35,352 bases of DNA. It comes from Candidatus Agathobaculum merdavium (GTDB lineage: Bacteria > Bacillota > Clostridia > Oscillospirales > Butyricicoccaceae). A model generated the notes under the pieces. That model ran no database searches. It was given only the letters and a program-made list of their open reading frames with translations, and was not told where the DNA came from. The stretch is from positions 1 through 35,352 of the forward strand of contig DXDE01000125.1 of NCBI GenBank assembly GCA_019115615.1, read 5' to 3'. Position numbers and translations under genes: made by a program. Shown piece by piece: positions 1-35,352 of the stretch. The number at the start of each line of letters is the position of its first letter. The first letter of the stretch is position 1.

Positions 1-774
1 GCAGACCCACCAAACCTTTTTGTGCGACCCTGCCGTGACCATCTGGGAAGTCAGGGAACTGTTCAGCGTTGGATGCCACTGTGCCGCGATTTCTGGCTGC
101 GTAGTAGCCAGATCATTGAACCCGGCCAGGACCTTTTTCCCTGCACAGTAAGGACAGCCCGATTCCCGAATGGTCCGCATCCCTACCTCAGCCATATACT
201 CGTGCCCAAGGGGGCAGATCCACCAGACACGCCGTTTGCATGCGGGGGTGACCTGGGACGGCAGCAGCGATCCATTTTTTGTGGGGTGCCACTCCTGCGC
301 CACCTCCGGAAACTGAGATGCCATGTCGTTCGCTCCCGGCATAATCACCCGTCCAGCGCAGACCGGGCATCCAGTCCCGTCCAATGTGCGGGACTGGACG
401 GAAACGCGCCACTCGTGACCCTTTTCACAGCGCCACCAGACTTTACGCTTGGTGCCAGAGGTCACTTCCCCGGGCGTCAGCGTGCCATTTTTCGTAGAGT
501 GCCACTGCTGAGCCAGTTCAGGAAACTGGCTTGCCAGATCATTGCTGCCGAGCGCCACCGCACGGTTTGCACACATCGGGCAACCGCAGCCATCTACACG
601 AGAGCGGATTTTCGCCTGCCATTCATGGCCCAGACTGCACCGCCACCACACCTTCTTCTCACTTCCAGGCAGTACATGTTCCGGAGTGAGCGGAAGATTG
701 GTGTCCTCTTCCCATTGATCCAGCAGCTCTTGCCGCCCTTCCCGTATGCAGAAATCATGCAGGCTTTCCCGCAT
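1..774 (-). CDS. Repeat-rich zinc-ribbon protein (DUF4379/treble-clef type), 3' end beyond window
   Basis: An open frame of at least 258 codons runs leftward from ATG at 774 and leaves the window without a stop. The start is chosen because AAGGGGGA lies 6 nt upstream. The protein holds about four tandem modules of roughly 70 residues. Each has an ND(L/M)A..PE.A..WHPT-like segment, then V-W-W-x-C, G-H-E-W/Y and a C-P-x-C-A pair (Cys46/65/68, 116/136/139, 187/207/210, then Cys258 at the edge). This is the pattern of the probable zinc-ribbon family PF14311, whose members are thought to bind nucleic acid. Some relatives, as I recall, carry a C-terminal nuclease-like domain, but that part would lie outside the window. 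No promoter in the present orientation faces the gene; a terminator faces it instead (853-888). Family assignment is confident; biochemical role is unknown. Confidence 0.85.
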   Translation of the reverse strand, partial: MRESLHDFCIREGRQELLDQWEEDTNLPLTPEHVLPGSEKKVWWRCSLGHEWQAKIRSRVDGCGCPMCANRAVALGSNDLASQFPELAQQWHSTKNGTLTPGEVTSGTKRKVWWRCEKGHEWRVSVQSRTLDGTGCPVCAGRVIMPGANDMASQFPEVAQEWHPTKNGSLLPSQVTPACKRRVWWICPLGHEYMAEVGMRTIRESGCPYCAGKKVLAGFNDLATTQPEIAAQWHPTLNSSLTSQMVTAGSHKKVWWVC

Positions 775-786
775 GGGCAGTCCCCC

Positions 787-816
787 TTCTATGCAGAATC
801 GACATTCTGCATAGAA
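787..816. repeat. Left recombination site of a putative invertible segment
   Basis: Near-perfect dyad: TTCTATGCAGAA (787-798), a 6-bp spacer TCGACA (799-804), then TTCTGCATAGAA (805-816). Two 12-bp inverted arms around a 6-bp asymmetric spacer is the usual plan of a tyrosine recombinase core site. The inner 14 bp (794-807, CAGAATCGACATTC) are the exact reverse complement of 1036-1049. The site lies just upstream of the ribosome binding site of the zinc-ribbon gene. Confidence 0.7.
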
Positions 817-852
817 CCGGCCCTTTCCTTCCAATCAAATGGGAAAAATGGG

Positions 853-888
853 AAAAAAATCGCCCATCTTTCTTGCGGAAAGAGGGCG
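853..888 (-). terminator. Rho-independent terminator facing the zinc-ribbon gene
   Basis: Read on the minus strand, CGCCC-TCTTTC pairs with GAAAGA-(T)-GGGCG: an 11-bp stem with one bulged base and a 5-nt loop, followed by ATTTTTTT. In the present orientation it would stop transcripts running leftward out of the recombinase gene before they reach the zinc-ribbon gene. It lies inside the predicted invertible segment. Confidence 0.8.
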
Positions 889-905
889 AAAGGGCGCGGA
901 AAGCC

Positions 906-943
906 AGACCGCATATGCAAATTATGCCTGCGGTCTATGTTTT
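906..943 (+). terminator. Weak hairpin with T-rich tail, possible terminator
   Basis: AGACCGCA (906-913) pairs with TGCGGTCT (929-936), followed by ATGTTTTTG. The loop is 15 nt and the T-run is short and offset, so function is uncertain. If the segment were inverted, this hairpin would sit between the recombinase gene and the promoter and could insulate the promoter from upstream read-through. Confidence 0.35.
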
Positions 944-967
944 TGCGCTCAAAATCTGAAAGATATC

Positions 968-996
968 TTGTCTTTCATGTCCACACCTGCTATAAT
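968..996 (+). promoter_or_regulatory. Strong sigma-A promoter inside the invertible segment (now facing right)
   Basis: TTGTCT (968-973), 17-bp spacer, TATAAT (991-996), with an extended -10 TG two bases upstream (TGC-TATAAT). Transcription would start near 1003 and run rightward, antisense to the 3' end of the recombinase gene. No plus-strand gene lies downstream. A dyad GAAAGA-N7-TCTTTC (958-976) overlaps the -35 and could be an operator. Inversion would place the -10 at 847-852 facing the zinc-ribbon gene, about 65 nt from its start codon. Confidence 0.8.
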
Positions 997-1035
997 GTCG
1001 GTGTATTATTTCAATATGTAGCCGATTTTGAGACG

Positions 1036-1049
1036 GAATGTCGATTCTG
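1036..1049. repeat. Right recombination site (inverted copy of the left site)
   Basis: GAATGTCGATTCTG, identical to the reverse complement of 794-807, with the same asymmetric 6-bp spacer TGTCGA (1039-1044) in opposite orientation. Its dyad is weaker than the left site's: C-G-GAA / TTC-T-G around the spacer. It lies 3 bp beyond the recombinase stop codon. Confidence 0.7.
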
Positions 1050-1052
1050 TGA

Positions 1053-1898
1053 CTACAACACAAGTCCCAGTCGGTCAATCTCCCGTTGGTGCTCTGTGCC
1101 TGAAGTAATCAGGTAGATGCGTGTGGTTTCGATGCTGCTGTGGCCTAGCAGGTCGGCCAGTTTTGCGATATCCCGGCAGGCATGATAGAAGACTGTGGCA
1201 AACAGGTGCCGCAGGTTATGTGGGAATACTTTTCCCGGTTCCACACCTGCGTACTTGCACAGCCCTTTCAGTTCTGCCCATATCTGTCGACGGCCAAGTT
1301 CCTTTCCGCTTTTGGTGCGAAAAATCGTGCCGGAAGCGGTTTTTTGTTTTTTAGCGTACCTCAGCAGCTTGCGACGCAGCTTTTCGGGAAGCAGGATGGT
1401 GCGGATCTTGCCTTTAAGCGCAATCACTGCTTTGCCATGCTGAGCAGCTTCCACGGTGATATACGGTACTTCGCTGACCCGGATGCCGGTCGCTCCAATG
1501 GTCTCCACCAGAAGTCCCAGTCGTTCCCGCCCCAATTTGCGCGCCGTGTTCAAAAGCCTCTGATAGTCTTCCTTCGTCAGTTCACGGTCGGCATCCCGAA
1601 ACAGGCAGCGCTGAATCTTGAGGAACTTTACCCGGCACTCCCGCAGGTCAAGGAACTCCAGCAGGCTGTTCAGGGCAGAGAGCATAGCATTGACTGTCGT
1701 CGGGGCATAGTTCTGCGCTATAAGATGCCCTTTCCACTCCGAAGTCAGCTCTTTTCTGATCGCACGACCGTCAAGCCAGCGGGCAAATGCCCGGATATCC
1801 CGAAGATATTTCTCCATGGTGGCACGGCTCTTCTCCTCCATCTGAAGATGATGGGCGTATGCTTGGATTTGTTGTTGTGTTAATTGATGATTCTTCAT
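1053..1898 (-). CDS. Tyrosine recombinase (XerC/D-like, probable invertase)
   Basis: A 281-residue tyrosine recombinase, short and Xer-like. It has an N-terminal SAM-like DNA-binding domain (about residues 5-90) and a complete catalytic domain: Arg140 (TGIRVSEV), a lysine in the beta-hairpin LKGKIRTI (162/164), His227-x-x-Arg230 (FPHNLRH), His253 (LGHSS) and nucleophile Tyr262 (TRIYL). ATG at 1898 follows AGGAGGG with a 5-nt spacing. These enzymes cut and rejoin DNA at paired sites through a 3'-phosphotyrosine. The gene ends 3 bp from one of two short inverted sites that bracket a promoter, so its likely job is inversion of that segment (inference). It could instead be the integrase of a small element, but no excisionase, tRNA attachment site or other element genes are visible. 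Confidence 0.9.
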   Translation of the reverse strand: MKNHQLTQQQIQAYAHHLQMEEKSRATMEKYLRDIRAFARWLDGRAIRKELTSEWKGHLIAQNYAPTTVNAMLSALNSLLEFLDLRECRVKFLKIQRCLFRDADRELTKEDYQRLLNTARKLGRERLGLLVETIGATGIRVSEVPYITVEAAQHGKAVIALKGKIRTILLPEKLRRKLLRYAKKQKTASGTIFRTKSGKELGRRQIWAELKGLCKYAGVEPGKVFPHNLRHLFATVFYHACRDIAKLADLLGHSSIETTRIYLITSGTEHQREIDRLGLVL

Positions 1899-1927
1899 AG
1901 AGACCCTCCTATCAGAACTATATCGCT

Positions 1928-1954
1928 ATTGTACAGGAAGCGCGAGAACAGCAA
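1928..1954 (-). promoter_or_regulatory. Possible promoter of the recombinase gene
   Basis: On the minus strand TTGCTG (1949-1954), a 15-bp spacer and TACAAT (1928-1933) lie about 30 bp upstream of the recombinase start. The spacing is short, so this is tentative. The -35 overlaps the inverted repeat 1952-1987. Confidence 0.35.
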
Positions 1955-1987
1955 CGCCCACAAAGTCAAATACTGCTGTGGGCGTTG
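1952..1987. repeat. 11-bp perfect inverted repeat upstream of the recombinase gene
   Basis: CAACGCCCACA (1952-1962) and TGTGGGCGTTG (1977-1987) are exact reverse complements with a 14-nt centre. There is no T-run on either side, so it does not look like a terminator. Its overlap with the possible -35 suggests an operator or a structured leader. The rest of 1988-2181 shows no credible gene. Confidence 0.55.
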
Positions 1988-2172
1988 TGCGCCGTATTGA
2001 TAGATTTGCCACTAACATAGAAAAGATATACGCTTATCAGATCCTTTCCTCTTCAAAACAATTCCGTTCGTATACCAGTTCCCACGCAAACTTGGCCCCA
2101 AAGGAAACTGTCCCCGGAGCACTTCTCTGTTATCTGCCAAATAAAATTCGAGGAAGTCAGTCCGAGAAAGCG

Positions 2173-2217
2173 TGTAATATAAAATCAGGGCCTGTGGTAC
2201 TCCACAGGCCCTGATTT
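2173..2217 (-). terminator. Terminator with 16-bp perfect stem
   Basis: AAATCAGGGCCTGTGG (2182-2197) pairs perfectly with 2202-2217 around a 4-nt loop. On the minus strand the stem is followed by a T-rich tail (TTTTATATT). It is probably the main terminator downstream of the aminotransferase gene. Confidence 0.75.
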
Positions 2218-2234
2218 CTCCCATACACGGCGTC

Positions 2235-2271
2235 AAGCCCCATAGGTACATTGTGTGCACCTATGGGGCTT
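2235..2271 (-). terminator. 13-bp perfect hairpin after the aminotransferase gene
   Basis: AAGCCCCATAGGT (2235-2247) pairs with ACCTATGGGGCTT (2259-2271). It lies 40 bp past the aminotransferase stop codon. There is no T-tract on the minus strand, so it may act as an RNA-stabilising or pausing hairpin ahead of the real terminator at 2182-2217. Confidence 0.5.
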
Positions 2272-2311
2272 ACCCCTTATCACGTCTTTTTCTACTGCCA
2301 TACGACGCATT

Positions 2312-3511
2312 TTATGCGTTCTTGATAAACTCCTCCAGCCGGTCAAGACCCTTGTCGATCTCCGCCAGCGAAGTCGCGTAGCTCCAGCGGACAAAGCCCG
2401 GTGCGGCAAATGCGGTGCATGGTACGGTCGCGACCAGTCCCTTCTCGAGGAACAGCTGCGCGAAATCCTCCGCGCTCTCGATCGTTTTGCCATACATCTG
2501 CTTGCCGAGGAAGTTCTTCATGTTCATCATAACATAGAACGCACCCTGCGGCTTGATGCAGGAAACGCCCTCAATGCGGTTCATGCGCTCGACCAGATGG
2601 TCGCGGCGGGCTTCAAACGCCTTTTTCATGACCTGCATATCTTCCTGCGGGCCCTTGAGCGCCACGATCGCCGCATACTGCGAAATGGTCGACGGCGCGG
2701 AGGTCGAGTGGCTCAGGTAGTTGCTCATCACCTTGGCAAGTTCCGGGTTGGAAGCGCTGTAACCGATACGCCAGCCGGTCATGGCGTAGCTCTTGGAGAC
2801 GCCATTGACGATGATCGTGCGGTTCTTGACATCCTCGCTGAGCGAAGCGAAGGAAACGAACTCAATATCGTCATACACCAGATTGCAGTAGATCTCGTCC
2901 GCAATGACATAGATGTTATGGCGGCAGCAGACCTCTGCGATCGCCTCCAGTTCCTTACGGGTGTAGACCATACCGGTCGGGTTGCAGGGCGAGTTGAGCA
3001 TGAACGCCTTGGTCTTGTCGGTGATCGCGGCTTCGAGCTGTGCGGCCGTGATCTTGAAGTCCTGCTCCTCTTCGGCGGTGACAATCACCGGTACTGCGCC
3101 CGCCTGCTGCACCATTTCCGAATAGCTGACCCAGTATGGCGCCGCAATGACGACCTCATCGCCGGGGTTGCACAGCGTCATCAGCGCAATATAGACCGAG
3201 TGCTTCGCGCCGGACGCGACCACGATCTGCTTCGGCTCATATTCCAGGCCGAAATCGGTTTTCAGGCGGTAGCACGCAGCCTCACGCAGCTGCATCAGGC
3301 CGGCAGCCGGTGTGTAGCGGGTCTGGTTGTTCTCGATCGCCTCAATGCCTGCCTGCTTGATATGCTCGGGGGTCGGGAAGTCCGGTTCGCCCGCGCCAAA
3401 GCCGACAACATCCTTGCCCTCCGCCTTCATCTGCTTGAACAGCGAGTCGATGACCAACGTTGTCGATGCCTGCACCCCTGCTGCAATCCTCGAAATCGGT
3501 TTCAATGCCAC
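2312..3511 (-). CDS. Pyridoxal-phosphate aminotransferase, aspartate-type (class I)
   Basis: A 399-residue fold-type I aminotransferase resembling the AspC/AspB group Ib enzymes. These move the amino group of aspartate or a related amino acid to 2-oxoglutarate in the cytoplasm. Visible signatures are GAGEPDFPTP near residue 40, the cofactor-binding S-P-x-NPTG loop (Asn177), DEIY (Asp205, Tyr208), the Schiff-base lysine Lys240 in VSKSYAMTGWR, and a C-terminal FVRWSYA arginine that should bind the substrate alpha-carboxylate. Length is normal. The start is GTG at 3511, with GGAG 9 nt upstream. It stands alone between two terminators, so it is probably monocistronic, although no clear promoter was identified in 3512-3611. 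Substrate specificity cannot be read from the sequence. Confidence 0.9.
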   Translation of the reverse strand: MALKPISRIAAGVQASTTLVIDSLFKQMKAEGKDVVGFGAGEPDFPTPEHIKQAGIEAIENNQTRYTPAAGLMQLREAACYRLKTDFGLEYEPKQIVVASGAKHSVYIALMTLCNPGDEVVIAAPYWVSYSEMVQQAGAVPVIVTAEEEQDFKITAAQLEAAITDKTKAFMLNSPCNPTGMVYTRKELEAIAEVCCRHNIYVIADEIYCNLVYDDIEFVSFASLSEDVKNRTIIVNGVSKSYAMTGWRIGYSASNPELAKVMSNYLSHSTSAPSTISQYAAIVALKGPQEDMQVMKKAFEARRDHLVERMNRIEGVSCIKPQGAFYVMMNMKNFLGKQMYGKTIESAEDFAQLFLEKGLVATVPCTAFAAPGFVRWSYATSLAEIDKGLDRLEEFIKNA

Positions 3512-3611
3512 GCTAAAGCACTCCTTTTCGTCTCTCTATGATTTTATTATATGCCTGCCGCCGTTTTTTTGCAAGTCTGCGTCTGCAAAACTGCAAAACG
3601 CAGGAATAGAA

Positions 3612-3635
3612 AAAACCGCCGGGCAGGGCGGTTTT
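3612..3635 (-). terminator. Terminator at the end of the long thiN-rsgA-prkC operon
   Basis: AAAACCGCC (3612-3620) pairs with GGCGGTTTT (3627-3635), loop 6 nt. On the minus strand the stem runs into a T-run (TTTTTTCT). It lies 12 bp after the thiN stop codon. Confidence 0.85.
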
Positions 3636-3647
3636 CGTGTGGAACTT

Positions 3648-4310
3648 TCACAAAGCGGGGGCGAGATCGCGCGAAAAGACGACGATCGCGCGCCCGTCCC
3701 GGATTTCGACCGCAACAGTCTCATTTGCTGCGGCCTCGTTGGAAATGGTGATCATGCCCGCGCGCGTGACCGTCGCGTCATGCAGCGGGTATTTTGCATT
3801 TTCGATTGTCACGCCATGCAGCACAGCGTCGAGCGGTACCAGCGAAAAATACTTGTACCCTGTCGGCATTTTGAATTTCATGCAGCCGCCCGCATGCAAA
3901 ACGATGCGGTTCTGTCGGTCAATGATCTCCATCTGCACGCCAAGGGCGTACGCCTCTTCGAGCAGCGACAGGTTTGCCAGCTCGTGATCGATGCGCCCGC
4001 CGGTTGCGCAGACCAGCGTCACCGCGGTACAGCCGCGGCGGATGACCTCACGCAGGCATCCCTGCGTGTCGGTGTCGTCCTTTTCGGGTTTGAGGCGGAT
4101 GATCTCCGTGCCTTCGATCTCCGGGCTGGAATCACAGTCCGCGATCATAAAGTCCGGGTGCAGGCCAAGCGCACGCGCATGGCGCAGCCCGCCGTCCGCG
4201 CAGGCGATCAGCGCGTCCGGATGCTCGTCCAGAAACGCACGGATGTAGCCGTATTCGGTTTCGGGCGCGGCCGCGAAAATCAGCGCGTGCCGCCCTTGGA
4301 AATCTCCCAT
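3648..4310 (-). CDS. thiN: Thiamine diphosphokinase
   Basis: A 220-residue thiamine pyrophosphokinase, which transfers pyrophosphate from ATP to thiamine to give the coenzyme thiamine diphosphate. Typical motifs are CADGGLRHA, DCDS, KDDTDTQ (acidic metal/ATP-binding cluster) and GGRIDHELANL, followed by a C-terminal beta-rich thiamine-binding domain with SLVPLD. It overlaps the end of rsgA by 31 nt. ATG at 4310 has AAAGGA 9 nt upstream inside rsgA, which suggests translational coupling. In many Firmicutes the order is prkC-rsgA-rpe-thiN; no rpe is present here. It is the last gene before the terminator. Confidence 0.9.
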   Translation of the reverse strand: MGDFQGRHALIFAAAPETEYGYIRAFLDEHPDALIACADGGLRHARALGLHPDFMIADCDSSPEIEGTEIIRLKPEKDDTDTQGCLREVIRRGCTAVTLVCATGGRIDHELANLSLLEEAYALGVQMEIIDRQNRIVLHAGGCMKFKMPTGYKYFSLVPLDAVLHGVTIENAKYPLHDATVTRAGMITISNEAAANETVAVEIRDGRAIVVFSRDLAPAL

Positions 4311-5179
4311 TGCTTCAAATCCTTTACACTGTCATACAGCTTGACATAGCTCTCATGCCGGCTTTTTGCGATCTCGCCCGCGGCAACGGCCGCGAGCACC
4401 GCGCAGCCCTTTTCCTTAACGTGTGCGCAGCCGGTAAACTGGCACTGTCCGATGTACGGCTCAAACTCGGGGAACGCATATTGCAGATCCTCAGCCAGCA
4501 CCAGATCCATCTGCTCGGTCTCAAACGAGGAAAAACCGGGCGTGTCCGCGATATAGCCGCCGCCCTCGATCGGGTGCAGCTCGACATGGCGCGTCGTGTG
4601 CTTACCGCGACCGATGCGGTCTGATATCGCGCCGACTTCGGCACCGAACTGCGGGTCGATGCGGTTGAGTACGCTCGACTTACCTACGCCTGAATTGCCC
4701 GCAAATGCGGCCACCCGGCCGCGCAGGCGGGCTTTGAGCGCATCGATTCCCTCGCCGGTCAGCGCACTGACGCGCAGCACATCAATGCCGCTTTTCTGAT
4801 AGGTCTCAAACAATTCGTCGCCCGGGTTTTCATCCGTCTTGTTGATGACGACCAGCGCGCCGATCTCCTTGTGCACCGCGATCGCCGTCACCTTATCGAT
4901 CAAAAACGGGTCGGTCACTGGCGGCGCAGCCGAGGCGACTGCGACCACCAGATCGAGGTTGGCTACCGCCGGGCGAACCAAGCTGTTCTTGCGCGGCGCG
5001 ATGTCCAGCAGATAGCCCGTGCCGTCCTCCGGCTGGACTTCGAGTGTGACACGGTCGCCCACGATGGGCTTTCCCACCGTTTTGCGGAACCGTCCGCGCG
5101 CCTTACATTCAATCAGACCATCGGCGGTATCCACATAGTAGAAGCCGCCGATGCCCTTGAGGATAATGCCTTCGGTCAA
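4280..5179 (-). CDS. rsgA: Ribosome small-subunit-dependent GTPase A
   Basis: A 299-residue circularly permuted GTPase that acts in late maturation of the 30S subunit. An N-terminal OB-fold (about 1-70) is followed by the permuted order of G motifs: G4 NKTD (113-116), P-loop GNSGVGKSS (161-169), the GRGKHTTRHV switch I region, and DTPG (212-215). The C-terminal zinc module is visible as CQFTGCAH...GCAV. The start is TTG at 5179, with AAGGGG 7 nt upstream; no ATG fits. It follows prkC after a 181-bp gap, so it may have an extra promoter, but none is clear there. Confidence 0.95.
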   Translation of the reverse strand: MTEGIILKGIGGFYYVDTADGLIECKARGRFRKTVGKPIVGDRVTLEVQPEDGTGYLLDIAPRKNSLVRPAVANLDLVVAVASAAPPVTDPFLIDKVTAIAVHKEIGALVVINKTDENPGDELFETYQKSGIDVLRVSALTGEGIDALKARLRGRVAAFAGNSGVGKSSVLNRIDPQFGAEVGAISDRIGRGKHTTRHVELHPIEGGGYIADTPGFSSFETEQMDLVLAEDLQYAFPEFEPYIGQCQFTGCAHVKEKGCAVLAAVAAGEIAKSRHESYVKLYDSVKDLKQWEISKGGTR

Positions 5180-5271
5180 ACTTTCGCCCCTTCCGATTCG
5201 GGTAATGCCACATCATTCGGCAAAAACGATTTTCGTGTAAATTTTACGTTCGGATGCGGCGCGGTTTTGCA

Positions 5272-5290
5272 GCAATACTTGGTGTATTGC
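5272..5290. repeat. Small inverted repeat in the prkC-rsgA gap
   Basis: GCAATAC (5272-5278), TTGGT, GTATTGC (5284-5290): a 7-bp stem. On the minus strand it has no T-run after it, so it may be a leader hairpin or protein-binding dyad for rsgA. The 181-bp gap 5180-5360 otherwise shows AT-rich sequence without a gene. Confidence 0.4.
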
Positions 5291-5360
5291 AAAAAAGCGC
5301 AACAAAATCCCAGCGGAAAATTTTCGCAAAGCGTCGAAGACGCAATGATACGGGATTTCC

Positions 5361-7409
5361 CTAACTAAACGTGCAGGTCTGCGAGCTGGACGCGCCATCC
5401 ACGCTGATCGTGACCTCATGCTGGCCGGGCGTGCCGGTCAGCTTGACCGCGATCGTGCCGTCGCTCGTGGCATGCGTCGCGTCATACTGCACCACGCCGT
5501 CTACCGAAACGACCACATGCGCCATATCCGTGCTGTCCGGCAGCGGAATGGATACCGTTGCCTCGCCGACAGCCGGCGTAGACGGTTCATCCGTGTCACC
5601 GCCGCTGCCGCTGCTATTGCCGTCGTCCTTTCCATCGTCTTCCGACGTATCCGGCGGATTTGTCTGCTCGCTCTTGCCCTTGGAGATCTGGATATTGATC
5701 GTTGTGCCTTCGCTGACTTCTACATTCGTGTCGACAGACTGCCAGACCACCGTGCCGACTGCGGCCGAGTTTTCCACCTGATCGACCGAGCCGAGTTTCA
5801 GCCCCTTTTCCTCAAGCGCCTGCTTGGCTGCACTCTGCGACAGACCGTACAGGCCGGGCACGGCGACCTTCTTTTCCTCCTTGCCCTTGCTGATATAGAT
5901 GGTCAGCGTCGCGCCCTTTTCCAGCTCTTCGCCGGCAGCCGGGTCGGTGCGGGTGATCTTGCCCGCCTCCACTTCGTCGCTATATTCTTCCTCTGTCTTA
6001 TAGCTGACCTCATGCTCATCAAGCATAGCCTGCGCATATTCCAGCGTGCGGCCCTTGAAGTCGATGATCTTATAGGTATCACTGACATTATCGCCGCCCG
6101 CCGAAACGGTCAGCGTAATGATTGCGCCCTTGGTTACCTTGGTACCAGGCTCAGGGTCCTGTTCGAGAATCTCGCCGACCGGACGATCGGATTCCAGTCG
6201 TTCCGCAGCTTCCTCGATGGTGAACTGTCCGGTATAGGTCGTATCCGCGAGCACGTCGTCGATCGTCTGTCCCACAAGCGATGGCACCGTGAGTTTTTCC
6301 TCGCCCGAGCTGCCGGTCGACATCAGCAGGAACACGACCACGAATGCGATCACTGCGACCACGGCCACCGCGATACCCGCGGCAAGCCCCGGCCGCTCGG
6401 CCAGACGGTCAAAAAAGCCCTCCGGCTCCCGCACGGCTGTCGCGGTCTCACGCCGCGGCGCTGCCGAACGGTTTACCTGCTCCTGCATAGCGCTGCGCCG
6501 TGCGGCGCGCTGCACATCGCGGCCGATCACCTGCGTCTCGCTGGTTTCGTCGTCCACCCAGGCATAGTCAAAGCGCGTCTGCGCGTCGTTTTTCAGCTTC
6601 TCCAGATCCGCATACAGCGCCTCGGCCGAAGCGTACCGCTTGCCGATGTTGGCGCACATCGCGTGCATGACGATCTCGTCAAGCCCCTTGGGAATGCCGG
6701 GCATGAGTTCGCTGGGCGCCAGCGGCACAGCGTTGAGATGCTGCATCACAACCTGCAACGCAGTCTCGCCCTCGAACGGCAGCTTGCCGGTCAGCATCTC
6801 GTACATGACGACGCCAAGCGAATAGATATCCGTCCGGTAGTCGATCTTGGAACCCTTCGCCTGCTCAGGCGAAATATAGTGCACCGAGCCGATGGCCTCC
6901 TGCACCACGCGGGTCTCCTGCGTGGTCGCAAAGGACGCGATACCGAAGTCGGTGAGCTTCGCGGTGCCGTCGCGCAGGATAATGACATTCTGCGGCTTGA
7001 TATCCTGATGGATGATGCCGCGGGAGTGTGCATGCACCAGCGCGCGGCAGATCTGTTCTGCGAAGAACACAGACTCCTGCCAGGACAGATGCCCCTTTTT
7101 CTGCAAATACTCCTTGAGGGTGATGCCCTCGATCAGTTCCATAACGATATAATCCGTGCCGTTTTCGCTGCCGACATCGTATACCGACACGATATTATGA
7201 TGGCTGAGCTTGGCGACCGCCTGCGACTCGATCGAGAAGCGCTTGCGGATATCCGGGTCTTTTGCGTATTCGTCTTTCAGTATTTTTACGGCGACATAAC
7301 GGTTGAGCACATGGCAGCGCGCGCGGTAAACCACCGCCATGCCGCCCACGCCGACCACGTCGATGATCTCATACCGGCCGCCGAGCAATTTGCCGATATA
7401 TTTATCCAT
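5361..7409 (-). CDS. prkC: PASTA-domain Ser/Thr protein kinase (PrkC/Stk1 family)
   Basis: A 682-residue membrane kinase that senses muropeptides or lipid II and controls wall growth, division or germination in relatives. The kinase domain (about 12-275) has G-loop GVGGMA, VAVK with Lys42, HQD (134-136), KPQN, DFG (154-156) and SPEQ. The usual HRD is HQD, so this is a non-RD kinase. One transmembrane helix (about 341-363) leads to three extracellular PASTA repeats (about 374-437, 444-509, 515-579). A Ser/Gly/Asp-rich linker and a small C-terminal beta domain (about 615-682) follow. The gene starts 6 bp after its cognate PP2C phosphatase gene ends, which is the standard kinase/phosphatase pair. 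Confidence 0.95.
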   Translation of the reverse strand: MDKYIGKLLGGRYEIIDVVGVGGMAVVYRARCHVLNRYVAVKILKDEYAKDPDIRKRFSIESQAVAKLSHHNIVSVYDVGSENGTDYIVMELIEGITLKEYLQKKGHLSWQESVFFAEQICRALVHAHSRGIIHQDIKPQNVIILRDGTAKLTDFGIASFATTQETRVVQEAIGSVHYISPEQAKGSKIDYRTDIYSLGVVMYEMLTGKLPFEGETALQVVMQHLNAVPLAPSELMPGIPKGLDEIVMHAMCANIGKRYASAEALYADLEKLKNDAQTRFDYAWVDDETSETQVIGRDVQRAARRSAMQEQVNRSAAPRRETATAVREPEGFFDRLAERPGLAAGIAVAVVAVIAFVVVFLLMSTGSSGEEKLTVPSLVGQTIDDVLADTTYTGQFTIEEAAERLESDRPVGEILEQDPEPGTKVTKGAIITLTVSAGGDNVSDTYKIIDFKGRTLEYAQAMLDEHEVSYKTEEEYSDEVEAGKITRTDPAAGEELEKGATLTIYISKGKEEKKVAVPGLYGLSQSAAKQALEEKGLKLGSVDQVENSAAVGTVVWQSVDTNVEVSEGTTINIQISKGKSEQTNPPDTSEDDGKDDGNSSGSGGDTDEPSTPAVGEATVSIPLPDSTDMAHVVVSVDGVVQYDATHATSDGTIAVKLTGTPGQHEVTISVDGASSSQTCTFS

Positions 7410-7415
7410 AGGGGG

Positions 7416-8168
7416 TTACGCCTCCTCTTCCGCGCCGCGGGTGAACAGCGCAACCGTGATATTATCGCGGCCACCGCCCTCAAGCGCGAGGGTGAGCAGC
7501 GCATCGCCCGCCAGCGCAAGCGTTTTGGCATATTTGAGCGTTTCAGCGATCTTGTCATCCTCCGCCATACCGGTCAGACCGTCCGAGCACAGCAGCAGCG
7601 TTTCGCCCATCGCCAGACGCACTTCGAACAGGTCGCCCTCCACATCCGGCTCAACACCGACCGCGCGGGTAATCAGGTTCTTCTGCGGGTGGGTGCGCGC
7701 GTCCGCCTCGGTGATGCGGCCCTGCCGGCGCATCTCCTCGACATAGGAATGATCCTCGGTCAGCTGGTGCAGACGGGTGCCGTCGAATAAGTAGGCGCGG
7801 CTGTCGCCAACGTTCAGGATGGTTGCCTCCTCACCCTGCACAAGCGCCGCGACCAGCGTCGTACCCATGCCGCGGAACTCAGGCTGCCGTCCAGCGAGCG
7901 TAAAAACCGTATCGTTGGCCTGTTCAAGCGCATGCGAAAGCAGCGCCTGCCGCTTTTTCGCATCCAATTCGCGGTCAAGCATGCCACGCGCGTATTCGAC
8001 AAACGCCTGCGCAGCAAAGCGGCTGGCCACGTTGCCTGCGTTTGCGCCGCCCATACCGTCACACACGACGAGCAGTGCGGTGTTATTCTCCTCCCGCACT
8101 TCGATCATATAAATGTCCTGATTGGTTGGGCGCACACGGCCCCTGTCCGTCAAGCCAAACCATTCCAT
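7416..8168 (-). CDS. prpC: PP2C-family Ser/Thr phosphatase (PrpC/Stp1)
   Basis: A 250-residue cytoplasmic metal-dependent phosphatase that reverses PrkC phosphorylation. Motifs: RPTNQD, VCDGMGG (metal-binding Asp), NVGDSRAYL, LTEDHS, LLCSDGLTGM and a C-terminal DNITV. The start is ATG at 8168, because GGAGG lies 7 nt upstream and MEWFGLTDRG matches the family N-terminus. The frame stays open upstream to 8195, but that start has no ribosome binding site. It lies between rlmN (64-bp gap) and prkC (6-bp gap) in the conserved order. Confidence 0.95.
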   Translation of the reverse strand: MEWFGLTDRGRVRPTNQDIYMIEVREENNTALLVVCDGMGGANAGNVASRFAAQAFVEYARGMLDRELDAKKRQALLSHALEQANDTVFTLAGRQPEFRGMGTTLVAALVQGEEATILNVGDSRAYLFDGTRLHQLTEDHSYVEEMRRQGRITEADARTHPQKNLITRAVGVEPDVEGDLFEVRLAMGETLLLCSDGLTGMAEDDKIAETLKYAKTLALAGDALLTLALEGGGRDNITVALFTRGAEEEA

Positions 8169-8232
8169 GCGAACACCTCCGTGTCTTGTAAGCATTCTGT
8201 ATCGTTAAAAGGGAAACCCGGCCATTCCGGCC

Positions 8233-9267
8233 TTATCCCTGTTGTTTCTGTAACTCCCGACGGCGCAGCTGGCCGCAGGCGGCGTCGATATCCGGGCCAA
8301 GCCGTCGGCGCACGGTCGCGGTCACACCGCGCTTTTCCAGCGCCTGCTGGAAGCGGCGCACCGCCTCGGGCCGCGAGGGGGAAAGCGGGCTTTCCGCCAC
8401 CTCGTTGAGCGGAATGAGGTTCACGTGCGCGGGCCGTCCGCGCAGAAGCGAGGCCAGCTTTTCGGCCTGCCATGGGCGGTCGGTTTTATCGCGCGCCATC
8501 ATGTACTCATAGGAAATACGCCGTCCGGTGGTGTCGAAGTAATACCGGCAGGCGCGCATCAGCCGCTCGACCGGATAGGCATCGTTTACCGGCATGATGG
8601 ACGAACGTGTCTCATCATCTGGCGCGTGCAGAGAGACAGACAGCGTGATCTGTAATTTTTCCCCTGCTAACTTCTCTATTTTATCAGCAATTCCGCTGGT
8701 TGACAAGGAAATATGCCGCTGCCCAATATTGACACCCTCTGGACAGCTGACCAAATGCAGGAATTTGAGCACGTTGTCATAGTTGTCAAGCGGCTCACCC
8801 GTTCCCATCAGCACGATGTTGGAAACCGTTTCACCGCTGTCCTTCTGCATGAACAGCACTTCGTCGAGAATTTCGCCCGCGGACAGGTGACGCTTGAGGC
8901 CGTTCAGTCCCGATGCGCAGAACTTGCACCCCATCCGGCAGCCGGCCTGTGTGGACACGCAGACCGACACGCCGTGCTCGTAGTGCATGAGTACAGACTC
9001 GACGCAGTCGCCGTCCCGCAGCCGCCACAGATATTTGACCGTGCCATCGACTTTACTCACCTGCTTGCGCGCCACCTGCGGCACGGTCAGGATAAACCGC
9101 TCCGCGAGCCTTGCGCGTAGGTCTTTGGACAGGTTGGACATCTCTTCAAAGGACTCTACGCCTCCGTGGAGCCATTTGAAGATCTGTCCCGCGCGGAAGG
9201 GCTTTTCGCCCATCTCGACAAGCGCGGCTTTCAGTTCTTCGATTGTCAGGGATTTGATCTCTGTCAT
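8233..9267 (-). CDS. rlmN: Dual-specificity 23S rRNA/tRNA adenine C2-methyltransferase
   Basis: A 344-residue radical-SAM enzyme that methylates A2503 of 23S rRNA and A37 of some tRNAs. The [4Fe-4S] motif CRMGCKFC gives Cys110, Cys114 and Cys117. The family GTGEPLDNYDN motif is present, and a C-terminal cysteine near 331 (DIDAACGQL) corresponds to the residue that forms the covalent RNA intermediate. The N-terminal helical accessory domain is complete. ATG overlaps the rsmB stop by 4 nt, which suggests translational coupling. Confidence 0.95.
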   Translation of the reverse strand: MTEIKSLTIEELKAALVEMGEKPFRAGQIFKWLHGGVESFEEMSNLSKDLRARLAERFILTVPQVARKQVSKVDGTVKYLWRLRDGDCVESVLMHYEHGVSVCVSTQAGCRMGCKFCASGLNGLKRHLSAGEILDEVLFMQKDSGETVSNIVLMGTGEPLDNYDNVLKFLHLVSCPEGVNIGQRHISLSTSGIADKIEKLAGEKLQITLSVSLHAPDDETRSSIMPVNDAYPVERLMRACRYYFDTTGRRISYEYMMARDKTDRPWQAEKLASLLRGRPAHVNLIPLNEVAESPLSPSRPEAVRRFQQALEKRGVTATVRRRLGPDIDAACGQLRRRELQKQQG

Positions 9268-10616
9268 GCGTTTTTCTTCCTTAATTTAGCGATAAAAAAG
9301 CCGTCGGTCTGATGTACAGGCGGCAGGAGCGTAACCATGCCGTCCTCGCGCATGCCGCAGGCTTTGTGCTCCCACGGCACGGTCTCAAACTGCGGGTTTG
9401 CAGCAAGGAACGCGCGGACAACGTCCTCATTCTCACGCTGCAGAATCGTACAGGTCGAATAGACCAGCGTGCCGCCGTCTTTGACATACTGCGCGCAGTT
9501 TTGCAGGATTTTCGCCTGCAAGGCGGGCAGGTTTTCCAGTTCCGCCGGATCTTTGTAGCGGATTTCGGGCTTTTTGCGGATGATACCCAGCCCCGAGCAC
9601 GGTACGTCGCACAGCACCACATCCGCCGTGCCCTTCCACTCGTTACGTGTGACAGACGCGTCCTGCAAAGCGGTCTGGATGTTCGTCAGCCCCAGCCGCT
9701 GCGCGCCCTCTTGGATACGCGTCAGTTTATGTTCGTAAATGTCGCACGAGGTCACGCTGCCGCGCCCCTGCATGTGTCCGGCCATCGCAAAGCTCTTGCC
9801 GCCGGGCGCAGCGCAGCAGTCGAGCACGGTGTCGCCCGGTTTCGGGTCGGCCACCGAGGCCGCGAGCGCGCTTGCCGCGTCCTGCACGGTGATCTCGCCC
9901 GCCTGAAATGCAGGCGTTGCCGCCGCGTCTCCACCGGTGCAAAGCAGGATATCGTCGAATGCCGGATGCACCTGCACGGTCAGCCCCGCGCTTTCGAGCG
10001 CCGTGCGCGCAGCTTCCGGCGTGGTTTTCAGCAGATTGACCCGCACGGACACCGGTGTGTCCGCGTTGTCCGCCTGACACAACTGCCCGGCCATTTTTTG
10101 CCCGAACTGCTCAGACCACAGCCGCACCAGCCATTCGGGGTGGCTGTACCGCAGCGCGTAGTAACTTTCCTTATCCGGGCAATCAAGTACGGGCAGGCTG
10201 CCGTTTTGCACCGCGTCAGCTGCATGGCGCAGCACCGCGTTGGCAAACGAAACCGTGCGCCCGTCCGCGCGGCAGTACCGCCGCACGAGCGCGACCGTCT
10301 CATCGACCGCCGCATGCGATGGGATTTTATCCATCAAAATCAGCTGATACAGCCCCATACGCAGGCAGGTGCGCACGCGCGGCGCGATCTTTTTGAGTCG
10401 CACGCTGGAAAAATACCGCAGATACCAGTCGAGCAGCATTTCGTTCTGCACCGTGCCGTACACCAGCCGGGAGGCAAGCGCCGCGTCCCGGCCGGACAGG
10501 GCAGCCGCCGCCAGCTGCTGGTGCAGCGCGCCATCCGACCACGCGCCGTCCTCTTGCATCGCGAACAGCGCAAAGGCCGCGGCTTCGCGCGCCGTGCGCG
10601 GGCGTTTGTCAGTCAT
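9264..10616 (-). CDS. rsmB: 16S rRNA (cytosine-967-C5)-methyltransferase
   Basis: A 450-residue RsmB-type enzyme that uses SAM to make m5C967 in 16S rRNA. The N-terminal NusB-like RNA-binding helical domain (about 10-140) is followed by a Rossmann methyltransferase domain with LDCCAAPGGKS (SAM loop), DVPCSG (first catalytic cysteine) and VYSTCT (nucleophilic cysteine), then NE-D. ATG at 10616 is preferred over the in-frame ATG at 10634, because GGAG sits 5 nt before it. The chosen start overlaps the upstream peptidase gene by 8 nt. Confidence 0.93.
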   Translation of the reverse strand: MTDKRPRTAREAAAFALFAMQEDGAWSDGALHQQLAAAALSGRDAALASRLVYGTVQNEMLLDWYLRYFSSVRLKKIAPRVRTCLRMGLYQLILMDKIPSHAAVDETVALVRRYCRADGRTVSFANAVLRHAADAVQNGSLPVLDCPDKESYYALRYSHPEWLVRLWSEQFGQKMAGQLCQADNADTPVSVRVNLLKTTPEAARTALESAGLTVQVHPAFDDILLCTGGDAAATPAFQAGEITVQDAASALAASVADPKPGDTVLDCCAAPGGKSFAMAGHMQGRGSVTSCDIYEHKLTRIQEGAQRLGLTNIQTALQDASVTRNEWKGTADVVLCDVPCSGLGIIRKKPEIRYKDPAELENLPALQAKILQNCAQYVKDGGTLVYSTCTILQRENEDVVRAFLAANPQFETVPWEHKACGMREDGMVTLLPPVHQTDGFFIAKLRKKNA

Positions 10617-11316
10617 TGTTTCTCCGTCCTCCAAAAATCAACAGCAGACGCAGCAGCTGCGCAAGCGATACTGCCAGTGCTGCCACATAGGTCATTGCGG
10701 CGGCCGTCAGCGTCTTTTTCGCCATCGGGTATTCATCTTCATAGAGCAAATTGCGTTCGCGGATGGCTGCCAGCGCACGGCGCGACGCGTCCAGCTCAAC
10801 CGGCAGCGTCACCAGCTGGAACACGGTCGAAAGCGCGAACGCCAGAATACCGACATAGATGAACGACGTGGAATTGAACACCAGTCCCAGCAGGATGAGC
10901 GGGAACGCCGCCATCGAGCCGAACTGCGTCAGCTGGATGATGGCCGAACGCAGCCGGATCGGGAAATAACCGACCGCGTGCTGCACCGCATGCCCCGCCT
11001 CGTGCGCCGCCACGCCGACCGATGCGACCGAGGTCGAGTCATACACCGCATCCGACAGGCGGATGACGTTTGAGCGTGGGTCAAAATGGTCGGTGAGCTT
11101 ACCGGACACGCGCTCAATGCGCACGCCGTTTACGCCGTTTGCCCGCAGCACGGCTTCCGCTGCCTGTGCGCCGCTCATGCCGCGGCGATTGAACACTTGT
11201 GAATACTGGTTAAAGGTACTCTTTACCTTGCTCTGCGCCCAGAACGCCAGAATGATGCAAGGAACGACCAGCACGATATAATACATATCAATGCCGTAAT
11301 AACCAAAATAAGGCAT
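10609..11316 (-). CDS. YugP-like membrane zinc metallopeptidase
   Basis: A 235-residue integral membrane protein of the Zn_peptidase_2 family (Bacillus YugP). The metalloprotease motif HEAGHAVQH is at about residue 112. There are hydrophobic helices at the N-terminus (about 8-25), after the motif (about 127-170) and at the C-terminus (about 200-225). Its substrate is unknown; in Firmicutes it is commonly found between fmt and rsmB, as here. It starts 3 bp after fmt ends. Confidence 0.88.
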   Translation of the reverse strand: MPYFGYYGIDMYYIVLVVPCIILAFWAQSKVKSTFNQYSQVFNRRGMSGAQAAEAVLRANGVNGVRIERVSGKLTDHFDPRSNVIRLSDAVYDSTSVASVGVAAHEAGHAVQHAVGYFPIRLRSAIIQLTQFGSMAAFPLILLGLVFNSTSFIYVGILAFALSTVFQLVTLPVELDASRRALAAIRERNLLYEDEYPMAKKTLTAAAMTYVAALAVSLAQLLRLLLIFGGRRNND

Positions 11317-11319
11317 AGT

Positions 11320-12252
11320 TTACTCCTTTGATTCTCCCAAAACGGTTGCTTTCTCCACCGCATGACCGCGCAGGAAATCCGCGCTCTTCATGCGTTTGCC
11401 GCCAACCAGTTGAATCTCTTCGAGTGCAAGCGCCCCCACGCCGCACGCAACAATAAGCCCCTTTTTCGCATCGCTCACCAGCACCTCGCCCGGCTTGCCC
11501 TTGCCGTCCACCGGCTGCGCCGCATAAACTTTCAGCCGTGCACCGTCCAGCGTCGTCAGCGCGACCGGCCACGGGTTCAGTCCGCGGATCAGGCAGTCGA
11601 TCTCGTGCGCGGACTTTGTCCAGTCGATGACTGCCATCTGCTTATCCAGCATATGCGCATAGCAGCTTTGGCTGTCGTCCTGCGGGGTGGGGGTGATGCT
11701 GTCGAGTTCGACGAGTGTCCGCACCAGAAGTTCCGCGCCCGCCTGCGCAAGCCGGTCGAACAGTTCGCCCGCGGTCTCCCGCGCGCCGACTTCAGTCTCA
11801 TAGGTGAGCAGCATATCGCCCGTATCCAGCCCCTCAGCCATCTGCATGGTGGTCACGCCCGCCTTTTTGTCACCCGCGATCACCGACCACTGGATCGGCG
11901 CCGCGCCGCGCCACCGCGGCAGCAGCGAACCGTGCACGTTGATGCACCCGCGCGGCGGGATGTCCAGCACTGCTTTCGGCAGCAGCTTGCCATACGCCAC
12001 AACGATAATGACCTCGGGCGCGAGCGCACGCAGCTGCGCCTGTGCGTCCTCATCCTTGAAGGAAAGCGGCTGGTAGACCGGGATATTGTGCTCCTGCGCC
12101 AGCGTTTTCACCGGCGGCGGGGTCAAAACCTGCTTGCGTCCCTGCGGCTTGTCGGGCTGGGTGTAAACCGCGCACACCTCATGCCCTGCGTCAATGAGCG
12201 CCTGCAAACTCGGCACGGCGAAGTCCGGCGTGCCCATAAAAACAATTCTCAT
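11320..12252 (-). CDS. fmt: Methionyl-tRNA formyltransferase
   Basis: A 310-residue enzyme that formylates Met-tRNAi with 10-formyl-THF for translation initiation. Motifs: MRIVFMGTPDFAV at the N-terminus, the active-site triad Asn105, His107 and Asp144 in NVHGSLLPRWRGAAPIQ and GLDTGD, and the C-terminal OB-like domain that holds the tRNA. The ATG overlaps the end of def by 4 nt. Confidence 0.96.
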   Translation of the reverse strand: MRIVFMGTPDFAVPSLQALIDAGHEVCAVYTQPDKPQGRKQVLTPPPVKTLAQEHNIPVYQPLSFKDEDAQAQLRALAPEVIIVVAYGKLLPKAVLDIPPRGCINVHGSLLPRWRGAAPIQWSVIAGDKKAGVTTMQMAEGLDTGDMLLTYETEVGARETAGELFDRLAQAGAELLVRTLVELDSITPTPQDDSQSCYAHMLDKQMAVIDWTKSAHEIDCLIRGLNPWPVALTTLDGARLKVYAAQPVDGKGKPGEVLVSDAKKGLIVACGVGALALEEIQLVGGKRMKSADFLRGHAVEKATVLGESKE

Positions 12253-12749
12253 TCCGCGTCATCCTCGTCGCCCTGCTGTAGTTCCTCCGGGTCGACATAC
12301 TCCTCGACCTTTTCGGTGAACAGGTGGCCGTCCAGATGCTCGGTTTCATGGCAGAAGCACTGCGCGACGATGCCCTCGCCCTCGCGCTCAAACCAGTTGC
12401 CGTCGCGGTCCTGCGCGCGGATCTTCGCCCAGGTCGGGCGGGTAACATAACCGTATACGCCCGGCACCGACAGGCAGCCCTCGACCACGCGCTGCTCGCC
12501 GCGCTGCTCGATCACCTCGGGATTAACGAGTTCGACCATTTCCTCCGGCTCAGTGTTGACGTCCAGCAGCACGACCACGCGGCGCAGCACGCCGACCTGC
12601 GGCGCGGCGAGACCGACGCCGCCCGAGTTTTCCAGCGTTTCGCGCATATCATCGATCAGCGTATGCAGACGTGCGTCAAACTTTTCGACCTTGCGGCTGT
12701 GCTTTAAGAGCTGCTCATCGCCCTCTGTCAGAATTTTACGAAGTGCCAT
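12249..12749 (-). CDS. def: Peptide deformylase
   Basis: A 166-residue Fe/Zn hydrolase that removes the N-formyl group from nascent proteins. All three motifs are present: GVGLAAPQVG, EGCLSVPG (metal ligand Cys92) and CHETEH (His134, Glu135, His138). The last motif is usually HEIDH; here Asp is replaced by Glu, a mild change. The C-terminus is acidic. It is paired with fmt, as is common. Confidence 0.95.
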   Translation of the reverse strand: MALRKILTEGDEQLLKHSRKVEKFDARLHTLIDDMRETLENSGGVGLAAPQVGVLRRVVVLLDVNTEPEEMVELVNPEVIEQRGEQRVVEGCLSVPGVYGYVTRPTWAKIRAQDRDGNWFEREGEGIVAQCFCHETEHLDGHLFTEKVEEYVDPEELQQGDEDDAE

Positions 12750-12755
12750 GTCTGT

Positions 12756-13358
12756 TCAGTCCTCCATTTTCAGCATTGCCGTATACCGGCATAAACATTC
12801 CTCTATTTTTTCCTCGCCGAGCGCCGCAAACGGCACGACCGGCCGCGCGGGTGCATCTCCACCGAGGCGTTTTTCAAACCAGCCGACATCGTGCCATCCC
12901 TCGAACTTCCAGCCCGAGCCGTGCCACACACCGGTCAGCACAAAGCCCAGCTTTTCGTGCAGCCGGCGGCTGCCTTCGTTCGGCAGCGTGACACAGCCGT
13001 ACAAAATACGGATATTCTGCATGTCCAGCAGGTCGATCAGGCACTGGTACAGCACCGTGCCCACACCCTGCCCCTGCGCTTCTGGCGCTAAGTAAATCGA
13101 CAGTTCGACCGCCCAATCGTACGCCGCGCGCTCACGGATGTGGTGCGCGTAGGCATAGCCGACCGGCTTGCCGTCCCGCTCGCATACGAGATAGGGAAAA
13201 TCCGCGAGCGTATCCGTGATACGCCCGGCAAATTCGTCCGCCGTCGGCACATCGTATTCAAACGTCACAACCGTGTCTGTGATAAACGGCCGGTAAATCT
13301 CCAGCAGCGCGGCCGCGTCGCCCGCTTCCGCCCGCCGGATGGTAAATTGTTGCTGCAT
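12756..13358 (-). CDS. GNAT N-acetyltransferase, phosphinothricin-acetyltransferase-like
   Basis: A 200-residue GNAT enzyme that should acetylate a small amine with acetyl-CoA. The pattern matches the PAT/bar-like group (COG1247): IRRAEAGDAAALLEIY, TFEYDVPT, DWAVELSIYLAPEAQGQGVGTVLY (the Q-G-x-G-x-G/A CoA loop) and an N..S..LHEKLGF C-terminus with W-x-D-V-W/G-W. The start is ATG at 13358, with GGAGG 7 nt upstream; the frame is open upstream to 13553 but that region is hairpin DNA. It interrupts the usual priA-def adjacency and is preceded by the hairpin array, so it is probably a later insertion. The true substrate is unknown. Confidence 0.88.
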   Translation of the reverse strand: MQQQFTIRRAEAGDAAALLEIYRPFITDTVVTFEYDVPTADEFAGRITDTLADFPYLVCERDGKPVGYAYAHHIRERAAYDWAVELSIYLAPEAQGQGVGTVLYQCLIDLLDMQNIRILYGCVTLPNEGSRRLHEKLGFVLTGVWHGSGWKFEGWHDVGWFEKRLGGDAPARPVVPFAALGEEKIEECLCRYTAMLKMED

Positions 13359-13370
13359 ATCGTTTCCTCC

Positions 13371-13548
13371 GCGCCGTAAGCGCGCATTTGATAGAACATA
13401 GCGGCACGCCGCTATGTTATCCAAAGTCAGGACATGCGCCTGACTTTGGATTCCCCGACCCAGCCGCCTTTGGCGGCATCCGGGGGTATCGGAAACAGGT
13501 TTCTTCGGAACCTGTTTCCGTATATAGGGGGTATGGATACCCCCTATA
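13371..13548. repeat. Array of five to six hairpins between priA and the GNAT gene
   Basis: Consecutive inverted repeats fill the gap: 13395-13404/13409-13418 (10 bp), 13419-13431/13439-13451 (13 bp, loop ACATGCG), 13463-13468/13472-13477 with an outer CCCCG/CGGGG stem, 13490-13501/13509-13520 (12 bp) and 13523-13534/13537-13548 (12 bp, 2-nt loop). A small GCGC-N5-GCGC stem (about 13371-13383) lies next to the GNAT ribosome binding site. No T-tract follows any of them. GGGGGTAT occurs twice (13482-13489, 13527-13534), and both copies can pair with ATACCCCC (13537-13544), so alternative folds are possible. Coding content is absent. Confidence 0.8.
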
Positions 13549-13549
13549 C

Positions 13550-16003
13550 TCACATATCGGGATTCTCGTCCGCAAAAATAGAAACATTCCTGTTTTTGCT
13601 GTCCAGCGCGAACTCACGCATCACACCCGCGATCAGTGACCGCCAGCGCGCGGTGTTCTGTGCACGCATGGTCAGGTGGTAGCGGTAGCGCCCCATGACC
13701 TTGACCATCTGCGCCGCTGCCGGGCCGAGCACGGGCGCTTTCACGTCCGCATACTGCCCTTCCATCAGGCTTTGCAGCCGGGTTTTGAGTGCAAGCAGGC
13801 TTGCCAGCACCTGCTGCTCGACCTCGCCGATCGCGGTCAGTACGGTCAGATCGCAGACCGGCGGGCATTGCAGCGCCTGCCGCGTCTCCAGCTCACGCTC
13901 GAAAAACGCTTCGTAATCCTGCCGCGCGGCGGTCAGGATGACCGGATGTGTCGGACTGTATGTCTGGATGACCGCCTTGCCCGTGTCAAACCGCCGTCCC
14001 GCGCGTCCGACCACCTGCGTGATAAGCGAAAAGGTACGCTCGCGCGCGCGGTAGTCCTGCGCGTACAGGCTTTGGTCGGCGTCCAGCACGCCGACGAGCG
14101 TCACGTTCTCGAAATCCAGCCCCTTGGTCACCATCTGGGTGCCGAGCAGGATATCCGCGCCGCCTTTGGCGAACTGCGAAAGCAGCTTTTCGTGCGCGCC
14201 CTTGGTGGTCATGGTGTCCGCGTCCATGCGCAGCACGCGTGCGGACGGGAATTTCTCATGCAGTTCCTGCTCAACCTTCTGCGTGCCCGGCGTTTCGGTA
14301 AACAGATGCTCGCCGCCGCAGACCGGGCATTTGCCCGTAATCTTCACCGACGCGCCGCAATAGTGGCACATCGCGCGACCGGAGGCGGAATGATAGGTCA
14401 TGCTGGTCGAGCAGGACGGGCACTCGGGCACCCAACCGCACAGCGCGCAGCCGATCACGCGGCTGTTGCCGCGCCGATTGAGGAATAAAATCGCCTGTTT
14501 GCCCCTTTGCAGCGTGTCGATCAGCTCACTTTCGAGCTGCTGACCGATCACGCCGCTGCGTCCCTCGCGTGCCTGCCCGCGCAAATCCGCGATCTGCACC
14601 TCGGGCAGCGACGCGCCGAGAAAGCGCTCGGTCAGCGTAAACACCGGGTATTTGCCCTGCTTCGCGCCGTAATATGTCTCGACCGACGGGGTCGCGGAGC
14701 CGAGCACCAGCAGCGCGTTTTCGTGCGCCGCGCGGTACTTCGCCACATCGCGCGCGTGGTAGCGCGGCGACTGCTCGGATTTATACGCGCCGTCCTGCTC
14801 CTCGTCTACGATCAGCACGCCGAGGTTTTGCACGGGCGCAAACACCGCCGAGCGCGTACCAATGACGACGCGCGCACGGCCGGATTGGATTTTCTTAAAG
14901 CTGTCGTACCGTTCCCCGGCGGACAGCGCCGAGTGCAGCACAGCGACCAAATCGCCGAAGCGTGCGGCGAACTGCCGCAGCACCTGCGGCGTCAAGCCGA
15001 TCTCAGGCACAAGCACGATTGCGCTTTTGCCCTGCTCGAGCGCGTGCGCGATCAGCTGCAAATACACCTGCGTTTTGCCGCTGCCGGTCACGCCGAACAG
15101 CAGCGCCGCACGCGGTGCGTTTTCGTCCATCAGCGCGGCAAGGCCGTCGTACGCCTGCTGCTGCTGCGCGCTGAGCACCGGCGGTGCGGCAGGCGGCACA
15201 TCGGAAAAATCGGGCGCACGCAGGCGTTCCTCCTGCCGCGCGCGCAGGATGCCCTTTTTGACCATGTCGCGCAGCGCGGCATCGGTCACGCCCGTCATGT
15301 ATACCAGCTCTTTCTGGCTCATCCAGCCGCCGTCCGCCAGCACCGAGACCACGTCCATGCGCGCGGGGCTGCGGCGGCTGATGCGCGCCATCGCCTCACT
15401 TGCCTCCATGTCGAGCGCAAGCATTTTCTCGGTCTTGTCGGACGACTTCTGCACGGTATTGCTGTGATAGGTCAGCACACCCTCGCCCGCGAGCGCATCC
15501 AGAACGCCCGTGACGCTTCTGCCGCCCAGCCGCTGCCGGATATCGGACAGCGCAAGCGTCTGCCCCGGCTGGTCGAACAGCTGCATCACACGCCCCGCGT
15601 CGCCCTCCCGCTGCCGCAGCGCGGCAAGGTCGGCGTCCGTCGCAAGCGTATACGTCTCGTTGCGCTTGAACCACAGCCCGGCGGGCAGCAGCACGCGCAC
15701 GCAGTCGAAATAGGTGCAATACAGCCTTTCGCGCATCCACGCGGCGAGTTTGAGCTGCTGCGCGGTCAAAATCGGGGTATCGTCCAGCACCTCAATGACC
15801 GGCTTGAGCTTGATCCCGCCCGTGTCCTCGCGGAACGCGAGTACGACCGCTTCCGCCCGTTTATTGCCAAAGCCGAACGGCACGAGAACACGGGTGCCGA
15901 TCAGCACCTGTTCCCGCAGCTCGTCCGGCACACGGTAGGAGTACAGCTTGTCGATGGCGTAGGTCGCCGCGTCCACGGCAACCGCACAGATCTGTTCCGT
16001 CAA
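13550..16003 (-). CDS. priA: Primosomal protein N' (replication restart helicase)
   Basis: An 817-residue 3'-to-5' helicase that recognises stalled forks and reloads the replisome. It has an N-terminal 3'-DNA-binding domain, Walker A GVTGSGKTQVY, the DEEQ box (LIVDEEQDGAYKSEQ), the zinc region with paired cysteines CALCGWVPECPSC and CHYCG...CPVCGG, and the helicase lobe II motif TQVVGRAGR. The start is TTG at 16003, preceded by AAAGGAGT with a 7-nt gap. It is separated from coaBC by 26 bp. The first hairpin of the array starts at its stop codon. Confidence 0.96.
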   Translation of the reverse strand: MTEQICAVAVDAATYAIDKLYSYRVPDELREQVLIGTRVLVPFGFGNKRAEAVVLAFREDTGGIKLKPVIEVLDDTPILTAQQLKLAAWMRERLYCTYFDCVRVLLPAGLWFKRNETYTLATDADLAALRQREGDAGRVMQLFDQPGQTLALSDIRQRLGGRSVTGVLDALAGEGVLTYHSNTVQKSSDKTEKMLALDMEASEAMARISRRSPARMDVVSVLADGGWMSQKELVYMTGVTDAALRDMVKKGILRARQEERLRAPDFSDVPPAAPPVLSAQQQQAYDGLAALMDENAPRAALLFGVTGSGKTQVYLQLIAHALEQGKSAIVLVPEIGLTPQVLRQFAARFGDLVAVLHSALSAGERYDSFKKIQSGRARVVIGTRSAVFAPVQNLGVLIVDEEQDGAYKSEQSPRYHARDVAKYRAAHENALLVLGSATPSVETYYGAKQGKYPVFTLTERFLGASLPEVQIADLRGQAREGRSGVIGQQLESELIDTLQRGKQAILFLNRRGNSRVIGCALCGWVPECPSCSTSMTYHSASGRAMCHYCGASVKITGKCPVCGGEHLFTETPGTQKVEQELHEKFPSARVLRMDADTMTTKGAHEKLLSQFAKGGADILLGTQMVTKGLDFENVTLVGVLDADQSLYAQDYRARERTFSLITQVVGRAGRRFDTGKAVIQTYSPTHPVILTAARQDYEAFFERELETRQALQCPPVCDLTVLTAIGEVEQQVLASLLALKTRLQSLMEGQYADVKAPVLGPAAAQMVKVMGRYRYHLTMRAQNTARWRSLIAGVMREFALDSKNRNVSIFADENPDM

Positions 16004-16029
16004 CCGCTATACTCCTTTCTCTTTCCAGT

Positions 16030-17229
16030 TTAGTTCATCCGCAGGGACAGCAGACGGTCGAAAATAATGTCTGCCACGTCCTCCTTGGACATCAGCGGCG
16101 GCGTTTCGCGCGTGCCGTCGGCAAACAGCAGCGTCACCGCGTTGGTATCCGTGCCGAATCCTGCGCCCTTGTCGCGCAGCGAGTTCGCCACCAGCATATC
16201 GCAGTTCTTGCGGCGCAGCTTATCGGCCGCATTTTCCAAAAGGTTCTGCGTTTCCATCGCAAAGCCGCAAAGCTGCTGCTCCGGACGCTTGTTGCGTCCC
16301 AGCTCAGCCAGAATATCCGGATTGCGCACAAGCGCAATGCTCAGATCGTCGTCGCTCTTTTTCATCTTTTCGTCGGCCGTCTGCGCGGGACGGTAATCAC
16401 CCACCGCGGCGGCTTTGATGATGATATCCTGCGTATCCGCGCGGGAAATCACCGCGTCATACATATCGCATGCCGAGGTGATGTTCACACGATGCACCCC
16501 CTGCGGCGTCCGCAGCGCAGTCGGGCCGGAGACCAGCGTCACCTGTGCGCCGCGCATAGCTGCGCGCGCCGCGATGGCATAGCCCATCTTGCCGGTCGAA
16601 TGGTTAGACAGGAACCGCACCGGGTCGAGCGCCTCCTGCGTCGGGCCGGCAGTCACCAGCACGCGCAAGCCCTCGAGATCCTGCTTTGTCAGCGCCTGCT
16701 CGATGCCCCACATGAGCGTCGGCGTATCCGGCAGCTTGCCACGGCCGGAATCCCCGCAGGCGAGGTGCCCCGCCGCCGGATCAATGATATGAAAGCCCCG
16801 CTCGCGCAAGGTATTCAGGTTTTGCTGTGTGATCGGGTTGTCGTACATACCGGTGTTCATTGCGGGTGCGATCACGACCGGCGCTTTGGTCGCGAGCAGC
16901 GTCGTCGACACCATATCATCTGCGATGCCATGCGCGGCCTTCGCGATGATATTGGCGGTCGCGGGCGCAATCACGAACACATCCGCGGCTTTCGCCAGCG
17001 AAATATGCTCGACCTCCCACGCGAAATTGCGGTCGAAGGTGTCCACCACCGTACGATACCCCGACAGTGTTTCAAACGTGATAGGGGAAATAAACTGCGT
17101 GGCCGACTCGGTCATCAGCACGCGCACACTCGCCCCCGCCTGCCGCAGCTTACTGGTCAGGTCGGCGGCTTTATAGGCCGCGATGCCGCCCGTCACGCAC
17201 AGCACCACGGTTTTCCCAGCCAAACGCAT
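16030..17229 (-). CDS. coaBC: Bifunctional phosphopantothenoylcysteine decarboxylase/phosphopantothenate-cysteine ligase
   Basis: A 399-residue CoA biosynthesis enzyme. The N-terminal CoaC flavoprotein half shows GGIAAYKAADL, the catalytic histidine region (WEVEHISLA), APAMNTGMYDNP and the ACGDSGRG loop. The C-terminal CoaB half starts near 190 with VTAGPTQEALDPVRFLSNHSTGKMG and contains the AAVGDYRP motif and a conserved-type KKS lysine region. The ATG lies 3 bp after the rpoZ stop, within a GGAGGA-rich junction. Confidence 0.95.
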   Translation of the reverse strand: MRLAGKTVVLCVTGGIAAYKAADLTSKLRQAGASVRVLMTESATQFISPITFETLSGYRTVVDTFDRNFAWEVEHISLAKAADVFVIAPATANIIAKAAHGIADDMVSTTLLATKAPVVIAPAMNTGMYDNPITQQNLNTLRERGFHIIDPAAGHLACGDSGRGKLPDTPTLMWGIEQALTKQDLEGLRVLVTAGPTQEALDPVRFLSNHSTGKMGYAIAARAAMRGAQVTLVSGPTALRTPQGVHRVNITSACDMYDAVISRADTQDIIIKAAAVGDYRPAQTADEKMKKSDDDLSIALVRNPDILAELGRNKRPEQQLCGFAMETQNLLENAADKLRRKNCDMLVANSLRDKGAGFGTDTNAVTLLFADGTRETPPLMSKEDVADIIFDRLLSLRMN

Positions 17230-17232
17230 GGC

Positions 17233-17622
17233 TTAGCGGTCCTCCTCCGGCACATCGCCGTCATCCAGCTCGTGATCGTCAAACTCGTCGAGGCGGTGCG
17301 CTTCGCCCTCGTCCTCAGCCACATCCTCATCGGCTGCAGCCTCTTCCTCGTCGTCCATGACGACCGCGTCGTCCACGTCGACCATCGCCGCCGCGATCGG
17401 GTTATTCTGCACAATCACAGGCTCCACGCGCGGGCCCGGACGGTATACAACCGAACCGGCTGCGATTTCGTCAAGCGCCAGCTTGACGGCCTTATCCGGC
17501 AGCTGTTCGCCGGTTTCCTCAGCCTGATCGGCAATATCGCGGGCACGCTGCGCGGCCAGATTGACCAGCAGATAGCGGTTACCCACACGTTTCATCAGTT
17601 CCTGCATCGAAGGTTTCAGCAT
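17233..17622 (-). CDS. rpoZ: RNA polymerase omega subunit with acidic C-terminal tail
   Basis: Residues 1-65 match the omega fold (MLKPSMQELM, NRYLLVNLAAQRARDIA, KAVKLALDEIAAG), which helps assemble the beta' subunit. The usual protein is about 70-90 residues; here a tail of roughly 55 residues rich in Asp and Glu is added. The position between gmk and coaBC is the conserved one. The function of the tail is unknown; similar acidic extensions are seen in some clostridial omega proteins, as I recall. Confidence 0.9.
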   Translation of the reverse strand: MLKPSMQELMKRVGNRYLLVNLAAQRARDIADQAEETGEQLPDKAVKLALDEIAAGSVVYRPGPRVEPVIVQNNPIAAAMVDVDDAVVMDDEEEAAADEDVAEDEGEAHRLDEFDDHELDDGDVPEEDR

Positions 17623-17673
17623 TGTAATCTTATCTCCTTATATTACCCTTTGTATTTATTCTCGCAAAACAGT

Positions 17674-18234
17674 TCAACCGCGGCGCGCCTCGAAAATCGC
17701 CTTGATCTCGTCAACTGCGCGGTCGATCTCATCGTTAACAATGACATAATCGAACTTGTGCTGATGCTCCAGCTCACCTTTTGCGGTTTCAAGGCGTTTG
17801 AGCACCTTTTCCTCGTCCTCGGTGCCACGTCCGCGCAAACGCGCCGCCAGCTCCTCAAACGACGGCGGCGCGATGAATACCATCACCGCGTCCGGACGCT
17901 TTTCATGCACCTGCATTGCGCCCTGCACCTCGATCTCAAGGATCACATCATAGCCCTCGTCGAGCTTTTCATTCACCGGTGCTTCGAGCGTACCATAATA
18001 GTTTTCCACATAGCAGGCATACTCCAAAAAGGCGTTCTGCGCGATTTTCTCTTCAAAATCCGCTTTCGTCAGGAAGTAATACTGCACGCCGTCGGTCTCT
18101 CCGGGGCGCGGTGCGCGGGTGGTTGCGGAAATCGAATAAAACAGGCGGTCGTCCTGCTCGCGCAAGCGCGAGAGCAGCGTGCCCTTGCCCGCACCGGACG
18201 GGCCGGTGAATACATACAAGCTTCCTTTACGCAT
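17674..18234 (-). CDS. gmk: Guanylate kinase
   Basis: A 186-residue kinase that converts GMP to GDP with ATP. It has P-loop [10 protein letters not shown] (Lys17), the GMP-binding region ([20 protein letters not shown]), EIEVQGA, and an R-rich lid ([11 protein letters not shown]). The length is normal. It overlaps the end of remA by 8 nt (ATGCGTAA), which suggests coupling; GGAG lies 9 nt upstream. Confidence 0.96.
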
Positions 18235-18490
18235 CTTCGCTCACTCCTTCCTCACTGTCGCCCGCAAAACGGGCTGCAACCGTCTCCGGCTGCAAGGCGC
18301 TCAGCACAACATGGTCGCTGTCCATAATCAGCACGGCACGGGTGCGGCGGCCATAGGTGCCGTCGATCACCATGCCGCGGTCGCGCGCTTCCTGTACAGT
18401 GCGCTTGACCGGCGCGGACTCCGGGCTGACGATTGCGATCAGCCGCGACGAGGCCACCATGTTGCCGAACCCGATATTGATGAGTTTCAC
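18227..18490 (-). CDS. remA: RemA-like regulator (DUF370)
   Basis: An 87-residue DUF370 protein. The core matches RemA ([27 protein letters not shown], then [27 protein letters not shown]). In Bacillus, RemA is a DNA-binding ring that activates matrix and osmoprotection genes. The start is GTG at 18490. A GGAGG lies 11 nt upstream, and the ATG two bases before the GTG gives only a two-codon reading. The C-terminus is acidic and overlaps gmk. Confidence 0.93.
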
Positions 18491-18521
18491 CGCATCGTCC
18501 CCCTCCGCGCGTTACTTCGCG

Positions 18522-19397
18522 TTACTCAATGTTCTGGATCTGCTCGCGGATCTTTTCGATCTCGCTCTTGATATCGACCACGATGCGCGCGAGCGTCACA
18601 TCGTTCGCCTTGGAGCCGATCGTATTCGCCTCGCGGTTCATCTCCTGCACGAGGAAGTCCAGCTTGCGGCCGATCGGCTGCGTTTCCTTCAGCATGCCGT
18701 CCATCTGGTGCAGATGGCTGCGCAGGCGGACGGTCTCCTCGTCGACCGCGGTTTTATCCGCGTAAATCGCGGCCTCGGTCAGGATGCGCGTCTCGTCGAT
18801 GCTGGTATCGGCCAGCACCTCCTGCATGCGCGCAAGCAGCTTTTCGCGGTATTCTTTGACCCGCTCGGGCGAACGCGTCTCGACCTCACCGACCATGCGC
18901 TCGATCGCCGCGCAGCGGTTTCTCACGTCCTCGGCGAGCTTCTCGCCCTCCCGCTCGCGCATCTGGTCAAATCCGTCGCAGGCCTGCTGGAATACGGCAA
19001 GCACCTCGCGGGTCATGGCCTCAGCATCCTGCTCAATGCGCTCGGAACCGAGAACATCAGGCAGCTTGGCCAGCGACATCACGGTTACATCGTCGCGCAG
19101 GCCATAGGTCTCGCTCAGATCGTGCAGCGCGTCCAGATAGCGCTTTGCCAGCTGGTGGTTGACCGTAACGGCAACGTCGCCGCCCTCTTCGACCTCCACG
19201 CCGACAAAAATCTCCACCTTGCCGCGTGCAATACGGGCTGCCGCAGCCTTTTTGACCGCGTCATCCAAAAAACCGTACTGCCGCGGGGCTTTGACCGTGC
19301 AGTCCAGATAGCGGTGGTTCACGGCGCGCAGCTCGACCGTGATGGTCTTGCCGTCCCGCACCTCCTTGGCACGGCCGTAGCCGGTCATACTTTTCAT
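18522..19397 (-). CDS. YicC/YloC-family endoribonuclease
   Basis: A 291-residue protein starting MKSMTGYGRA, the family hallmark, and ending with a C-terminal coiled-coil DUF1732 region (EIEKIREQIQNIE). Helical regions contain the REG.KL and E.NREANTIGSKA motifs. YicC proteins cleave and decay small RNAs in E. coli. The ATG at 19397 is preferred; an in-frame TTG at 19418 lies inside the AAGGGG that serves as its ribosome binding site. Conserved neighbour of remA and gmk. Confidence 0.92.
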   Translation of the reverse strand: MKSMTGYGRAKEVRDGKTITVELRAVNHRYLDCTVKAPRQYGFLDDAVKKAAAARIARGKVEIFVGVEVEEGGDVAVTVNHQLAKRYLDALHDLSETYGLRDDVTVMSLAKLPDVLGSERIEQDAEAMTREVLAVFQQACDGFDQMREREGEKLAEDVRNRCAAIERMVGEVETRSPERVKEYREKLLARMQEVLADTSIDETRILTEAAIYADKTAVDEETVRLRSHLHQMDGMLKETQPIGRKLDFLVQEMNREANTIGSKANDVTLARIVVDIKSEIEKIREQIQNIE

Positions 19398-19414
19398 GTT
19401 TTCTATCCCCTTTT

Positions 19415-19918
19415 TCAATCGGGCGGCAGGCTTCTGCGCAGCAGTGCGATCAGCCGTGACAACGCCACATCATAGATAACAAATACAATATTGGCAGCAA
19501 CCCATACCACCACAAGTCGAAAGCCGCTCAAAGTAAACTGCGGCAGGAAAACAAAAATCGCCAGCGCAGCCGCTATGACCAGCACAATATTAAAATATGC
19601 CAGCTTAAAATCCATCTGTCTCCGGCGCGGCGCATAGCACTCCACGCAGAATTTGACAATCGGATACAAGCCGCAAAACAGCACATAAGCCACGGCCACA
19701 ATCTTGCGCGGCACGAGCAGCGCGGATAGGATCGACACCGCCAGATACAGCGTTACCGCAGTTTTCAGCCGCGCATGGCGCAAAAGCGGCACCGCCGAGG
19801 TCACACCGGCGACCAGACAGGCCGCCACACTGATATAGCTTGCCGCCGCGCCCATATACAGCAGCGCCACGGCAGCCGCAGCCAGCAGGCCGCCGCGCGC
19901 GATGTCCTTGGTATTCAA
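19415..19918 (-). CDS. Small hydrophobic membrane protein
   Basis: A 167-residue protein with five to six likely membrane helices (about 8-30, 33-50, 55-72, 74-92, 108-128, 132-155). It has a Cys/Arg patch KFCVECYAPRRRQMD between helices 4 and 5. No family was recognised with confidence; the general look resembles small YybS/DUF2232-like transport or anchor proteins. It lies 1 bp downstream of the J-domain gene and 17 bp upstream of yicC, so it is cotranscribed with both. Confidence 0.75.
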   Translation of the reverse strand: MNTKDIARGGLLAAAAVALLYMGAAASYISVAACLVAGVTSAVPLLRHARLKTAVTLYLAVSILSALLVPRKIVAVAYVLFCGLYPIVKFCVECYAPRRRQMDFKLAYFNIVLVIAAALAIFVFLPQFTLSGFRLVVVWVAANIVFVIYDVALSRLIALLRRSLPPD

Positions 19919-19919
19919 C

Positions 19920-20558
19920 TCAGCATCCGCCTCCGCCGCAGCACGCGTTCAGGCAGCAGTTGCAGATCGCCAGCTGCACGCACAGGTCGCACATATTGGC
20001 CTCCTGCATCGGCCGATAGCCGCCGTAACCGCCCGACATGTTCAGATTGTTGAGCGCCGTGCGGTACTCCATATTGGACGGGTCCATCTGGCAGGCCTGC
20101 GTGTAAGCGCGCGCCGCCTCGTCATACCAGCCCTTGCGGTAGTACACCGTGCCCATCAGGTAGAACCACTCAGCGTCGCGGCCGTTTGCGCGCTGCAAAA
20201 GCTGCTCGGCCATACCGAGATTACCCTGATTGATCGCCTGCCGCACCTGGCTGTACAGTGTCGCGTTCGGCCCGGCATAAGAGCGCTGCTGCTGGCTGCC
20301 GCCATACTGCTGCCCGCCATATTGCTGGCCACCGTACTGCTGTCCGCCGGATGCACCCGCGCTCGACTTGCCCGAGCGCTCGTTCATAATCATGTCATAG
20401 GCCTCGTTAATTTCTTTCATACGGGCCTCGGCCAGATCGGCCAGCGGGTTGTTGATATAGTTGTCCGGGTGATATTTGCGCGCCAACTCGCGGTAAGCGC
20501 GTTTGACGTCGTCGTCGCTTGTCTGCGGCGTCACGCCGAGCACCTTATAGGGATCCAT
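19920..20558 (-). CDS. J-domain protein with QQYGG repeats, TPR-like region and Cys-rich tail
   Basis: A 212-residue protein. Residues 1-60 form a J-domain (YKVLGV, KRAYRELARKYHPDNY with the HPD that stimulates DnaK). A Gly/Gln/Tyr linker with three QQYGG units follows. Next is a TPR-like helical pair (about 100-170, AEWFYLMGTVYYRKGWYDEAARAY...). The C-terminus is rich in cysteine (CDLCVQLAICNCCLNACC), which could bind metal or a membrane. It overlaps the upstream DUF5685-like gene by 14 nt. The pair is a recurrent clostridial arrangement, as I recall; its role is not known. Confidence 0.88.
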   Translation of the reverse strand: MDPYKVLGVTPQTSDDDVKRAYRELARKYHPDNYINNPLADLAEARMKEINEAYDMIMNERSGKSSAGASGGQQYGGQQYGGQQYGGSQQQRSYAGPNATLYSQVRQAINQGNLGMAEQLLQRANGRDAEWFYLMGTVYYRKGWYDEAARAYTQACQMDPSNMEYRTALNNLNMSGGYGGYRPMQEANMCDLCVQLAICNCCLNACCGGGGC

Positions 20559-21429
20559 GTTTGCCCCATCCTCCGTTCGTTTGGTACGTCCCGTCCAGCA
20601 CTTGTTTCGTCACCAGCGGCATACCCAGAAAAATAATATTGCGGACCAGATCCGCGTCCCGCCCGATATCCAGCAGGTCATACGCCATGCAGATATCGGC
20701 GAGCGACCGTTCGAGCGTGCGCTCGAGCGGCTCTCTGATTTCTTTCAGCTCCGGTGTTTTCAGCCCATAGCGCAGCACCACCGGATTATAATTGTCCTGC
20801 GCAAGGTCCTCAGCCACGTCCTGCGCGGCGTCAAGCAGGTAGACCCAGCGGCCGACATGATAGAACATCTGCCGCAGCACGCGCTCGCGGTCGTCCCCGG
20901 TGCGGGGCACGACCGCCGCTGCCATGCGGGCGGATGCGTCTGCCGCGCGGTCCATCGAGTCGCAGCGCTCACGCTCGAGCTGCTGCAGATCGTCCAGCGC
21001 CGCAATGATCTCGCGGTCGGCCGCAGGCAAGCGCTCCCGGGCGCGTTTATAGCCCCGCCGTCCCAAACGGCACAGCAGCCACGCCAGCGCACGCTTCGCG
21101 CCCTTCTCATCGGCCAGACTATCGCGGAACTTATGATACGTGAGCAACACGCTCACATCCGCTGCGCGCGCAAGCGCGTCGTCTGGCGCAGCACACGGCC
21201 GCCGTGTCAGCGGGTGCGCGTCGCACCGTTTACGGCAGGGCGGCGGGGTATCCGCCTGATCCGAGCCGGTCACAAGTGCGTAAAACGTCATGTCATAGCT
21301 CAGGAAAAGCGTATAAAACCGGCCGTAACGCGCGCGGATCGCATGACACAGCCCGCAGTAAACCTGCTGGAACCGGTCGGCCTCCCTGACCCGCAGCTCG
21401 CTCTTCACCGGACGGATAAAGCCAAACAT
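20545..21429 (-). CDS. DUF5685-family protein
   Basis: A 294-residue, largely helical protein. The N-terminus MFGFIRPVKSEL...YCGLCHAI (CxxC, Cys25 and Cys28) and the acidic segment DAAQDVAEDLAQDNYNPV (about 225-242) match my recollection of DUF5685. The Asp-rich stretch and all-alpha character recall metal-dependent isoprenoid-synthase folds, but this is a weak analogy. It is first in the long operon, behind the promoter at 21480-21508, and is coupled to the J-domain gene. The biochemical role is unknown. Confidence 0.8.
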   Translation of the reverse strand: MFGFIRPVKSELRVREADRFQQVYCGLCHAIRARYGRFYTLFLSYDMTFYALVTGSDQADTPPPCRKRCDAHPLTRRPCAAPDDALARAADVSVLLTYHKFRDSLADEKGAKRALAWLLCRLGRRGYKRARERLPAADREIIAALDDLQQLERERCDSMDRAADASARMAAAVVPRTGDDRERVLRQMFYHVGRWVYLLDAAQDVAEDLAQDNYNPVVLRYGLKTPELKEIREPLERTLERSLADICMAYDLLDIGRDADLVRNIIFLGMPLVTKQVLDGTYQTNGGWGKHGSL

Positions 21430-21479
21430 GCGATAACCCTTTCCTGCCGTATTTTCACACGGCCTTGCGTATTCAATCT

Positions 21480-21508
21480 ATTCTACCGAACTTTTTTCAA
21501 TAGCACAA
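21480..21508 (-). promoter_or_regulatory. Promoter of the DUF5685-to-thiN operon
   Basis: On the minus strand TTGTGC (21503-21508), 17-bp spacer, TAGAAT (21480-21485), about 50 bp upstream of the DUF5685-like gene. It sits in the AT-rich gap 21430-21547. Confidence 0.7.
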
Positions 21509-21547
21509 GGGCAAGACACACAAAATCAGTAAAAATTCACAAAAAAT

Positions 21548-21961
21548 TCAGAGTACTTTTGTAATTTCAAACGGGATGCTGTTCCGGCGCTTCATTTGGT
21601 GGCTGTACAGGATCGCCGCCACAATGCCCAGCGCGAACAACACGCCGCCGCACAGCGCGGATACACCCGCGCCCTTCTGCATCAGGCTGCCCACGCCATA
21701 GCCGACGAAGAACAGCACGACCGGCACCAGATACACCAGTCCCGCGATGCCGAGCACCTGCCCGGTCTCGCCCTCGATCAGCACGCGCTCACCCACCTTG
21801 GCCTGCGCGCGGTTGCGCGCGGTGACGTACAGCGTCTGGGTTTCCAGTCCGCCGCAGCCGCCGCATTTGGCACAGTCGTGCCCACAGGCCGAACGGCGTG
21901 TGACCTCGATCTCGGCCATGCCGCCCGGCAATATTTTCTTAATCGTTCCCTGTTGGGTCAA
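21548..21961 (-). CDS. RseC/MucC-like membrane protein (SoxR-reducing system)
   Basis: A 137-residue protein with an N-terminal cysteine cluster (Cys26, 30, 33, 36 in SACGHDCAKCGGC), a beta-rich segment (VLIEGETGQ) and two membrane helices (about 68-91 and 97-117). This is the RseC plan. In gammaproteobacteria RseC takes part in reducing SoxR or tuning sigmaE; in clostridia it probably handles membrane redox chemistry (inference). The start is TTG at 21961, with GGAG 8 nt upstream. It follows the FAD oxidoreductase gene by 38 bp. Confidence 0.82.
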   Translation of the reverse strand: MTQQGTIKKILPGGMAEIEVTRRSACGHDCAKCGGCGGLETQTLYVTARNRAQAKVGERVLIEGETGQVLGIAGLVYLVPVVLFFVGYGVGSLMQKGAGVSALCGGVLFALGIVAAILYSHQMKRRNSIPFEITKVL

Positions 21962-21999
21962 TGTCCTCGCTCCGTTTCTTTCTATTGCTCCCGCCGGGC

Positions 22000-23589
22000 T
22001 CAGCCGAGCACCGGCGCAAATTCCTCCATAATACGGTATGCGGCACGGATGCCGTCGACCGCGGCGGACAAAATGCCGCCCGCATAGCCCGCGCCCTCGC
22101 CGCAGGGAATGAGCCCCTTGCAGCCAAGGCCGAACAGGTCGTCCCCGCGTTCCATGCGTACCGGCGAAGATGTGCGCGTCTCCGGCCCGGTCAGCAGCGC
22201 GTCTGCTGCGTCAAAACCGCGGATCTTGCGACCAAAGTACGGCAAGCTATCCCGCAGCATGGCCTGCGCAAAGTCCGGCAGACAGGCTGCGGCTTCGCCA
22301 AACTGCACCCCGACCGGGTAGGTCGGCTGTACGATGCCCGGTTTGCGGCTCGGCTTGCCTGCCAGAAAATCGCCCACGCGCTGACAAGGCGCGCGGTACG
22401 AGCCGGTCTGCGCGAACGCCACGCGCTCAATGCGCCGCTGTAAGGCCACACCGCCAAACGGCGTGCCGTCGTCAAAATCGGCCGGATCAACCGACACCGC
22501 GAGCGCCGCGTTGGCGTTTTTGCCGTCGCGCGCATGATAACTCATGCCGTTGGTGACCACGCTGTTTTCCTCGCTCTGCGCCGCGACGACCACGCCGCCA
22601 GGACACATGCAGAACGAATAGCAGGCCCGTCCGCCTTCGCGGCGGGACAAGTTATATTCGGCAGGCGGCAGCAGCGGGTGTCCCGCAAACTTACCATATA
22701 GCGCGCGGTCGATCTCGCTTTGCAAATGCTCGATGCGCACGCCGACCGAAAACGCCTTCGGGACAAAGTATACCCCATTTTCGTGCAGCGCATAGAAGGT
22801 ATCGCGCGCAGAATGGCCGATGGCAATAACCGCCCGCTCGCAGGCGGTCTCTCCATCCGCGGTGCGCACAGCGCGCAGCGCGCCATTCTGCACCGAAACA
22901 CCGGTCAGCGCGGTGCCAAAGCGCACCTCGCCGCCGTTTGCAATGATGTCGCGCCGCATGGCGCGCACCACGTCTTTCAGGATATCCGTGCCCACATGTG
23001 GCTTGGCCTTTTTGACAATGTCATCCGGCGCACCGTGCGCCGCCAGCGTGTCAAGCACCGCGCTGCACAGCGGGTCGCCGATGCGGGTGGTCAGCTTGCC
23101 ATCCGAATACGCGCCCGCGCCGCCCTCACCAAACTGGATATTGGTTTCCGGGTCGAGCGCGCCGCCCGACCAGAAGGCTTCCACCGCGCAGTCGCGCGCG
23201 TCCAGATCGCCGCCGCGCTCCAAAACCAACGGTGCGTAGCCGTGTTTTGCCAGCGTATAAGCTGCAAACAGCCCAGCCGGACCCAATCCGACCACGACCG
23301 GCCGATGTTCCAGCCGCTTAGTCCCGCGCGGGATGGCAGGCCGTGCATCGTCTTGATAACGAACGAAGGGCATTTGCAGATGTTCTGCAAATGCCTTTTC
23401 GTCCACAGGTGCGTCCAGCCGCACCGAATATACGCGGAAGATCCTGCCGCGGCGTGCATCAATGCTCACGCGGCTGACCACCGCCTGCGTTTCGTTTGAA
23501 ACAAGGCCGGTCAGGCGGCGCGCTTCGGCGATTGCCTGCGCCTCCGGTTCGTCAAACGGCAGGCGGATGTTGCTCACAAGCAGGCTCAT
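22000..23589 (-). CDS. FAD-dependent oxidoreductase (COG2509-type)
   Basis: A 529-residue flavoprotein. An N-terminal ferredoxin-like domain of about 85 residues precedes the FAD-binding motif VVVGLGPAGLFAAYTLAKHG (about 97-116). The NIQFGEGGAGAYSDGKLTTR signature of the COG2509 family is present. GHSARDTF follows, and the C-terminal IPCGEGAGYAGGI closes the FAD site. The substrate is not known. It overlaps cdaR by 4 nt and precedes the RseC-like gene, so it belongs to the c-di-AMP operon. Confidence 0.88.
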   Translation of the reverse strand: MSLLVSNIRLPFDEPEAQAIAEARRLTGLVSNETQAVVSRVSIDARRGRIFRVYSVRLDAPVDEKAFAEHLQMPFVRYQDDARPAIPRGTKRLEHRPVVVGLGPAGLFAAYTLAKHGYAPLVLERGGDLDARDCAVEAFWSGGALDPETNIQFGEGGAGAYSDGKLTTRIGDPLCSAVLDTLAAHGAPDDIVKKAKPHVGTDILKDVVRAMRRDIIANGGEVRFGTALTGVSVQNGALRAVRTADGETACERAVIAIGHSARDTFYALHENGVYFVPKAFSVGVRIEHLQSEIDRALYGKFAGHPLLPPAEYNLSRREGGRACYSFCMCPGGVVVAAQSEENSVVTNGMSYHARDGKNANAALAVSVDPADFDDGTPFGGVALQRRIERVAFAQTGSYRAPCQRVGDFLAGKPSRKPGIVQPTYPVGVQFGEAAACLPDFAQAMLRDSLPYFGRKIRGFDAADALLTGPETRTSSPVRMERGDDLFGLGCKGLIPCGEGAGYAGGILSAAVDGIRAAYRIMEEFAPVLG

Positions 23590-24938
23590 ACGCCATCCCC
23601 GCTTTCTGCGGCAGCCCCGTCGCCGGCCTCGCCGGCAGGCACATCGGCCGACACATCACCGCCCGCATTGCCATCCTCTGCCGTGCCGGTGATCTCGATC
23701 TCGACCTCCACGTCTTCCTCGACCAGCGTTACGCCGGCGGGCAGCCCGGTCGCCGCGATGACACCCTTGACCTTGTGCGTACCTGTGCCGAGCGAAACAG
23801 AGTCAAATGTAAGGCCAACGGACAGCGCATTGACATCTACCTGCTCCAGTGCACTCTCACTGCCGCGCAGCTCGATCTCAACCGATTCAGTCAGCACGCT
23901 GACCGTATATGGCGTCTCCTCCTGTGCAGTGTCGGTCGGCACGAATTTGCTGACCTGCACGCTGCGCGTGGAGACATTTTCCTCTTCCTTAACGGTCAGC
24001 GTGACCTTGGCGGTCGACGGCTGGCCGCTGTCCAGACGCACGCCTTCCGGCAGCGGAATCTCCATTTCGATCGCGACGCCTGTGCGCGCGGTATCCAGAT
24101 CGATCGTCCCGAGGTTGATCTCGGTAATGCCCGCAAGGGTGTTCTGATCGCCGATCAGCGTGACCGCCGCCGGATCGATCGAAACATCGACCTGCTCCTG
24201 CTTGAGGGTCTCGCCGTCGGTCAGTGTGACCTTGAGCGGCACGCTCTCGATCGGGTAGATCGGCACGCGCACGGTAATGGTATCAGTCTGGCAAGTGACA
24301 TGCGTGCCGGTAATCGGCTCGCCCGCGTCATTGTACAGCGAAATACCACATTCTCCGGTAAAGGTCGAGGAACGGTCATCGACACTGATCGTGCCGTAAG
24401 CATAAGCGACCTCCTGCAGTTCCGCAGCGGGGCCGGAGATCGTGACCTCCTTGGTCGTGGTCGGCTCGGGCGTACCGGCGCGGCTGCCTTCGGCCGTGGT
24501 GCCGGTGGTTTCAATGCGCACAGGCACGGTCGTGGTCGTTACCTTGTCCACCAGCACGCGGACGGTCACCGGATCGGTGCGCAGCGCATCGACATTGTAG
24601 CTGCCGGTCGAAATCTGCGGTGTAAGCGCGTATTCGCCCGCGCCATCCGTCAGTGTAGACACGTCAACCGTCACAGCGACCTTTTTCTGGAATGCCCGGT
24701 CGGTGATTTCGTTGTTCGGGCCTTCGACCACAACGTCCACCATGGTAGTGTATTCGATCACCGACAGACCATACTCGCTGTACAGTTGATCTGCGCCGAC
24801 GATCTTCACTTCCACATCGTTGACAGTCGTGCGCTTGCTGGGGTTTTCAATATCACGCACAACAATCCACAGCACAAACGCCAGAAACAGCGACAGCAGC
24901 CGCAGCCACAGGTCATGCTTTTTCATAAACTGCTTCAT
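23586..24938 (-). CDS. cdaR: CdaR/YbbR-domain regulator of diadenylate cyclase
   Basis: A 450-residue protein: one N-terminal membrane helix (about 12-27, LWLRLLSLFLAFVLWIVV), then extracellular YbbR repeats rich in beta strands with the characteristic VTI.GP...L..V pattern. The acidic, Ala/Gly-rich C-terminal tail is low complexity. CdaR modulates CdaA activity at the membrane. It overlaps cdaA by 4 nt (ATGA). Confidence 0.92.
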   Translation of the reverse strand: MKQFMKKHDLWLRLLSLFLAFVLWIVVRDIENPSKRTTVNDVEVKIVGADQLYSEYGLSVIEYTTMVDVVVEGPNNEITDRAFQKKVAVTVDVSTLTDGAGEYALTPQISTGSYNVDALRTDPVTVRVLVDKVTTTTVPVRIETTGTTAEGSRAGTPEPTTTKEVTISGPAAELQEVAYAYGTISVDDRSSTFTGECGISLYNDAGEPITGTHVTCQTDTITVRVPIYPIESVPLKVTLTDGETLKQEQVDVSIDPAAVTLIGDQNTLAGITEINLGTIDLDTARTGVAIEMEIPLPEGVRLDSGQPSTAKVTLTVKEEENVSTRSVQVSKFVPTDTAQEETPYTVSVLTESVEIELRGSESALEQVDVNALSVGLTFDSVSLGTGTHKVKGVIAATGLPAGVTLVEEDVEVEIEITGTAEDGNAGGDVSADVPAGEAGDGAAAESGDGV

Positions 24939-25834
24939 TTGCCCGCGCCCCCCTTCCAGATGTTGCGGAGCACGGAAATGCGCTTCTTATCCAGTTTATT
25001 ATCGCTGATGAGTTCAGCCTCAAGCACCTTGCGCAGCACCTCGGGCGACAAATGCCGCTTGAGCATGCCGCCGATAGCGACCGAGATCGCGCCGGTCTCC
25101 TCCGACACGACGACCAGCACGCTGTCGGCCGATTCGCTCATGCCGACCGCCGCGCGATGGCGCGTACCCAGATCGCGCGACAGCGTCTGGCTGCCGGAAA
25201 GCGGCAGCACGCATCCGGCCGCGCAGATCTTTCCTGCACGCATAATGAGTGCACCGTCGTGCAGCGGGCTGTTTTTGAAAAAGATGTTTTTCAGCAGCTC
25301 GGGCGAGGGGATCGCGTCGATAACCGTGCCGGTTGCGACGATCTCACCCAGACGTTCCTTGCGCTCGAACACGATCAGCACGCCGGTCTTGGTCTTGGAC
25401 ATATCCGCACAGGCCGAGACAGTCGCGCTGATCGCGGCCTCGATCTCATCCGGGTCGTCGCTCGGCACCAGCAGACGGCTCAGGTTGCCCTTACCCAGCT
25501 GTTCGAGCAGCCGGCGCAGTTCCGGCTGAAAAATGATGACCAGCACAAACGGCGCATAGTATACCGCCGTGCGCAGGATATACGAAATCGAGGTCAGTCC
25601 GAGCCAGCTCGACAACAAAAGCGCCAGTCCCAGCACAATAATGCCCTTGGCAAGCCGCGCCGCGCTTGTATCCTTCAGCAGCTTCATCATACGGTAAATG
25701 ATGTAGGCAACGATCAGGACGTCGACCACATCCATGATGCCCGCCGTCTGCAGTGACGCTATGCCGCTTTCCAGCGATGAGAGCAGATCAAAATTCTGCA
25801 GCGGTGGGATAATAAAATCTTGAAAAGCCTCCAT
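24935..25834 (-). CDS. cdaA: Membrane diadenylate cyclase
   Basis: A 299-residue CdaA/DacA enzyme that joins two ATP to c-di-AMP. Three N-terminal helices (about 33-48, 62-78, 80-102) precede the DAC domain, with HDGA (Asp193-Ala195) and RHR (225-227), the two catalytic motifs. GGTG-like loops are not needed in this class. A possible -10 (TATAAA at 25897-25902, minus) lies about 65 bp upstream, but without a good -35. In many Firmicutes glmM follows cdaR; here an FAD protein does. Confidence 0.95.
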   Translation of the reverse strand: MEAFQDFIIPPLQNFDLLSSLESGIASLQTAGIMDVVDVLIVAYIIYRMMKLLKDTSAARLAKGIIVLGLALLLSSWLGLTSISYILRTAVYYAPFVLVIIFQPELRRLLEQLGKGNLSRLLVPSDDPDEIEAAISATVSACADMSKTKTGVLIVFERKERLGEIVATGTVIDAIPSPELLKNIFFKNSPLHDGALIMRAGKICAAGCVLPLSGSQTLSRDLGTRHRAAVGMSESADSVLVVVSEETGAISVAIGGMLKRHLSPEVLRKVLEAELISDNKLDKKRISVLRNIWKGGAGK

Positions 25835-25934
25835 AAAGCCACCTATCCTGTCAATTTTCTGCCTTGCACAAAAGCGGAAGGCAAAATTTTTCCTTATTTA
25901 TACTACCACAAATCCCCGGCCCTGTATAGCGAAT

Positions 25935-27062
25935 TCACAGATTTTTTACGGCTTTGCAAACCGCAGCGGCCGCTTGCTCCATCTGCCGCGCGGTCGAATA
26001 AAAGGAGGTGGAAAAGCGTACCGTACCGGTATCCTCCGTGCCCGCCGTGCGGTGTGCGAGCGGCGCACAGTGCAGTCCTGCGCGCACTGCAATCCCCTGC
26101 TGCGAGAGCGCCTCAGCCACGGTCTCGCTCGGAACACCCGCCACCCGCAGGGATACGACCCCGGTCTGTTCCGGGTGCGAAAAGCACTCGATACGCGGCG
26201 AGTTTTCCAGCGCACGCACAAACTCATGGACGAGCCGCCGCTCATGCGCCAAAATATTCGCTGCCCCGACCGACCGCACAAACGCAATGCCCGCGGCAAG
26301 CCCCGCTGCACCGGGCAGGTTGGGCGTGCCGCTCTCAAGCGCGTCCGGCAGGAAATCCGGCTGGGAAAGCTGTTCGGACAGGCTGCCCGTGCCGCCCGCA
26401 AGCAGCGGGCGCTGCGCGATGCGGTCGTCCAGCACAAGCAGTAGTCCCGTGCCCTGCGGGCCATATAGGCCCTTATGCCCCGGCATACAGACCGCCGCAA
26501 GACAAGGATATTTGGTCACGTCGAGGTCGATCACACCTGCCGACTGCGACGCGTCCAGAATCAGCGGCACACCCGCCTTATCCAGCAGCGCGGCGATGCT
26601 GTCCAGCGGGGCGGCATAGCCGAACACATTGGACACATGGTTCAGGATCATCAGCTCGACCCCATCCGCGAGCGCCTGCTCCGCCCGCCGCACCATGCCG
26701 TCCGCGTCCCAAAGCGGTGCGTCCAGCACAATCGGCTCTATGCCGCGCAGCGCGAGCGGCCGCATGACCGCATTATGCTCATACCCGCCAACCGCAATAC
26801 GCATACCCGGCTGCACCAGCGCATGAATCGCCAAATTGAGCGCGTGCGTGGCGTTCATCGTGAGCACCACCCGCGCAGGATCAGTCACGCCGAACAGCGC
26901 TGCCGCCTGTTCCCGGCAGGCGTACATCGTTTCGCCCGCCTTCTGCGCCGCGGCATAACCGCCGCGCGCATACCCTGCTGCCCCGCGCAGCGCCTGCCGC
27001 ACGGACTCCTCGACCGCGCGCGGCTTGTGCAGCGTGGTTGCGGCATTATCCAGATAGATCAT
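25935..27062 (-). CDS. Cysteine desulfurase/selenocysteine lyase-like aminotransferase (class V)
   Basis: A 375-residue PLP enzyme beginning IYLDNAATTLHKP. The cofactor histidine region (NHVSNVFG), DASQSAGV and the Schiff-base Lys197 (PGHKGLYGPQGTG) are visible. A cysteine at 332 (AGLHCAPLAH) sits where desulfurases carry the catalytic Cys. It overlaps the DUF3343 gene by 4 nt. The pair is typical of clostridial genes proposed to move sulfur or selenium; no selD or yedF is in the window. Substrate is inferred, not shown. Confidence 0.88.
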   Translation of the reverse strand: MIYLDNAATTLHKPRAVEESVRQALRGAAGYARGGYAAAQKAGETMYACREQAAALFGVTDPARVVLTMNATHALNLAIHALVQPGMRIAVGGYEHNAVMRPLALRGIEPIVLDAPLWDADGMVRRAEQALADGVELMILNHVSNVFGYAAPLDSIAALLDKAGVPLILDASQSAGVIDLDVTKYPCLAAVCMPGHKGLYGPQGTGLLLVLDDRIAQRPLLAGGTGSLSEQLSQPDFLPDALESGTPNLPGAAGLAAGIAFVRSVGAANILAHERRLVHEFVRALENSPRIECFSHPEQTGVVSLRVAGVPSETVAEALSQQGIAVRAGLHCAPLAHRTAGTEDTGTVRFSTSFYSTARQMEQAAAAVCKAVKNL

Positions 27063-27298
27063 GTGCCCGCCCCCTCATCCGGCAGCACACGGCAGGGCGA
27101 AATGCCAAGCTGCCGCAAACGGCGCAAGGCCTCGTCCGCCTGCCCCGCACCCACGCGCACCGCCCAGCCGCAGGATTCCGTCTGCGCATGCCGCGGCGGG
27201 CGGGTGACCTCACCCGGCACGCCCATCTGTCCCAAATGCCGCCGCAGACCGATCGCCTCGGTGTAGCTGCGGCATATCAAAAGCGAATATCGGCTCAT
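27059..27298 (-). CDS. DUF3343 protein, putative Se/S carrier
   Basis: A 79-residue protein (MSRYSLLICRSYTEAIGLRR...ESCGWAVRV...). The S-C-G-W-A motif near residue 43 matches the conserved cysteine of DUF3343. The frame is open much further upstream, but only because it runs antisense to the ATPase gene; ATG at 27298 with AGAGGA 5 nt upstream is the real start. It overlaps the desulfurase-like gene and probably hands sulfur or selenium on from it. Confidence 0.85.
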   Translation of the reverse strand: MSRYSLLICRSYTEAIGLRRHLGQMGVPGEVTRPPRHAQTESCGWAVRVGAGQADEALRRLRQLGISPCRVLPDEGAGT

Positions 27299-27316
27299 AG
27301 CCGTCCTCTCCCTCCA

Positions 27317-27369
27317 AGCATAGTCTATCCCCATCCTATGTTGAAAAGGCGCACAAAGTGTGCTATGCT
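27317..27369. promoter_or_regulatory. Overlapping divergent promoters with shared -35 region
   Basis: Plus strand: TTGAAA (27341-27346), 17-bp spacer, TATGCT (27364-27369) with TGC extension, for the AAA ATPase. Minus strand: TTCAAC (27340-27345), 17-bp spacer, TATGCT (27317-27322), for the DUF3343 gene. The plus spacer contains GCACA-AAG-TGTGC, a possible operator dyad. Polymerases could not use both at once. The minus promoter is the weaker of the two. Confidence 0.65.
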
Positions 27370-27406
27370 GGTTGCGAAACAAAAATCTTCCTTGGAGGGG
27401 AGCAAT

Positions 27407-28612
27407 ATGGAACTTTCCGCCCTTTCGCTGCGCCTGCGCGCGCTTTCCGCGCTGCGCGGCCTGCAACATACGCCGCTTGTGCGCGCGTCGATGTCTGCGC
27501 TCGACAGCCTCGCGGGCGACAGTGCCGCACAGTTTGCCGACGCCTATGGCGCGCTGTGCGCCGCACACTATGCCTGCGGCGATGCGTCGCGCACCCTGCT
27601 TGACGCCGTGCACTACGACGTCAATACCCTGACCGATACGCTCGCCGCCCCGGCGGATGCGCTGCTGGGCGCGGCAACGCGCGATCTGGAAACGCTGGAC
27701 GCATTGCTCGCACTGGATGGCGCGGCGCTCAAAACCGCCGCGTCCGGACGTTTCGGCGTGCCCGCCCTGCTTGACCTGCCGGATTTCCCCGCCTCCGCCC
27801 CGCTGCCCTTCCGGGACGGCGCGGCGCTGGCGAGCTTCTACCGTGCGCAGGGCTACGGCTTTTTCGCACAGGCAACCGCCTTCGCCGTGCAGGATGACGG
27901 TTCGGTGCGCCCGATCGTGCACCCCGATCCGATCCGGCTGCGCGACCTGCCCGGCTATGAGCGCCAGAAGCAGCAGATTCTGCAAAACACCCGCGCTTTC
28001 CTCGACGGACGCGAGGCCAACAATATCCTGCTTTACGGCGACAAGGGTACGGGTAAATCCTCGACCGTCAAAGCCGTTGTCAACGAATATGCCGAGCGCG
28101 GCCTGCGCATTATCGAAATGGCCCCGCGGCATATCACCAGCTTCCCCAAAATCTTCGCGGAAACGCTGCGCTCGCCGTTTAAATTCATCGTATTCCTCGA
28201 CGATCTGTCTTTCAGCCGCGAGGACGACAACTTCGCTGCGCTCAAGGCGTTCATCGAGGGCGGCCTCGCCGGCAAGCCTGCAAATCTGGTCATTTATGCG
28301 ACCAGCAACCGCCGTCACCTGATCCGCGAAAGCTTTGCCGACCGCGAGGGCGACGAGGTGCGTGTGCGTGACAGTCTGGAGACCGTCACCTCTCTGTCCG
28401 ACCGCTTCGGTTTGGAGATCACCTTCTCTGTGCCGGACAAGGACGAGTACCTGTACATCGTCGACCAGCTTGCCGCCGAGAGCGGCCTCACGCTCGAGGG
28501 CGAACAGCTGCATCTGCTTGCCGAGCGTTTCGCGCTGCGGCGCAACGGACGCTCGCCGCGCACCGCGCGCCAGTTCATCAGCCAGCAGCTGGCAGAAAAA
28601 TACGAGAAGTGA
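27407..28612 (+). CDS. AAA ATPase (DUF815-like)
   Basis: A 401-residue ATPase. A helical N-terminus (about 1-180) precedes a AAA domain with Walker A GDKGTGKSST (Lys217), Walker B FIVFLDDLSF, ATSNRRHL and a sensor-2/lid region with RSPRTARQF. This is the DUF815 architecture, a cytoplasmic ATPase of unknown target. ATG at 27407 is chosen because GGAGGGG lies 6 nt upstream. It has its own strong promoter and a terminator at 28652-28685, so it is monocistronic. Confidence 0.88.
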   Translation: MELSALSLRLRALSALRGLQHTPLVRASMSALDSLAGDSAAQFADAYGALCAAHYACGDASRTLLDAVHYDVNTLTDTLAAPADALLGAATRDLETLDALLALDGAALKTAASGRFGVPALLDLPDFPASAPLPFRDGAALASFYRAQGYGFFAQATAFAVQDDGSVRPIVHPDPIRLRDLPGYERQKQQILQNTRAFLDGREANNILLYGDKGTGKSSTVKAVVNEYAERGLRIIEMAPRHITSFPKIFAETLRSPFKFIVFLDDLSFSREDDNFAALKAFIEGGLAGKPANLVIYATSNRRHLIRESFADREGDEVRVRDSLETVTSLSDRFGLEITFSVPDKDEYLYIVDQLAAESGLTLEGEQLHLLAERFALRRNGRSPRTARQFISQQLAEKYEK

Positions 28613-28651
28613 CACACAGAAAAAGTGCGCCGCATGGCGCGCATCAGACAG

Positions 28652-28685
28652 AAAAGAACCGCCCCCAAAGGGCGGTTCTTTTCAT
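28652..28685 (+). terminator. Bidirectional terminator between the ATPase and htrA
   Basis: GAAAAGAACCGCCC (from about 28652) pairs with GGGCGGTTCTTTTC around CCAAA; the plus-strand tail is TTCTTTTC. It serves the plus-strand ATPase and, read the other way, transcripts from htrA. Confidence 0.8.
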
Positions 28686-28829
28686 AAAAGCCGAGGACAT
28701 GCGCCTCGGTTTTTATACCAGTGCGGAGCAAAGTTTCGCGCGCGGTGCGCGTCGGAACTTTGCGCAGCCAAGGCGATGTCCGCGTGTATCGCGGCATCGC
28801 CCTTTCGTTTGCAAGCGTGGTTGCCAACG
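28684..28829. repeat. Second intergenic hairpin array
   Basis: Four further inverted repeats follow the terminator: 28684-28696/28704-28716 (13 bp with one G-T, loop ACATGCG), 28728-28735/28756-28763 (8 bp), 28772-28784/28790-28801 (7 + 5 bp with one bulge) and 28806-28814/28821-28829 (4 + 4 bp around a mismatch). The first shares its loop and flanking GG/CC with 13430-13440. Region holds no gene. Confidence 0.65.
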
Positions 28830-28835
28830 AGTTTT

Positions 28836-30344
28836 TTACCAGCCGAAATAGGAGAACGGATTCTGATACTGCGGATACTGCGAACTGCCGCTCTGGCTGT
28901 TCTGCGTGCTCTGCTCAGCCTCCGGGTCTTCGCCCTCGAGGTCGTGCGCATCGGTCAGCGTGACAGTCAGGTTGAGCGTCTTGCCGGTCGAGAGACGGTA
29001 AACCGTCAGCGTGATCTTGTCGCCCGCCTTCATATCTTCCTTGATCTCGTTTACGTCATCCATGGTCGGGGTTGGGGTGCCGTTGACCGCGGTAATCACG
29101 TCACCAACCTGCAGACCCTCGCTTGCCGCCTTGGCACGCGAGTCAATCGAGTAAACCTGTACGCCCGCGATGCTGCCGTCCGCAGATTCAACGTTCTGGC
29201 CGGTGATACCGATGGACGGACGGCCCGCAACATAGCCGTTGGCGATCAGCTCATCAACGACCTCCTTGGCCGTGTTGATCGGGATCGCAAAGCCCATGCC
29301 TTCGATCGAAGCCTCGCCAAACGCGCTGCTCGACAGCTTAGCCGAGGTGATGCCGACAACCTGACCATACTTATTGATCAGTGCGCCGCCCGAGTTGCCG
29401 GGGTTGATGGACGCGTCGGTCTGGATGAGTGTCATAACGCGGTCGTTAATGGTTACGTCACGGTTAATAGCCGAAATGCGGCCGCCGGTGATCGTGTTGG
29501 CAAACTGTACGCCGCCGGGCGAGCCGATTGCGTAAGCGTATTCACCAGGCTGCAGTTCATCCGAGTTGCCGAACTCTGCTGCGGTCAGCTCTTCTTCCGG
29601 CTCGACCTTGATGACTGCGAGGTCGGTCTGCTCGTCTGTGCCGACGATGGTCGCCTCATACTGCTTGCCATCGCTCAGCTGTACGGTCACGCTCTGCGCA
29701 TCCTCGACAACGTGGTTGTTGGTGATGATGTAGCCGTCCGAACTCATGATAACGCCCGAACCGCTGCCCGTACCGTTCGCCATCGTCGAAATAACCGACA
29801 CGATGGACGGGCTGACCTTCTTGTAGATCTCCTCACCAGCAAGGCCGTTGACCGTATCGTAGTTATCCGGATCGAGGTCAGGCGTGCTGTTGAGCTGGAC
29901 TGTCGGCGTATCGCCCGTCTCCGCGTTGGCAGAAACCACGTTGCCATCACCCGTATACACCAGATGTCCGATCAGCGCGCCGCCCGCGAACAGCAGGCAG
30001 GCCGCTGCCACACTGCAAAGGCCGATCACGACCGCGCGGCCATGCCGCTTGTGCTTTTTCGGCGGCTGCGGCGGTACCGCGCCGTTCTGATACTGCGGCG
30101 GCACCGTATACTGCGGTGCGCCGTCCTGCTGTGCGTTGAAGTCCGCCCGCTGCTGCGGTGCGACGTAGTCCGGATGCTGCACCGGCGTCTGGAACGGGGT
30201 GCGCGGCTCAGCAGACTGCTGCTCAGGTGCCTGCGATGCCGGCTGTTCGTATGCCTGCTGCTGTGCCTCGCTCGGCTGCTGGGAATCGGTATATGCTTCG
30301 CCGTGTTCGTTCGGCGTCTGGTTGTTCTTATTGAAGTCGTCCAT
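28836..30344 (-). CDS. HtrA/DegP-like membrane serine protease
   Basis: A 502-residue S1C protease for protein quality control outside the membrane. A Gln/Pro-rich cytoplasmic tail (about 1-95) leads to one membrane helix (about 103-128). Next is a trypsin-like domain with the triad in TNNHVVED, DLAVIKV and NPGNSGGAL, then a single PDZ domain (about 385-470) and a short acidic/Ser-rich end. ATG at 30344 has GGGAGG 9 nt upstream. It lies directly downstream of the two-component genes, 151 bp after the kinase gene ends, and may be their target (inference). Confidence 0.93.
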   Translation of the reverse strand: MDDFNKNNQTPNEHGEAYTDSQQPSEAQQQAYEQPASQAPEQQSAEPRTPFQTPVQHPDYVAPQQRADFNAQQDGAPQYTVPPQYQNGAVPPQPPKKHKRHGRAVVIGLCSVAAACLLFAGGALIGHLVYTGDGNVVSANAETGDTPTVQLNSTPDLDPDNYDTVNGLAGEEIYKKVSPSIVSVISTMANGTGSGSGVIMSSDGYIITNNHVVEDAQSVTVQLSDGKQYEATIVGTDEQTDLAVIKVEPEEELTAAEFGNSDELQPGEYAYAIGSPGGVQFANTITGGRISAINRDVTINDRVMTLIQTDASINPGNSGGALINKYGQVVGITSAKLSSSAFGEASIEGMGFAIPINTAKEVVDELIANGYVAGRPSIGITGQNVESADGSIAGVQVYSIDSRAKAASEGLQVGDVITAVNGTPTPTMDDVNEIKEDMKAGDKITLTVYRLSTGKTLNLTVTLTDAHDLEGEDPEAEQSTQNSQSGSSQYPQYQNPFSYFGW

Positions 30345-30443
30345 GATTCATGACCTCCCTATCGATTTTGTGATTTCATTCTACCCGGCTATTGTGGCGG
30401 TTTGTTGAAAACAATATGAATAATTCTTGAACTTCTGCAGATA

Positions 30444-30488
30444 GGCCGCCCCGGCGCGCCGCTTTTCAGCGGCCGCGTCGGCGCGGCC
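30444..30488 (-). terminator. GC-rich hairpin after the histidine kinase gene
   Basis: Outer stem GGCCGC (30444-30449)/GCGGCC (30483-30488) and inner stem GCCGCT (30458-30463)/AGCGGC (30468-30473). No T-tract follows on the minus strand, so termination may be incomplete and htrA may be partly cotranscribed. The rest of 30345-30443 is an AT-rich leader of htrA, with TAGAAT as a possible -10 but no clear -35. Confidence 0.45.
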
Positions 30489-30495
30489 TTTCCGG

Positions 30496-31959
30496 TCATT
30501 TTGTGCTGTTTTTCGCGCCGTTTTGCAGTTGCGGCGGCGCTAACGGCAGAGTAAAGGAGAATTCCGTCTCGCCGCCGTCCGACCGCACGGCGATCTCGCC
30601 GCCATGCAGGTTAATAATGTTTTTTACAATGTACAAGCCCAGCCCAGCGCCCGTCTTATCCATCGAGCGCGAGCGGTCTGCCTTGTAGAACCGGCCGAAC
30701 ACATGCGGCAGATCTTCCGGCGAAATGCCGATACCGGTATTGGTGATCGAGAACGCACAGAAGTTGCCTTCCGGATGCGCACGCAGGCACAGCCGTCCAC
30801 CCTCATTGATAAATTTAACCGCGTTGTCTACCAGATTATAGACCGCGCGATACAGATGGTCGCGGTCGCCCATGACCATCAGCCGGTCATCCAGATCGCA
30901 CTCGACCTCGAGCTTTTTCGCCTCAATCTTCTGTTCAAAGGACAGGATGATCTGGCTAGTCATTTCAGAGAAATCGAACGGCGCGGGATTCAGGATCAGC
31001 TCGCCCGACTGGATCTTGGCCGCGTCCAGCATGCGGTTGACCATGCGGGACAGGCGGCGCGTCTCCTCGGCGATGATGCGCAGGTATTTGTCGCGCTGCG
31101 TGACCGGGATCGTGCCGTCGATCATGCCGTCAACAAAGCCGCCGATCGTTGTCATCGGGGTCTTGAACTCATGGCTGACATTGGAGATAAAGCCGCGTGT
31201 CAGCTCCTCCAGCTGGTCAAGATCGCGCGCCATATTGTTAAACGACACCGCCAGCTCATCAATCTCATAGCAGTGATTATCCTCAGGTACACGTACATCG
31301 AAATTGCCGGCGGCAAATTCCTTGGCAGCTGCCGCGATCACCTTGAGCGGCCGCGTCATGTGCTGCGACAGGATGAACGACAGTACGAGCGCTACCGCCA
31401 ACGTGATCAGCAGGATGAGCACCAGCGTCTGCGTGGAATGGCGCACCACGCCCGCGGCCGTCGCGTCCTGTGAATAGACAAAGATCATCGCGCTGATCTC
31501 GCCGTTTTCGTTCAACACGCGCGTACCGACCGTGTAGCTCGACCGGTCGCCCAGCACGCCCAACTGACCGACCTCGGCATAGCTGCCGGTGCGGCGCACC
31601 TTGTTTGCGACCTCAGACGAGATCATCCAGCCCGAGACCTGCGCGGCCTCGCCATCCGGACCGGCAACCATCTGGATCACGCCATCCCGGTCGGTGACAT
31701 ACACCGTCACCGCGTCCTCTTTGGCGACCGTGCCGATCGACAACATGTAGATCTCGCGCAGCACGTCTGAATCGGTTCCCAGCAGCAGGCGGGTCTGTTC
31801 GGCAAGGCTCTGCACCGTTGTGCGCAGTTCGGCCTGCTTGGACTGCAGCGCGTAGTTACCCATCTGGTAATAGAATACGCCGCCCGCCACCGCAAATGCA
31901 CTCACAATCAACAGCATATGCGTGACATAGTTTTTGAAAAAGAAACTGCGTCTACCCAT
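30496..31959 (-). CDS. Sensor histidine kinase
   Basis: A 487-residue membrane kinase. Two helices (about 10-31 and 178-198) bracket an extracellular sensor domain of about 145 residues with GTRVLNENGEISAMIFVYS, a PAS/Cache-like look. HAMP (about 200-252) follows, then HisKA with phospho-His263 (FISNVSHEFKTPM) and HATPase with N box NLVDNAVKF and G box GAGLGLYIVK. It starts 3 bp after the response regulator ends. The signal is unknown. Confidence 0.93.
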   Translation of the reverse strand: MGRRSFFFKNYVTHMLLIVSAFAVAGGVFYYQMGNYALQSKQAELRTTVQSLAEQTRLLLGTDSDVLREIYMLSIGTVAKEDAVTVYVTDRDGVIQMVAGPDGEAAQVSGWMISSEVANKVRRTGSYAEVGQLGVLGDRSSYTVGTRVLNENGEISAMIFVYSQDATAAGVVRHSTQTLVLILLITLAVALVLSFILSQHMTRPLKVIAAAAKEFAAGNFDVRVPEDNHCYEIDELAVSFNNMARDLDQLEELTRGFISNVSHEFKTPMTTIGGFVDGMIDGTIPVTQRDKYLRIIAEETRRLSRMVNRMLDAAKIQSGELILNPAPFDFSEMTSQIILSFEQKIEAKKLEVECDLDDRLMVMGDRDHLYRAVYNLVDNAVKFINEGGRLCLRAHPEGNFCAFSITNTGIGISPEDLPHVFGRFYKADRSRSMDKTGAGLGLYIVKNIINLHGGEIAVRSDGGETEFSFTLPLAPPQLQNGAKNSTK

Positions 31960-31962
31960 TGG

Positions 31963-32643
31963 TTACTCCTTGGTCTCGAACTTGTAGCCCACGCCCCAGA
32001 CGGTCTTGACCTCCCACTTGTCCGACACGCCTTCGAGTTTTTCGCGCAGGCGCTTGATATGCACGTCCACCGTGCGGGTATCGCCGAAGTAGTCAAAGCC
32101 CCACACATCGTCGAGCAGCTGTGCGCGTGTGAACACGCGGTTGGGGCTGGAGGCGAGGTAATAGAGCAGCTCAATCTCCTTGGGCGGCGCATCCACGCGC
32201 TTGCCCTTGATAACCAGATCATAAGCCTGCTTGTCGATCACCAGATTATCAAACGTGAGCTTTTCGGGCGCGTCGTCCGGCGCCATACGGCGGAACACCG
32301 CGCGCACACGCGCAATAACCTCAGGCATCTCGAGCGGCTTGACGATATAGTCGTCCGCGCCCATCTCAAGGCCGGATACACGGTCGGCCGTTTCACCCTT
32401 GGCCGTCAACATGATGATCGGCACATCGCTCTCCGCGCGGATCTCCTTGCAGACCGCCCAGCCGTCCATCACCGGCATCATCACATCCAGCAGCAGCATA
32501 TCCGGCTTTTCGGACTTCCACAGTTTGATGCCCTCCACGCCGTTTGCCGCTTCGACCACCGCGTAGCCCTCGCGCTCCAGATACAAGCGCAGCAGCTCGC
32601 GAATATTTGCTTCGTCTTCGACGATGAGTATCTTTTTTGCCAC
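31963..32643 (-). CDS. OmpR-family response regulator
   Basis: A 226-residue regulator. The receiver domain has Glu9/Asp10, phospho-acceptor Asp53 (LLDVMMP), Thr80 and Lys102. The C-terminal winged helix (about 130-225) ends with the WGFDYFGDTRTVDVHIKRLREKL signature. The start is GTG at 32643, with AGGGGT 6 nt upstream. A TATAAT (32677-32682, minus) lies upstream with a poor -35, which would suit activation by the regulator itself. Confidence 0.95.
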   Translation of the reverse strand: MAKKILIVEDEANIRELLRLYLEREGYAVVEAANGVEGIKLWKSEKPDMLLLDVMMPVMDGWAVCKEIRAESDVPIIMLTAKGETADRVSGLEMGADDYIVKPLEMPEVIARVRAVFRRMAPDDAPEKLTFDNLVIDKQAYDLVIKGKRVDAPPKEIELLYYLASSPNRVFTRAQLLDDVWGFDYFGDTRTVDVHIKRLREKLEGVSDKWEVKTVWGVGYKFETKE

Positions 32644-32676
32644 AGTTTACCCCTGCTTTCTCATCAGTATGTTTTC

Positions 32677-32682
32677 ATTATA
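32677..32682 (-). promoter_or_regulatory. -10 element upstream of the two-component genes
   Basis: TATAAT on the minus strand, 34 bp before the response regulator start. The hexamer 17 bp further upstream (TGCATT) is a poor -35, so an activator may be needed. Confidence 0.5.
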
Positions 32683-32730
32683 CCGCTTTTCCTCAGTGAA
32701 TGCATTAACAATCTGTAAAAGCAGGAAGAA

Positions 32731-32759
32731 TTGCGTGTCCCGCGCGGACATGCTATACT
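32731..32759 (+). promoter_or_regulatory. Promoter of trmO
   Basis: TTGCGT (32731-32736), 17-bp spacer, TATACT (32754-32759), with an extended -10 TGC. The spacer holds TGTCC-CGCGC-GGACA, a small dyad that could be an operator. Confidence 0.75.
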
Positions 32760-32789
32760 GGACACATCAATGGCAAAGGAAGATCGTTT

Positions 32790-33479
32790 ATGTCCCAAAC
32801 CGTTCCCATGCATATCATCGCACGCATCCGCAGCGATTTCCCCACGAAATTCGGCATCCCACGGCAAAGCGGGCTGGCGGACGCGCCCGCGCGTATCGTA
32901 TTCGAACCAGAATACCGCAACGCGGATGCGCTGCGCGGCATCGAAGGCTTTTCCCATCTCTGGCTGATCTGGCAATTCTCCGAAGCCGTACGCGACGGCT
33001 GGTCACCCACCGTGCGCCCACCCAAGCTGGGCGGCAACCGCCGCATGGGCGTGTTCGCCACCCGCTCGCCCTTCCGGCCGAATGCGGTCGGACTTTCCTC
33101 TGTTCGGCTCGATCGGGTAGCGCTGCACACACCGGACGGGCCAGTGCTGCACGTCTCGGGCGCCGACCTGATGGACGGCACGCCGATTTTCGACATCAAG
33201 CCCTATCTGGCCTACACCGACGCGCATCCGGATGCCACAGGCGGCTTTGCGCTGCAAAACCGCGAGGGCGTGCTGCAAGTTTGCTGCGCGGACGAACTGC
33301 TCAACCGTCTGCCCACAGGGCGGCGCGACGCGCTGCTTTCCATTCTTGCGCAGGACCCACGCCCAGGCTATCAGCACGAGCCGGGCCGCGTTTATGGCTT
33401 CCCGTTTGCAGGCTGCGAGGTACGCTTTTCGGTTGACGGGGATACTTTGACCGTACAGGACATCATTCCCGCCCCATAA
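32790..33479 (+). CDS. trmO: tRNA (N6-threonylcarbamoyladenosine-37-N6)-methyltransferase
   Basis: A 229-residue TrmO/TsaA (UPF0066) protein that methylates t6A37 of tRNA-Thr with SAM, improving decoding. Motifs: RSDFPTKFGIPRQ, the SAM-binding EPEYRNADALRGIEGFSHLWLIW, MGVFATRSPFRPNAVGLS and GTPIFDIKPYLAYTD. A C-terminal beta domain of about 70 residues is present, as in longer family members. ATG at 32790 has AAAGGAAG upstream. Confidence 0.93.
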   Translation: MSQTVPMHIIARIRSDFPTKFGIPRQSGLADAPARIVFEPEYRNADALRGIEGFSHLWLIWQFSEAVRDGWSPTVRPPKLGGNRRMGVFATRSPFRPNAVGLSSVRLDRVALHTPDGPVLHVSGADLMDGTPIFDIKPYLAYTDAHPDATGGFALQNREGVLQVCCADELLNRLPTGRRDALLSILAQDPRPGYQHEPGRVYGFPFAGCEVRFSVDGDTLTVQDIIPAP

Positions 33480-33486
33480 TGCAATA

Positions 33487-33515
33487 AAAAACCGCTCCCG
33501 ATGGGAGCGGTTTTT
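33487..33515 (+). terminator. Bidirectional terminator between trmO and the DUF4914-like gene
   Basis: AAAAACCGCTCCC (33487-33499) pairs perfectly with 33503-33515 around GAT. The 5-nt A and T tracts give a usable tail in both directions. Confidence 0.9.
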
Positions 33516-33535
33516 GTTTCCATTCAATCGTGGGA

Positions 33536-35352
33536 TTACAGGTTGGTCGGGGTGATCGCCTCAAAATCGGCGAGCGAGCCGCCGTTCATGAAGCAGTCAA
33601 TGATCTGCTTGCCGCGCGGATCCAGCTCGGGCGTATCAAACTTCGCCAGTTCCTTACGGAAGAAGTCGGTCAGGATCTTCGCACCTGCGTCATAGCCGTC
33701 CGTGCCAACACGGTCCTGCGTATCGACGCGCAGATACTTGGAACGGATGCGCTGACCGTCAATAGTCATATCCTTCATCGCGTAGCCGAGCAGCGGGCAG
33801 CGAGCCGGTTCAAGATGCTCGCGGCGGATCTTCGCGCCGCCGTGACGCGCCAGATACTCGCGGGAGATCCACTCAGCCGCAAAGCCGACCTTGTATACGC
33901 CGATGTGCTGGTTCGGGATGAGCACATAGCGGGTGTTCGGGCTGTTCATGATCTGCTCGAGCAGCAGGTTTGCCTGCTTGACGCGCTGACCGGTCGCAAA
34001 CGGCCAGTAAGAACCGACACCCTCGCTCTTGAGCTCATTGCCGGTGACGATCGAGGGGTTGTTAAAGCCGCGCGGCGCTACCAGACGCCACAGCCATGCC
34101 AGTGCGGGCGGGATGATGTGCATCATGCCCATGATACCGTAGTTCGGGTTCTCGCGGGTCGAGGGGGGCATGCGAACGCCGAACGAACGCACATCAACCT
34201 CTACCGGCTCCTTGACGATGTGCGGTACATCCCAGCGCGGCACGATCGCGCGCGGGTTGGAGCAGGGCTTGCCGGTGGAATCGAGCGTATGCTCCCAAAT
34301 CAGCAGCGTTGCACCCGGATGGCCTTCCATGTTAAAGAAGCAGAGCGGCTCCTTGGGCTCGGTGCAGATGCGCTCGTACACCGGATCGCAGCCATAGTGG
34401 GTCACGCCGTCCATGCGGAGGAACCAGCCGTCCTCACCATCGACCAGCACCAGCTTGCCGGACTTGTTCTGCAGCTGCGGATAGCAGGTAGCCATATCGT
34501 CGCACACCGGCTCGATCGAGCAGGTTGCGCCCATGGTGATATAGGTTTCCTCGCCGGTGACGGTGTTTTTGGACAGCAGCACGCGGCCATCCGGCTCACG
34601 CGCGATATCCTGCAGCATTTCGCTCTTGCCGCCGCCGGATGCACCCTCGTGCATGATAACCATTTCGTTCTCATACGGCGTTACCAGACGGCCGCAGGAA
34701 GTATGGCAAGTCGTCCAACCCTCCTGCTCGCCGATATCGAGCAGCACGGAGTAAACGCCCTTCTTGGCAGACGGGCCGGGATAGAGGTTATAGGAGAACA
34801 CTTCGTGGCAGTCGTCCAAACGGTTGTGCACGACAACCTGCTTGCCCTCGAAGTGGGTATGGCGGAACGGGGGTGCAACGTAGACGATCGCGCGCGGCTT
34901 ATAGCCCTCGCTCTCCTCAGCGTTGACAAAGCCCTGCAAATGCGCCAGTGCGAACGCGAAGAACGCGCACTGCACCGGGCAGACCAGCATCGAGCCATAA
35001 CCGTAAATATTGCCGCCCGAGTTGAACGGCATCAGGATCAGTTCCTGCGTTTTGAACCACGCCATCGTCTCGCGGCGCAAGTCGGCAAAGGGATAGCCGT
35101 ACACGTCGGCAAAACGCTTCTTGTCGGTCGGCTTATCATCCGCGATGCGCATCGAGTCCGGATCGCGGCGGCGCATGTAATCCTCGGTAAAGTTAACCGA
35201 CGCACCATTCTTGCAGCGGACGACATCTGCTTCCTTGTACGGGCCCTTACCCGGCACATCAAAGATGACGTCGTACACATCGGCATGCTCCGGGCCGAAC
35301 ACCATGTCGTACAGCTCGGCCTTGGTCGTCGGGACGTGTACGCCTTGGCAGT
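33536..35352 (-). CDS. DUF4914-like P-loop protein, 5' end beyond window
   Basis: At least 605 residues; the frame is still open at the right edge, so the N-terminus is missing. The in-frame ATG at 35305 is probably internal, because the upstream codons also read as protein. Features are MPFNSGGNIYGYGSML, APPFRHTHFEGKQVVVHNRLDDCHE, NLYPGPSAKKGVYS, a P-loop MHEGASGGGKSEM and LVDGEDGWF. This matches my memory of DUF4914. The P-loop resembles those of PEP carboxykinase and HPr kinase, but it is not a standard PckA, whose GLSGTGKTT loop and RxDD signatures are absent. Function unknown; a nucleotide-dependent kinase or carboxykinase-like activity is a guess. Confidence 0.65.
   Translation of the reverse strand, partial: CQGVHVPTTKAELYDMVFGPEHADVYDVIFDVPGKGPYKEADVVRCKNGASVNFTEDYMRRRDPDSMRIADDKPTDKKRFADVYGYPFADLRRETMAWFKTQELILMPFNSGGNIYGYGSMLVCPVQCAFFAFALAHLQGFVNAEESEGYKPRAIVYVAPPFRHTHFEGKQVVVHNRLDDCHEVFSYNLYPGPSAKKGVYSVLLDIGEQEGWTTCHTSCGRLVTPYENEMVIMHEGASGGGKSEMLQDIAREPDGRVLLSKNTVTGEETYITMGATCSIEPVCDDMATCYPQLQNKSGKLVLVDGEDGWFLRMDGVTHYGCDPVYERICTEPKEPLCFFNMEGHPGATLLIWEHTLDSTGKPCSNPRAIVPRWDVPHIVKEPVEVDVRSFGVRMPPSTRENPNYGIMGMMHIIPPALAWLWRLVAPRGFNNPSIVTGNELKSEGVGSYWPFATGQRVKQANLLLEQIMNSPNTRYVLIPNQHIGVYKVGFAAEWISREYLARHGGAKIRREHLEPARCPLLGYAMKDMTIDGQRIRSKYLRVDTQDRVGTDGYDAGAKILTDFFRKELAKFDTPELDPRGKQIIDCFMNGGSLADFEAITPTNL

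What the first reader, a model, noticed from the sequence alone, without database searches (positions are those of the whole stretch)
787..1049. Probable phase-variable promoter switch, captured in the OFF orientation
Two exact 14-bp inverted copies (794-807 and 1036-1049), each centred on the same asymmetric 6-bp spacer, bracket about 230 bp. Inside lies a near-consensus promoter (TTGTCT-17-TGCTATAAT) that points right, away from the zinc-ribbon gene and towards no plus-strand gene. Strand exchange between the spacers would map the -10 to 847-852 on the minus strand, about 65 nt ahead of the zinc-ribbon start codon and its good ribosome binding site, which lies outside the segment. A tyrosine recombinase gene ends 3 bp from the right site. 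All parts of an ON/OFF invertible promoter are present. To my knowledge this target and switch are undescribed.
Basis: partly seen in the sequence, partly recalled or inferred. Interest (0 to 1): 0.9.

Follow-up and report, generated by a model that had tools for sequence, protein, structure and literature searches.

The report
Flip switch for surface-protein operon
A 240-base piece of DNA carrying a promoter sits between two mirror-image sites next to the gene for the enzyme that very probably flips it, so a gut bacterium can randomly turn a surface-protein operon on or off; the same portable switch recurs in about 80 relatives, facing both ways.

Summary
Two inverted sites (793-810, 1033-1050) bracket 240 bp with one strong extended -10 promoter; a tyrosine recombinase with all catalytic residues ends 2-3 bp away.

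Comparison makes it convincing. Of 85 related loci with enough downstream sequence, 81 carry such a site pair. In 79 of those the central 6 bp are identical between the two sites, although 47 different cores occur; re-pairing sites among loci gives 4 matches on average and at most 12. That is the signature of a strand-exchange region. Both promoter orientations occur (55 OFF, 16 ON, 10 unclear), and homologous segments align inverted between relatives (L169/L172, 88%; window/L008, 72%).

In relatives it precedes a conserved unknown ~90-aa protein and a giant surface protein; three DUF4379 loci are ON.

Recombinase-adjacent promoter invertons are known (fim; gut Clostridia), so this is a new variant of a known kind. 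Flipping in this organism is not shown: no reads were available, and the contig ends inside the DUF4379 gene.

The parts
793..810 (-). target-proximal recombination site, GCAGAATGTCGATTCTGC; in this genome it lies in a longer 13+4+13 palindrome (787-816)
1033..1050 (-). recombinase-proximal recombination site, ACAGAATCGACATTCCGT, inverted relative to the other
799..804 (+). 6-bp core TCGACA of the left site, proposed strand-exchange (overlap) region; its partner is 1039-1044 on the other strand
   Evidence: core identical in 45/45 pairs, zero mismatches across the core, 79/81 in the enlarged set
802..1041 (.). invertible segment (240 bp), here in the OFF orientation
   Evidence: homologous segment inverted in L008
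968..996 (+). extended -10 promoter TTGTCT-17-TATAAT; -10 ends 45 nt from the crossover centre; points into the recombinase 3' end in this orientation
   Evidence: conserved CTTG...TGnTATAAT in relatives
853..890 (-). intrinsic terminator facing the target in the OFF state (stem about 860-890, U run 853-859)
   Evidence: corresponding hairpin in 43/45 loci
905..944 (+). second hairpin plus T run (940-944) on the opposite strand; after inversion it would stop recombinase read-through in the ON state
1053..1898 (-). tyrosine recombinase, 281 aa, XerC/D/A-like, with all catalytic residues (R140, K162 or K164, H227, R230, H253, Y262)
1..774 (-). target gene, cut by the contig end: at least 4 DUF4379 (PF14311) treble-clef zinc-finger repeats; ATG at 774, RBS at about 781-788
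1015..1021 (+). TATGTAG element in the future leader; conserved in many relatives, role unknown (possible accessory half-site)

Best explanation
This is a self-contained ON/OFF invertible promoter (promoter inverton). The adjacent recombinase binds the two inverted 18-bp sites and exchanges strands within their identical 6-bp core, flipping the 240-bp segment. In the orientation seen here (OFF) the only strong promoter reads away from the target and antisense into the recombinase 3' end, while a terminator inside the segment stops recombinase read-through before the target. After inversion (ON) the same promoter lies about 73 nt ahead of the zinc-ribbon start codon, and the opposite-facing terminator insulates it from the recombinase transcript. 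The target is an operon that begins with the DUF4379 zinc-ribbon gene and, judging from relatives, continues with a small conserved protein and a large surface protein. The likely effect is phase variation of a cell-surface protein. Shown: sites, core co-variation, promoter and terminator sequences, intact recombinase, both orientations in relatives, operon content in relatives. Inferred: catalysis by this recombinase, flipping in this organism, downstream genes in this organism, phenotype.
For: Anatomy in the window. 81 of 85 related loci have such a site pair starting near the recombinase stop, median 252 bp apart; the core is identical in 79/81 with 47 distinct cores, against a permutation mean of 4.1 and maximum of 12. 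Mismatches between paired sites fall in the arms and flanks, never in the core. Both orientations occur: 55 OFF, 16 ON, 10 unclear. Homologous segments align antiparallel while recombinase genes stay collinear: L169/L172 congeners 88% over 203 bp, two paralogues of one genome L141/L142 83%, window/L008 72% over 139 bp. Hairpin plus T-run terminators face both ways in 43/45 and 39/45 segments, against 41% of shuffled ones. Surface-protein targets by Pfam: SLH, LRR_5, Flg_new, Cna_B, SpaA, VWA, plus a sortase. DUF4379 targets with the switch ON: L083, L087, L135. Other tyrosine recombinases of the same genome lack the repeats.
Against: No reads or second genome of this species, so no direct sight of flipping here. 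The window-type switch is OFF in its closest relatives except L008, which drives a different gene. The orientation calls rest on consensus promoter scores. The contig ends inside the target gene, so the operon in this organism is extrapolated. The terminator scan has a high background (41% of mononucleotide-shuffled segments). Two of 81 site pairs (L144, L157) do not match in the core; these look like wrongly chosen pairs but were not resolved.
Confidence: 0.92

Rival explanations
1. The sites are real recombination sites but the segment is now locked OFF in this lineage; what is seen is a relic, with the target silent or driven from elsewhere.
For: OFF predominates in assemblies (55 of 71 callable loci); the two window sites differ at 3 of 18 positions, all in the arms; in L134, a near relative, the DUF4379 reading frame looks degraded.
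Against: Recombinase intact with all catalytic residues; core, promoter, RBS and target frame intact; arm differences of this size are common in the family, including in loci seen ON.
Confidence: 0.06
2. The repeats are attachment sites of an integrating element or cassette, not an inversion switch.
For: The recombinase is XerA/XerC/D-like with some similarity to integron integrases; the switch lies in different genomic neighbourhoods.
Against: Sites are inverted with an asymmetric core, so recombination inverts rather than excises; the segment has no cargo gene, only promoter and terminators, and homologous segments are found inverted.
Confidence: 0.01
3. The inverted repeats are terminator or regulator-binding hairpins that happen to be similar; the recombinase does something else.
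For: The left site forms a 13-bp palindrome by itself.
Against: 79/81 core identity with 47 different cores needs a mechanism that compares the two sites; regulator sites or hairpins would not make it.
Confidence: 0.01

Closest known systems
Invertons of gut Clostridia linked to a neighbouring tyrosine recombinase (hCom2 inverton group 139 with invertase group 35; PMC11892184)
   Same: Invertible segment between inverted repeats, next to a tyrosine-type recombinase, in Clostridia; reads in that study showed a member changing orientation over passages
   Different: Sequence identity with those groups could not be tested (supplement not available); the passages read name neither a DUF4379 target, nor paired terminators, nor the crossover core
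E. coli fim switch (fimE-fimS-fimA)
   Same: Recombinase gene just upstream and co-directional with the target, invertible promoter, OFF promoter reading back toward the recombinase, termination linked to the element (fim termination: discussion in PMC2784873; layout from general knowledge)
   Different: The recombinase here is a 281-aa two-domain XerA/C/D-like protein, not of FimB/E type; one recombinase only; surface-protein operon rather than fimbriae
C. difficile cwpV switch with RecV (PMC2784873)
   Same: Clostridial tyrosine recombinase of the XerC/D type, about 200-bp inversion, intrinsic terminator used, surface-protein target
   Different: In cwpV the promoter is outside the inverted DNA and termination decides; recV is not adjacent. 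Here the promoter is inside and the recombinase adjacent
C. difficile pdcB/pdcC switches (PMC9286219)
   Same: Invertible DNA upstream of c-di-GMP enzymes, like L008 and L050 in this family
   Different: Different target from the window; recombinase relation not tested

Membership tests
Promoter inverton (phase-variable invertible promoter) | Two inverted repeats with a promoter between them | tested here: met
Promoter inverton (phase-variable invertible promoter) | Target gene with RBS outside the segment, brought under the promoter by inversion | tested here: met
   ATG at 774 with RBS at about 781-788; -10 would map to 847-852
Promoter inverton (phase-variable invertible promoter) | Both orientations occur | tested here: met
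   In relatives, not in this species:
Promoter inverton (phase-variable invertible promoter) | Inversion within one population and orientation-dependent expression | not testable with these tools
   no reads, no RNA data
Tyrosine recombinase (phage integrase family) | Catalytic R-K-H-R-H-Y and SAM-like N-terminal domain | tested here: met
   PF00589 and PF02899; aligned with XerD and archaeal XerC-like structures; residues located
Dedicated XerC/XerD/XerA/XerS/integron integrase | Score above the curated NCBIfam cut-off | tested here: not met
   best NF040815 143 bits against a cut-off of 220; XerD 118 of 330; integron integrase 54 of 265
FimB/FimE-type invertase (PRK09870) | Score above the family cut-off | tested here: not met
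   22 bits against a cut-off of 221
hCom2 inverton group 139 / invertase group 35 | Repeat motif and recombinase sequence of the group | not testable with these tools
   motifs are in supplements that were not available
cwpV-type terminator switch | Promoter outside the inverted DNA | tested here: not met
   promoter 968-996 lies inside the segment
DUF4379 (PF14311) proteins | Repeats above the Pfam gathering score | tested here: met
   237 bits against 24.5, 4 stretches

The most novel reading that the evidence does not exclude
The switch is a portable module with its own ON-state-only control protein: the conserved ~90-aa all-helical protein of no known family (alignment A1), encoded right after the switch or right after DUF4379 and present even where no surface-protein gene follows, feeds back on the recombinase (for example by setting the direction or rate of flipping), while the OFF promoter dampens the recombinase by antisense transcription.
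Probability: 0.15. Interest if true: 0.7.

Novelty: new variant of a known kind. Interest (0 to 1): 0.58.

Why it matters
It shows a widespread switch module in poorly studied gut Clostridia (Oscillospiraceae and relatives) that puts giant surface proteins, sortases, c-di-GMP enzymes and even second recombinases under random ON/OFF control. The two-way terminator would explain how a promoter can be flipped right behind an active recombinase gene without leakage. The 47 different but pairwise-matched cores map the strand-exchange region of an uncharacterised recombinase family and suggest that several switches in one genome could be kept apart by their cores. It also gives context to two proteins without known function, DUF4379 and the ~90-aa protein.

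Tried and rejected
(1) A TATGTA element behind the -10 was present in 21/25 OFF and 0/8 ON loci of the first set (Fisher 3.6e-5), which suggested an orientation-biasing accessory site. In a fresh set of loci the association did not hold (ON 2/4, OFF 7/10, p=0.58 for the window-type sites; p=0.23 for the other type), so I dropped it. (2) IMG/VR was scanned for the recombinase to find the same species in another state: nothing. (3) The DUF4379 and small-ORF genes were sought in other contigs of this genome to complete the operon: nothing. (4) Fold searches with the small-protein model (pLDDT 82) gave no match in PDB or viral structures. (5) A second 14-bp inverted repeat in the window (28557/28738) is GC-rich and has no recombinase next to it; regarded as chance. 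(6) The idea that the switch sits at one conserved chromosomal position was rejected: the upstream neighbours of the window are not found next to the related recombinases.

Full report
OBSERVATION. The 14-bp inverted copies are at 794-807 and 1036-1049, and the promoter TTGTCT-17-TATAAT with an extended TG is at 968-996. The recombinase ORF 1053-1898 (minus) ends 3 bp from the right copy. The zinc-ribbon ORF on the minus strand begins at 774 behind AAGGGGG and runs off the contig; the window is a complete contig of a 212-contig genome. Under a first-order Markov model 0.07 such repeats are expected per window. Three other tyrosine recombinases of the same genome have no inverted repeats behind them.

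RELATIVES. A genome-contig scan with the recombinase gave 17 loci; searches of the genus, family and order of the window's genome gave many more, and regions were fetched. Already in the first 15 loci inverted repeats bracket 240-280 bp directly behind the recombinase stop in nearly all. Two site types occur, ACARAAT-N4-ATTYTGT (the window's) and ACATAAT-N4-ATTATGT.

CROSSOVER SIGNATURE. For 45 loci, pairing the two sites by site score and arm similarity only, the central 6 bp are identical in 45/45 pairs while 25 different cores occur; shuffling partners among loci gives a mean of 4.1 and a maximum of 12 in 10,000. Per-position mismatches between paired sites are zero over the core and rise outside. 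In the full set of 85 loci with enough sequence, 81 have a pair, 79 with identical cores, 47 distinct cores. A set not used for the first count gave 32/34. This is what homology-dependent strand exchange by a tyrosine recombinase requires; hairpins or regulator sites do not explain it.

ORIENTATION. With the extended -10 promoter as marker, 55 loci are OFF, 16 ON, 10 unclear. Segments of relatives align in opposite orientation: the window and L008 (72% over 139 bp), L006/L008, L134/L008, two paralogues in one genome, L141/L142 (83% over 214 bp), and the congeners L169/L172, where the recombinase region is collinear (82%) and the segment is inverted (88% over 203 bp). DUF4379 targets with the switch ON: L083, L087 and L135.

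PROMOTER AND TERMINATORS. The promoter is conserved as CTTG...TGnTATAAT. The distance from the -10 to the crossover centre clusters at about 35, 46, 57 and 65 nt, i.e. steps of about one helical turn. The window segment holds a strong hairpin plus U run facing the target in the OFF state (-20.3 kcal/mol for the 66-nt stretch, z -3.1; the 121-nt stretch z -4.9) and a second hairpin with a T run on the other strand. Hairpin plus T-run structures are found in 43/45 segments facing the target in OFF and 39/45 in ON, against 41% of mononucleotide-shuffled segments. I infer that recombinase read-through is blocked in both states, so only the promoter orientation decides expression. In OFF the promoter reads antisense into the recombinase 3' end; whether this lowers recombinase levels, as orientation-linked control does for FimE in fim (discussed in PMC2784873), is untested.

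RECOMBINASE. 281 aa, Pfam Phage_integrase and SAM-like domains, nearest solved relatives archaeal XerC-like and XerD, all catalytic residues present, below the cut-offs of XerC, XerD, XerA, XerS, integron and FimB/E-like models. It belongs to a distinct XerA/C/D-like group.

TARGET. The window protein has at least four DUF4379 treble-clef repeats. Close relatives share its N-terminus (MRESLHDFCIREGR in L006 and L080) and show the rest of the operon. In L080: DUF4379, an overlapping ~90-aa protein, a sortase, then a 2397+ aa Cna_B protein. In L006: DUF4379, the small protein, then an SLH/Big_3/Flg_new protein. L010, L083, L087 and L135 likewise have DUF4379 followed by a large secreted-looking protein. 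Other loci drive surface proteins directly, GGDEF/EAL or GGDEF enzymes (L008, L050), or a second tyrosine recombinase plus a surface protein (L009, L041). In the window's own genome the continuation was not found in other contigs.

SMALL PROTEIN. Eleven members align with invariant SDL...WN..L.YL. It has no Pfam or PDB match, is predicted all-helical (pLDDT 82), and has no fold match. The 11 strongest hits in the family's genomes all lie next to this type of recombinase; some have no surface gene behind them (L042, L044, L045, L048). A role in controlling the switch is possible but speculative.

LITERATURE. Promoter invertons next to tyrosine recombinases in gut Clostridia are known: in the hCom2 community inverton group 139 (32 of 33 in Clostridia) is linked to invertase group 35, and a member was seen changing orientation over passages (PMC11892184). 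C. difficile cwpV/RecV (PMC2784873) and pdcB/pdcC (PMC9286219; abstract) are other clostridial inversion switches. DUF4379 occurs in only three papers of the library, by title and abstract on fungal gene transfer and phage introns. I found no description of this switch with DUF4379 operons, but the library is not complete.

VERDICT. Real, well supported by comparison, mechanism nearly certain in kind, unproven in this organism; a new variant of a known kind.

Noticed in passing
L080:7978-8256, L006:7054-7326, L087:7428-7697, L042:2718-2981 and others (alignment A1): Conserved ~90-aa protein (SLLDLL..Q..C.YLSDL...WNDAL.YLTG) without Pfam, PDB or fold match, encoded right behind the switch or behind DUF4379, even where no surface gene follows.
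   Followed up: partly
window 1015-1021 and the same place in relatives: TATGTAG element about 20 nt behind the -10, resembling a half-site of the other site type (ATTATGTAGT); its link with the OFF state seen in the first set did not replicate.
   Followed up: yes
81 loci: Distance from the -10 to the crossover centre clusters at about 35, 46, 57 and 65 nt, steps of about one DNA turn.
   Followed up: no
L009:6137-6976, L041:2616-3473: The gene controlled by the switch is a second, diverged tyrosine recombinase followed by a surface protein, so one recombinase may phase-vary another.
   Followed up: no
L008:6340-9534, L050:7862-9010: c-di-GMP enzymes (GGDEF/EAL, GGDEF) are the switch targets, parallel to C. 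difficile pdcB/pdcC.
   Followed up: no
L019, L047, L051, L062, L081: Two or three tandem copies of the recombination site on the recombinase side, so inversions of different length may be possible.
   Followed up: no
L134 and L135 (G385:C1:141000-159500): Two switches about 7 kb apart with different cores, one OFF before an apparently degraded DUF4379 gene, one ON before an intact one.
   Followed up: partly
L062 (NZ_AP023421.1, Pusillibacter faecalis pMM59_01): A switch of this family with an SLH protein on a 504-kb replicon typed as a conjugative plasmid, which could carry it between species.
   Followed up: no
L005 (FR890833.1) and window position 1: Assemblies break inside the segment (L005, 87 bp after the recombinase) or in the target gene (window), as mixed orientations or repeats could cause.
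   Followed up: no
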